Program-made: the position numbers and the translations under genes
Shown here: positions 1 through 55,202 of the stretch, in pieces
How positions within the stretch are numbered: position 1 is the first letter of the stretch
Layout of the letters: each line of letters starts with the position of its first letter
Origin: Gammaproteobacteria bacterium
GTDB taxonomy: Bacteria > Pseudomonadota > Gammaproteobacteria > Xanthomonadales > Wenzhouxiangellaceae
Assembly: GCA_003560975.1 (NCBI GenBank)
Contig: PWJA01000153.1
Coordinates: 1 to 55,202 of the forward strand
DNA length: 55,202 nt
Reading direction: 5' to 3'
Notes under the pieces: generated by a model
What the model was told of the DNA's origin: nothing
Databases searched by the model: none
Seen by the model: the letters and a program-made list of their open reading frames with translations, nothing else

Positions 1-121
1 CGCGCGCTTCCGCGCACACCTTCGTCAGCGCCGCCGTCAGCGTCGTCTTGCCATGGTCAACGTGACCAATCGTGCCCACGTTTACGTGCGGCTTCGTGCG
101 TTCAAACTTTGCCTTGGACAT
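1..121 (-). CDS. tuf: Elongation factor Tu, N-terminal fragment (truncated by window edge)
   Basis: Reverse-strand translation [40 protein letters not shown] carries the EF-Tu P-loop GHVDHGKTT; it lies downstream of a Tyr-Gly-Thr tRNA cluster as in tufB operons. Confidence 0.97.
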
Positions 122-196
122 CCGTCGAAACTCCGTTCCCTTGTTAAGATTCCTGATTGCATCCGGTCGGTTGCGCAAGCGCACGCCGACCCTAAC

Positions 197-272
<76 letters not shown>

Positions 273-286
273 GCGGTCTGTCATAC

Positions 287-360
287 TGGAGCGGGTGATC
301 GGAATCGAACCGACATCATGAGCTTGGAAGGCTCAGGTTCTACCATTGAACTACACCCGC
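287..360 (-). tRNA. tRNA-Gly (TCC)
   Basis: Reverse strand GCGGGTGTAGTTCAATGGTAGAACCTGAGCCTTCCAAGCTCATGATGTCGGTTCGATTCCGATCACCCGCTCCA; anticodon TCC, encoded CCA. Confidence 0.96.
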
Positions 361-397
361 AATGTGTTCCGGTTCACCTCCGCGCCGAGCCGTATCG

Positions 398-482
398 TGG
401 TGGAGGGGGCAGGATTCGAACCTGCGAAGGCATAGCCAGCAGATTTACAGTCTGCCCTCGTTGACCGCTTGAGTACCCCTCC
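398..482 (-). tRNA. tRNA-Tyr (GTA)
   Basis: Reverse strand GGAGGGGTACTCAAGCGGTCAACGAGGGCAGACTGTAAATCTGC...GGTTCGAATCCTGCCCCCTCCACCA; long variable arm, anticodon GTA. Confidence 0.96.
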
Positions 483-611
483 GTTCTGCCCCGACGCTTG
501 AAACTCGCGAAAAAACGTCAAATCCAGACGAAGCCCGCAATTGTCGCTGATCCTGCTACGCGAGTCAACAGCAGGATGCAGTCCGATTTCGGGCAATCAG
601 GCTCGCGGCGC

Positions 612-1703
612 TCAGACGTTGAACCGGAAATGCATCACGTCGCCCTCGGCGACGACGTAGTCGCGCCCTTCCAGCCTCAGCTTCCCCGCCGCCTTGGCCC
701 CGGCTTCTCCGGCACAGGCGATGTAGTCGGCGTAGGCGGTCACCTCGGCGCGGATGAATCCGTGCTCGAAATCGGTGTGGATGCGCCCGGCCGCCTGCGG
801 CGCCGTGGCTCCGCGACGAACCGTCCAGGCCCGCACCTCCTTGGGTCCGGCGGTGAAAAAGGTGAGCAGATCGAGCAGCCCGTAGCCGGCACGAATGAGG
901 CGATCCAGACCGGGCTCGGTCTGGCCGAGATCGGCAAGGAACTCCTCCTGCTCTGCCGGTGCGAGCTGGCTCAGCTCCGCTTCCAGGGCCGCACACAAGA
1001 CCACGACCTCGGCACCTTCGACGGCCGCATGCCGGCGTACCCGGTCAACCAGCGCATTGTCCTCGACCCCCGAATCATCCACATTGGCCACGTACAGGAC
1101 CGGCTTGCCGGTAATGAACTGCCACGGGCCAAGCAAGACCCGTTCTTCGGCCTCGAGCGCCAGCGTCCTGAGCGGACTGCCGGCGCCGAAGTGCGCGACC
1201 ACGCGTTCGAGCAGGCCGGCCAGGCGCCTGGCCTCCTTGTCGCCGGACCGGGTCTGCTTGACCGCGCGCTCCAACGCCCGCTCCGCGGTCTCCAGGTCGG
1301 CCAGCACCAGCTCCGTGTCGATGGTTTCGATGTCCGACAGCGGATCGACGCGGCCCGCGACGTGGGTGACATCGTCGTCCTCGAAGCAGCGCACGATGTG
1401 GGCGAGCGCGTCGGTCTGGCGGATATGGGCCAGAAACTTGTTGCCCAGACCTTCGCCCCGCGACGCACCGGCGACCAGTCCGGCGATGTCGACGAACTGC
1501 ATCATCGTCGGAACCACTTTTTCCGGCTTCACGATCGCGGCCAGCTCGTCCAGGCGCGGATCCGGGACCGGAACCATGCCGACGTTGGGCTCGATGGTGC
1601 AGAAGGGGTAGTTTTCGGCCGCGATCGCCGCCCGCGTCAGGCAGTTGAACAGGGTCGATTTGCCGACGTTGGGCAAGCCAACGATGCCACACTTGAAACC
1701 CAC
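612..1703 (-). CDS. ychF: Redox-regulated ATPase YchF (Obg family)
   Basis: MGFKCGIVGLPNVGKSTLFNCLTRAAIAAENYPFCTIEPN...; YchF G1 motif and C-terminal TGS-like end HFRFNV. Confidence 0.96.
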   Translation of the reverse strand: MGFKCGIVGLPNVGKSTLFNCLTRAAIAAENYPFCTIEPNVGMVPVPDPRLDELAAIVKPEKVVPTMMQFVDIAGLVAGASRGEGLGNKFLAHIRQTDALAHIVRCFEDDDVTHVAGRVDPLSDIETIDTELVLADLETAERALERAVKQTRSGDKEARRLAGLLERVVAHFGAGSPLRTLALEAEERVLLGPWQFITGKPVLYVANVDDSGVEDNALVDRVRRHAAVEGAEVVVLCAALEAELSQLAPAEQEEFLADLGQTEPGLDRLIRAGYGLLDLLTFFTAGPKEVRAWTVRRGATAPQAAGRIHTDFEHGFIRAEVTAYADYIACAGEAGAKAAGKLRLEGRDYVVAEGDVMHFRFNV

Positions 1704-1708
1704 TGGCC

Positions 1709-2320
1709 TTACTCTCCTTTTTGCTTCTGGTCAGAACCGGCGCTGTGCAGGGACTGCATCGCGCGCTCGGGGCGCTCCTGCAGCAAATCCGGCAACACCG
1801 CAATGGCCCGTTCGATCGAGTCCATGATCGCTGTTTCGTCTTCGAGACCGGCGCGAGACAGCACCCAGGGGGTCACCGCCTCTCGCGTTCCCGGATGGCC
1901 GATCCCGATCCGGATTCGCCAGAACCCGGGACCGCCCAGGTGGGCAAACAGGCTGCGCAGGCCGTTGTGTCCGCCGTGGCCTCCGCCGCGCTTCAGGCGC
2001 ACCGTGCCCGGCGGGAGATCCAGATCATCGTAGGCAACGACAATGCGCCCGACCGGAACGTCAAAATAATCACAAACCGCTCGAACCGAGCGACCCGAGT
2101 CATTCATGAAGGTCTCGGGCTTGAGGCAGAACACGTCCAGGCCGGCCAGGCGCAGGCGGCCGACCTGGCCATGAAACTTCCGGTCGCTGCGCAGCTCCAG
2201 CGGCGCCTGGCGGTCGAGCGCATCCAGAAGCCAAAACCCGGCGTTATGCCGGGTTTTGGCGTATTGAGAGCCGGGATTGCCGAGCCCGGCGATTAACCAT
2301 CGTTGAGGCACGGCAAGCAA
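1709..2320 (-). CDS. pth: Peptidyl-tRNA hydrolase
   Basis: LIAGLGNPGSQYAKTRHNAGFWLLD...KPETFMNDSG...GGGHGGHNGLRS; classic Pth motifs, adjacent to ychF and rplY. Confidence 0.96.
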   Translation of the reverse strand: MLAVPQRWLIAGLGNPGSQYAKTRHNAGFWLLDALDRQAPLELRSDRKFHGQVGRLRLAGLDVFCLKPETFMNDSGRSVRAVCDYFDVPVGRIVVAYDDLDLPPGTVRLKRGGGHGGHNGLRSLFAHLGGPGFWRIRIGIGHPGTREAVTPWVLSRAGLEDETAIMDSIERAIAVLPDLLQERPERAMQSLHSAGSDQKQKGE

Positions 2321-2345
2321 TCACCGGTCGCCGGAGCGGCCTGGA

Positions 2346-3101
2346 TCAATCTTCCTTGCGTTCTTCGCCGTCGCCCGAATCCGAGTCTTCGTCGCCTTCG
2401 GCATCGGTCGCCTCGCCTTCGTCGTCCGCCTCTTCGGCATCCGCAAGGGTCTCGACTTCCGGCGCGATGTCGGCGGCGGCATCGGCGGCCGCGGCCAGCT
2501 CGCCGGTGCCCTGCGATTCGCGGATGAACAGCGCCGTAACCACCGAGGCGTCGTTGTCCTCGGAGACTTCCAGCATCGGAATGGTGACACCTTCCGGCAG
2601 TACGATCTGGCTGAGCAGGATGCTCTCTCCGGGCTCCAGTGCGGCCAGGTCGACCTCGAGGTACTCGGGGAGATTTTCAGGGGTGGCGGCGATTTCCACT
2701 TCGGTGATCTGATGGGAAATCACGACGCCGCTCTTGCGCCCTGCCGGCGAGTGCTCTTCGTTGACGAAATGCAGCGGCACGTCGATGCGCAGCGCCTGGC
2801 CGGCCGAAACGCGGAAAAAGTCCACGTGGGTCAGCAGCGGTTTGAACGGATGCCGCTGCAGGTCCCTGAGGATCACTTTCTGGCGCTTGCCGCTGTCTAC
2901 CACCAGTTCCAGAACGGACGAACGAAACGCCTCGTCCTCGATTGCGCGGAGCAGATAGTTGTGATCGACGGTCAGGCTGACCGGGTCACGACCCCCGCCG
3001 TACAGGATGGCCGGAACTCGTCCAGCGCGACGCAGGCGGCGGCTCGCACCTTTCCCCACATCAGCGCGCAGTTCGGCCGATACTTCGAATTCATTGCTCA
3101 T
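2346..3101 (-). CDS. rplY: 50S ribosomal protein L25/general stress protein Ctc
   Basis: MSNEFEVSAELRADVGKGASRRLRRAGRVPAILYGGG...; L25/TL5-CTC domain with acidic C-terminal tail. An alternative GTG start lies at 3113. Confidence 0.94.
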   Translation of the reverse strand: MSNEFEVSAELRADVGKGASRRLRRAGRVPAILYGGGRDPVSLTVDHNYLLRAIEDEAFRSSVLELVVDSGKRQKVILRDLQRHPFKPLLTHVDFFRVSAGQALRIDVPLHFVNEEHSPAGRKSGVVISHQITEVEIAATPENLPEYLEVDLAALEPGESILLSQIVLPEGVTIPMLEVSEDNDASVVTALFIRESQGTGELAAAADAAADIAPEVETLADAEEADDEGEATDAEGDEDSDSGDGEERKED

Positions 3102-3138
3102 GGTCGGATTCACTCTGTCGGTCTTGCGGTTGGAAACG

Positions 3139-3166
3139 CCGAAGGGCCCGCGACCAGGCCCTTCGG
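3139..3166 (-). promoter_or_regulatory. Perfect 10-bp stem hairpin in the rplY 5' leader
   Basis: ccgaagggcc-cgcgacca-ggcccttcgg, downstream of a perfect TATAAT at 3183..3178 (minus) and upstream of the rplY start. Confidence 0.5.
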
Positions 3167-3177
3167 ATCAGCCCGCC

Positions 3178-3183
3178 ATTATA
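3178..3183 (-). promoter_or_regulatory. Candidate -10 element (TATAAT) of rplY
   Basis: Reverse strand ...TCTGCGGTTATAATGGCGGG; the -35 match is weak. Confidence 0.45.
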
Positions 3184-3311
3184 ACCGCAGAGCGGATCGA
3201 GAAGAAAGCCTGACCGGAAAATGAAACCTTCCTGTTATCATCCGGGTCTATTGGCTTGCCCAGCGACGGGGCAATCTGGATCAACCCATGCAGCGAGGAC
3301 GCACAAAGATC

Positions 3312-3995
3312 ATGAACGAACGACTGAGAACAGCCACCATTCCGCGCAGCGCAGGCGCCGAGATCGACGAGGGCGCGCGCAAGGTCCTGCGCAACACCTG
3401 GAATCTGCTGGCAATGACCCTGTTGTTCAGCTCCTTCATGGCCTACCTGGCCATGACCAACAACTGGCCCTATCCGGGCGTGTTGCTGACCCTGGGGGGA
3501 TATTTCGGGCTCCTCTTCCTGACCATGGCACTGCGCAACTCGGCCTGGGGCCTGCTCAGCGTGTTCGCCCTGACCGGCTTCATGGGGGCAACCTTCGGGC
3601 CCATCGTCAACAGCTATGTCGCGGCGTTCAGCAACGGGCACGAACTGGTCATTGCCGCCTTCGGCGCCACCGCGGTCGCCTTTGTCGGCCTGTCCGCGTT
3701 CGCCATGGTCACACGCCGCGACTTCAGCTTCCTTGGCCCCTTCCTGTTCGTCGGCATTCTGGTGGCCTTTCTGGCCGGACTGGGCGCGATCTTTTTCCAG
3801 ATGAGCGCGCTCGGGCTGGCGGTATCGGCCATGTTCGCCGTGCTGATGTGCGGCCTGATCCTGTACCAGACCCAGCAGATCGTGCGCGGCGGCGAACGCA
3901 ACTACATCATGGCGACCGTCACCCTGTTCGTTTCGATCTACAACCTGTTTTCCAGCCTGCTCCACCTGTTCGGGTTCTTCATGGGCGAAGACTGA
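3312..3995 (+). CDS. Bax inhibitor-1/YccA family membrane protein
   Basis: MNERLRTATIPRSAGAEIDEGARKVLRNTWNLLAMTLLFSSF...; seven-TM BI-1 pattern (GPIVNSYVAAF, YQTQQIVRGGERNYI). The ORF extends to 3288. Confidence 0.93.
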   Translation: MNERLRTATIPRSAGAEIDEGARKVLRNTWNLLAMTLLFSSFMAYLAMTNNWPYPGVLLTLGGYFGLLFLTMALRNSAWGLLSVFALTGFMGATFGPIVNSYVAAFSNGHELVIAAFGATAVAFVGLSAFAMVTRRDFSFLGPFLFVGILVAFLAGLGAIFFQMSALGLAVSAMFAVLMCGLILYQTQQIVRGGERNYIMATVTLFVSIYNLFSSLLHLFGFFMGED

Positions 3996-4028
3996 GCATC
4001 CAGGCGCCCGCCCGGCGAGTCAAGAAAA

Positions 4029-4057
4029 GCCCCGGCGCTGGCCGGGGCTTTTTTTTC
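4029..4057 (+). terminator. Rho-independent terminator after the BI-1/YccA gene
   Basis: agccccggc-gctg-gccggggct followed by ttttttt. Confidence 0.9.
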
Positions 4058-4092
4058 ACCCGGGCGAATACTCCCCCGGCCACCGACCCCAA

Positions 4093-4596
4093 TCACCTCG
4101 GCCCAGGTCCGGGCTCCCGGCGGGGAATGAAGCCTTCCAGGAGCAACAGGACGACGCCGATGACGATCACGCTGTCGGCCACGTTGAAGGCCGGCCAGTG
4201 CCAGCCCTGGTAATGGATATCGATGAAATCGACGACATGGCCATGCCGAATCCGGTCAATCATGTTGCCCAGTGCGCCGGCGAGGACCATCACGATGGCC
4301 ACCGGCAATAGCCGGGCACCCTGCGGGAGACGCTTCAGCCAGACCAGCAAAACCGCGCTGACCAGCAGCGCGACGGCGGTGAAGAACCAGCGCTGCCAAC
4401 CGCCCGCGCCGGCGAGGAAGCTGAACGCCGCTCCCTCGTTGTGGGCCAGAGTCAGGTTCAGCCATCCGGTCACCGCCAGGGGTCGATACAGATCCAGATT
4501 CTGACTGGCCAGCTCCTTGGTCCACAGATCCAGCCCCAGCAACACGACCGCCAGGACCAGCCAGAGCATGTAGCGCGTCGCGCGCATGGACGGCAT
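4093..4596 (-). CDS. lspA: Lipoprotein signal peptidase II
   Basis: LDLWTKELA..., NxGAAFSF, GALGNMIDRIRHGHVVDFIDIHY, FNVADSVI; catalytic Asp motifs of LspA. The start is uncertain because the ORF extends to 4650. Confidence 0.94.
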   Translation of the reverse strand: MPSMRATRYMLWLVLAVVLLGLDLWTKELASQNLDLYRPLAVTGWLNLTLAHNEGAAFSFLAGAGGWQRWFFTAVALLVSAVLLVWLKRLPQGARLLPVAIVMVLAGALGNMIDRIRHGHVVDFIDIHYQGWHWPAFNVADSVIVIGVVLLLLEGFIPRREPGPGPR

Positions 4597-4603
4597 GGCC
4601 GCG

Positions 4604-7408
4604 CTAGCCCCAGCGCCTGGTTTCGCCGGCGGAACCGATGTTGTCCACACAGCGACCGCACAGTTCGGGATGTTCGGCGTTACTGCCGACGCTGTCGCGA
4701 TGGTGCCAGCATCGGATGCATTTGCCGTGTGCGGTGGGGCGAACCGAAAACCGCAGGCGGTGGCCCTGAATCTCGGCCTCGGCGGCCTCGCCCTCGACCG
4801 GCCCCAGGTGAACGTCGGAAGAAAGGAAGAAAAACCGCAGCTCGTCGCCGACCCGGCCCAGCACGTCGGCCAGTTCCCCCTCGGCCTGCAGGGTGATCTC
4901 GGCGGCCAGCGACGAACCGATGGCCTTGCTGCGGCGCAGTTCTTCCAGGCGCGGGCCGACCACTTCGCGCACCGCGCGCAGGCGTTGCCAGAACACGCGG
5001 TCCTCGTCGCCGATTTCGCTCAGGCCCGGGTACCAGGTTGCCATCATCACCGAATCGACCCGCTCGCCCTGCATTTCGGCCCAGATTTCTTCGGCGGTAA
5101 AGCAGCACAAGGGCGCCAGCCAGCGCACCAGCGCTTCGAGGATGTGCTGCATGGCCGTCTGGGCCGAGCGTCGCGCCGGATGATCGGCCGGCAGCGTGTA
5201 GAGCCGGTCCTTGATGATGTCGAGGTAGAACGCACCCAGATCCAAGCTGCAAAAATGGTGCAGACGCTGGTAAATGTGGAGGAATCGGTAATCGGCGTAG
5301 GCGTCGACGATCTCGCCCTGGAGACGGGCCGCCAGGTCGACCGCGTACCGGTCCAGCGGCAGCATTCGATCCGCCGGCACCGCGTTTCCGGCCGGATCAA
5401 AATCGGCCAGGTTGCCGAGCAGAAAGCGGGCCGTATTGCGGATGCGGCGGTAGGCGTCGGCAACCCGCTTGAGAATCTCCTCCGAGACCGACATCTCCTG
5501 CCGGTAGTCGGCCGCGGCGACCCAGAGCCGGAGGACATCTGCCCCCAGCGTATTCATGATCTGCTGTGGGGCGACGACGTTGCCCTGGGACTTCGACATC
5601 TTTCGCCCCTCGGCGTCGACGGTAAAACCATGGGTCAACACCTGCCGGTACGGCGGGCTGCCGTGCATGGCCACCGAAGTCAGCAGCGAGGACTGGAACC
5701 AGCCGCGATGCTGGTCGGAGCCTTCCAGGTACAGATCGGCTGGTCGTCCGAGGCGCTCGTCCTGATCCAGTACGCAGTGATGGGTCACGCCCGAGTCGAA
5801 CCAGACATCCAGGATGTCGCTGACCGGCTCGTACCGATCCGGATCGGCGCCCAGCTGCTCGACGATATCGGCGCGATACCAGGCATCGACGCCTTCCTGC
5901 TCGACCATCCCGGCCAACCGCTTGAGCAGGGCCGGCGTGTCGGGATGCGGTTCCTGGGACTCGCGATCAATCAGCAGGCCGAGCGGGACACCCCAGGTGC
6001 GTTGGCGCGAGATGCACCAGTCCGGGCGCGTTTCGACCATGCTTCGAATGCGCGCCCGGCCCCACTCGGGCACCCAGCGAACCTGGTCGATCGCCGCCAG
6101 CGCCTGGGCGCGCAGCTCGGCCTGGTCCATGGAGATGAACCACTGCGGCGTGGTCCGGAAGGCGGTCGGCGTCTTGTGCCGCCAGCAGTGCGGATAGCTG
6201 TGCTGGAAGGATTCGGCGGCCAGCAGCGTGCCCTGCTCGCGCATGTGCTCGAGCAGGGTTTCGTTGGCAGACCAGACAAACTGACCGGCCACGACGGGCG
6301 TATCGTCGACGAAAACGCCGCGACCATCGACCGGGTTGTACACCTCCAGATCGTAGCGCTGGCCGACCTCGAAGTCTTCCTGACCATGGCCGGGAGCGGT
6401 ATGCACCGCTCCGGTGCCGGTCTCGGTGGTGACGTGATCGCCGAGGATCAGCGGCACCTGGCACCCGTTGTACGGGTGTTTGAGCGGCAGGTGCTCCAGG
6501 GCCTGGCCCAAGGCTCGACCCAGCACTTCGACCGCCGTCAGTTCCAGGCGCGCACAGACCGCGGACTGGAGATCTTCGGCCACGACCAACTCCACCACCC
6601 GGCTGCCCTGGCGGCCGCGCAACAGCACGTAGGAAAGCGCGCCATTCAGACAGACCGCGCGGTTGGCGGGAATGGTCCAGGGCGTGGTGGTCCAGATCAA
6701 GACCCCGGCCCGATCGCCGAGCGGCCCGGTTCCGAAACGCTCGGCCAGGACCGCCGGATCGAGCGCCGGAAACAGCACGTCGATCGCCGTCGAGGTCTTG
6801 TCCTGATATTCGATTTCGGCCTCGGCCAGGGCCGAGCCGCAGTCGAAGCACCAGTGCACCGGCTTGACGCCGCGCTTGAGGTGACCGCGCTCGACGATAC
6901 GGGCCAGGGCGCGAAGCATGTCCGCCTCGTAGCGAAAATCGCGCGTGGCGTAGCGGCGCGCCCAGTCGCCCAGACCGCCCAGGCGCTGGAAGTCGGCCGA
7001 CTGATTCTCGATCTGACGATCGGCGTACTCGCGACATTTCTGCCGGAACGTGGCCGCATCGACCTTCTGGCCCACCTTGCCGACCTTTTTTTCCACCTGC
7101 AGCTCGATCGGCAGGCCGTGGCAATCCCAGCCCGGCACGTACGGCGAACGGTAGCCGGCCAGAAGGGCCGAGCGCACCACGAAGTCCTTGAGGATCTTGT
7201 TGACTGCGTGTCCGATATGGATATCGCCGTTGGCGTAGGGCGGACCATCGTGGAGAACGAATCCGGGACGTCCGGCGGTCGCTTCCTGGATGCGCTGATA
7301 CAGCTGACCGTCCTGCCATCGCTTGAGCATCTGCGGCTCGCGGGCAGCGAGGGAGGCCTTCATCGGAAAGGCCGTACGCGGCAAATTGAGCGTGTCTTTG
7401 TAATCCAT
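4604..7408 (-). CDS. ileS: Isoleucyl-tRNA synthetase
   Basis: [26 protein letters not shown]...[23 protein letters not shown]...KMSKSQGN; C-terminal zinc-binding cysteines. Confidence 0.98.
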
Positions 7409-7436
7409 CGGGCTAGTGTAAGCGCTGTTCCAGTGT

Positions 7437-8354
7437 TCAGGGCGCCAGTACGGCGCGGGCACGGGCCGCATCATCGTGCATCTGCACCATCATCGCGTCC
7501 AGAGAGGCAAACTTTTCTTCGGGCCGAAGCCATTCCACGAACTCCACGTCAAGATGGTGGCCGTACAGGTCGCCCTCCCAGTCGAACAAATGCGCCTCCA
7601 GCAACCAGCCGTCGCCGGCCACCGTCGGTCTGCGGCCGAGGTTCGCAACCGCCGGGTGGCGATCGAACCCCGAGCCGCTGACCCGAACGGCAAATACGCC
7701 CGCAAGCGCCGGCGGCTGCGGCGGCCGCAGATTGACCGTGGGAAAACCGAGCCGTCGGCCCAGCTGCTGGCCGCGCAATACTCGCCCGGACAGCCGATAC
7801 GGCCTGCCGAGCAAGGCCGCGGCGGCAGCCAGTTCTCCGCCGGCCAGCAGGGCCCGAATGCGGCTTGAGGAAACTTTCTCTTCGTGCTCGCGGACCGGAG
7901 CGATCACTTCCACCTCGAAACCGTGGCGCTGGCCCAGTTCCGCCAGCAGCGCCACGTCGCCGGCGGCGCGGGCGCCGAAGCGAAAATCGGCCCCGACCAC
8001 CACGACCCGGGCCCGAGCCGCCTTGACCACCGCTTCGACCACGAACGCCTCGGGACTCAGAGCGGCAAAGGCGCGGTCGAAGCGGGGCATGAACACCTGG
8101 TCAAGACCCAGCTGCCGACACGCTTGAAGGCGATCACGCACGCCCATCAATCGCGGAACGGGGCGATCCGGGCGAAACAAGGTGGCCGGCAGCGGCTCGA
8201 AACACATCAGCGCGGACTGAAGGTCCGGAGCGCGCGCGCGCGCGGCAGCGATCAGCGCCTGGTGACCGCGGTGCAGGCCATCGAAGTTGCCGATGGCCAG
8301 CGCGCAGGCGCCCTCGCTCGAGGGGGTTGGCTGAAGTGTGCGGATCAGTTGCAT
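7437..8354 (-). CDS. ribF: Bifunctional riboflavin kinase/FAD synthetase
   Basis: [16 protein letters not shown]..., [14 protein letters not shown]..., [11 protein letters not shown]...; RibF motifs, upstream of ileS. Confidence 0.96.
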
Positions 8355-8477
8355 GGGCGGTCGCGCGATTCTACCGGGTTTGGGTCGGCAGCGCTTCGAA
8401 GATTGCCGGCCTGGCGTGCGCTACCATGGTTCGTCCGGCGAACCGCCGTTCTCGATGGCATCCAAAACCTCAAAATC

Positions 8478-9164
8478 ATGAGTGATCGTTACCAGACCCT
8501 GCGTCTGAAAATCACCGAACTCGGCCGCGAACGCAGCCGGACGGCCTTGCAAAAGGGCAGTCATCAGGCCTTGCGCCAGACCCAGCGCCTGATCGAGGAG
8601 CAGACCCGAAGCCTCCCGCGCACGGATCGCGGCCCGCTCGCCTGTCGCGCCGGCTGCGCCTTTTGCTGCCACCTGAGAGTTCTGTGCACGGCCCCGGAAG
8701 TCTTCGCGGTGATCGACTGGATGGGGGAACAGGCTTCGACCGACGCGTTCGAGCAATTCCGGCAGCGGGTGACCGCCACGGCCGAAACGCTGCGCGGTCT
8801 CGACCCCGGCACGATTCTCCAGACCAACCTGGCCTGCCCCAACCTCATCGATGGGCGCTGCAGCGTCTATGCCGCCCGCCCCTTGAGCTGCCGCGCCTAC
8901 CACTCGCTCTCGCGCGAGGCCTGCGAGGCCTCTTTCAATGACCCGGAGAATCCGGACCTGGGTCACCCCCAGTTGACCGCATTGGCCAGGGTTCATGAAG
9001 GCGGGCTGGCCGGGCTGATCGAGGCTCTTGACCAGGCCGGCCTGGACAGCCGCCAGTACGAACTGGTGACCGCCCTGGACGAGGCCCTCAAGGATCCCGC
9101 GGCGCGAACCCGCTTCAAGAACGGAAATCGCGCCTTCTCCACGGCGCTGACCGACATCTGTTGA
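8478..9164 (+). CDS. YkgJ family zinc/iron-chelating cysteine-cluster protein
   Basis: MSDRYQTLRLKI...CRAGCAFCCHLRV...CPNLIDGRCSVYAARPLSCRAYHS; typical CxxCCxxx...C...C...RPxxCR pattern. Confidence 0.88.
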   Translation: MSDRYQTLRLKITELGRERSRTALQKGSHQALRQTQRLIEEQTRSLPRTDRGPLACRAGCAFCCHLRVLCTAPEVFAVIDWMGEQASTDAFEQFRQRVTATAETLRGLDPGTILQTNLACPNLIDGRCSVYAARPLSCRAYHSLSREACEASFNDPENPDLGHPQLTALARVHEGGLAGLIEALDQAGLDSRQYELVTALDEALKDPAARTRFKNGNRAFSTALTDIC

Positions 9165-9165
9165 C

Positions 9166-9190
9166 CCGGCAGTCCACTGGATTGCCGGAT
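9166..9190. terminator. Hairpin between convergent genes (possible bidirectional terminator)
   Basis: ccggcagtccactggattgccgg is near-palindromic (one G.T pair) and sits between the ykgJ-like stop (9164) and the murJ stop (9218); no U-tract. Confidence 0.4.
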
Positions 9191-9217
9191 GAATTGCGTA
9201 CCCCTGGGTATGCAGTC

Positions 9218-10831
9218 TCACCCCGGATCGCTCGACACCCGCGCCGGCCGGGCCAGGTGCCGAGGCCGCACGCCCAGCATGACCAGCACCAGGCCGTAGA
9301 CGAGCGCGCCGGTGAGCACGGCGCCGGCCAGCCAGCCGGCACGTCCGGCCGGCCCGAGCGCGGCCAGGTCCTGCGTTTCCGGGATCCCGACAGCCACCAC
9401 CAGGGCCATGGCCAGGCAGCCGAAGAGCACCTGACCGATGCGCTTGAGCGGCACCACCGGGGCCAGGCCAGCCGGGCGCAGATTGCGCCACAGCAGCACG
9501 GCATTGAGCCAGCCGGACGCGCTCGAGGCCAGGGCAAGGGCCGCGTGAGCGCCCGGATGCGCCGCCAGCGTGGCGAACAAACCGGCCCCGAAATCGCCGC
9601 CGGCCAGGTGCCAGGTCAGGAGCAGCACGAACACCACGTTCAAAACCATGTTCACGGCCAGCGCCGTGATCGCGATCCGCACCGGCGTGCGCGTGTCCTG
9701 GCGCGAGAAAAAGGCCGGGGCCAGGATTTTCACGCCGATGAAAGCCGGCAGCCCGAGGCAGTAGGCAACCAGCGCCACCGAGGCCATGCGGACATCCGCG
9801 AGATCAAACGCACCGTACTGGAACAGCGTGACCGTGACCGGCTCTGCCAGCACGGCAAGACCCACCGCCGACGGCACACCAATCAGGATTCCCAGCAGCA
9901 GCGCCCACTCCAGCGTCGCCCGGAACCCGACCGCGGCGCCGCGCGCGTGCAGACTGGCCAGGCTGGGCAGAATGACGGTCGACAAGGCCACGCCGAACAG
10001 GCCCAGCGGAAACTCCATCAGTCGATCCGCGTAGTACAACCAGCTGAGACTGCCGGAGATCAGCAAGGAGGCGATCAGCACGTCCAGCAGCAGGCTGATC
10101 TGGGCCACCGACGAGCCAAACAAGGTGGGCACCATCAGGCGCAGGATGCGGCGGACGCCCGGGTGGGAAAAATCGGGCCAGGGACGCGGTAACACTCCAT
10201 GCCTGGCCAGGGCGGGCAACTGCACGCCCAGCTGCAGCACGCCGGCGACCAGGACCCCCCAGGCGAGCGCTTTCACCGGCTCGGCAAAGTAGCCGCTGAA
10301 GCCCACCGCCGCCGTGATCATGGCCAGGTTGAGCAGTGCCGGGGTCAGGGCCGGTAGCGCGAAACGACCCAGGGTATTGAGGATGCCGCCGGCCAGCGCG
10401 GTCAGGGCGATGAACAACAGGTAGGGGAAGGTCACCCTGAGCATTTCGCTGGCCAGGGCCAGCTGCTCGGGATCGGCGATGAATCCGGGCGCGAAGATCC
10501 TGACCAGCCAGGGTGCAGCGAGCATACCGAGCGCGGTAATAACCAGTAATACCGAAAGCAGGGCGCCGGTCGTCGCGTCGATCAGGCCCTTGAGCTCGGC
10601 CGCATCGCCGCGCTCCCGGTACTCCGCCAGGACCGGCACGAAGGCCAGCGAGAATGCGCCTTCGGCGAACAGCCGGCGCAGGAAATTGGGAATCTTGAAG
10701 GCGACGAAAAAGGCATCGGTGGCCGCGCTGGCGCCAAACCAGCGGGCCAGGACGACATCCCGCGCGAACCCCAGAATGCGGGAAATCAGCGTCATCGAGC
10801 CGAAATTGACAGTCGAGCGCAGGAGGCTCAT
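9218..10831 (-). CDS. murJ: Lipid II flippase MurJ (MviN)
   Basis: MSLLRSTVNFGSMTLISRILGFARDVVLARWFGASAATDAFFVAFKIPNFLRRLFAEGAFSLAFVPVL; MviN/MurJ signature. Confidence 0.96.
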   Translation of the reverse strand: MSLLRSTVNFGSMTLISRILGFARDVVLARWFGASAATDAFFVAFKIPNFLRRLFAEGAFSLAFVPVLAEYRERGDAAELKGLIDATTGALLSVLLVITALGMLAAPWLVRIFAPGFIADPEQLALASEMLRVTFPYLLFIALTALAGGILNTLGRFALPALTPALLNLAMITAAVGFSGYFAEPVKALAWGVLVAGVLQLGVQLPALARHGVLPRPWPDFSHPGVRRILRLMVPTLFGSSVAQISLLLDVLIASLLISGSLSWLYYADRLMEFPLGLFGVALSTVILPSLASLHARGAAVGFRATLEWALLLGILIGVPSAVGLAVLAEPVTVTLFQYGAFDLADVRMASVALVAYCLGLPAFIGVKILAPAFFSRQDTRTPVRIAITALAVNMVLNVVFVLLLTWHLAGGDFGAGLFATLAAHPGAHAALALASSASGWLNAVLLWRNLRPAGLAPVVPLKRIGQVLFGCLAMALVVAVGIPETQDLAALGPAGRAGWLAGAVLTGALVYGLVLVMLGVRPRHLARPARVSSDPG

Positions 10832-10946
10832 GCGATCCTTCCGGGTCCGAAACCCTCGAACGCGCAATCTGCTTGACTCGATCCCGTTTCCATTCCACAA
10901 TACCCGGCTTATCTTTCTTACACCAGACCAACTTCAGGAGTAATAC

Positions 10947-11213
10947 GTGGCCAATAGCGTCTCCGCCCGCAAAAGGGCTCGCCAGGCCGAGCGACATCGC
11001 CAGCGAAATGCAGCACTGCGCTCTCATGTTCGCACCAAAATCAAGAAGGTGCTGCGGGCCATCGAGTCCGGCGACAAGACCGCCGCCGAAGCCGCTTTCC
11101 AGGCGGCCGTACCAGCCATCGACCGTTCCGTTTCGCAGGGCATTATGCACGCCAACAAGGCAGCCCGGCACAAATCGCGCCTCAACCAGCACGTGCGCGG
11201 CATGGGCGCCTGA
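10947..11213 (+). CDS. rpsT: 30S ribosomal protein S20 (GTG start)
   Basis: (M)ANSVSARKRARQAERHRQRNAALRSHVRTKIKKV...; Shine-Dalgarno aggag at about 10937. Confidence 0.97.
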   Translation: MANSVSARKRARQAERHRQRNAALRSHVRTKIKKVLRAIESGDKTAAEAAFQAAVPAIDRSVSQGIMHANKAARHKSRLNQHVRGMGA

Positions 11214-11260
11214 CCCGGCCGGGCACTATGCAGGCTGGTTCAAACCCGAGGCGGCCGTCC

Positions 11261-11683
11261 ATGGCTCGATGCATACTGACCGGGGTTGATGGCTCAGCCC
11301 AGGCGGAAAAGGCGTTTCGATTTGCGCTCGATCTGGCTCGATGGTCGGGCGCGGAACTGCACCTCTGTGCTGCCGTCTACAGCGCCGAGATCGAACTGGC
11401 AGAACCTTCCGACAGAGAGGCCCTGACCGACGGCGTTCGCCGCCGAATGCAGGCGCACCTTGAGCACATGCTCGATCTGGCCGGCACCGCAAACCTGACC
11501 CCCACCCCCCACCTGCTCGAGGGCCATCCGGTCGAAGAACTGCTCGATCTGGCCGGACGGATCAAAGCCGATCACATCGTGGTCGGTCACCGCAGCAAGG
11601 GGATGTTCGAACGCCTGTTGATGGGCTCGGTCGCCAAACGGGTGGTCGATTTTGCCCGCTGCACGGTAACGGTAGTGCGTTGA
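11261..11683 (+). CDS. Universal stress protein (UspA family)
   Basis: MARCILTGVDGSAQAEKAFRFALDLA...ADHIVVGHRSKGMFERLLMGSVAKRVVDFARCTVTVVR; GxxG(x9)GS(V) Usp motif. Confidence 0.92.
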   Translation: MARCILTGVDGSAQAEKAFRFALDLARWSGAELHLCAAVYSAEIELAEPSDREALTDGVRRRMQAHLEHMLDLAGTANLTPTPHLLEGHPVEELLDLAGRIKADHIVVGHRSKGMFERLLMGSVAKRVVDFARCTVTVVR

Positions 11684-11767
11684 TGCCGGCTCGTTGACAC
11701 GGCAACCCTGCCGCAGCCCACTTCCCCATCACGATCCCTGGCGCGCACCGCGCTGACTAGCGGGCCA

Positions 11768-12421
11768 CTAGCCCCGATACCGACGCAGGAGAATTTCCAC
11801 CCGTCGAACGTACTCGCGTGTCTCCGCGAACGGCGGCACGCCCTGATGCCTGCGAACCGCATTCTCGCCGGCGTTGTAGGCCGCGAGCACCCGGGTCAGG
11901 TCCTGGTCGAATTCAGCCAGCAGCCAGGCCAGGTAGGCCACGCCCCCGGTGATGTTGTCGACCGGGTCGAACGGGTTGACGACACCGAATCGTCGTGCCG
12001 TGTCCGGCATCAGCTGCATCAGGCCCTGGGCACCGGCATGCGAGACCGCGTCCGGCTGGAACCAGGATTCGGCGTGGACCACGGCCCGAACCAGGGCCGG
12101 ATCGACGCCGAACACATCGCTTGCCGCATTGATCTCGGCCTCGAAACTGCCGTTGAACAAGGGGGTTTTCTCCCAGTCCACGCCGGTCCGGCAGGTTCCG
12201 AAACAGCCCAGATTCCGGACCCGATAGCGGCTGGTATCGGGCTTGCGGTCGGTGAACACGGTGATTCCGTTTTCGTCCACGTAGGTGTACACCTGAGCTC
12301 GAACCGGTTCGACCCAGGCCAGCAGCGCCATCAGCACGGCCAGGAGGCCGCAAGATAACGCGCCGACGAGTCGCGTCGGCACCCTGACGCTGCGCGATAC
12401 CCGGGGAGCGACGGGGGTCAC
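11768..12421 (-). CDS. Lytic transglycosylase with DUF4124-like N-terminus
   Basis: Signal peptide, QVYTYVDENGITVFTDRKP (DUF4124-like), then FEAEINAASDVFGVDPALVRAVVHAESWFQPDAVSHAGAQGLMQLMPDTARRFGV...AYNAGENAV (SLT). The proposed GTG start overlaps the TAG stop of the upstream SDR gene. Confidence 0.87.
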   Translation of the reverse strand: MTPVAPRVSRSVRVPTRLVGALSCGLLAVLMALLAWVEPVRAQVYTYVDENGITVFTDRKPDTSRYRVRNLGCFGTCRTGVDWEKTPLFNGSFEAEINAASDVFGVDPALVRAVVHAESWFQPDAVSHAGAQGLMQLMPDTARRFGVVNPFDPVDNITGGVAYLAWLLAEFDQDLTRVLAAYNAGENAVRRHQGVPPFAETREYVRRVEILLRRYRG

Positions 12422-13176
12422 TAGAACCCCCCGGTCACCGACAGACCGCCGTCGGCGGTGATGACCTGACCGGAAAGCCAGCCGGAATCCTCGCCGCACA
12501 GAAAGGCGATGACGCGGGCGATGTCGTCGGGCTCGGCCAGTCTTCGCAGCGGCGTCGTGGTTTCGAAGTACCGCACCATGCGCTCATCGTCGAGCAGAGC
12601 GCGAGCGAAATCGGTCTTGACCAGGCCGGGTGCGACGGCATTGACCCGGATTCCATCGCCGCCCAGTTCCAGGGCGAGATTGCGGACCAGCTGGTTTTCG
12701 GCGGCCTTGGACATCCCGTAGACGCCGATCAGGCGGTTGCCGAACAAGCCGGCGATCGAGGACACCAGGACCACCGCTCCGCCGCCGGCCGCCTTCAGAT
12801 GCGGTCGGGCCAGGTGGGCCAGACGCATGGCGCTGTAGACGTTGTTGCGCATGATCAGGTCGAAGGCTTTCTGATCGACCTGATCGGACGGCCCGTAGAC
12901 CGGGTTGCTGGCCGCATTCATGACCACGGCATCGAGCCGACCAAAGTGATCCACCGCCTCGCCGATCAGCCCGTCGAGCTGCTCCTCGTGGCCGATGTGG
13001 CAGGCCACCGCATGCGCTTGGCCGCCACGCTGGCGAATGGCTTCGGCGACCGGCTCCGCGGTTTCCCTGCTGCGGCTGGAAACCACGACGCGATAGCCCC
13101 GCAGGCTCATCAGCTCGGCGGCGGCACGACCGATGCCCCGCGACGATCCGGTGATGATGACGACAGGCTGACTCAC
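12421..13176 (-). CDS. SDR family oxidoreductase
   Basis: VVIITGSSRGIGRAAAELMSLRG...YGMSKAAENQLVRNLALELGGDGIRVNAVAPG; TGxxxGIG and YxxxK motifs. Confidence 0.92.
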   Translation of the reverse strand: MSQPVVIITGSSRGIGRAAAELMSLRGYRVVVSSRSRETAEPVAEAIRQRGGQAHAVACHIGHEEQLDGLIGEAVDHFGRLDAVVMNAASNPVYGPSDQVDQKAFDLIMRNNVYSAMRLAHLARPHLKAAGGGAVVLVSSIAGLFGNRLIGVYGMSKAAENQLVRNLALELGGDGIRVNAVAPGLVKTDFARALLDDERMVRYFETTTPLRRLAEPDDIARVIAFLCGEDSGWLSGQVITADGGLSVTGGF

Positions 13177-13230
13177 AGACCCTCCTAAAAAATAAGATAG
13201 TACAACGGACCGGCCGGCGGTCCGGGTCGA

Positions 13231-13944
13231 TCAGGCCAGGGTCACCAGATCGTGCGGCTCCAGGTGAGACACGCAGTTGATTCGCTCGAGCCGCCAGCTC
13301 GCCCCGGCGTCCAGACTCAACTCGGTTACCGACGCATTGTACAGGCTGACGTTGAGTTCGCGCTGCCAGGCCAGGCCCCGGCCCAGCAGGTCGGACACGA
13401 TCGTGCTGATGATCCCGGCCGACGTCACCACGACCACGTTTCTGCCCTGCTGCAGTTCCTGCTTCCACGCGTTCACCGGCGCCAGTGCCCTGACCCGGAA
13501 AGCAGCCCAGGTGCCGTTGGCTGCATCGACCAGCCGGCCGCTTTGCCAATGATCCAGAACGTTCGGAAACCAGGCCAGAAAGGTCTCCAGAAAGGCGACC
13601 GGGTCGGCGAAGGCGTGCTGCTCGGGAACCTCGAGGCGCAGCTCCGACGCCTGGGCCAGGGCGCTTTGCATGAGCTGGTCGACGCGGTATTCGTTCAGCT
13701 TGGGATCGATGAACGCCGCCCCGTTTACCTCGAGCGATTCCAGGGTCTGCCGGTGGCGCCGCAGCGATCCACTCCAGGCCGCCCAGCCCACCTCCAGCTC
13801 CGCCCCCAGCCGCTCGCCAAGTAGCGTGCTCTGGCGCCGCCCGGATTCCGACAGGCGATCGTAATCCTCGGTGCCGAGCATGCCCTGACCGTGTCGAAGC
13901 AGAAGCAGGCGCCCGGACGCGTCCAGATCATCCCGGGTCGACAT
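13231..13944 (-). CDS. Histidine phosphatase family protein (phosphoglycerate mutase-like)
   Basis: MSTRDDLDASGRLLLLRHGQGMLGTEDYDRLSESGRRQ...; RHG motif, LSESGRRQ, late VVTSAGI. Confidence 0.88.
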   Translation of the reverse strand: MSTRDDLDASGRLLLLRHGQGMLGTEDYDRLSESGRRQSTLLGERLGAELEVGWAAWSGSLRRHRQTLESLEVNGAAFIDPKLNEYRVDQLMQSALAQASELRLEVPEQHAFADPVAFLETFLAWFPNVLDHWQSGRLVDAANGTWAAFRVRALAPVNAWKQELQQGRNVVVVTSAGIISTIVSDLLGRGLAWQRELNVSLYNASVTELSLDAGASWRLERINCVSHLEPHDLVTLA

Positions 13945-13949
13945 GGATG

Positions 13950-14420
13950 TCAGAGCGAACAGCTTGCGCCGCGACGAGCCAGGTACTGCTGGTGGTAGTC
14001 CTCGGCTTTCCAGAAGGTCTGGGCCGGCTCGATCCGGGTCGCGATCGGGCGCGGAAAGCGCCCGGACGCGTCCATCTCGGCCCGGACCTGCTCGGCGATT
14101 TCGGTCTGGCGCGGGTCGTGGCTGAAAATGACCGAACGGTACTGGCTGCCCGTGTCCGGACCCTGACGATCGACCTGGGTCGGATCGTGCATGGCAAAAA
14201 ACGCCCTGACCAGGCGCGAATAATCGCATTGCTCCGGGTCGTAGACGACCTGAACCACCTCGACGTGGCCGGTCGTGTCGGTACAGACCTGTTCGTAGCT
14301 TGGCTGGTCGACGTGACCGCCCATGTAGCCTACGGCGGCGTCGATGACGCCGGGCACGTCTCGAAAGCGCGCCTCCACTCCCCAGAAACAACCGGCCCCG
14401 AACGTGGCTTGATGACTCAT
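13950..14420 (-). CDS. msrA: Peptide-methionine (S)-S-oxide reductase MsrA
   Basis: MSHQATFGAGCFWGVEARFRDVPGVIDAAVGYMGG...; GCFWG active site. Confidence 0.95.
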   Translation of the reverse strand: MSHQATFGAGCFWGVEARFRDVPGVIDAAVGYMGGHVDQPSYEQVCTDTTGHVEVVQVVYDPEQCDYSRLVRAFFAMHDPTQVDRQGPDTGSQYRSVIFSHDPRQTEIAEQVRAEMDASGRFPRPIATRIEPAQTFWKAEDYHQQYLARRGASCSL

Positions 14421-14525
14421 GTTTCGATCTCGATCATTTGACTGCGGCAATCATACTAGAGCGCCATGGCCATCAAGCGAACATCTCTTGTACGCTGTCA
14501 GGATGACAGACCGGACGGAACCTGA

Positions 14526-15965
14526 ATGACCGACACCTTTCTCTGGCACGACTATGAAACCTTCGGGGCCGACCCACGGCGAGACCGACCGGCGCAGTTC
14601 GCCGCGCTGCGCACCAATACCGATCTCGAACCGATCGAAGCGCCGCTGGTCGTCTACTGCCAGCCCGGCGAAGACATGCTGCCCCAGCCTGCCGCGTGCA
14701 TGATCACCGGGATCACACCCCAGCTGGCCCGCCAGCGCGGTGTTGTCGAGCATGAGTTCGCCGGAATGGTCTTCGAAGCAATGAGCCGCCCCGGCACCTG
14801 CAGCGTCGGCTACAACAATTTCCGCTTCGACGACGAAGTCAGCCGGCATCTGTTCTGGCGCAATTTCTTCGATCCCTACGCGCGCGAATTTGCCAACGGA
14901 AACAGCCGTTTTGACCTGATCGACCTGACCCGCCTCACGCGCGCCCTGCGTCCGGCCGGACTGCAGTGGCCGGATCGGGAAGACGGCACCCCCAGCTTTC
15001 GGCTCGAGGATCTGGCTCAGGCCAACGGCATGGACACCAGCCGCGCCCACGACGCCCTGGCCGACGTGGAAGCGACGCTGGGACTGGCCCGGCTGATCCG
15101 GTCGGCCCAGCCGCGCTTGTGGCAATGGGCGCTGGGACTGCGCGAGCGTCACCAGGTCGATCGCCTGCTGCGCTCGGGCCAGCCGTTGCTCCACGCCTCC
15201 GCCCGGCTGCCGGCCCAGTGGTGCGCCACCGCTCCCATACTGCCGCTCGGCCAACACCCGCAGATACGATCCCAGTGGGTGGTCTGGAATCTGCGTGAAA
15301 ACCCGGCCCCCTTTCTCGATCTGGACCCGGACGAGCTGGCCGATCTGTTGTGGACGCCGGCGGCCGATCTTCCGCCGGGCCACCAGCGTTTGCCGGTCAA
15401 GCTGATTCGCAGCAATCGCTGTCCAATGCTCTCCCCGATGAACGTCCTGGACGCTGGCGCGGCCGATCGCCTGGCTATGGACCCTGGCGACATCCGTCGA
15501 CATGCGCAACGCATCGACGAGGCTGCGGACTTTCGCGATCGATTGTTGCGGCTGTTCGGGCAGGATCGAGCGCGCTCGACGTCCGACCCCGAAATCGACT
15601 TGTACAGCGGCTTCACCCCGCGAACCGATCAAGCCGTGCGCGATCGTGTTCGAACCCTCACGGGCGCGGATCTGGCCGCGCTGGGCAAGCCTTTCAGCGA
15701 CGAACGGCTCAATACCCTGCTGTTTCGCTACCGCGCGCGCGGCTGGCCGGAAAGCCTGGATGAAACCGAAAAGGCGCGCTGGGCCGAGTACCGCCGACGC
15801 CGTCTCATCGACGACCCGGATCTGGCCAGCATCCGCCTGCACGACTACCAGGCCGAAGTCAGCCGGCTGCTGAGCGAGCATCCCGAAAAGCGCTCGCTGC
15901 TGGAGGACCTGATGCGCTGGCCCGATGAAATCGGCTGCCCGATGGCGGCGACGAACATTCAATGA
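14526..15965 (+). CDS. sbcB: Exodeoxyribonuclease I
   Basis: MTDTFLWHDYETFGADPRRDRPAQFAALRT...GYNNFRFDDEVSRHLFWRNFFDPYAREF; ExoI DEDDh nuclease motifs. Confidence 0.96.
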   Translation: MTDTFLWHDYETFGADPRRDRPAQFAALRTNTDLEPIEAPLVVYCQPGEDMLPQPAACMITGITPQLARQRGVVEHEFAGMVFEAMSRPGTCSVGYNNFRFDDEVSRHLFWRNFFDPYAREFANGNSRFDLIDLTRLTRALRPAGLQWPDREDGTPSFRLEDLAQANGMDTSRAHDALADVEATLGLARLIRSAQPRLWQWALGLRERHQVDRLLRSGQPLLHASARLPAQWCATAPILPLGQHPQIRSQWVVWNLRENPAPFLDLDPDELADLLWTPAADLPPGHQRLPVKLIRSNRCPMLSPMNVLDAGAADRLAMDPGDIRRHAQRIDEAADFRDRLLRLFGQDRARSTSDPEIDLYSGFTPRTDQAVRDRVRTLTGADLAALGKPFSDERLNTLLFRYRARGWPESLDETEKARWAEYRRRRLIDDPDLASIRLHDYQAEVSRLLSEHPEKRSLLEDLMRWPDEIGCPMAATNIQ

Positions 15966-16000
15966 GTTGGCGGCGAATGATGAAGTAGTTATTCGGGTTG

Positions 16001-16205
16001 TTATGCACAACTGCCTGATTCCGGAATTGACACTTTCATGACGCCGGCTATCGCTGCTCAATCCTCCCCTGTCAACTATCAAATATATGATTATATTGAC
16101 TTTTTAATTACTGTATAAAGAATGACCAATTGGGCGAAGGACTGATAACTCCCCTCTCCCCGCGGGCCTGTTCACAGGCTTATCCACAGCTTTTGTGGAT
16201 AAGCC
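16001..16205. other. AT-rich intergenic segment with DnaA-box-like sites (candidate DnaA-binding locus)
   Basis: TTATGCACA at 16001; AT-rich ctatcaaatatatgattatattgactttttaattactgtataaag at about 16075-16120; TTATCCACA at 16180 and its inverse TGTGGATAA at 16194 inside a perfect 12-bp-arm inverted repeat. Confidence 0.45.
16177..16205. repeat. Perfect inverted repeat with 12-bp arms containing two consensus DnaA boxes
   Basis: GGCTTATCCACA-GCTTT-TGTGGATAAGCC. Confidence 0.9.
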
Positions 16206-16223
16206 GGCCACGCGCCCTTCTTC

Positions 16224-16496
16224 CTAGTGGGCCATGCCTTCCAGGGGCAGCTGCGCCGCCTCCGATCCATCGTTCCGTTCAAGGAGTTCGACCGTCGCGG
16301 AGCGACCACCGCGCAGCGATCGCTTGAGCAGGCGATCGCTGCGCGGTGAGACGAACTCGACAACGCTGCCGTCGTCGAAGCGCAACATCAGAACGACCGG
16401 GGGCTCGCCGGCCTTGCCGGGGCGCGCGATCACGCCGCTGATCGTTCGACCGACGATCTCCTCGCGAAACTGGCGCGGACTGGCAGTGGTTGTCAT
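16224..16496 (-). CDS. Hypothetical protein
   Basis: MTTTASPRQFREEIVGRTISGVIARPGKAGEPPVVLMLRFDDGSVVEFVSPRSDRLLKRSLRGGRSATVELLERND...; plausible folded protein, no family recognised. Confidence 0.6.
   Translation of the reverse strand: MTTTASPRQFREEIVGRTISGVIARPGKAGEPPVVLMLRFDDGSVVEFVSPRSDRLLKRSLRGGRSATVELLERNDGSEAAQLPLEGMAH
16307..16348. repeat. Perfect inverted repeat with 17-bp arms and 8-nt spacer inside a small CDS
   Basis: caccgcgcagcgatcgc-ttgagcag-gcgatcgctgcgcggtg. Confidence 0.9.
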
Positions 16497-16726
16497 GAGA
16501 AATCTCCTACAGGTCTGGATGGACGACACCCGTATTGAAACAGGTCGATTTCTCAAAACCTGATAAGCCGAAAACCACGTCGAACCAGAGGATCAATCGC
16601 ACGGATCGCCGCGGCGTTTGGCGACTGCGCGGACCCGGCAGCCCTGTTTAGTCTTTGTCCTGTCGCCGAAAAGCCATTCGGCGTCAACTCAAACAATCCA
16701 GACTCACACCTTTGGAGGAAATCGAC

Positions 16727-17008
16727 ATGATCAACAAAACCATCGCCGCTCTGTTCTTCGCTCTCGCCCTGGCCGGCATGGCCATGGCCGAGCAGGCCCC
16801 GGTCAACATCAACACGGCAACGGCCGAGGAGTTGGCCGACGGCTTGACCGGGGTCGGTCACGCCCGGGCCGAGGCCATCGTCGCCTATCGCGAGGAAAAC
16901 GGGCCGTTCACCCACATCGACGAGCTGGTCAACGTCAGCGGTGTCGGTCTGGCGACCGTCGACCGCAACCGCGACCGCATCGCGCTCGAGGATTCCCCTG
17001 GAGAGTGA
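16727..17008 (+). CDS. ComEA-like helix-hairpin-helix protein
   Basis: MINKTIAALFFALALAGMAMAEQAPVNINTATAEELADGLTGVGHARAEAIVAYREENGPFTHIDELVNVSGVG; signal peptide plus VNINTATAEEL HhH; Shine-Dalgarno ggagg upstream. Confidence 0.92.
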   Translation: MINKTIAALFFALALAGMAMAEQAPVNINTATAEELADGLTGVGHARAEAIVAYREENGPFTHIDELVNVSGVGLATVDRNRDRIALEDSPGE

Positions 17009-17028
17009 CCGACCGCAAGACCGGTATC

Positions 17029-17060
17029 CGGAGCCACCGACCCTCTTGCCGGTGGCTCCG
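17029..17060. terminator. Hairpin between convergent comEA-like and DUF1684 genes
   Basis: cggagccaccg-accctcttgc-cggtggctccg, perfect 11-bp stem between the 17008 and 17075 stops. Confidence 0.6.
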
Positions 17061-17074
17061 ATATCGTCCGCGAA

Positions 17075-18001
17075 TCAGCCGGAAAGGTCCTCGGGTCGAA
17101 CCCCCCCGCTTCCCCGGTAGCGCAGTTCGCCCGCCTCGACCGGTACGTCCAGTCGGTTCTCCGGCGGCGGCAGCGGGCAGGTCGTGTAGGCATTGAACGC
17201 GCACGGTGGATTGTAGGCACGATTGAAATCCAGCTCGACGCGACCTCCTTCGGGAAGGCTGGAGTACAGGAACCGACCCAGGCCGTAGGTCGAACGGCCA
17301 GAGGTCCGGTCGGCAAAGATGAAGAACAACTGCTCGTCGGCGGCCAGGGCTTCCAGACGGTACTGCTGTCCTTCGAACTCGAATACGGCGCGACCGGGAT
17401 TCGGTTGATCGCGCAGCTCTCCCAGCACATCGGCGATCGGGATGGTTGCATCTTCCGGATGCGGCTCCCAGCGGGCCTCAACGAGCCAGTCGGCGTTGAA
17501 ATCGAAGTAGTCCAGCCCCTGGAACTCGCGGCGTGTGGCGGCCTCGCTGTCGCGCGCACGCAACACCAGCCGGTCGCCCCGACGCGCGATTTCGAACCAG
17601 CCGGTTCCGGCATGGACCCGGGTTGCCGGATCATCACCGCCAACCACCAGTTCCAGCCGGGACGGCACCGGAGCATCTTCCTCGAGCCATACTTCCGCGC
17701 CGGACTCCGGCTCGAACCAGGCCTGCGGGCCCTCCACGATCACCGTTCCCCAGCGGTCCGGCCCCGAGGGCAATCGGACCGGATTGTCAGCGGCCGAACC
17801 GACGTCCCAGGCGCCATCTGCGAGAAACTCAAGCGCGACCAGACTCAGCCATCCGAACGGTGCGGTGAGGCGTTCGAGGCGCTGCTCACGCCACTCCATC
17901 GCGGCCGCTTCCCCCTCCTCACCAGCCAGAACCGGTGCCGACAGCAGCGAAGTGAGCAGCAGGAAGAGCACGCCCGCACCACAATGTCTAGACACGACCA
18001 T
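17075..18001 (-). CDS. DUF1684 domain-containing protein with signal peptide
   Basis: GWLSLVALEFLADGAWDVGSAADNPVRLPSG...LDFNRAYNPPCAFNAYTTCPLPPPENRLDVPVEAGEL; DUF1684 hallmark DFNRAYNPPCAFNxYTTCPLPPxENRL. Confidence 0.87.
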   Translation of the reverse strand: MVVSRHCGAGVLFLLLTSLLSAPVLAGEEGEAAAMEWREQRLERLTAPFGWLSLVALEFLADGAWDVGSAADNPVRLPSGPDRWGTVIVEGPQAWFEPESGAEVWLEEDAPVPSRLELVVGGDDPATRVHAGTGWFEIARRGDRLVLRARDSEAATRREFQGLDYFDFNADWLVEARWEPHPEDATIPIADVLGELRDQPNPGRAVFEFEGQQYRLEALAADEQLFFIFADRTSGRSTYGLGRFLYSSLPEGGRVELDFNRAYNPPCAFNAYTTCPLPPPENRLDVPVEAGELRYRGSGGVRPEDLSG

Positions 18002-19403
18002 AGATATCCTCCAGACGTTCAATGTCATCCTCGCCAAAATACGACCCGGTCTGCACCTCGATGATATGGACCTCATCGTCGCCCTTGTTTTCCAGGCGGT
18101 GCAGCTGACCGGCGGCTATGCGCGCCGTCTCGCCCGGCCCGAGCAGCAGCTGTTCCTCGTCGATTCGGACCGTGGCCATGCCGGCAACGACCGACCAGTG
18201 CTCGCTGCGATGCCGATGCCGCTGCAGCGACAACACGCCGCCGGGTCGAACCACGAGACGCTTGACCTTGCAGTCGGGGGCGTCTTCGAGCACCGTATAG
18301 TTACCCCAGGGCCGATGGACCGTCCGATGATAGGTTGCCGACTCATGCTGGGTCCGGCTGAGTTCTTCGACCACTGCCTTGACGTCCTGGGCGCGGTCCC
18401 GGCCGGCGACCAGCACCGCGTCACCGGTATCGATGATCAGCAGGTTGTCCACGCCTACGGCGGCGACCAGGCGTTTCTCGCCCTGGACGAACGTGTTGCT
18501 GGCATCAATCAGGACCGCCTCGCCACGGACTCGATTACCCAGGGCGTCGCTTTCGTAGAGTTCGCTGATCGCCTGCCACGAGCCGATATCGCTCCAGCCA
18601 CAGGAGACGGGCACTACGGCTCGATGGTCGGCCTTCTCCATGACGGCGAAATCGATGGAGTCGGCACGGACCTCGGCGAAAGCGGCCGAATCCAGCTCCA
18701 CCGGCTCGGCCGCACGATCGGTCTGCTCCCAGGTCAAAGAAACGCCGCGACTGATGTCGGGCGCATGCAGCTCGAGGGCGTCCAGCACCGCCTCGGCCTT
18801 GAAGCAGAACATTCCACCGTTCCAGAGATAGCGTCCGGATTCGTAATATCGCCGGGCGGTTTGCTCGTCGGGTTTTTCGACGAACGCGTCAATGACCCTG
18901 CCGTCGCTTGCCAACTCGACTCCGGCACGAATGTAGCCGTACCCGGTTTCGGCGTGCGTGGGGCTGATACCCAGACAGGTCAGCCAGTTCGCGGCCGCCA
19001 GCCGCGCCGCCCGAGCCACTGCCTGTTCGAATGCCTCCTGATCGCGGATCAGGTGATCTGCGGGCAGCACCAGCATCAAGGCATCCGCGCCAAAGCGCTC
19101 GCGCACCCACAGCGCGGCCGCCGCGATCGCCGGCGCCGTATTGCGACCCGACGGCTCCAGCAGAAAGTGGTGGCTGCCGTGCGTGGTCGTTTCCCGATAC
19201 AGATCGCGGGTCAGAAAATAATGCTCTCGACCGGTCACGGTCAGCGTGGTGTCTGCATCGGCCACTCTCAGCGCACGCTGAAGCGTGCTCCCGGCCAGCG
19301 TCTGGCCATCGGCCAGGCGCATGAACGGCTTGGGATGGGCCTTGCGCGAGACCGGCCAGAGACGGGTTCCGGCGCCACCGGAAAGAATTACGGGAATCAG
19401 CAT
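17988..19403 (-). CDS. manC: Mannose-1-phosphate guanylyltransferase/mannose-6-phosphate isomerase
   Basis: MLIPVILSGGAGTRLWPVSRKAHPKPFMRLADGQTL...RPWGNYTVLEDAPDCKVKRLVVRPGGVLSLQRHRHRSEHWSVV; bifunctional GDP-Man PP/cupin architecture. Confidence 0.95.
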   Translation of the reverse strand: MLIPVILSGGAGTRLWPVSRKAHPKPFMRLADGQTLAGSTLQRALRVADADTTLTVTGREHYFLTRDLYRETTTHGSHHFLLEPSGRNTAPAIAAAALWVRERFGADALMLVLPADHLIRDQEAFEQAVARAARLAAANWLTCLGISPTHAETGYGYIRAGVELASDGRVIDAFVEKPDEQTARRYYESGRYLWNGGMFCFKAEAVLDALELHAPDISRGVSLTWEQTDRAAEPVELDSAAFAEVRADSIDFAVMEKADHRAVVPVSCGWSDIGSWQAISELYESDALGNRVRGEAVLIDASNTFVQGEKRLVAAVGVDNLLIIDTGDAVLVAGRDRAQDVKAVVEELSRTQHESATYHRTVHRPWGNYTVLEDAPDCKVKRLVVRPGGVLSLQRHRHRSEHWSVVAGMATVRIDEEQLLLGPGETARIAAGQLHRLENKGDDEVHIIEVQTGSYFGEDDIERLEDIYGRV

Positions 19404-20290
19404 GTTCGGGCTTTCCATTCATTCATGCACTGAGTCAGCGCCTGCTCGACGCTTGGAACCGGGTGATCGACCAGACGTTCCAGGGCGCCCGGCTCGAGCA
19501 CCGACCATCGCGGCCTCTCGGCGCGCTGCGGCCACTGGGCAGACGAGATCGGCTCGATCTCGACCGGCCGTTCGATGAGGCCTCGCTCGACCGCCATTGT
19601 CACCGCCAATTGCGCGAATTCATGCCAGCTCATCTGGCCCCGGTTGACCGCATGGAGGATCCGCGAATCTGTCGTCATGGTACCGCTTTGCAGCACCGCT
19701 TTCGTCATTTCCGCCAGGCTGCCTGCCCAGGTCGGCGAGCCGACCTGGTCGCTGACCACGCGCAATGCCTCGCCGCGGGCCGCGCGGCCGATGATGGCGC
19801 TCAGGAAGTTTCCCGGCAGGCAGCTGTACAGCCAGGCGGTGCGCAGGATGATCGCCCGAGCCCCGGATTCCCGGATGGCCCGCTCTCCGGCCAGCTTGGT
19901 TCGTCCGTACACGCTGGCCGGTGCCGGGGCATCTTCCTCGGTCCAGGCGCTCCGCGGACGGCCGCTGAACACGTAGTCGGTGGAATAGTGGATCAGCAGA
20001 GCATCATTCCGGACGCACCAGTGAGCCAGCTGAGCGGGCAGCCATTCGTTCAGTCTTCGGGCCGCGTCAGCCTCGTCCTCGGCCGCGTCAACCGCGGTCC
20101 AGGCGGCAGGATTGACCAGAATATCGGGCCGCACCTCGCGCAACAGCCTGTCCAGCGCTTCCGGATCCGTCAGATCGCAAGGGCGCGATTCGGCGCCCAG
20201 GCCCGTAGTGATCAACTCACCCAACTCGGCCAGACGAGGCTGGAGGTGCCGGCCAAGCTGACCGTTGGCCCCGGTCAGCAACAGCCTCAC
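19397..20290 (-). CDS. rfbD: dTDP-4-dehydrorhamnose reductase
   Basis: [24 protein letters not shown]...HYSTDYVFSGRPRSAWTEEDAPAPASVYGRTKLAGE; RmlD motifs. Confidence 0.95.
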   Translation of the reverse strand: MRLLLTGANGQLGRHLQPRLAELGELITTGLGAESRPCDLTDPEALDRLLREVRPDILVNPAAWTAVDAAEDEADAARRLNEWLPAQLAHWCVRNDALLIHYSTDYVFSGRPRSAWTEEDAPAPASVYGRTKLAGERAIRESGARAIILRTAWLYSCLPGNFLSAIIGRAARGEALRVVSDQVGSPTWAGSLAEMTKAVLQSGTMTTDSRILHAVNRGQMSWHEFAQLAVTMAVERGLIERPVEIEPISSAQWPQRAERPRWSVLEPGALERLVDHPVPSVEQALTQCMNEWKARTC

Positions 20291-20835
20291 GTGGGCAAGC
20301 GCTCGAGTGCGATGGTGGCCAGGCGCGGCGCGGCCCGATCCTTGCCCGACAGTCCGGCCGGCTTCAGCGGCCAGGGAATTCCGATGTCGGGATCATCCCA
20401 GGCAACCGCGGCGTCGCAGTCGGACCGGTAGGAACGCGTGCACAGGTAGTTGAACGTCGCCTGTTCGCTGAGCACCTGGAAGCCGTGGGCAAAGCCCTCG
20501 GGAATCCACAACTGCTGGTGCTGCTCGCCGTCGAGCTCAATGGCCGTCCAGCGACCGAAGTCCGGCGAGGCCGGGCGAAGATCGACCGCCACGTCGAACA
20601 CTTTTCCGGCACTGACCCAGACCAGCTTGCCCTGCGGTTCCGGCCACTGATAATGAAGCCCCCGCAGCACCCCGCGCGACGAACACGAGGCATTGGCCTG
20701 CACGAAATCCGGGCCAATGCCGTGCTCTGCGTAGCGTTCCCTGCGCCAGGTCTCCAGAAACCATCCGCGATCGTCGCCGAACAGGTTCGGGGTGATCAAC
20801 AGCACCTCCGACAGGTCGGTGGCCTCGACCTTCAT
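20287..20835 (-). CDS. rfbC: dTDP-4-dehydrorhamnose 3,5-epimerase
   Basis: [24 protein letters not shown]...[41 protein letters not shown]; RmlC cupin. Confidence 0.96.
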
Positions 20836-21725
20836 GGGCTGACCCGCTGGTCGGCAATCATGCGCAGATAGTCTCCGTACCCGGACGAGGCCAGCGGCTC
20901 GGCCAGGGCCAGGAGCTGATCGCGATCAATCCAGCCCTGGTAATAGGCGATCTCCTCGGGGCAGGCCACGCGCAGACCCTGGCGCGATTCCAGCGTTTCG
21001 ATAAAGCTGGCGGCCTGCTGCAGAGATGCGTGCGTACCGGTATCCAGCCAGGCATAGCCTCGACCCATCCGCTCAACGGTCAGATCGTTGGCTTCCAGGT
21101 AGCAACGGTTCAGATCGGTAATCTCGAGCTCGCCGCGCGCCGAAGGCTCGAGGTCGGCGGCAAAGTCGCAGGCCCGTTCGTCGTAGAAATACAGGCCGGT
21201 CACGGCGTAGTTCGACTTCGGATGCGCCGGCTTTTCTTCCAGCGACACCGCCCGGCCTTCGCGGTCCATTTCGACCACGCCATAGCGCTGCGGATCGCTG
21301 ACCCAATAGCCGAACACGGTTGCCCCCCGACCGCGGTCGGCAGCGCGTGCGAGCAGGTCGCGCAATCCGCCGCCGTGGAAAATGTTGTCGCCCAGAATGA
21401 GACAGGAAGGGCCGCCGGCAAGGAAGTCCCGACCAATCAGGAAAGCCTCGGCCAGGCCACCCGGATGCGGCTGCTCGGCATAGGTCAGGCTTAAGCCCCA
21501 CTGGCTGCCATCCCCAAGCAGGTTTCGGAACAGGGCCTGTTCGTGCGGCGTGGTGATCAGCAGGATCTCGTCAATGCCCGCCATCATCAGGGTGCTGAGC
21601 GGGTAATAGATCATCGGCTTGTCGTAGACCGGCAACAGCTGCTTGCTGATGACCTGGGTCAGCGGGTACAGCCGGGTGCCGGAGCCGCCGGCCAGGATGA
21701 TGCCTTTCCTCTTGATCACGTGCAA
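20832..21725 (-). CDS. rfbA: Glucose-1-phosphate thymidylyltransferase
   Basis: [45 protein letters not shown]; RmlA signature. Confidence 0.97.
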
Positions 21726-21830
21726 AAACTCTCCAGGGGAACCGGGAATCGCAGAAGGGTAACGCAGATTCGAATTCGCAGGAAGAACCAGCGAGCCGGC
21801 GGCCGGCTGCCCGCAAGAATGGATCCGCGC

Positions 21831-22904
21831 TTATCCGCCCGCGCCGGCGACTTTCTGGCCCACGCCCCTGGAAACGCCGAGCCGCTCGGAACGGTAGCTT
21901 CCGTCACGGATGCGCTGCCACCAGTCGCGGTTGGCCAGGTACCAGTCCACGGTCTCGGCCAGGCCGCGGCTAAAATCGACCGAGGGCGTCCAGCCCAGTT
22001 CGGCGCGGATGCGCTCGGCGTTGATGGCATAGCGCCGATCGTGGCCCGGCCGGTCGGTCACGTACTCGATCAGCTCGCGACGGGGACGGGATGCCGGCAC
22101 GCGCTCATCGAGAAGATCGCACAGCAGATGAACCACGTCCAGATTCGCCATCTCGGCGTTGCCGCCGATGTTGTAGACCCGGCCCGCCGTCCCGGCTTCC
22201 AGCACCCGAAGAATGGCTCGGCAGTGGTCGGTCACGAACAACCAGTCGCGCCGCTGCTGGCCGTCTCCGTAGACCGGCAGGCGTTCCCCTTCCAGCGCGT
22301 TGATCAGGATCAGCGGGATCAGCTTTTCCGGGAACTGGTACGGCCCGTAATTGTTCGAGCAATTGGTGATCATCACCGGCAACCCGTAGGTCCGATGCCA
22401 GGCCCGGGCCAGATGATCGGCCGCTGCCTTGGAGGCCGCGTAAGGTGAATTGGGCGCGTACCGATGCTGCTCGGTAAACGCCGGCTCGCCGGCCTTGAGG
22501 CTTCCGTAGACCTCGTCGGTCGAGACATGAACGAAGCGGAACTCCGGATGACCGCCCTGGTGAAAGTCCAGCGCCGCATCGAGCAGGGTCTGGGTGCCGA
22601 CGACGTTGGTCCGGATGAACGCCCCCGGGTCATCGATCGAACGGTCGACGTGGCTTTCGGCGGCAAAATGAACCAGCGCGGACGGGCGATGCTCTGCGAA
22701 CAGGCGGCCGACCAGCTCTGCGTCGCAGATGTCACCTTCGATGAAGTGGTGGCGGTTCGGGTCCAGGCCGGTCAGGGACGCAGGGTTCCCGGCATAGGTC
22801 AGCAGATCGAGGTTGACGACCGAGCAATCGGTGGCCTCCAGCACGTGGCGGACGAAATTGCTGCCGATGAATCCGGCACCCCCGGTCACCATCAAATCAG
22901 TCAT
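21831..22904 (-). CDS. rfbB: dTDP-glucose 4,6-dehydratase
   Basis: MVTGGAGFIGSNFVRHVLEAT...FVHVSTDEVYGSLK...YAASKAAADHL; RmlB motifs. Confidence 0.96.
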   Translation of the reverse strand: MTDLMVTGGAGFIGSNFVRHVLEATDCSVVNLDLLTYAGNPASLTGLDPNRHHFIEGDICDAELVGRLFAEHRPSALVHFAAESHVDRSIDDPGAFIRTNVVGTQTLLDAALDFHQGGHPEFRFVHVSTDEVYGSLKAGEPAFTEQHRYAPNSPYAASKAAADHLARAWHRTYGLPVMITNCSNNYGPYQFPEKLIPLILINALEGERLPVYGDGQQRRDWLFVTDHCRAILRVLEAGTAGRVYNIGGNAEMANLDVVHLLCDLLDERVPASRPRRELIEYVTDRPGHDRRYAINAERIRAELGWTPSVDFSRGLAETVDWYLANRDWWQRIRDGSYRSERLGVSRGVGQKVAGAGG

Positions 22905-22934
22905 GACATTCCCCCGGAAGGACGCTGGCCAAAG

Positions 22935-23381
22935 TCAAAACGGGATATCGTCTTCGAGTCCCTCAGGGCTTGGCGCCGGGGCCCTGCTGCCCGAATCGGA
23001 TCGGCCGTAGGAGCTGGAAGAGTCATCCATCGCACCGGAGCCGCCGCGGCTGTCGAGCATCTGCATTTCGTTGGCGATGATCTCCGTGGTCCAGCGGTCA
23101 TTGCCGTCGCGATCCTGCCACTTCCGGGTCTGCAGACGTCCTTCCAGGTACACCTTGCCGCCTTTGCGCAGGTATTCGCCGGCGATTTCGGCCAGTTTTC
23201 CAAACAGCACGACCCGGTGCCACTCGGTGTTCTCGCGCTGCTCGCCGGACTGCCGATCCCGCCACGCTTCCGAGGTTGCTACCGACAGGTTGGCCACTGC
23301 GTTCCCGCCGGCGGTATGCCGAGTCTCCGGATCCGCCCCCAGATTGCCGATAAGAATGACCTTGTTGATGCCTCGAGCCAT
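22935..23381 (-). CDS. ssb: Single-stranded DNA-binding protein
   Basis: [42 protein letters not shown]...; acidic tip DDIPF. Confidence 0.97.
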
Positions 23382-23503
23382 GGCCTGAGCGCTCCTGATA
23401 CCTGCCGTGAAGTTGATCGAAAGTCTAGCACAGCGGCCCGCCAAATCCGCCATCGTCGATTTCTTGCCGTGCCGTAGGAATCCCGCTCGTATAATTGCAG
23501 GCC

Positions 23504-24502
23504 ATGAACGATGTCGCCTCAAACGCCGACGTGCGAACTCTCGCCGAGGTGCTGCAGCTCGCCGCGGCCGATCGCGACCGGGTCGACCGGCTGATCGGCC
23601 GCCGCCTGGCCTCCGATGTGGTCCTGGTCAACCAGATCGGAAAACACATTGTCGGCGGCGGTGGCAAACGCCTCCGGCCGCTCCTGCACCTGTTGTGCGC
23701 GCGCGCCGCCGGCTACCGGGGGAATGACCACATCCAGCTGGCCGCGGTCATCGAGTTCATCCACACCGCCACGCTTCTGCATGACGACGTGGTGGATGAA
23801 TCGAGTCGCCGCCGCGGCCAGAAGACCGCGCACCAGATCTGGGGCAACGCCGCCTCGGTCCTGGTCGGCGATTTCCTGTACTCGCGCAGCTTCCAGCTGA
23901 TGGTCGAGATCGACCGTCTCGACGTCATGCGCATCCTTGCCGACACCACCAACACCATCGCCGAAGGCGAAGTGCTTCAGCTGATGCAGATGGGCAACGC
24001 CGACCTGAACGTCGCCGACTATTTTCGGGTGATCTCGGACAAGACCGCCTGCCTGTTTGCCGCCAGCGCCCGACTGGGGGGCGTCCTGGCCGAGCTCGAT
24101 GCCGCCGCCTGCGAGCGCCTGGCCGAATTCGGCCTGTTGCTCGGCCAGGCCTTTCAGATTGCCGACGACGTGCTGGACTATCGGGCCGACGACAAGGAGC
24201 TGGGCAAGAACATCGGCGATGATCTCGCCGAAGGCAAGGTCACCCTGCCCCTGATCCTGGCCCTGGAGCGCGCCGAACCTGCCGAACAGCGGCATCTGCG
24301 CGAAATCATCGAGTCCGGCGGCTCCCAGAACATGGATCAGGTCCAGCGCATCCTGCATGAAACGCAGGCCCTGGAATCGGCCCTCGGTCAGGCCCAGGAG
24401 CTGGCGGCGGCGGCGGCCGAGAAACTCCGGATCCTGCCGATCACGCCCGAGCGCAGGGCCATGGAAGTGCTGGCCCGCTACGCGGTGGATCGGTCGCTGT
24501 AA
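23504..24502 (+). CDS. ispB: Polyprenyl (octaprenyl) diphosphate synthase
   Basis: [15 protein letters not shown] and [26 protein letters not shown]; first and second Asp-rich motifs of long-chain trans-prenyltransferases. Confidence 0.95.
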
Positions 24503-25815
24503 TAGCCGCTCACGGCCGCTCCAAACTTCCGGCCGCGATCCTCGAAGTCCTTGAAACGCGGAAAACTGGCCGCGCCGGGGCTGAGCAGCACGGTCGCGGG
24601 AGCGTCACCGGCCAGCTCCGCCGCGGACCGTACCGCCGCGGCGAGATCATCGACCGCGACCATCCCGGCCGCGGGTTCCAGACCAGCCCCGGCGAAGGCC
24701 TCGGCGATGATCGGACCACTGTCGGGCATCAGGACCAGACCGTGCAGCGGCCGATCCCGGCAAAAATCCAGCACCGGACGCCAGTCGGCGGGACGCACGT
24801 ATCCGCCGGCGATCAGCACCACCCGCTGCCCGGCCAGGGCCTGCAGCGCGGCCAGGGTGGCGTGCGGCGTGGTCGCGATGGAGTCGTTGATCCAGACCGT
24901 TCCGTCCCGGCGGGCGACCTCTTCCAGACGGTGTTCCAGCGGCTCGAAGCCTTCGAGCGCCGGAACGGCCAGATCCAGCCCCACCCCCAGGCGTCGGGCC
25001 GCCTCCAGCGCCAGGGCGGCGTTATCAAGGTTGTGCCGACCCAGCAGCCGCAGGCGTTCCAGGCGGGTAAGCTCGTGGTCTAGGTCGTACAAGACGTCGC
25101 CGCGGCGCTGAATCAGCGGGGGCTTGTTGCCGAGCAGACGCGCCGGTGCCGTCCGCGTGTGCCGACACAGATTGTCGTCGCGGGCGTTGATCAACAACGG
25201 CGCCCCCCGCAGCAGCGCGACCATTCTCATTTTGCTGGCGTAGTAGTGCCGGCATCCGCCGTGCCAGTCGCCGTGCTCGGGAAACAGGCGCGTCATGATC
25301 CCGAACGCCAGCCGCCCCTCGAGATCGGTCAGCTGGTAGCTCGACAACTCCAGCACCACGAGATCGGCGCTGGTGTCCAGATGGGCCAGCAAGGGCACGC
25401 CGATATTGCCGGCCAGCAGAACCCGGCGTCCGCCGGCCGAGAGCAAACGGGCCAGCATCGAGCTGGTCGTGCTCTTGCCTTTCGAGCCGGTCACGGCCAC
25501 CACCGGAAGGTCCGGACGTTCCGCGAACCAGATCGAGCCAGGATTGACGATGCGCCCGCCGGCGGATCGAAACCCTTCCAGGGCCGGGTGCAGTACGGGC
25601 ACGCCGGGCGAACGGATGAGAATTTCGAAGTCGTCCAGGTGGTGATCGAACGGGCCGACCCGCGCCGGGATGCCTTCGGGAACGTCGCCGGATTCGACCA
25701 GGACGGTCAGGTCGGCAGCGCTCCGGAATCGGCGAATGGCTTCGAAGGCCGCCTTTCCCTCGCGCCCGAAACCAAGCACACCCAGCCGGGCATGCGCCAG
25801 CTCAGCCAGTCTCAT
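24478..25815 (-). CDS. murD2: Mur ligase MurD/MurD2 (UDP-MurNAc-L-Ala--glutamate ligase; likely L-Glu-specific MurD2)
   Basis: AVTGSKGKSTTSSMLARLL..., LELSSYQL, HNLDNAALALEAA, WINDSIATTPHATLAAL; MurD family. The MurD2 call rests on overlap with a murL-like gene. Confidence 0.85.
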   Translation of the reverse strand: MRLAELAHARLGVLGFGREGKAAFEAIRRFRSAADLTVLVESGDVPEGIPARVGPFDHHLDDFEILIRSPGVPVLHPALEGFRSAGGRIVNPGSIWFAERPDLPVVAVTGSKGKSTTSSMLARLLSAGGRRVLLAGNIGVPLLAHLDTSADLVVLELSSYQLTDLEGRLAFGIMTRLFPEHGDWHGGCRHYYASKMRMVALLRGAPLLINARDDNLCRHTRTAPARLLGNKPPLIQRRGDVLYDLDHELTRLERLRLLGRHNLDNAALALEAARRLGVGLDLAVPALEGFEPLEHRLEEVARRDGTVWINDSIATTPHATLAALQALAGQRVVLIAGGYVRPADWRPVLDFCRDRPLHGLVLMPDSGPIIAEAFAGAGLEPAAGMVAVDDLAAAVRSAAELAGDAPATVLLSPGAASFPRFKDFEDRGRKFGAAVSGYYSDRSTA

Positions 25816-27145
25816 CGAGCAGCTCCACCGGAATCAGATGCGGTCCGCCGGGCCGGCAGACGTCCTCCAGCGCCGGCGCCTCGACGTCGCCAAGGGCGGC
25901 GTTGAGCGCCCGCACCACGCCGTGCGCGCGCCACTCGGGGCGGGCGGCCAGGGCGCGAACCGCAGCTCTCGCCTCGGCGGCCTCGCCCACGCACTCGAAC
26001 GGCTTGCGGCCGTCGAGCGCCAGCAAGGCCTGGAAGCCGGCGAGCTGTCGACGATCGGCGAGCAGATCGGCGCCAAAGATCGCGGTCAGTTCGGCGGGGT
26101 CCATGAAGGGGGCCAGGGCCAGAAAGACGAAATGGCATTTCGGGCATTGTCCGCACCAGCGTGAAGTCCTCGCCCCATCGAGATGGAAATTGCGGTTGCA
26201 CGAGGAAAACACGTCGTGAAAACGTCGGAGAGCGGCAAACTCCCTGCATATGGCCAGCTCGCGATCCCGTCGCAGCAGCGAGAAGACGCGCAGATCGGCG
26301 GCGATCCAGGTCCGGACCCATTCATCGAGCATGCGCTCGAAAACGAAGGTCTTGGCAAACTGATGATTGACCGCCCGACCGCCGGAATCGGTCAAGGTTG
26401 CCTCTTCGGCTGACCGCTCATTGGCGAACACCACGTTGCCGAACCCCTGCAGCACGGCCAGCACCACCAGGGCCGCGGCGTTGATGGCGGTAACCGGCAC
26501 GTGGCCATTCCATGCGCCGGCGCGGTTGAACTCGGCCAGGGTCGCATCGAGATGGCGCTCGACGACCAGGTGCTCCCGCCCGGTTCGTCCGGCGACCCGC
26601 TCGATCAGGGGCGCCTGGCCGACCTGGACCGTGACCGCATCCAGACCGCGTCGATTCAGCCTCGACCAGGCCACCAGGGAGTCTTTTCCACCGCCCATTG
26701 CCACCAGATAGCGCGGCTGCAAGGTCTGCTCGACGGCCGCCGACGACGCCTCGGTAGCGCCGCCAAAAACGCCAAATCGCGCTGGCTCCAGGCCGTTGTT
26801 CCAGGCGAATTCGCCCAGCCCCTGCCGGTACAGCTCGTTCAGCCAGGCGGCCTGACGCCGATCCGGGCGGTTGCCGGCGAAATCGACTCGCGCGGGGCAG
26901 CCGGCTTTCCAGTAACTGATGCCGGCAACCCAGTGCAGAAAATCCAGCGCCGCCTCCAGAGCCGGTCGGCTGACCCGGGAATCCATGGTCGTCATCGGAA
27001 AACGGTATCGTTCGGTGAACGAATGCCCGTCCAGCCGATAGCGCAATCGCGCCTCGCCGTCGCTTTCGGAAAACGACCAGCCGGAAAACACGAACTCGCG
27101 GCTGGCGGCCGGGCTCCATCCGGGCGCAGGAACCGGGCGCGCCAT
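25802..27145 (-). CDS. murL: MurL-like UDP-N-acetyl-alpha-D-muramoyl-L-alanyl-L-glutamate epimerase
   Basis: 447 aa with PP-loop-like YLVAMGGGKDSLVAWSRL, NERSAEEATLTDSGGRAVNHQFAKTFVFE, SSCNRNF..., WCGQCPKCHFVFLALAPF; adjacent to and overlapping murD2. Confidence 0.82.
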   Translation of the reverse strand: MARPVPAPGWSPAASREFVFSGWSFSESDGEARLRYRLDGHSFTERYRFPMTTMDSRVSRPALEAALDFLHWVAGISYWKAGCPARVDFAGNRPDRRQAAWLNELYRQGLGEFAWNNGLEPARFGVFGGATEASSAAVEQTLQPRYLVAMGGGKDSLVAWSRLNRRGLDAVTVQVGQAPLIERVAGRTGREHLVVERHLDATLAEFNRAGAWNGHVPVTAINAAALVVLAVLQGFGNVVFANERSAEEATLTDSGGRAVNHQFAKTFVFERMLDEWVRTWIAADLRVFSLLRRDRELAICREFAALRRFHDVFSSCNRNFHLDGARTSRWCGQCPKCHFVFLALAPFMDPAELTAIFGADLLADRRQLAGFQALLALDGRKPFECVGEAAEARAAVRALAARPEWRAHGVVRALNAALGDVEAPALEDVCRPGGPHLIPVELLDETG

Positions 27146-27150
27146 TTCGG

Positions 27151-28305
27151 TCAGGAGTCCGCGTGCTGCGCCAGCGGATCCCCCGGCTCGGGGCGGGCGC
27201 GGGGCCAGGCGCGCAAGACGGCGTTGACCAGGGTCGCCAGCGGGATGGCGAAGAATACGCCCCAGAAGCCCCAGATTCCGCCGAATACCAGGATCGCGGT
27301 AATGATGGCGACCGGGTGCAGATCCACCACCTCCGAAAACAGGATCGGAACCAGGACGTTGCCGTCCAGCGCCTGAATGATGGCGTAGGCAATCATGACG
27401 TACCAGAACGGCGCGGTAAAGCCACCGAAGGCGATCAGCGCGACCAGCGCCACCGGAATGGTCACGACCGCGGCCCCGATGTAGGGAATGATGACCGAAA
27501 AACCGACCAGCATCGACAGCAACATCGCAAACGGCATCCCGAGCAGGCCGAACACCGCATAGGTCACGATCCAGACAATCAGAATCTCCAGAGCCTTGCC
27601 GCGAACGTAATTGGCAATCTGCACATCGACTTCCTTCCAGACCGTCGTCGCAAGCCCCCGGTCGCGCGGCATGTACTTGGCAAACCAGTTGATCAGACGA
27701 TCCTTGTCCTTGAGAAAGAAAAAGACCAGCACGGGCATGAGAACGAGAAAGATCAGCAGACTGACAATGCCCAAAACGCCGGAAAACGTGACCAGCTCGG
27801 TTCCGTACCGCCCGATTTCTGTCCCGAGATTGTCCAGGAGCTGGGAAAGCTGCTCCTGCGAGATCAGGGCCAGTTGATCAGAATCTTCTCCCATCAGGCT
27901 TTCGTCGGACAGCGCGTCCGACGGCGCGGACACGATCTGCGGATAGCGGTCCGGCAAGGTGGCCAGCCAGTCCTGCGCCATGCGAATGTAGCGCGGCAGG
28001 TCAGCAACGATGGCCGTGACCTGACGGGTCAACATCGGCAACAAGCCGAACAGCAGGAAAAACAGCGCCGCCATGAACGCCGCAAACACGCTGATGACGC
28101 TGACCAGACGCGGAAGACCGAACCGTTCGAGACGCTGAACGGCGCCTTCGAGCAGGTAGGCAATGATCAGACTGGCCACGACCGGAGTGAGCATGCGCCC
28201 GAACAGCAGCACCACGACCAGCCCCAGGATCAGAAACAGCGCCAGGATGACCACTTGCGGGTCGGAAAAATTGCGCTGGAACCACTCGTTCAGTCGACTA
28301 AACAT
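27151..28305 (-). CDS. AI-2E family transporter (PerM-like)
   Basis: LTPVVASLIIAYLLEGAVQRLERFGLPR...VGFSVIIPYIGAAVVTIPVALVALIAFG...ALDGNVLVPILFSEVVDLHPVAIITAILVFGGIWGFWGVFFAIPLATLVNAVL; AI-2E/PerM pattern. Confidence 0.92.
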   Translation of the reverse strand: MFSRLNEWFQRNFSDPQVVILALFLILGLVVVLLFGRMLTPVVASLIIAYLLEGAVQRLERFGLPRLVSVISVFAAFMAALFFLLFGLLPMLTRQVTAIVADLPRYIRMAQDWLATLPDRYPQIVSAPSDALSDESLMGEDSDQLALISQEQLSQLLDNLGTEIGRYGTELVTFSGVLGIVSLLIFLVLMPVLVFFFLKDKDRLINWFAKYMPRDRGLATTVWKEVDVQIANYVRGKALEILIVWIVTYAVFGLLGMPFAMLLSMLVGFSVIIPYIGAAVVTIPVALVALIAFGGFTAPFWYVMIAYAIIQALDGNVLVPILFSEVVDLHPVAIITAILVFGGIWGFWGVFFAIPLATLVNAVLRAWPRARPEPGDPLAQHADS

Positions 28306-28341
28306 GCCGGCCAGTATAAGTCCAGTTCGCCTTCGACCCCA

Positions 28342-28377
28342 GCCCGGTAGACCCCTCCCCGTGGAAGGCTACCGGGC
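28342..28377 (-). terminator. Hairpin downstream of the OMP-like gene
   Basis: gcccggtag ... ctaccgggc 9-bp stem between the 28448 stop and 28305 start; no clear U-tract. Confidence 0.35.
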
Positions 28378-28447
28378 ACATCGACAGCAGGAGTGTTGTA
28401 GAGCGGGGATCGTTGGTCAAGGAGCCATCGGGCTCGTCCGCGTTGCC

Positions 28448-29617
28448 CTAGAAATCGACCCTCCAGGTCGCCTGAAGTTCAAGGCTCTGATCCAGACGGT
28501 CGGAAACGACCCCGAGAACGTTGCCGCCGAAGGCATATTCGGGCGGCGCGTAGGCGGCATTGAGCTGGAGTCGCGAGCGTTCGCCGAAGCCCTTGTTGAC
28601 GCCCATCATGAACGCATTCTGGGCCAGTTCTGAGGCCAGCGCAGAGGCCAGGGACGGAGCCGAAGGCCGGGGTTGTGAGCGCGTGCGGTAATCCATGAAC
28701 AGCTCGACTTCTTCATGCTGCCAGGACCAGCCCAGGCTGTAGACCAGCAAATCGTCCCAGTCGAACTGGGGGCTGGTGCTGTCGCCGAGCAGCGCATTGA
28801 AGCGAGCCGGTAGCGAGCGGGACGGAAACGCGCCGACCTCGCTGTAGAAAATCTGCGAAACGCCGAAGTTGATCGAGGTCCTCGCGCTGGTCTGAAACTC
28901 CATGCCGACCTGCACACGGGACGGAATATCCAGCTCGGCGCGGCTGCCGTGGACGCCGCGCACGCTGGCGAATTCGTTCATCTCGATGCGCGACTGGAAC
29001 GCAGCCTCCACGGACAGCCGTTCCATCCACTCGCCGCTGAGGGCAAAGCGGATACCGGCTCCATGCCTGACTTCATCGTAGCCGCGGTAGCCGCGACCCA
29101 GGCCCGTCGTACCGACCGGCTCGTTCCGCTCGTCGAGATTCATCCCGGCCGCCACGAAACGCTGCGTGGCAAGGACGGCCGAAACCGTCAGCAAGCCGCG
29201 ATCCGCCATGGAGGCGCTGACTCCGGGCATCAGCATCGATCGCTCCAGCCCGTGCCCGTTGGCCAGACCCGGGGATGCTCCGGCCAGATTGAGGGCAACG
29301 TTGCGCCGCATCAGGCTCAGGCCGGGCAGCAGCCGTTCCGGCTGCAGCAGACCGACGGCAAAATCAGGCAGCAGCACCCGTTGATCGAGCATCAGCCAGC
29401 TGATGCGCGGGGAGGCGGGACCGGCCAGCTTGTCCAGATCCGGCGTCAGCTCATGAATCAGATACTCTTCCCACGGCCCCAATTCGAACGCAACCAGGAA
29501 CCACGCCAGGTTGCTGTGCGACGGCGAAATGCTCGGCATGGAGCGGGCGGATACCGACGAGATCGAGCCCGTCAGCAGACCAGCCAGCACACACAACAGG
29601 ATCGCTCTGGATTTCAC
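28448..29617 (-). CDS. Putative outer-membrane beta-barrel protein
   Basis: Signal peptide MKSRAILLCVLAGLLTGSISSVSA, alternating amphipathic strands, C-terminal aromatic ATWRVDF. FadL-like character is possible but unproven. Confidence 0.65.
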   Translation of the reverse strand: MKSRAILLCVLAGLLTGSISSVSARSMPSISPSHSNLAWFLVAFELGPWEEYLIHELTPDLDKLAGPASPRISWLMLDQRVLLPDFAVGLLQPERLLPGLSLMRRNVALNLAGASPGLANGHGLERSMLMPGVSASMADRGLLTVSAVLATQRFVAAGMNLDERNEPVGTTGLGRGYRGYDEVRHGAGIRFALSGEWMERLSVEAAFQSRIEMNEFASVRGVHGSRAELDIPSRVQVGMEFQTSARTSINFGVSQIFYSEVGAFPSRSLPARFNALLGDSTSPQFDWDDLLVYSLGWSWQHEEVELFMDYRTRSQPRPSAPSLASALASELAQNAFMMGVNKGFGERSRLQLNAAYAPPEYAFGGNVLGVVSDRLDQSLELQATWRVDF

Positions 29618-29835
29618 TCGTCTACGACGCTCCGGGATTCCCGGGTAGTGTACTCACTCCCTTGGCAAAAATACAACGCCCGGATGACGCTTTCGATCCG
29701 CTTCAGGAGCCAAATACCGCAAAAACAGGCAGGTCCGGACGAAAAGGCCTGGCTCGGAAATGTTGCGGCATCACCACAAATCACCTCGGCGCCGGGATCC
29801 CGGACCCGCAGCCGAACCCCGACCTCGGGAGCGAG

Positions 29836-29859
29836 GATCAGCGAACGCGTTCGCTGATC
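29836..29859. repeat. Perfect 24-bp palindrome spanning the isocitrate dehydrogenase stop codon
   Basis: gatcagcgaacgcgttcgctgatc equals its own reverse complement. Confidence 0.9.
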
Positions 29860-30845
29860 GCGTCGGCGAACGCCGCGGTCGTCCCTTTTCCACCCAGATC
29901 CGGCGTGGTCCGATCTGCGCCGGCGATTGCATCGCCGATCGCCTGCCGCAGGCGCCGGGCCTTGTCGTGCATTTCCATATACTCCAGCATCTGGGCCGCG
30001 GCCAACAAGAGCGCACAGGGGTTGGCGATGCCGCGCCCGGCGATGTCGGGCGCCGACCCGTGAACGGCTTCGAACATCGCCGCCTTCTCGCCGATATTGG
30101 CTCCCGGCGCCAGCCCGAGGCCCCCGACCAGGCCCGCGCACAGGTCGGAGATGATGTCGCCGAACAGGTTGGTGGTCACGATGACATCGAACCGTTCCGG
30201 TCGCATGACCAGCTGCATGCAGGCGTTATCCACGATCATGTCATCGCAGTCCACGTCGACGTATTCGGAGGCCACGTCCCGGGCCACGCTCAAAAACATG
30301 CCGGTCACGTCCTTGAGGATGTTGGCCTTGTGCACCACGGTGACGCGCTTGCGGCCGTTGCGGCGGGCCAGTTCGAAGGCGAAGCGAACAATCCGCTCGC
30401 AGCCGGTCCGGGTCGCGATCATTTTCGATTCGGCCCGGCTGCCGTCGGGCGTCGTGAACGCACCTTCGCCCAGATACGCGCCTTCGGTGTTTTCGCGCAC
30501 CGTGATCAGATCGACGTTCTCGTAGCGCGACAGCGACCCCTTGAAACTGATTGCCGGGCGCACGTTGGCATACAGGTCGAAGTGACTGCGCAGGGCTACG
30601 TTGAGTGATTTGAAGCCGCCGCCGACCGGCGTGGTGAGGGGCGCCTTCAGGGCGATCCCGTTGTTTTCAATGGACGCCAGGGTCGCGGCCGGCAGAAGAT
30701 CGCCGGTTTCATCCTGGGCGGCCAGACCGGCCAGCTGAAAGTCGTAGACCAGCCCGGCGTCGAGGGCATCGAGCACCTGCAACGAGGCGTCCATGATTTC
30801 CGGGCCGATTCCATCGCCCCGAATGACGGTGATTTGCTGCTTCAC
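29838..30845 (-). CDS. Isocitrate/isopropylmalate dehydrogenase family, likely NAD+-dependent isocitrate dehydrogenase
   Basis: ITVIRGDGIGPEIMDASLQVLDAL...ALRSHFDLYANVRP...VRENTEGAYLGE...TNLFGDIISDLCAGLVGGLGLAPGANIG. Confidence 0.9.
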   Translation of the reverse strand: MKQQITVIRGDGIGPEIMDASLQVLDALDAGLVYDFQLAGLAAQDETGDLLPAATLASIENNGIALKAPLTTPVGGGFKSLNVALRSHFDLYANVRPAISFKGSLSRYENVDLITVRENTEGAYLGEGAFTTPDGSRAESKMIATRTGCERIVRFAFELARRNGRKRVTVVHKANILKDVTGMFLSVARDVASEYVDVDCDDMIVDNACMQLVMRPERFDVIVTTNLFGDIISDLCAGLVGGLGLAPGANIGEKAAMFEAVHGSAPDIAGRGIANPCALLLAAAQMLEYMEMHDKARRLRQAIGDAIAGADRTTPDLGGKGTTAAFADAISERVR

Positions 30846-30923
30846 GGGATCTTCCTCCGGCTCCGGGCCGTCTCGAACCAGCGACGAAGTATACCGGGGT
30901 CGGCGAACGCGCCGGCCCGGGCT

Positions 30924-31190
30924 TCAGGCCTCGCCGACCAGCAACGCGTCGAGCGTGCCTTTGCGGTCCATGGTACTGAGCTCGTCGTAGCCGCCGACGT
31001 GATGATCCCCGATGAAAATCTGGGGCACGGTATGGCGGCCGCTGCGCTGCATCATTTCGGCCCGTTTCTCGCTTTGGCGATCCACCGACACTTCCGTCCA
31101 GCGCACCCCCTTGGACTGCAGCAGGCTGCGGGCGGCAACGCAGTACGGACAAGCGGCGGTCGCGTACATGACAACGGAAGGATGGCTCAT
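30924..31190 (-). CDS. grxC: Glutaredoxin 3
   Basis: VVMYATAACPYCVAARSLLQSKGVRWTEVSVD...TVPQIFIGDHHVGGYDEL; CPYC active site. Confidence 0.95.
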   Translation of the reverse strand: MSHPSVVMYATAACPYCVAARSLLQSKGVRWTEVSVDRQSEKRAEMMQRSGRHTVPQIFIGDHHVGGYDELSTMDRKGTLDALLVGEA

Positions 31191-31238
31191 GAATTCACTC
31201 CTGATCTTCGATTCGATGCATTGGGTCGAGGCACCCTT

Positions 31239-31583
31239 TCACAGGCACCAATCCGGTTTCGGCAGGCCCCCGTACTTGCAGGCCAGGCGAACCGGGCCGT
31301 CGGGAAACAAGCGGTACAGCCAGCGGCTACCGCCGTTTTCCGGATCAAGTTGCTTCGAAGCAGCCACCAGAGTGCGCATCAGCGGGGGATTACCGTAGCG
31401 CTCATGATACTCGCGTACGAATTCAATCAGCCACCAGTGGCCCTTTTCCAGCTCGATGCCGTCCGCCAGGGCCAACTGACGAGCGATGTCCGGGCTCCAG
31501 CACCTGCCGTCGGCCAGATGGCCGTCGCCATCGAGCTCGACCCGGACTCCCCGCGGCGGCCGTTTGGGAGCGTTTTCGGTCAT
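31239..31583 (-). CDS. DsrC/TusE family sulfur-relay protein
   Basis: GIELEKGHWWLIEFVREYHERYGNPPLMRTLV...YRLFPDGPVRLACKYGGLPKPDWCL; TusE/DsrC C-terminal arm with penultimate Cys and a second Cys 11 residues upstream. Confidence 0.92.
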   Translation of the reverse strand: MTENAPKRPPRGVRVELDGDGHLADGRCWSPDIARQLALADGIELEKGHWWLIEFVREYHERYGNPPLMRTLVAASKQLDPENGGSRWLYRLFPDGPVRLACKYGGLPKPDWCL

Positions 31584-31900
31584 GCTCGTATCCAGGTGTG
31601 GTGGGCAAATCGCCGCGGCCACTGCGCTTCGAAAAGACAAACCACGCCAGCCGGCAGTCCGGGGATTGGATCGAACCCCGTCGTAACGACGACGAACAGA
31701 TGCGCCAGCCCCTGTTCGGCAAGCTGCCGCCAGGCGGCACCACCCGGCCCGGCCAGCAATTCTGCCGCGCTGTTTTCGAACACCACCTCGACCGGCAAAT
31801 CCAGACCGGCCGCGGCGAGGATCAGCTCCAGCACCTCGCGCGCCTCGCGCGGCGGCGGGGGCGCCGGAATCAAGACAAGATAGCGGCGCCGCTCAGGCAC
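31580..31900 (-). CDS. DsrE/DsrF/TusC-like sulfur-relay subunit
   Basis: Small protein with DsrE/F-like fold pattern, overlapping the tusE-like start by 4 nt and immediately after a TusD-like ORF. Confidence 0.55.
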   Translation of the reverse strand: MPERRRYLVLIPAPPPPREAREVLELILAAAGLDLPVEVVFENSAAELLAGPGGAAWRQLAEQGLAHLFVVVTTGFDPIPGLPAGVVCLFEAQWPRRFAHHTWIRA

Positions 31901-32228
31901 GGTCCAGCGCCCCGAAGCTCGCGACCTGCTCGGCTCCGTCGACCGCGTCCCAGAACTGGACCAGACTGCCCGGCTGCCAGGCGGGAGGCGGCGGTTCCGG
32001 GTAGCGCCGCCGCCAGGCCGCCGAGCAGACCATCAGGTCCAGACCGCTCGCACGCCATCGCTGGGCCGTGGAAGCAGAAGTCGCCCGCGCCCATTCCACC
32101 CCGCCACTGTGGAAAAACAGCAGGCTGGCGCACCCGCTTTCGCTCCACCGCATCACCTGCTCGCGCACCTCGTGGGCAACGGCGGCATCCGGCGGGCACC
32201 GGATGAGCATGACCTGTCGGTACGTCAC
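31893..32228 (-). CDS. DsrE/TusD-like sulfur-relay protein
   Basis: QVMLIRCPPDAAVAHEVREQVMRWSESGCASLLFFHSGGVEWA...GLDLMVCSAAWRRRY; Cys at the position of the DsrE/TusD sulfur-binding Cys; gene context. Confidence 0.65.
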   Translation of the reverse strand: MTYRQVMLIRCPPDAAVAHEVREQVMRWSESGCASLLFFHSGGVEWARATSASTAQRWRASGLDLMVCSAAWRRRYPEPPPPAWQPGSLVQFWDAVDGAEQVASFGALDRA

Positions 32229-32286
32229 CGGCTATCCTCTGTCCGGAGATGAAACAATCGGCGGCAGATCCGGTCTTACAAGCGCC

Positions 32287-33753
32287 ATGACGTCATTCCT
32301 TCGATCCCTATTCCTGGCTGCCGGCGTTGCCGGGCTCGCCGTTAGTGTATCGGCCCAGCAGGAGGTGCGTCTGCCCGACATGGGCAGCACGACCACGCGC
32401 GTCCTCTCGCCCGAGCAAGAACAGACCTTTGCCCGGGATTTCGAACGCTTCCTGCGGGCCAACAACCTGCTGATCGAGGACCCCCTGATTCGGGGATACA
32501 TCAAGGACCTTTCTTTCCGGCTGGTGTCGTTTTCGACCCGCAGCGAGGCGCCGTTCAGCTTTTTCGTCATCCGCGAACCCAGCATCAACGCCTTCGCCGC
32601 GCCTGCCGGCGTCATCGGGCTGCATTCCGGGCTGATTCTGGCGGCCGAAACCGAGGCCGAAGTCGCCGGTGTCGTGGCCCATGAAATCGCTCACGTTACC
32701 CAGGACCATCTGGCCCGGGCGATGGAAGCCCAACAGGCCACCTCGCTTCCGACCATGCTGGCGACGCTTGCCCTGGCCGTTGCCGCGGGAGCCGCAGGCA
32801 GCCCGGATGCAAGCCAGGCGGTTCTCATGAGCGGCATGGGCCTGGCCCAGCAGTTCGCCATCAACCATACCCGCCAGAGCGAGGCCGAGGCCGACCGCGT
32901 CGGCATCAGCCTGATGGCCGCGGCCGGTTATGACCCGCACGGGATGGCTGCATTCTTCGAACGTCTCAACACCGCCAGCCGGGCGATGGGCCAGGGTCCG
33001 CCGGAATACCTTCGCACCCACCCGCTGACCGTGAATCGGATCGCCGAGGCGCGCAGTCGCGCCGACAGCCTGCGCGTTCGCCAGCCCCGCGAAAACGAAT
33101 TGTTTCACTTCGTCCAGGCCCGCCTGCGCGTCATCATGAGCAACCGGCCCGACCAGGCCATCGAATGGTTCCGACTGCGCCTGGTCCGGGAGGACCGCCC
33201 GGCCGATGCCATGCGCTACGGGCTGGTTCTGGCCTTGACCCGGACGCGGGATTTCGATCAGGCCCGGGCGGTGCTGGAGGAGCTGCTCGATGAACAGCCC
33301 AATCGCCAGATGTATCGACTGCTGCACGCCGAGTTGCTGCTGGCTGAGGGCCGCAGCGACGACGCCATCGACATTCTCGCCGACCTCTACCGGTCGTTCC
33401 CGGGCAGTGCACCGGTCACCACGCAGTACGCCGAAGCGCTGATGCACGGCAACGACGACGAACTGGCTGCCCGAGCCGCCACCGTGATCCGGGCTCATTT
33501 GCGTGACCATCCGACCGACCTGCGCATGACCGAGCTGCTCGCCCAGGCCTCCGACCGGTCGGGCGACCGCGTGCGTGCTTCCGAAGCCCTGGCAGAAAGC
33601 TATTACCTGCGCGGCGGCATTCCCGAGGCGATCGAGCAGCTGGAAAAAGTGCTGCAGCGAACCGATCTGGATTACTACCAGCGCGCCCGGATCAGCGCTC
33701 GACTGAACGAGTTGCGCAGCCTGCATTTCCGCCAGATCAACGCCAGACGCTGA
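32287..33753 (+). CDS. M48 family metalloprotease with TPR-like C-terminus (BepA/YfgC-like)
   Basis: MTSFLRSLFLAAGVAGLAVSVSAQQ..., VVAHEIAHVTQDHLARAME (HExxH), EAEADRVGISLMAAAGYDPHGMAAFFERL, TPR-like tail. Confidence 0.93.
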   Translation: MTSFLRSLFLAAGVAGLAVSVSAQQEVRLPDMGSTTTRVLSPEQEQTFARDFERFLRANNLLIEDPLIRGYIKDLSFRLVSFSTRSEAPFSFFVIREPSINAFAAPAGVIGLHSGLILAAETEAEVAGVVAHEIAHVTQDHLARAMEAQQATSLPTMLATLALAVAAGAAGSPDASQAVLMSGMGLAQQFAINHTRQSEAEADRVGISLMAAAGYDPHGMAAFFERLNTASRAMGQGPPEYLRTHPLTVNRIAEARSRADSLRVRQPRENELFHFVQARLRVIMSNRPDQAIEWFRLRLVREDRPADAMRYGLVLALTRTRDFDQARAVLEELLDEQPNRQMYRLLHAELLLAEGRSDDAIDILADLYRSFPGSAPVTTQYAEALMHGNDDELAARAATVIRAHLRDHPTDLRMTELLAQASDRSGDRVRASEALAESYYLRGGIPEAIEQLEKVLQRTDLDYYQRARISARLNELRSLHFRQINARR

Positions 33754-33780
33754 CCTGCCGCCGCCCCTCGCGGCGGCAGG
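33754..33780 (+). terminator. Hairpin immediately after the M48 protease stop
   Basis: cctgccgccg-cccctcg-cggcggcagg, 10-bp GC stem; no U-tract. Confidence 0.5.
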
Positions 33781-33833
33781 CTTGGTGTAAAGTGATTGCT
33801 GCACCCTATCCAATGCGGCGAGCCCAACCGACC

Positions 33834-35972
33834 ATGTCCACAGCCGAACGGGCACTCACCCGACGCGTCAGCCAGCAGGCACCGGAGCTTCTGGAGTGGC
33901 GCAGCGAAAACCTCGACCCTCCGGAATTGCTGTTCAACCGCGAGCTCAGCCTGCTCGCCTTCACGCGCCGGGTCCTGGAAATGGCGCGCGACCGCCGCGT
34001 CCCGCTGCTGGAGCGACTCCGCTTTTTGTGCATTTCCTGCACCAACCTGGACGAATTCTTCGAGGTGCGTGTCGCGTCGGTGCGGCAACGCATGCAGCAC
34101 GGCGCCAACCAACCCGGTCCCGACGGGATGACTCCGAAAGCGGCCCTTGAGGCGATTGGCGCGGCCGCACGCGAGATGATCGAGCAGCAGTACAGGGTCA
34201 TGAACGATGAGCTGACCCCGGAGCTGGCCGAACAAGGCATCCACATCGTGCGCCGCACCGAGTGGACCCGCCGCCAGAGACGCTGGCTACACCGACACTT
34301 CCGTCAGGAACTGATGCCGGTGCTCAGCCCGCTGGGGCTGGACCCGGCCCACCCCTTTCCTCGAATCCTGAACAAGAGCCTGAATTTCGCGGTCTCGCTG
34401 GAAGGCCAGGACGCTTTCGGACGCGACAGCGGCATGGCGCTGGTCCGGGCGCCGCGATCCCTGCCCCGCATCATCCGCATCCCGAAAAGCTACACGCGCG
34501 GGCCCAACGACTTCGTCTTTCTGTCGTCCATCCTGCACGCCTTCATCGACGAGCTGTTTCCCGGCATGCGGGTCCGCGGCTGCTACCAGTTCCGCGTCAC
34601 GCGCAACTCCGAGCTGTTCGTCGACGAAGAGGAAATCGAAGATCTGGCCCGGGCGCTGGAAGGCGAACTGCTGGGTCGCGGATTCGCCGAAGCGGTGCGC
34701 CTGGAAGTCGCGACCAACTGCCCGGACAACATCGCCCGGTTCCTGGCCAGCAAGTTCGGTCTCGGCGATGAAAGCATGTACCGCTGCGACGGACCGGTCA
34801 ATCTGAACCGAATGAGCGCGATTTGCGATCTGGCCGATCGACCGGAGTTGAAGTTTCCCGCCTTTCAGCCCAACACGCCCAAAGCCCTGATGCCCGGCGG
34901 CAATCTGTTTGCCGCCATCCGGCGCAAGGACTGGCTGCTGCACCATCCCTATGACAGTTTTCAGCCGGTGGTCGACCTGCTCCGGCAGGCGGTCAGCGAT
35001 CCGGACGTGCTGGCCATCAAGCAGACCCTGTATCGCACCGGTGTGGATTCGGCGCTGGTCGGTTTGCTGGTCGAAGCGGCCCGCGCGGGCAAGGACGTGA
35101 CCGTGATCGTCGAGCTCCGCGCCCGTTTCGATGAGGAAGCCAACATCACGCTGGCCACGCGCATGCAGGAGGCCGGCGTGCAGGTCGTCTACGGGGTGGT
35201 CGGGCACAAGACCCACGCCAAGATGATGCTGCTCGTGCGCCGCGAACGCGGCCACCTGCACCGCTACGTCCACCTGGGCACCGGCAACTATCACCAGGGA
35301 ACGGCCAAGGCCTACACCGACTGGAGCCTGCTGAGCGCCGATCCGGACCTGGCCCAGGATGTCCACCGTATCTTCCTTCAGCTTTCCGGCCTGGGCCGGA
35401 CCCAGGCCCTGAATCAGCTCATCCAGTCGCCGTTCGACCTGCATCGCTTTCTGCTCGACCGAATCGCCCGGGAAACCGCACATGCCGAAGCCGGCAACCC
35501 TGCCCGCATCTGCGCCAAGATGAACTCGCTGACCGAGCCGGAGCTGATCCGCGCGCTGTATCGAGCCTCGCGCGCCGGAGTCGAAGTGCGTCTGGTCGTG
35601 CGCGGCATCTGTTGCCTGCGGCCCGGCGTGCCCGGGCTGTCGGAAACCATCCGGGTCCGTTCCATACTCGGGCGCTTTCTCGAGCACAGCCGCGTCTACC
35701 ACTTCGCCAACCACGGCCAGCCGGAAACTTTCGCCGCCAGCGCCGACTGGATGGAACGAAACCTGTTTCAGCGCGTCGAGACCTGTTTTCCGATCACCGA
35801 CGCGAAGGCCGCCGAACGCGTGCTGCGGGAATCCATCGAACTGGCCTTCGCCGACAACCGCAGCGCCTGGGAGCTGCAGCCCGATGGCGACTATCAGCTG
35901 ATCTACCCGGACAGCGAAGAAGACGCCATCGCCGTGCAGGAAGTATTGATGACCGAAGCAACGGATGTCTGA
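33834..35972 (+). CDS. ppk1: Polyphosphate kinase 1
   Basis: LLFNRELSLLAFTRRVLEMARD..., CTNLDEFFEVRVA, DPDVLAIKQTLYRTG, VGHKTHAKMMLLVRRE, HLGTGNYHQGTAKAYTD. The ORF extends to 33792. Confidence 0.97.
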   Translation: MSTAERALTRRVSQQAPELLEWRSENLDPPELLFNRELSLLAFTRRVLEMARDRRVPLLERLRFLCISCTNLDEFFEVRVASVRQRMQHGANQPGPDGMTPKAALEAIGAAAREMIEQQYRVMNDELTPELAEQGIHIVRRTEWTRRQRRWLHRHFRQELMPVLSPLGLDPAHPFPRILNKSLNFAVSLEGQDAFGRDSGMALVRAPRSLPRIIRIPKSYTRGPNDFVFLSSILHAFIDELFPGMRVRGCYQFRVTRNSELFVDEEEIEDLARALEGELLGRGFAEAVRLEVATNCPDNIARFLASKFGLGDESMYRCDGPVNLNRMSAICDLADRPELKFPAFQPNTPKALMPGGNLFAAIRRKDWLLHHPYDSFQPVVDLLRQAVSDPDVLAIKQTLYRTGVDSALVGLLVEAARAGKDVTVIVELRARFDEEANITLATRMQEAGVQVVYGVVGHKTHAKMMLLVRRERGHLHRYVHLGTGNYHQGTAKAYTDWSLLSADPDLAQDVHRIFLQLSGLGRTQALNQLIQSPFDLHRFLLDRIARETAHAEAGNPARICAKMNSLTEPELIRALYRASRAGVEVRLVVRGICCLRPGVPGLSETIRVRSILGRFLEHSRVYHFANHGQPETFAASADWMERNLFQRVETCFPITDAKAAERVLRESIELAFADNRSAWELQPDGDYQLIYPDSEEDAIAVQEVLMTEATDV

Positions 35973-37497
35973 ACGCCAGTCCTACGCCGCTGTCGATCTG
36001 GGCAGCAACAGCTTTCACATGATCGTCGCCCGGGAAGAACACGGCGAGCTGCGCGTGATCGACCGGATCAAGGACATGGTCCGGCTGGCCGGGGGGCTCG
36101 ACGAAAAGGGTCGCCTGGATCCGGCCACGCGCGAAGCCGCGCTTGCCAGCCTGGCCCGCTTCGGCCAGCGCATCAAAGACATTCCCGAAACCAACCTGCG
36201 CGCGGTCGGCACACAGACGTTTCGCCGTCTCGACAACCCGGCCGGGTTCCTCGTCGTCGCCGAGACCGCGCTGGGCTGCCCGATCGACATCGTCAGCGGA
36301 CGCGAAGAGGCTCGCCTGGTCTACACGGGGGTCCGCCAGGGGATGCCCGGCGGCGCCAGCCGGCGACTGGTCGTCGACATCGGCGGCGGATCGACCGAAA
36401 TCGTGGCCGGTGACACCCTCGATCCCGTCCTGGCCGAAAGCGTTCCCTTCGGCTGCGTTGCGACCACCCGGATGGCCTTTCCCGACGGCCGCATCGACGC
36501 GCGCCGCTGGCGCGATGCACGGCGCACGGTACTCGGCGAGCTGCAGCAGTTCAGCGGCAGCTTTCGTCGCTATGGCTGGGACCAGGCCGTGGGTTCATCC
36601 GGAACCATCAAGGCCGTCCAGGCCATGCTGGGCGCCATCCGGCCGGATGCCCGGGCCGGCATCGACCGCAAGGGTCTGACCGAACTGCGCGAGCGCATGA
36701 TCCAGGCCGCCCATGTCGACGGGATCGATCTGGACGGCCTCTCGCAGCGGCGTCGGCCGGTGATCGCGGGCGGACTGCTGATCCTCGATGCCGTTTTCCA
36801 GGCGCTGGCGATCGATCGACTGGAGGTCTCCGGTTTCGCCTTGCGCGAGGGTCTGCTGCACGATCTGGTCGGGCGCCTGGGTGATCACGATCCGCGCGAC
36901 AAGAGCGTCGACGCGATGGCCCAGCGCTACGACTGCGACATCGGTCAGGCCGACCGGGTCAGCGACTGGGCACGGGCGGGTTTCGATCAGATCGCCGAGG
37001 ACTGGGGCCTGCGCGACGCCCATCGGGAGCTTCTGTTGTGGGCGGCCCGGCTTCACGAAATCGGCTTAGCGATCTCCCACGAGGGGGCGCCGCAGCACGG
37101 CGCCTACATTCTCGAACACGCCGACATGCCGGGATTCACCCGTCAGGAACAGGCCCTGATGGCCTGCCTGGTTGCCCTGCAGCGGGACAAGCCGGATCCA
37201 GAGGCCATTGACCATCTGCCGCCGCGCTTGCGCGACGTCGCGCGTCGTCTACTGGTCATTCTGCGCCTGGCCATCGCGTTCAGCAGGGCGCGTTCGGATG
37301 CCGACTGCAGCGATTTCGCGCTGTCGGTGGCCAAGAGCAACCGGATCGAACTGGCCCTGCCCGAAGACTGGCTGGCATCCCATCCGCTGACCCGCCATGA
37401 CCTTGCCTGCGAGCGCGAGCACCTGCAGCGCCTCGGTCTGCAGCTGCGCCTGGCCACCCTGCCGCCGAATCCGGGCCATGACGGACTGGCGACCTAG
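35965..37497 (+). CDS. ppx: Exopolyphosphatase (Ppx/GppA)
   Basis: YAAVDLGSNSFHMIVAREEHGELRVIDRIKDMVRLAGGLD...VVDIGGGSTEIVAG; overlaps the ppk1 end. Confidence 0.96.
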   Translation: MSERQSYAAVDLGSNSFHMIVAREEHGELRVIDRIKDMVRLAGGLDEKGRLDPATREAALASLARFGQRIKDIPETNLRAVGTQTFRRLDNPAGFLVVAETALGCPIDIVSGREEARLVYTGVRQGMPGGASRRLVVDIGGGSTEIVAGDTLDPVLAESVPFGCVATTRMAFPDGRIDARRWRDARRTVLGELQQFSGSFRRYGWDQAVGSSGTIKAVQAMLGAIRPDARAGIDRKGLTELRERMIQAAHVDGIDLDGLSQRRRPVIAGGLLILDAVFQALAIDRLEVSGFALREGLLHDLVGRLGDHDPRDKSVDAMAQRYDCDIGQADRVSDWARAGFDQIAEDWGLRDAHRELLLWAARLHEIGLAISHEGAPQHGAYILEHADMPGFTRQEQALMACLVALQRDKPDPEAIDHLPPRLRDVARRLLVILRLAIAFSRARSDADCSDFALSVAKSNRIELALPEDWLASHPLTRHDLACEREHLQRLGLQLRLATLPPNPGHDGLAT

Positions 37498-38404
37498 CGG
37501 GCGCATCGAGTGGCTGCACCTGCGCGCCCGGGTACAGGCACGGATCCGCGCCTTCTTTGCCGATCGTTCGGTGACCGAGGTCTCGACGCCGCTGATGACC
37601 GCAGCCGGCGTCACCGAACCACACGTTGAAAGCCTTTCGATCCGCGGCCTCGCGGGCTTTCTTCGAACGTCGCCGGAATACTTCCACAAGCGCCTCCTCG
37701 CGGCGGGCTTCGGCGACCTCTACGAGCTTGGGCCCGTGCTGCGCGCCGGCGAGCACGGACGCCAGCATCGAACCGAATTCACCATGCTGGAATGGTACCG
37801 GCTGGACAGGAGCTGGCGGCAGCTGGCCGATGAGACCGTTGACCTGGTCATCGCCTGCCATCGTCGACGAAGCCCGGCCTGGCGGGTCGAGCGAATCACC
37901 TGGCGCCAACTCTTCCTCACCCGCCTCGGTCTCGACCCGCTGACAGCGACGGACCGCACCGTTGTGGAATCGACTCCGGAACTGCCACCCGAATGCGACC
38001 GCCAGATGCGTCTCGACTACCTGCTGGGGTCACGAATCCAACCCGGGCTTCCGGCCGACCAGCTGACCATCGTTCACCATTTCCCGGCCGAGCAGGCCGC
38101 GCTGGCTCGGCTCGACCCGGCCGATCCGCGCCTGGCCCTGCGCTTTGAGCTCTACGCCGGCGCGATCGAACTGGCGAACGGATACCAGGAGTTGAGCGAT
38201 CCGGTGGAACAACGTCGGCGCTTCGAAAACGACAACACGGTACGGCGGTCGCGAGGGCAGAAGCCGATGCCGATCGACGAAGCGCTGCTGGCCGCTCTCG
38301 ACCAGGGACTCCCGCCCTGTTCGGGGGTCGCCCTCGGTTTCGATCGGCTGATGATGGCCCTGGTGGCCGCGACCGACTTATCCGAGGTCGTGAGCTTCTC
38401 CTGA
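37478..38404 (+). CDS. epmA: EF-P beta-lysylation protein EpmA (GenX/PoxA; class II LysRS-like)
   Basis: RARVQARIRAFFADRSVTEVSTPLM...LRTSPEYFHKRLLAAGFGDLYELGPVLRAGEHGRQHRTEFTMLEWYR; no N-terminal anticodon-binding domain. Confidence 0.95.
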   Translation: MTDWRPSGRIEWLHLRARVQARIRAFFADRSVTEVSTPLMTAAGVTEPHVESLSIRGLAGFLRTSPEYFHKRLLAAGFGDLYELGPVLRAGEHGRQHRTEFTMLEWYRLDRSWRQLADETVDLVIACHRRRSPAWRVERITWRQLFLTRLGLDPLTATDRTVVESTPELPPECDRQMRLDYLLGSRIQPGLPADQLTIVHHFPAEQAALARLDPADPRLALRFELYAGAIELANGYQELSDPVEQRRRFENDNTVRRSRGQKPMPIDEALLAALDQGLPPCSGVALGFDRLMMALVAATDLSEVVSFS

Positions 38405-38872
38405 GGGTGCCGGATCGGGCGAGCGTGGATCATCCAGGCGCCGTTCGAGCAGGGTTTCCCACATCAGGCGAGCCCTGGAAGACAGGGTCAGCTGGTTCGG
38501 GGTGTAGGTTCGCCGAATGGCTCCGGCTTCGACAGTGATCGCCGCGCGCCCGTCGCTGATCCGCAGAGCCTGGCCGGCCTGGTCGTCACCGACCGGCAAA
38601 GGAAACCCGTAGATCACGATGCCGTCGTAGCGCTCCAGGGCCAGCAGGCTGCGAGGATAGCTGCGCGCGATGGGGTCCGGCGGAGGGGTCGCGGAAGTCG
38701 AAGGATAAAACTCGACCCGGCCGTCGGGCAGAACCAGCTCCTGGACTCGCGCCGGCCAGATTTCAAGCAGCGCATGCCGGGCCGGCAGCAAAGCCAGCGC
38801 CAGACCGGCGACCGCCAGCGCCAAAGCGGCGACCGCGGACCGGAACCATCGGAGACCGGGACTTGGCAACAC
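38378..38872 (-). CDS. Hypothetical membrane-anchored protein
   Basis: Candidate GTG start; LRWFRSAVAALALAVAGLALALLPARHALLEIWPARVQELVLPDGRVEFYPS...; N-terminal TM segment. Weak evidence. Confidence 0.5.
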   Translation of the reverse strand: MLPSPGLRWFRSAVAALALAVAGLALALLPARHALLEIWPARVQELVLPDGRVEFYPSTSATPPPDPIARSYPRSLLALERYDGIVIYGFPLPVGDDQAGQALRISDGRAAITVEAGAIRRTYTPNQLTLSSRARLMWETLLERRLDDPRSPDPAPSGEAHDLG

Positions 38873-38947
38873 GCCGAAAATATAGCACGATGGTCCATCA
38901 GCTACCGCCGGAGTATCGGCACAGGGCGCAGGAGTTGCCGGCCATCG

Positions 38948-39952
38948 ATGAAACAGAACGCAAGCATCCAGCTGGCGCGGACGGCAGAGCTCAGCACGCT
39001 TGGCGAGTTGATTCGGTCGCAACTTCCCGATGTCGTGCATGCCGGCCCGTCACCGCAAATTCTGCAGCGCCAGCTTTCCCACCTGATTGAAGACGGCTGT
39101 CTGATCACCGCCCGGCAGGACGATCGCTACCACGGCGTGGTCGCGCTGGACCTGCTGGACGGCCGGGTCACCGCCTGCTATCTGGATCCCGCTCTGGTCG
39201 ACGCTGCAACGCCGCGCCGACTGATCCAGGCGGCGGAAAAACGCGCGCTGATGTTCGGCCTGCGCAAGCTGGCCTGCTGCATTCGCAAACCGGCCCTGCG
39301 CTTCATGCGCGCGCTCGGTTTCGAACCGGACCCGGACGATTCCGAGGCGGCGCAGGCCATCCTGGTGACGAAAGACCTGGAGAACGATGCCCCCGCCTGG
39401 ATCAGAGATGTCTTCGCCCTGCACGATCAGCTCGGGATTCCGGACGATTACGGCGCCCGTCATCGCCTCGTCATGGTGGCCGACGGACGCAACCTGGAAT
39501 CGATCGGCTTCGACGTCTACGACCGCGAGCAGTGGCTGACGCCGGCCGCAGCCGCGGCCTGGCGCAAAATGCACGAAACGGCCGTCCGCGCCGGCGTCGA
39601 GTTGCAGGTGGTCTCGGCATTCCGAAGCCGGAAGTACCAGGCCGGCCTGATCCGCGCCAAGCTCGACAAAGGCCAGTCCATCGGCAGAATCCTGTCGGTC
39701 TCGGCGGCCCCCGGGTTCAGCGAACATCACAGCGGACGTGCCCTGGATCTCAAATGCCCGGGGGAACCACCGGTCGAAGAAAGCTTTGCCCGTACCCGCG
39801 CCTATCGCTGGCTAAGCGCCAACGCGCGCTACTTCGGTTTTCACGAAACCTTCCCCCAGAGCAACCGTCACGGGATCATCTGGGAACCGTGGCACTGGTG
39901 CTTTCGACCCGGCCCATTCGGTAACCCTCAACCCTTGCGGACTTCATCGTAG
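38948..39952 (+). CDS. Apparent GNAT-like domain fused to M15/VanY D-Ala-D-Ala carboxypeptidase
   Basis: N-term IQLARTAELSTLGELIRSQLPDVVHAG...RALMFGLRKLACCIRKPALRFMRALGFEPDPDD (GNAT-like); C-term VVSAFRSRKYQAGLI...APGFSEHHSGRALDL...YFGFHETFPQSNRHGIIWEPWHW (VanY). Confidence 0.85.
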   Translation: MKQNASIQLARTAELSTLGELIRSQLPDVVHAGPSPQILQRQLSHLIEDGCLITARQDDRYHGVVALDLLDGRVTACYLDPALVDAATPRRLIQAAEKRALMFGLRKLACCIRKPALRFMRALGFEPDPDDSEAAQAILVTKDLENDAPAWIRDVFALHDQLGIPDDYGARHRLVMVADGRNLESIGFDVYDREQWLTPAAAAAWRKMHETAVRAGVELQVVSAFRSRKYQAGLIRAKLDKGQSIGRILSVSAAPGFSEHHSGRALDLKCPGEPPVEESFARTRAYRWLSANARYFGFHETFPQSNRHGIIWEPWHWCFRPGPFGNPQPLRTSS

Positions 39953-41343
39953 GCGGCAAGGGCGCGGGCACGGCTGCCCTTGAGATCCACGATGGGCCGC
40001 GGATCGTCTTCGCCCGTCTCCTCTGCGCCCGCTTCCCGGTGCAGCAGGCGATCGGAACGTTGCGCAAGCTCCGGACACCAGCGTCGTACGTAGGTGCCGT
40101 CCGGATCGAATTTCTGGCCCTGCAGAACCGGATTGAACACCCGAAAGTAAGGCGCCGCGTCGGCGCCCGAGCCGGCCGTCCACTGCCATCCCGCCGAGTT
40201 GTTGGCCAGATCGGCATCGACCAGCGTGTCCCAGAACCAGCGTGCCCCTTCACCCCAGGGAATCAGGAGGTTCTTGGTCAGAAACGATGCCACGATCATG
40301 CGAACCCGGTTGTGCATCCAGCCGGTGCGCCAGAGCTCGCGCATCCCCGCGTCAACCATGGGAAACCCGGTTCGGCCTTGCTGCCAGGCCTTCAGATCGT
40401 CGGCATAGTCCGATTTGTCACGCCATGGGAAATCCCGGAACTGATCCTTCAGCGGCTGATCGGGCAAGGCGGGATGGTGAAAAAGCAAGTGGGCGGAAAA
40501 TTCGCGCCAGGCGATTTCGCGCAGGAAGGACAGCGCGCCCGATCCTGCGGGCAGTTCGCCGGATTCGTTCAAGGCACGCGCCACCTGGCCCGGCGACAAT
40601 TCGCCAAAATGCAGGTGCGGCGACAGGCGCGAGGTCCCGTGCCGGTCGGGCCGATCACGGCCTTGGGCGTAGTGACCCACACGATCGGCAACGAATTCGT
40701 CCAGGCGCCGGTGCGCCGGCAGTTCCCCGGGTTCCCAGCGCGCCGGGAATTCCCCGGCCCAGTCCGTGCCCGGCAAAAGCTTCAGATCCGCGACGCGTTC
40801 GCTGGCCGGCCAGCGCGCCGGCGGCGTGAGCGCGCGCGGCTCGGGCGAGGCCGCGGGCGAGCGCCAGCGATACTGCATGCGTTTCCAGAACGGCGTGAAA
40901 ACGAGGTAGGGCGACCCGTCGTCCTTGAGCAGCTGCTGCGGCTCGAACAACAGCGCGCCGCCAAAACTGCGTGCGGTGATGCCGCGTTCAGTCCAATCGG
41001 CCTTCAGCCGCGTGTCGCGATCGACAAAGGCCGGCTCGTAGAGACGGTTCCAGTAGATTGCCTCGGCACCGGTCGCGTTGCGAATCCGGGCCAGTTCCCG
41101 CTCGCTCTGGCCACGCGCGATGATCAGGCGGCTGCCGCGCTGGCGCAGGCGATCGTCCAGACGGAGCAGGCTGTGGTGCAGCCACCAGCGGCTGGCGGAT
41201 CCGGGCTTCCAGTCACCTTCGGCGTCCGGGTCCCAGACGAATACGGGAACGACGCGGTCATGGGTGCGTCGGGCATGATCGAGTGCAGGGTTGTCGGCGA
41301 GGCGAAGGTCGCGACGAAACCAGACAATGGCGGTCGAAGTCAT
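39928..41343 (-). CDS. phr: Deoxyribodipyrimidine photolyase
   Basis: AIVWFRRDLRLADNPAL..., TSRLSPHLHFGELSPGQV, WREFSAHLLFHHP, GFPMVDAGMRELWRTGWMHNRVRMIVASFLTKNLLIPW; cryptochrome/photolyase FAD-binding motifs. Confidence 0.96.
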   Translation of the reverse strand: MTSTAIVWFRRDLRLADNPALDHARRTHDRVVPVFVWDPDAEGDWKPGSASRWWLHHSLLRLDDRLRQRGSRLIIARGQSERELARIRNATGAEAIYWNRLYEPAFVDRDTRLKADWTERGITARSFGGALLFEPQQLLKDDGSPYLVFTPFWKRMQYRWRSPAASPEPRALTPPARWPASERVADLKLLPGTDWAGEFPARWEPGELPAHRRLDEFVADRVGHYAQGRDRPDRHGTSRLSPHLHFGELSPGQVARALNESGELPAGSGALSFLREIAWREFSAHLLFHHPALPDQPLKDQFRDFPWRDKSDYADDLKAWQQGRTGFPMVDAGMRELWRTGWMHNRVRMIVASFLTKNLLIPWGEGARWFWDTLVDADLANNSAGWQWTAGSGADAAPYFRVFNPVLQGQKFDPDGTYVRRWCPELAQRSDRLLHREAGAEETGEDDPRPIVDLKGSRARALAAYDEVRKG

Positions 41344-41395
41344 CGCGCCACTTTCCGCACTTGCCCGTCAACGAGCGGTGAAACCTGCGCGCTTG

Positions 41396-42877
41396 TCAGT
41401 TCGCCTGGGCGCGCCGCTCCTGGCGGGCGGAATCCGAACGGCGCGCGGCCAGTTCATCGAGGTAACCGGCGTCCAGACCGGTGACGTATTCACCGCTGAA
41501 ACACGAGCTGTCAAAACCGGCCAGTTTGCGATTTTTTCCGCGTACGGCCTTTTCCAGGTCGGCCAGGCCTTGATAAATGAGACGATCGGCCCCGATACTG
41601 CGGCAGATTTCCTCCTCGCTGCGACCCGCCGCGATCAGTTCGCTGGCCGCGGGCATATCGATGCCGTACACGTTGGGATAGCGCACCGGCGGCGATGCCG
41701 AGGCCAGATACACCTTGCGCGCCCCCGCCTCGCGCGCCATCTGGATGATCTGGCGCGAGGTGGTACCGCGCACGATGGAGTCATCGACCAGCAGCACGTT
41801 CTTGTTGCGAAATTCCAGAGAAATGGTGTTGAGCTTGCGTCGGACCGAGCGCGCACGCTCTTCCTGACCGGGCATGATGAACGTTCGCCCGATGTAGCGA
41901 TTCTTGATCAGTCCCTCGCGGTATTTCACGCCCAGCATGTGCGACAGCGGAAGGCACGCGGTACGGCTGGTATCGGGCACCGGAATGACAACGTCGATGT
42001 CGTGATCCGGCCACTCGCGCAGAATTTTCGCGGCCAGCGCTTCACCCATGCGCAGACGCGCCTTGTACACCGACAGATCATCGATCATGGAGTCCGGCCG
42101 AGCGAAATACACGTACTCGAACAGGCACGGGGTGTGCGGCCTGGCATCGGCGCTGCGGTGTCGATGCAGCTCGCCGTCCAGCGTGATGAGCACGCTCTCG
42201 CCGGGCTGAAGGTCGCCGATCAGTTCGAACCCGAGAATATCGAGCACCACGGACTCCGAGGCCAGGATGTACTCCCTGCCCTCACGCGCCTCGCGCTGCC
42301 CCAGCACCACCGGCCGGATGCCGTGCAGATCGCGGAAACCGAGCAGGCCGACGCCGGCAACCAGGGCCACCGTGGCATAGCCGCCACGACAGCGCCGGTG
42401 GACCCCGTCGACGGCGGCAAACACGCGCGCCGGCGTCATGGTATTGCCGTCGTGGCGTGTCAGCTCGTGCGCCAGGGCATTGAGCAGCACCTCCGAATCC
42501 GATTCGGTGTTGATGTGCCGACGGTCATGGGCAAACAAGTCGCCGCTGAGCTCGTTGGAGTTGATCAGGTTTCCGTTGTGGCCCAGGGCGATACCGCAGG
42601 GCGAGTTGACGTACATCGGCTGGGTCTCGTCGGGGCGATCACAGCCGGCGGTTGGATACCGCACATGGCCGACACCGATATCCCCGGTCAGCCCGGCCAT
42701 GGAGCTCTCGGCAAACACGTCGCGTACCAGGCCCAGGCCGCGCGCCGAGCGCATCCGGGTGCCGTCCAGCGTGGTCATCCCGGCCGCATCCTGACCGCGA
42801 TGCTGCAGAATCGTCATGGCATCGTACAGGCGAGCCGCCACCGGTGTCCGACCAAAAATACCAACAATTCCACACAT
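41396..42877 (-). CDS. purF: Amidophosphoribosyltransferase
   Basis: MCGIVGIFGRTPVAARLYDAMTILQHRGQDAAGM...NVLLVDDSIVRGTTSRQIIQMAREAGA; Ntn Cys2 and PRPP motif. Confidence 0.98.
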   Translation of the reverse strand: MCGIVGIFGRTPVAARLYDAMTILQHRGQDAAGMTTLDGTRMRSARGLGLVRDVFAESSMAGLTGDIGVGHVRYPTAGCDRPDETQPMYVNSPCGIALGHNGNLINSNELSGDLFAHDRRHINTESDSEVLLNALAHELTRHDGNTMTPARVFAAVDGVHRRCRGGYATVALVAGVGLLGFRDLHGIRPVVLGQREAREGREYILASESVVLDILGFELIGDLQPGESVLITLDGELHRHRSADARPHTPCLFEYVYFARPDSMIDDLSVYKARLRMGEALAAKILREWPDHDIDVVIPVPDTSRTACLPLSHMLGVKYREGLIKNRYIGRTFIMPGQEERARSVRRKLNTISLEFRNKNVLLVDDSIVRGTTSRQIIQMAREAGARKVYLASASPPVRYPNVYGIDMPAASELIAAGRSEEEICRSIGADRLIYQGLADLEKAVRGKNRKLAGFDSSCFSGEYVTGLDAGYLDELAARRSDSARQERRAQAN

Positions 42878-42883
42878 GATTGA

Positions 42884-43390
42884 TCAGGCCTCCGGGCCTT
42901 GCTCTGGCGGCACGTATTCTCGCACCGTTTCAGGAAAATAGCTGACCGCCACAACCGCCAGGCGTTCGAACTCCGGCAGCAGACGAGACTCCTTCCACCA
43001 CGGATCCTCCGGGAAGGGAGTGAAGCGGGCGATGATGACCGCAACCAGGACAATCGCCACCCCGCGCAAGGCGCCAAACAGCGCCCCGACCAGGCGATCG
43101 GTTCCGCTCAAGCCGGTGCCCGCGACCAGCTTGCCGAGCAGGTAGTTGAGCAATCCACCAACGGTCAGGACCAGCAGGAACACGCCGACAAAAGCGATGA
43201 TCGTCCGGACCGAAGGCAACTCCACCCAGGGCTCCATGCGCGCGGCCAGCGGGTGGGTGGCCAGCAGCGCGGCGTAGACGGCCGCAATCCACACCAGCAA
43301 GGAGAATACTTCGCGGACAAAGCCTCGAAACAGGCTGACCAGCATCGAGACCGCGCAAATCCCCAGGATCGCCAGATCGGCTGCGTTCAC
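42884..43390 (-). CDS. cvpA: CvpA family protein (colicin V production)
   Basis: NAADLAILGICAVSMLVSLFRGFVREVFSLLVWIAAVYAAL...; multi-TM, adjacent to purF. Confidence 0.93.
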   Translation of the reverse strand: MNAADLAILGICAVSMLVSLFRGFVREVFSLLVWIAAVYAALLATHPLAARMEPWVELPSVRTIIAFVGVFLLVLTVGGLLNYLLGKLVAGTGLSGTDRLVGALFGALRGVAIVLVAVIIARFTPFPEDPWWKESRLLPEFERLAVVAVSYFPETVREYVPPEQGPEA

Positions 43391-43400
43391 GATGAACGAC

Positions 43401-44336
43401 TCATGGATGGCTGACGATCAACCCTTCCAGTCCGGCCCGTTCCAGCACCTCGTTTTGCAGGGCGTCGGCTTCGGAACGACTGGCTACGACGCCGACCCGG
43501 ACTCGCCAGATCGAACGCGACCCGCTTTCATCCGGATGAATGAACGCCCGAAAACCCTGTTCGGTGAGCTGCTCGAGGAGACGATCGGCATTATCGCGCG
43601 AGGCAAACGAGCCGACCTGGACAGCCAGACCTGACTCTGCCTCGTCATTGGAAGCCACCCCGCCCGGCGTCTGACGCACGACCGGCTCCACGCCGCCGAC
43701 CGTTGCGGCAATCTGGGCGCGGGCCCGATCGGCCTGCGTGCGCGTCTCATACGGTCCGGTCGAGACCCGGTGCAGCCGGGTTTCACCGCGCACCAGAACA
43801 TCGACACCGGCCTCGTGACCGAGACGACCAAGCTGCTCCATCACCTGGTCGGCCGTTGCCGCCGAGCTGAAGCTGGCGACCTGGACCAGCCAGTCCCCCG
43901 TCGTCGAAGCCGGCGGCACCGGGTCAGCCCGCGGCGCCGGTGGCGTGTCGGCTGCTGTGTCCGCTTCGCGCTCCGGGATGTCCGGCGCGGCCGGTGCCGG
44001 AGAGTCCGGCAAGGGTTCCGGCTCTGGCTCCGGCTCAGCCACCGGCTCGCTGCGCTCTTCCTCCGGCTCCGGTTCAATCAGCGTGATTTCCGACTCGCGG
44101 GCCGCCGGCACGGCCGGCTCGGCCGGCGGCGACGTCGGCGGCTCCCGCGCCCGCTCGGGATCCAGCGGCAAACGTCGGACCTCGCGCCGGTCGGCCGGCG
44201 GCGGCGGCAGATCGATCGCGGAGTCACGCACGGTTTCGCGCGCAGCGTCGTTGTCGAACAGCATCGGAACGAAGATCACCGCCAGGGCGATCAATATGGC
44301 CGCACCGACAAGGCGTTGTTTCAAGAGTTTGTCCAT
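43401..44336 (-). CDS. SPOR domain protein (DedD-like) with two apparent SPOR domains
   Basis: N-terminal TM MDKLLKQRLVGAAILIALAVIFVPMLF; Pro/Glu-rich linker; DWLVQVASFSSAATADQVMEQL and GLAVQVGSFASRDNADRLLEQL modules. Confidence 0.9.
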   Translation of the reverse strand: MDKLLKQRLVGAAILIALAVIFVPMLFDNDAARETVRDSAIDLPPPPADRREVRRLPLDPERAREPPTSPPAEPAVPAARESEITLIEPEPEEERSEPVAEPEPEPEPLPDSPAPAAPDIPEREADTAADTPPAPRADPVPPASTTGDWLVQVASFSSAATADQVMEQLGRLGHEAGVDVLVRGETRLHRVSTGPYETRTQADRARAQIAATVGGVEPVVRQTPGGVASNDEAESGLAVQVGSFASRDNADRLLEQLTEQGFRAFIHPDESGSRSIWRVRVGVVASRSEADALQNEVLERAGLEGLIVSHP

Positions 44337-44338
44337 AT

Positions 44339-45607
44339 CTACCGTCCGTCAGGCTGGTGCAGTTCGGGCCAGGCCGCCGCCACGGTCCGAAACGAACCGA
44401 ACACGACCACCCGATCCTCCGGGGCCGAATCCTGAAGCGCCAGTTTCAGCGCCACGGGCACCGATTCTACCGCCTCGACCCGGCCCGTGACAGGAATGTC
44501 TCGAAGACTCTGGGCCAGGGATTCACCGCTTCGGTCCCGATCACCACCCAGCGGCGCCACCAGCCAACGATCGAAGCAACGATCCAGCGCCCGACCAATC
44601 GCCCGAGCGTCTTTCCCGGCCAGAAGCCCGAACACCGCGGTGCTGCGCCCTACCGCCGGTCCGAGCCCCTGGGCCAGGGCCCGGGCGGCCGGCCCGTTGT
44701 GGGCGACGTCCAGCCAGACCTCGGGGTGGCTTGAAACCCGCTGGAGGCGTCCCGGCAAGGCGACATTCTCAAGCCCACGCGCGAAATGCTGCTCCTGCAG
44801 GCCGCAATCGTCCGGCAGTTGACGCAGCGCGGTAACCGCGCAGGCGGCGTTAGCCGCCTGCCAGGGCCCGGCCAGCGCCGGCCTGGGCAGCACGACCGAC
44901 CGGTCGGACCAGGTCACGCGCAACCTGGCGCCCGCTTCGGCGCGCCAGCGAAAATCCCGGCCGGCCAGGCACAGCCGGGCCCGGCTGGCCTGCAGAACCT
45001 CCAGCATGCCGCGCGGCAGACGGCGCTCGGCGACGATCAGCGGACGGCCCGCACGAGCAATCCCGGCTTTCTCACGGCCGATGGCCAGGCGCGTGGACCC
45101 CAACCAGTCCTGGTGATCCAGGCCGATGGAGGTGATCACGGCAACGTCGGCGTCGACCACGTTGACGGCATCCAGTCGTCCGCCCAGACCGACCTCGAGC
45201 AAGAGCAGATCCGGCTGCGCACGGGCGGCCAGGGCCAGCGCGGCCAGCGTCACGTGCTCGAAATACGTCAGGTCAACCTGACCGCGAGCGGCTTCGACTT
45301 CGTCCAGGGCCGCCACCAGTTCGGCAGCCCCGACCGGGTCGCCGTTGACGCGAATGCGCTCGCGGAAATCCAGCAAATGGGGCGAACTGTAGGCCACGGT
45401 AGCCAGGCCCGCCGCCCGGGCAATCGCCTCCATCATGGCAACCACCGATCCCTTGCCGTTGGTTCCGGCAACGGTAATGACCGGGCGGGCCGGCAGCCGG
45501 GGCAGGCGATCCAGCACGCTACGCACCCGGTCCAGGCCAAGCTCGATGCGCGCTTCCGGCGAGCGCTGTTCCAGCCGCCGCAGCCAACGGTGAAGAGAAG
45601 TGGCCAA
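44339..45607 (-). CDS. folC: Bifunctional folylpolyglutamate/dihydrofolate synthase
   Basis: VITVAGTNGKGSVVAMMEAIARAAGLATVAYSSPHLLDFRERIRVNG; FolC motif, upstream of dedD-cvpA-purF. Confidence 0.95.
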   Translation of the reverse strand: MATSLHRWLRRLEQRSPEARIELGLDRVRSVLDRLPRLPARPVITVAGTNGKGSVVAMMEAIARAAGLATVAYSSPHLLDFRERIRVNGDPVGAAELVAALDEVEAARGQVDLTYFEHVTLAALALAARAQPDLLLLEVGLGGRLDAVNVVDADVAVITSIGLDHQDWLGSTRLAIGREKAGIARAGRPLIVAERRLPRGMLEVLQASRARLCLAGRDFRWRAEAGARLRVTWSDRSVVLPRPALAGPWQAANAACAVTALRQLPDDCGLQEQHFARGLENVALPGRLQRVSSHPEVWLDVAHNGPAARALAQGLGPAVGRSTAVFGLLAGKDARAIGRALDRCFDRWLVAPLGGDRDRSGESLAQSLRDIPVTGRVEAVESVPVALKLALQDSAPEDRVVVFGSFRTVAAAWPELHQPDGR

Positions 45608-45633
45608 GATTCGGGATGCGCGGCGCTGGCGTA

Positions 45634-46566
45634 CTAGGGCGATGACTCGTCGGGGGTCGGTTCCGTTTCGGGCTCCGATTTCGGCAACACTTCGCCCTCG
45701 CGCACCGGAGGCGGACGACCGCCCAGCATCATGCGCAAAAGCCGGTGGATTCGCTGCCGAAGGTCTCTACGATCCACAATCTGGTCGATCGCGCCTTTCT
45801 GGAGGAGAAATTCAGCGCGCTGAAAACCCTCGGGCAAGGTTTCCCGAACGGTCTGCTCGATCACGCGCGGCCCGGCAAATCCGATCAGGGCATTCGGTTC
45901 GGCCAGGTTGACATCGCCGAGCATGCCCAGGCTCGCCGACACCCCGCCGGTGGTCGGATGGGTCAGGACCGAGACATAGGGCAGCCCCCGCTCGGCCATG
46001 CGCGCCAGACCGGCCGAAGTCTTGGCCATCTGCATGAGCGAAAAAAGCCCTTCCTGCATGCGGGCGCCGCCGGAGGCGGAAAAACAAACCAGCGGCAGAT
46101 CATGATCGAGGCAGGCCTGGACGCCGACCATGAAGCGTTCGCCGACGACCGAGCCCATGGACCCCCCCATGAAACGGAAGTCGAACGCGCAGGCGACAAG
46201 CTCCAGGTCCATCAGGCGGCCGCGCATCACCACCATCGCGTCCTTTTCTCCGGTTGCCTTCTGGCTGGCCACGAGCCGATCGCGGTATTTCTTGGTGTCC
46301 CGAAATTTGAGCACGTCGACGGGGACCAGGTCCTGGCCCAACTCCACCCCCGCTCCGTCATCAAGGAAACGGACCAGGCGCGCCCGGCCGGTCAGGCTCA
46401 TGTGGAAATTGCACTTGGGGCAAACCTGCTGGTTGCGCTCCAGTTCCGGCTGATACAGCACCGCGTCGCAGGACTTGCACTTGACCCACAGCCCATCCGG
46501 GACCTTGCGGCTGCTGCCGCCCTCGGTCCGGATCCGGCCCGGCATCAATTTTTGAAACCAGGTCAC
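45634..46566 (-). CDS. accD: Acetyl-CoA carboxylase carboxyltransferase subunit beta (GTG start)
   Basis: (V)[55 protein letters not shown]; CxxC zinc ribbon and [12 protein letters not shown]. Confidence 0.96.
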
Positions 46567-46567
46567 T

Positions 46568-47401
46568 TCAAGCCTCGACCGCAGCCGGCCCGGTCTCGGT
46601 CGCTGCATCCATCGCGCCGCGGACCCGGCCCAGGTACTCGCGGGTTACGGCCACCGCCTCCTCGACGTTCGCGCACCGGTCCAGGCGATCCACCAGCGCC
46701 GAGCCGATCACCACCGCGTCGGCAACCCTGGCCACGGCCGCTGCCTGCTCCGGTTCGCGAATGCCGAAGCCAACGGCCACCGGCAGCTCGGTCACCGCAC
46801 GTACGCGTTTCACGGCCGGGGCCAGGCTGCTCAGATCCAGGCTGGAGGAACCGGTTACCCCTTTGATCGAAACGTAGTACACGAAGCCTCCGGCCAGACC
46901 GGCCATGCGCTGCAGCCGGTGATCCGTTGTCGTCGGTGCGACCAGGAAAATCTGGTGCAGACCCCGCTGCTGCAGGGCGGCTTTCAGATCCTCGGCCTCG
47001 TCGGCGGGACAGTCCACCACCAGCAGCGCGTCGACGCCGGCTTCGGCCGATTCGGCGGCAAAGCGTTCGACGCCGCGGCGTTCGATGGGGTTGGTATAGC
47101 CCATCAGGATCAGCGGCGTGTCGGCGTCGCGTTCGCGGAAGCGGCGCACCATTTCCAGCACCCGGTCGAGATCGGTGCCGTGCTGAAGCGCCTGGGCGCA
47201 GGCGTTCTGGATGACCGGCCCATCGGCCATGACGTCGGAAAACGGCATGCCGAGTTCCACCAGATCCGCTCCCGCTTCGACGGCGCCGTGGAGTACGTCC
47301 ACGGTGACCTCCGGATGCGGATGGCCGGCCGTGATGTAGGGCACCAGCGCGGTTCTGCCGCGCCTGGCGAGCTGGCGAAAACGCTGATCGATTCGATTCA
47401 A
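46568..47401 (-). CDS. trpA: Tryptophan synthase alpha chain
   Basis: [50 protein letters not shown]; TrpA signature. Confidence 0.97.
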
Positions 47402-48618
47402 AACTGGATTCCTTCGATTTCGGCCACGGTGTTGATGTCCTTGTCGCCCCGGCCCGACAGGTTGATCAGCACGATCTCATCGGAGCGCCGCTGGGCGGCC
47501 AGCTGCATGCCATAGGCGACGGCGTGCGCGGTTTCCAGGGCCGGCATGATTCCCTCGCTGCGGGTCAGGGCATGGAACGCCTTCATGGCCTGCTCATCGT
47601 CGATGCCGACGTAGCGGGCGCGGCCGATGTCCTTGAGCCAGGCGTGTTCCGGGCCGACCCCGGGATAGTCCAACCCTGCCGAAACCGAATGGGTGTGGCG
47701 AATCTGACCGGCATCGTCGTCGAGCAAGTAGGTTCGACTGCCGTGCAGGACCCCGACCCGACCCGCACACAGGCTGGCGGCATGCTCGAGACCGGCCAGG
47801 CCTCGACCGGCCGCCTCGACGCCGTACATGGCGACCTGTTCATCGTCGATGAACGGATGAAACAGACCGATGGCGTTGGAGCCGCCGCCCACGCAGGCCA
47901 CCAGCGCATCCGGCAGGCGCCCGTATTCGGCCAGCGACTGGGCCCGCGCCTCGCGCCCCACGATCGCGTTGAAATCCCTGACCATCGCCGGATACGGGTG
48001 CGGACCGGCGACCGTGCCGAGGATGTAGAAGGTGTCATCGACGTTGGTGACCCAGTCGCGCATGGCCTCGTTCAAGGCGTCTTTCAACGTCCTCGAGCCG
48101 GCCTCGACGCTGACCACCTCGGCGCCGAGGAGCTTCATCCGAAAGACGTTGACGGCCTGCCGACGCACGTCTTCGGCACCCATGTAGACCACGCACTCCA
48201 TGCCAAGGCGCGCCGCGACGGTCGCCGATGCGACCCCGTGCTGCCCCGCCCCGGTCTCGGCAATGACGCGCTTTTTGCCCATGGCCCGGGCCAGCAGACC
48301 CTGGCCCACGGTGTTGTTGATCTTGTGCGCGCCGGTATGGTTGAGATCCTCGCGCTTGAACACGATGCGCGCACCGCCCATCTGACGGGTGAGATTCTCG
48401 GCAAAATACAGCGGTGAGGGTCGACCAACGAAATGGGCCAGGTCCCGATCCAGCTCGGCCAGGAAGTCGGCGTCCTTGAGGTAGTGCTTCCACGCCCGGT
48501 CCAGTTCCTCCAGCGCCGGCATCAGCGTTTCGGAGACGAATCGCCCGCCAAACGTTCCAAAGTGGCCGGACGCGTCCGGCACGGATTCCGAATGAGTTCG
48601 CTGCGCTGCTTCAAGCAT
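47398..48618 (-). CDS. trpB: Tryptophan synthase beta chain
   Basis: [29 protein letters not shown]...[46 protein letters not shown] Lys motif. Confidence 0.98.
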
Positions 48619-49216
48619 GTCGTACCGCCTCGATAAATTGCTGCATGAGTCTATGATCCTTGATTCCGGGACTTTTCTCCACCCCGCTGGAAACATCGAC
48701 CGCGTCCGGGGCCAGTTCGCGACACGCCACGGCGACGTTTTCGGGATGCAGACCGCCAGCCAGGATCCAGGGTCGCTGCAAGCGGGGAATCCTCGACCAG
48801 TCGAACGATTCACCCGAGCCCCCGAGCTTGCCGTTGCCGTGTGAATCCAGCAACAACGCGTCGGCACCCGCCCACTCGTCCCAGGCGGGCGGATCGGCCT
48901 GTCCCATGGCCAGGGCCTTGATCCAGGGCCGACCGAAACGGCTGCATTCAGCCGCGGACTCGCTGCCGTGGAACTGCAGCACATCCAGCGGCACGCGGGC
49001 CAGCGTCCGTTCGATGGTGGCCGGAGCTGCGTTCATGAACAGACCGACCCGGGTCACGAACGGCGGGAGGCTGCGAACGATGTCCCGAGCCTGGTCAGGA
49101 TCCACTCGCCGGGTGCTGCGTTCCACAAAAACCAGCCCGACCGCGTCGACGCCGAACGCGGCGGCGACCAGCGCATCTTCTGTCCGGGTGATCCCGCAGA
49201 TCTTGATCCTGGTCAT
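48611..49216 (-). CDS. trpF: Phosphoribosylanthranilate isomerase
   Basis: [38 protein letters not shown]...[12 protein letters not shown]...[14 protein letters not shown]; possible upstream start near 49243. Confidence 0.95.
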
Positions 49217-49239
49217 TGGCTTTGCCGGTCGCTCCACTG

Positions 49240-50037
49240 TCATCGTGATCCAGGCGTCGAGGCCGGAAACCCTACCGGCTCGCCGACCGGCAAGTCGGGG
49301 TGGTCGGGATAGCTCGGGGCGACGAAATACAACCCCTCGGCCGGCGCGGTCACCCCGGCAACCGTGCGATCGCGGACGGCCAGCAGTTCCGCAACCCACT
49401 CCGGGCGCTGCTGCCCTCGTCCGATCGCAATCAGCACGCCGGCAATGTTGCGCACCATATGGTAGACGAAGGCATTGGCCTCGATGTCGACAGACAGCTC
49501 ATGTCCCAGCCGCCGAACGCTTGCGGCATGAACCGTCCGAACGGGCGATCGGGCCTGGCAGCCGACGGCGCGGAAACTGGAAAAGTCATGCTCTCCAAGA
49601 AGAAACCGGGCCGCTTCGTCCATGGCCACCGCATCCAGCGGCTGGCGAACCCAGGCCACCCGGCCGCGCTCGACGGCCGGACGCACCCAGCGATTGAGAA
49701 TGCGGTAGTGGTACCGGCGCTTCCGAGCCGAAAAACGGGCGTGGAAATCTTCCGATACGGCACGCGCCCAGAGCACGGAAATGCCGGCCGGCAAATGCGT
49801 GTTGGCCCCCAGAACCCAGGCCCGTTCATCGCGCTCGGACCGGGTATCGAAATGAACCACCTGGCACCAGGCATGCACGCCCGTATCGGTGCGCCCGGCG
49901 CAGTGCACGGTCAGCGGATGATCGGCGACCCGCGCCAGGGCCGTTTCCACGCAGGCCTGCACCGTCGGCGATTGACGTTGCCGCTGCCAGCCGAAAAACC
50001 CGCTGCCGTCGTATTCGACTCCGGCAGCCAGGCGCAT
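49240..50037 (-). CDS. truA: tRNA pseudouridine(38-40) synthase TruA
   Basis: MRLAAGVEYDGSGFFGWQRQRQSPTVQACVETAL...VHCAGRTDTGVHAWCQVVHFDT; catalytic GRTDxGVHA. Confidence 0.97.
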   Translation of the reverse strand: MRLAAGVEYDGSGFFGWQRQRQSPTVQACVETALARVADHPLTVHCAGRTDTGVHAWCQVVHFDTRSERDERAWVLGANTHLPAGISVLWARAVSEDFHARFSARKRRYHYRILNRWVRPAVERGRVAWVRQPLDAVAMDEAARFLLGEHDFSSFRAVGCQARSPVRTVHAASVRRLGHELSVDIEANAFVYHMVRNIAGVLIAIGRGQQRPEWVAELLAVRDRTVAGVTAPAEGLYFVAPSYPDHPDLPVGEPVGFPASTPGSR

Positions 50038-50041
50038 GCGC

Positions 50042-52600
50042 TTATTTGAGCTCGTCCAACAGTCGGCGGGCCTGTTCCCGATGCGTTTCCGACCCGTCGG
50101 CCACGATTTCCTCGAGCAGGGCCCGGGCCGAATCCACGTCGTCCATGGACAAGTAGGCGCGGGCGAGATCCATCTTGACCTCGGCATCGTCGTCGCTCAA
50201 CGCCGCCCCGGCCCGGGGCTCCGCTTCGGGCTGGCTTTCCTCGGGCGCGGCATCGTCCTCACCGATCGTGAACCAATCGTCGACTTCGTCGCCGTCCTCC
50301 TCGCTTCCCGGATCGATTTCCGGATCGATTTCCGGATCCATTGGCCGGAACTCTTCGTCCCGCTCTGCGGCCGGCGTGTCGAAGGCGTCCTCCCGGCGCG
50401 GTTGCGCCTCGTCCGCGGGCGGCACCGATTCAGAAGCGCTGTCCGGGGCACTCGGGTCGATCTCCCATTCGATCCCCGGCTCGCCCGCGATTTCCTCGCC
50501 GGGCTCCTCGCGCGAGGAGAAGTCGAAGTCCAGGCTCAGCGGCTCGTCGGCATCCTCATCTTCTTCCGGCACGGACGTCCGGCCCGGTTCGGCAAACAGC
50601 GCGGTCGCCTCGTCTTCGGCCAGGGCCACGTGATCTCTTTCCACGCCGTCTCGCTCGCCTTCATCGAGCCGGTTGGACAGCCTGGCCAGGTCGGCGTCTT
50701 CCTCGGACTCGCGGGACTCCCGGGGCTGCTCCAGGCGCTCTTCATCGCCGAAGTCCGGTCCCGAGACTTCCTCGTCCGGCGCCGACTCGTCGTCGCTGTC
50801 GAGAATGTGGAACAAGGCCTCGGCATCTTCATCCGTCTCGTCCGGCTCCGGATCGTCCGGCCCGGACTGACCATGCTGGACCAGCGGATGGCCCGGGATG
50901 ACCTGGCGGGCGAGGTCGTTGGCCTCGACCCAGCGCGGATCGGACGGATCAACGACCTTGGCTTCAAAGTGCTCGAACGCGCTCGCAAACCCGTCTCGAT
51001 CATCCTGATCGGCGAGACGATACAGCGCGGCCAGTTGGGCGTCCAGGCCAACGGCGGCGACGGCCGCACCGGCCGGCTCGACCGGATCCGCAGCGGTCGA
51101 TTCCTCGGCAACAGGCTCATCGGCGGCGGATCGGCGCCGGCGCATGACCGCCGCCAGCACCAGGATCAGCAGCACGATCGCAACTGCGGCGGCAACCGCG
51201 GGCCACAACCAGACCGGCGAACCGGTCGCAGCCGGCGCGGGAGCCGGTTCCGGTGCTGCGCCAACCGGTGCCGGTTCGGTCGGGGCCGGCTCTTGTTCCT
51301 GCGCAGCCTGCGCCTGGCGCTCCAGCCTGGCCTCTCGCAGCTGCTGCTCCAGCAGCGCCAGGTCTTCCCGGGCCACCATCAAGCCGCCGGCATCGGCCGA
51401 ATCGATCGCCTGTCGGATCTGGTCGACATCGGCCGCCAGTTCTTCACTATCCAACCGTTCGGCCCGAATTTCCTGTTCCAGCACCTCGAGCCGTTCCTCC
51501 AGAAGCTCACGCTCCACGCCCAGGGCCTGGGTATCGACCGCGACGTCTTCGGCCGGCGGCGTCAACTCGAGTCGCGGAAGCGGGCTCACCAACTCGGCTT
51601 CAGGGCTCTGTTCGGCGGTCGGCTGGGTCTCCTCTGCCGACGCGGCCGCGGGGTCGGCTGGCGTCGGTTCCGGATCCGGATCCGGGGCAACAACCGGTTC
51701 CGGCTCGACGACGGGGGGAGCTTGTGGCGCCTCGGCAGCGGCCGGCACCGCGGCCGGGCGCGCGCGCAGCGCTTCCCAGGCTTGCGCCTGCTCGCGAATC
51801 CGCCGTTCGGCCTGGGCCGGCGCAATTGCCTGCACCTCGGACGCATCCGGCATGGTCAGGCGCGCACCGCGCCGCAGCCGATTGACGTTGTTGTTTATGA
51901 ACGCGTCGGGATTTCGATCCAGAATGGCCAGCATGACCTGATTCATGCTGAGACTGTCGTCGGGCCGCCAGGCGGTGGCAATCGACCACAGGGTCTGCCC
52001 CGACTCCACCGGGCCAATGGTTTGTCCCGCGCTGTCGGCCGGCGGGCTCGGCTCGGCCGCCGGCGCGGCTTCCCGCTGCGCGGGTGGGGGCGGCGCTGGC
52101 TCGGCTGGAGCCGCTTCGGCTTCCGGGGCAGGGGCCGGTTCGGCAGGAGTCGGCGGATCATCCCGGCGACGAATCGGCGGCGCAACCGGCACCGAGGGCG
52201 GATCGAGGAACAAGGTGTATTCCCGCAGCATCCGACCGCTCGCCCAGCGCGCGTTGACCAGGATCTGGACAAAGGGGTCGTTGACCGCACGTCCCGAGCG
52301 CAGGCGAATCACCGGGGGATCCACGCTTTGATCGAGTTCGACGGACAGGCCGAGGGCAAGCGCCTCGACCGGAACACCAAGGCGGGCATGGTCCTGCTCG
52401 CTGGCCACCTCGACGGTGAGCGATTCCAGCGCCGATTCGCTCGGCTGCAGCAGAGCGATGCGGACATCGAGCGGTTGTCCCAGATAGGACTGGATCCGAG
52501 CCTCTCCCAGCCCCAGCCCGCCATGGACAGGCGCCGCCAGGATGAGTCCAAGCAGCAAAGCACAGATCAACGCAACACGACTTGAGCCTTCGACACTCAT
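50042..52600 (-). CDS. fimV: FimV/HubP-like polar-landmark or motility hub protein
   Basis: Signal peptide; LGLGEARIQSYLGQPLDVRIALLQPS; LysM-like IGPVESGQTLWSIATAWRPDDSLSMNQVMLAILDRNPDAFINNNVNRLRRGARLTMP; one TM; acidic region; C-terminal KMDLARAYLSMDDVDSARALLEEIVADG. Confidence 0.93.
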   Translation of the reverse strand: MSVEGSSRVALICALLLGLILAAPVHGGLGLGEARIQSYLGQPLDVRIALLQPSESALESLTVEVASEQDHARLGVPVEALALGLSVELDQSVDPPVIRLRSGRAVNDPFVQILVNARWASGRMLREYTLFLDPPSVPVAPPIRRRDDPPTPAEPAPAPEAEAAPAEPAPPPPAQREAAPAAEPSPPADSAGQTIGPVESGQTLWSIATAWRPDDSLSMNQVMLAILDRNPDAFINNNVNRLRRGARLTMPDASEVQAIAPAQAERRIREQAQAWEALRARPAAVPAAAEAPQAPPVVEPEPVVAPDPDPEPTPADPAAASAEETQPTAEQSPEAELVSPLPRLELTPPAEDVAVDTQALGVERELLEERLEVLEQEIRAERLDSEELAADVDQIRQAIDSADAGGLMVAREDLALLEQQLREARLERQAQAAQEQEPAPTEPAPVGAAPEPAPAPAATGSPVWLWPAVAAAVAIVLLILVLAAVMRRRRSAADEPVAEESTAADPVEPAGAAVAAVGLDAQLAALYRLADQDDRDGFASAFEHFEAKVVDPSDPRWVEANDLARQVIPGHPLVQHGQSGPDDPEPDETDEDAEALFHILDSDDESAPDEEVSGPDFGDEERLEQPRESRESEEDADLARLSNRLDEGERDGVERDHVALAEDEATALFAEPGRTSVPEEDEDADEPLSLDFDFSSREEPGEEIAGEPGIEWEIDPSAPDSASESVPPADEAQPRREDAFDTPAAERDEEFRPMDPEIDPEIDPGSEEDGDEVDDWFTIGEDDAAPEESQPEAEPRAGAALSDDDAEVKMDLARAYLSMDDVDSARALLEEIVADGSETHREQARRLLDELK

Positions 52601-52683
52601 GAATCTGGCTCCCTCATAGACTCGATTCGGACAACATTTTCGACCGAGTATAGCAACCTCCGCCGGCTCCAAGATAGCGCGAT

Positions 52684-53706
52684 CTATGCCTGCCGGGCGA
52701 CCAGGTACTCGGCAATCTGGATGGCATTCAGCGCCGCCCCCTTGCGCACGTTGTCGGCGACCACCCACAGATTCAGCCCGTTGGGATGCGACAGGTCTTG
52801 CCGGACCCGACCGACGCAGACCTCATCCTTGCCGGCAGCGTGCGTCATCGGCGTTACGCATTCGGGCACATCGGCCAGACAGACCCCCTGCGCCTCGGCA
52901 AGCAAGCTGCGTACTTCGGCCAGATCGAACGGCTCGCGGGTCTCCAGATGGATGGCTTCACCGTGTCCGATGAACACCGGGACGCGGACGGCGGTGGCGT
53001 TGACGGCGATCTCGGAGTCGTCGAAGATGCGGCGCGTTTCCCGGTGCATCTTCATCTCTTCTTTGGTGTACCCGTTGTCCTCGAAAACGTCGATTTCCGG
53101 AATCACGTTGAAGGCAATCGGTGCCTTGAACGCCTTGGGCTCGGGATCGCGGAAATTGAAGCGGTCGGCGCTTTGCCGTCCGAGTTCTTCCATGGCGCTT
53201 TTGCCCGCACCGGAGACCGACTGATAGGTCGCCACGTTGATCCGGGTAACGCCGTAACGGCGATGGATCGGAGCAACCGCGAGCAGCATCTGGATGGTCG
53301 AGCAGTTGGGGTTGGCGATGATGGCACCGCCGGCAAAGTCGTCGAGCACGGCCCCGTTGACTTCCGGTACCACCAGGGGAACCTCCGGATCCATACGGAA
53401 ATGGGAAGTGTTGTCGATCACCGTACAGCCCGCCTTGGCCGCCCGCGGCGCGTGCTCGGCCGAGACCGAGCCGCCGGCCGAAAACAGGGCAAAGTCCCAG
53501 CCGCTGAAGTCGAACGTCGCCAGGTCGTCGACGATCAGGGACTTTCGTCCGAAACTCACCTCACGCCCGACCGAACGACTGCTGGCCAGGGCGGCCACTT
53601 CGGCGATGGGGAACTTTCGTTCGGCCAGGATCTCGAGCATGGTTTCGCCTACGGCGCCGGTGGCGCCGACCACGGCGACGCGATAGCCGTCTTTGCCGGT
53701 TGTCAT
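52684..53706 (-). CDS. asd: Aspartate-semialdehyde dehydrogenase
   Basis: YRVAVVGATGAVGETMLEILAERKFPIAEVAALASSRSVGREV...GGAIIANPNCSTIQM; active-site Cys motif. Confidence 0.96.
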   Translation of the reverse strand: MTTGKDGYRVAVVGATGAVGETMLEILAERKFPIAEVAALASSRSVGREVSFGRKSLIVDDLATFDFSGWDFALFSAGGSVSAEHAPRAAKAGCTVIDNTSHFRMDPEVPLVVPEVNGAVLDDFAGGAIIANPNCSTIQMLLAVAPIHRRYGVTRINVATYQSVSGAGKSAMEELGRQSADRFNFRDPEPKAFKAPIAFNVIPEIDVFEDNGYTKEEMKMHRETRRIFDDSEIAVNATAVRVPVFIGHGEAIHLETREPFDLAEVRSLLAEAQGVCLADVPECVTPMTHAAGKDEVCVGRVRQDLSHPNGLNLWVVADNVRKGAALNAIQIAEYLVARQA

Positions 53707-53800
53707 GGATGGACCTCGGGTCGGGTTCAATAGAAGAACCGCAGAGTACCGCAGATGAACGCCGATTGTCGGCGCCGGGGCGGAAACCGAGCGAAGGCGA

Positions 53801-54895
53801 TCAGGTCGGAATGCGCGGCTGCTGCGGGGCTACATCGCCGCATTGAGCCCGATGCAGAAGAAAGTGATCCATGATCGTCAGGGCAAGCATGGCCTCGACG
53901 ATGGGGATGGCGCGGATGCCGACACAGGGATCATGGCGACCGGTGGTGACGATTTCGACCGGCTCGCCGGCCGCATTGACGGTACGGCCAGGCAAGCGCA
54001 GCGAAGACGTTGGCTTGAACGCCACCGCGACTTCCAGCGGCTGACCGGTGGAGATGCCGCCGAGCACGCCGCCGGCATGGTTGGACAGAAAACCCTCGGG
54101 GGTGATCTCGTCGCGATGCTCGGTTCCCTTTTGCGCCACGGACCCAAAGCCGGCGCCGATCTCCACTCCCTTGACCGCGTTGATGCTCATCATCGCTGCG
54201 GCCAGATCCCCGTCGAGCTTGGCGTAGACCGGCGCCCCCAGGCCCACCGGCACGCCCGTGGCGCGAGCCTTGACCAGAGCGCCGACCGAATCGCCGGATT
54301 TCCACAGGCGCTTCATGTAGGTCTCGAGCTGGGCCACCTTGTCGGCGTCCGGGCAGAAAAAGGGGTTGGTCGGAATCACGGCCGAATCGAAGTGCAGGTC
54401 GCAGACCTCTTCGCCCAGCTGCGCCAGCCAGCCGGTGATCTCCACTCCCGCAACGTCTTGAAGATATTTCCTGGCCAGGGTAGCCGCGGCAACCCGCATG
54501 GCGGTTTCGCGGGCCGACGAGCGACCGCCGCCGCGATAGTCGCGAATCCCGTACTTGTGATGGTAGGTGTAGTCGGCATGGCCCGGTCGAAACTGCTCGG
54601 CGATGCGGCTGTAATCCTTGGAGCGAGCGTCGGTGTTGTAAACCACCAGGGCAATCGGCGTGCCCGTGGTCTTGCCTTCGAACACACCCGAAAGAATCTG
54701 CACCTCTTCGGCCTCCTTGCGCTGGGAGGTCCAGCGGCTCTGCCCGGTAGCCCGGCGCATCATGTCGGCGCGGATTTCCTCCGCGCTGATCTCCAGCCCG
54801 GGCGGGAAGCCGTCGATCACGCAACCGATCGCCGGCCCGTGACTTTCGCCGAAGGTGGTAATGCGGAGCACATGACCGAAGGAATTGGTTGACAT
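53801..54895 (-). CDS. aroC: Chorismate synthase
   Basis: [29 protein letters not shown]...[29 protein letters not shown]; AroC signatures. Confidence 0.98.
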
Positions 54896-55008
54896 TGACT
54901 AGAGACCAGGGCCGAGGGATCAAGAACCGGAAAGTGACGGCGGCAACCGAAGAGCACCGGACCAATCGCTTACCGAAAATGTACTCCGAAATAACATACC
55001 ACCGATCC

Positions 55009-55145
55009 GGGTTCCGGCCGTCGGGGGTGTAACCCCGAGGCGGGGGTTTGGTGCCGACGGAGGGTTCCGGCCGTCGGGGGTGTAACCCCGAGGCGGGGGT
55101 TTGGTGCCAACGGAGGGTTCTGGCCGTCGGGGGTGTAACCCCGAC
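55009..55145. repeat. 53-bp tandem palindromic (REP-like) repeat, about 2.5 copies
   Basis: Unit gggttccggccgtcgggggtgtaaccccgaggcgggggtttggtgccgacggag starts at 55009, 55062 and 55115 (last copy truncated and diverging); each copy has tcgggg/ccccga dyad. Confidence 0.93.
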
Positions 55146-55151
55146 CTACGG

Positions 55152-55186
55152 CTGGTCCCTGGTCCCTGGTCCCTGGTCCCTGGTCC
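55152..55186. repeat. Heptamer tandem repeat (ctggtcc)x5
   Basis: ctggtccctggtccctggtccctggtccctggtcc read directly. Confidence 0.95.
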
Positions 55187-55202
55187 CTGCCCTCAAAGAT
55201 TC

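Follow-up and report, generated by a model that had tools for sequence, protein, structure and literature searches.

The window, by which we mean the whole 55,202-nucleotide stretch of DNA analysed here, contains two convergent reading frames, sbcB (exonuclease I; 14526-15965, plus strand; Pfam PF08411 and PF00929) and a small conserved one of 90 amino acids, orf16224 (16224-16496, minus strand), for which a Pfam search gave no match. The element described below lies in the intergenic region that separates them, and synteny with these two flanks marks the sites that we call class A. A homologue of orf16224 adjoins the class A element in most of the class A genomes examined, other families of the order included. 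Inside this reading frame, near the element, a perfect inverted repeat with 17-bp arms was seen at 16307-16348 (CACCGCGCAGCGATCGC / GCGATCGCTGCGCGGTG). An Rfam scan of the window returned tRNAs only.

The whole element spans 16001-16202 and is read on the minus strand, from box I (16202) to a distal DnaA box (16001); offsets are counted from box I (offset 0). Box I (TTATCCACA, 16194-16202, minus strand) is opposed to box II (TTATCCACA, 16180-16188, plus strand, offset +14) across a 5-bp gap, and the palindrome at 16180-16202 reads TTATCCACA-N5-TGTGGATAA. As the first-pass annotation had recognized, both consensus boxes are enclosed in a perfect inverted repeat with 12-bp arms (16177-16205, GGCTTATCCACA...TGTGGATAAGCC). 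To the outlying box that it listed at 16001, which was also found, we add box III (CTGTTCACA, 16168-16176, plus strand, offset +26), which it had overlooked and which follows box II in the same direction after a 3-bp gap. The minus-strand reading of the core is TTATCCACA-N5-TGTGGATAA-N3-TGTGAACAG, with three DnaA boxes of which box I is opposed to II and III.

The cores of E. coli K-12 were read directly, giving TTATCCACT-N5-TGTGGATAA-N3-TGTGTATTA for DARS1 (bioD-uvrB) and TTATTCACC-N5-TGTGGATAG-N3-TGTGAAGAA for DARS2 (mutH-rppH region). The orientation of the boxes and the gaps of 5 and 3 bp are identical in the window core, and box III is weak there, as it is in E. coli. That DARS1 and DARS2 share one spacing, and that their box I runs opposite to the other two, was previously described (PMC5742627), and the opposed pair was reported to bring about the head-to-head DnaA contacts that lead to ADP release (PMC5742627; PMC8682772). 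The window element differs from DARS2 in its perfect palindromic boxes and its gene neighbours, and the relative chromosomal position of class A is also different.

The AT-rich tract noticed earlier between the boxes is real. It lies at about 16080-16120, where the GC content falls to a minimum of 16% per 50 bp compared to 65% for the window. An IHF-consensus-like motif was found at 16080-16092 (minus strand, AATCATATATTTG, offset +110, one mismatch), overlapped by another at 16077-16089 (plus strand, TATCAAATATATG, one mismatch), and a Fis-consensus-like motif at 16113-16127 (GGTCATTCTTTATAC, offset +75), which has one mismatch in the window copy and matches the consensus exactly in many relatives. 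The distal DnaA box (TTATGCACA, 16001-16009, plus strand, offset +193), described before as near-consensus and found here to be conserved in relatives, has the direction of boxes II and III, and the IHF motif stands about midway between it and the core. A second IHF-consensus match without mismatch overlaps this box (16008-16020, minus strand, AATCAGGCAGTTG) in class A only. In addition, class A contains conserved repeated GTCA motifs (for example CTGTCAAGAAAGTGTCAAA) 15-50 bp to the core side of the distal box, in place of which class B, described below, has a different conserved block, GCTAAGGGGCTGTTTCA, near that box.

E. coli DARS2 has one IHF motif on the minus strand at +93 and one on the plus strand at +109. 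The 3 bp between them agree with the separation of IBS1 and IBS2 given in the literature (PMC4245941). IBS2 at +109 coincides with the class A motif at +109/110, on the box III side, and the predicted IHF motif of the window thus stands in the regulatory flank as in DARS2. The Fis sites of DARS2 are in the same flank too (PMC4245941). However, the critical sites FBS2-3 lie beyond IHF in E. coli (core-IBS-FBS), whereas the Fis motif of the window lies between the core and IHF. We therefore call the element DARS2-like and claim no orthology with E. coli DARS2. DARS1 functions without IHF and Fis (PMC5742627), and a search of its flank for an IHF motif found none. A distal box at the conserved places, +193 or +204, was searched for in both E. 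coli DARS1 and DARS2 and was found in neither.

The source draft genome comprises 3,075,123 bases in 286 contigs, and exact TTATCCACA occurs in it only 8 times. The window palindrome and a palindrome on contig C236, both with a spacer of 5 bp, account for two copies each; the dnaA-dnaN intergenic region contains another two, and the remaining two are single boxes (C222 at 2094, C248 at 1015). A palindrome search of the whole genome with gaps of 3-8 bases returned the window and C236 copies only, and exactly two cores of boxes I, II and III were found with up to 3 mismatches. Given four boxes on each strand of 3 Mb, chance would produce an exact inverted pair at a single fixed distance in about 5 of a million cases. 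The C236 core, which we assign to class B, lies between two genes that we take from their translations to be argS and a gamma-carbonic anhydrase-like gene, and this core too is accompanied by a copy of TTATGCACA, at a distance of about 180 bp and with the relative direction seen in class A. Genes for DnaA and IhfA are also present in the genome, as is one for a homologue of Fis with 36% identity across 72 residues. An Hda-like protein is encoded too, with a match below the NCBI curated cut-off.

The boxes are kept in relatives. The palindrome was present in 52 of 61 genomes (source genome included), with 1-3 copies apiece, and the spacer was 5 bp in every match although 3-8 were permitted. The resulting 74 sites were oriented solely by their AT-rich side, which was not possible in this way for three at contig ends. 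In about 70 of the 74 the TGTG of box III stands at +26 on the AT-rich side, and the mirror side is almost never box-like. A distal TTAT[GAT]CACA in the direction of box II was found at 182-196 in class A (34 sites) and at 201-207 in class B (23 sites). The IHF consensus is at +109/110 in class A and +119-122 in class B, and the Fis consensus at about +75 and +86, respectively. The parts of class B are all displaced by about 11 bp relative to class A, which is one helical turn and suggests a rotational phasing of the parts. These motif positions are held while the intervening bases are poorly conserved.

The search was extended to 369 sampled genomes of the class, and the exact palindrome was present in at least 157 of them and in at least 123 of 272 genera, while control matches occurred in two genomes only. 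These counts are lower bounds because degenerate cores such as those of E. coli escape an exact search. With spacers of 0-20 permitted, the spacer was 5 bp in nearly all matches listed, and the exceptions among them were box I/III pairs within the same core. A scan of named genomes gave at least 117 stretches, nearly all from Gamma- and Betaproteobacteria. Among the stretches listed, the IHF motif peaked at +120/121, where 52 of 116 had it compared to a background of 0.1% per position. The peak of the exact Fis motif was at +86 (27 of 117; background 0.02%), and that of the distal box was at +203-206 (31 of 113). After dereplication of the stretches listed to 93 loci, IHF was found in 50, Fis in 24 and the distal box in 27, compared to 2, 0 and 0 on the mirror side of the same loci and to means of 0.5, 0.06 and 0.03 (maxima 3, 1 and 1) after shuffling.

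The flank motifs were absent at these offsets from about half of the named loci listed, including most of those from Pseudomonas and Legionella, which may represent other types of DARS or something else. The cores of several of these Pseudomonas and Legionella loci (L101, L119, L130, L140, L111, L145 and L148) have exact boxes I and II and the TGTG of box III, and these same loci showed no IHF motif at +120 and no priA nearby.

Where the flanking sequence was long enough, nearly every class A site is beside homologues of sbcB, orf16224 or both, and this synteny extends to two genomes from another family of the order. In the window's family, class B occupies the intergenic region of argS and the carbonic anhydrase gene. 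Elsewhere, many sites of class B geometry are directly upstream of priA, as in Stenotrophomonas, Xanthomonas, Lysobacter, Dyella, Cycloclasticus, Duganella and Collimonas among others, and at several of these priA is followed by argS. We infer that the argS site in the window's genus and these priA-side sites are one ancestral locus. In closed congeners class A is far from dnaA and class B near it: the distance of class B to dnaA was 97 kb in G018 and 92 kb in G027, and class A was removed from dnaA by about 0.83, 0.90 and 0.60 of the half-chromosome in G018, G027 and G026, respectively.

The AT-rich tract adjoining DnaA boxes had led to the proposal of an origin of replication. That the element is the chromosomal oriC, or a second origin, is contradicted by the results below and is highly improbable. 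Since dnaA is on another contig (C16), the earlier statement that it is missing from the neighbourhood was correct. The GC skew stays negative over nearly the whole window and does not switch at 16 kb. Along the dnaA contig of the same genome it is positive on both sides, for which reason the skew was sampled in a closed congener, G018 (3.84 Mb). There it switches beside dnaA at 3.79-3.84 Mb and again at about 1.8-2.0 Mb. Neither site is at a switch, class A being inside an arm at 1.598 Mb and class B likewise at 3.748 Mb. Moreover, the element exists in two copies per genome outside a dnaA/dnaN-type context, and the dnaA-dnaN intergenic region (C16, 7821-7853) has DnaA boxes of its own in the opposite arrangement, TGTGGATAA-N15-TTATCCACA, together with an AT-rich stretch. 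This region is likely the oriC.

A datA-like site, at which the boxes and an IHF bend would absorb DnaA or promote ATP hydrolysis, had also been suggested, and part of the structure agrees with it. In E. coli datA an IHF site lies between DnaA boxes of the same direction about 160-180 bp apart, and in the window IHF is likewise placed between boxes II/III and the distal box, with 167 bp separating box III from the distal box against 162 bp between datA boxes 2 and 3. The two sites also hold two among the very few consensus box pairs of the genome. However, the essential boxes of datA are all in one direction (PMC5742627) with one IHF site, and datA has no counterpart of the opposed boxes I and II, 5 bp apart, that are invariant here. 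The core thus contradicts datA while the distal arm is still datA-like, and plain titration would leave the 5- and 3-bp gaps and the IHF phase unfixed across such evolutionary distances. We regard a titration or inactivation site as unlikely. In B. subtilis, chromosomal clusters of DnaA boxes exist outside oriC, and their deletion causes early initiation, which was interpreted as control of the free DnaA level (PMC13220808). DARS is reported absent from that species.

It is very improbable that the element serves the flanking genes as a DnaA-regulated promoter or, as the first-pass annotation had also considered, as a terminator stem. A hairpin could form between the two convergent genes, but no T-run follows the stem; class B is near the promoters of argS or priA, but class A is between convergent genes and there is no promoter there to control. 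The full internal geometry is the same in the convergent context of class A and in the argS-carbonic anhydrase and priA-upstream contexts of class B, contrary to either role. A mobile or repetitive palindrome of the REP or MITE kind, with a chance likeness to DnaA boxes, would account for two genome copies with similar arms. We give it next to no probability: there are exactly two cores even when 3 mismatches are allowed, the loci are syntenic across families, and the sequence between the motifs diverges while their positions stay.

The DARS-like option, by contrast, is strongly supported by a geometry of boxes I, II and III equal to that of E. coli DARS1 and DARS2. Judged from its sequence, 16001-16202 probably represents a DARS2-type DnaA-reactivating sequence. 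The sequence-defined core places it among the DARS, and its ADP-release activity would be expected by analogy with E. coli. In the proposed mechanism, ADP-DnaA would dock head-to-head on boxes I and II, together with box III. IHF and Fis would bend the flank, and the flank with the DnaA on the distal box would meet the core complex, a contact upon which ADP would leave DnaA. The apo-DnaA would then depart and rebind ATP, and more ATP-DnaA would be available before the next initiation at the oriC between dnaA and dnaN.

DARS itself is known, the original paper reportedly being that of Fujimitsu et al. in 2009. DARS2-type cores were described as limited to E. coli-related gamma species (PMC4245941; PMC8682772). 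For the core at fixed gene neighbours in other Gamma- and Betaproteobacteria, we found no earlier report of DARS in the accessible literature, which largely excludes subscription papers, so these lineages may have been noticed before. The presence of the core, with phased IHF, Fis and distal-box positions, in Lysobacterales, Chromatiales, Methylococcales and Burkholderiales would mean that the recharging of DnaA from ADP to ATP is a general means of control in these lineages. More tentatively, and with somewhat less than even confidence, we suggest that this recharging could be an ancient general device of Beta- and Gammaproteobacteria, combining a DARS core with an IHF-bent loop and a distal box of the same direction (a DARS/datA hybrid arm). 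There would be two paralogous versions that differ by one helical turn: one near ori, with its ancestral place at priA, and one towards ter, at sbcB. If true, the two versions would tie DnaA recharging to two points of fork passage.

Classes A and B, 11 bp apart and with or without the distal box, are natural variants for probing IHF bending in nucleotide exchange, and the sites supply exact deletion targets in many organisms. Among the named genomes, a core with an IHF motif at +120 was also seen in an actinobacterial MAG, Candidatus Planktophila lacus (L107), the contig of which is probably mis-binned proteobacterial sequence.
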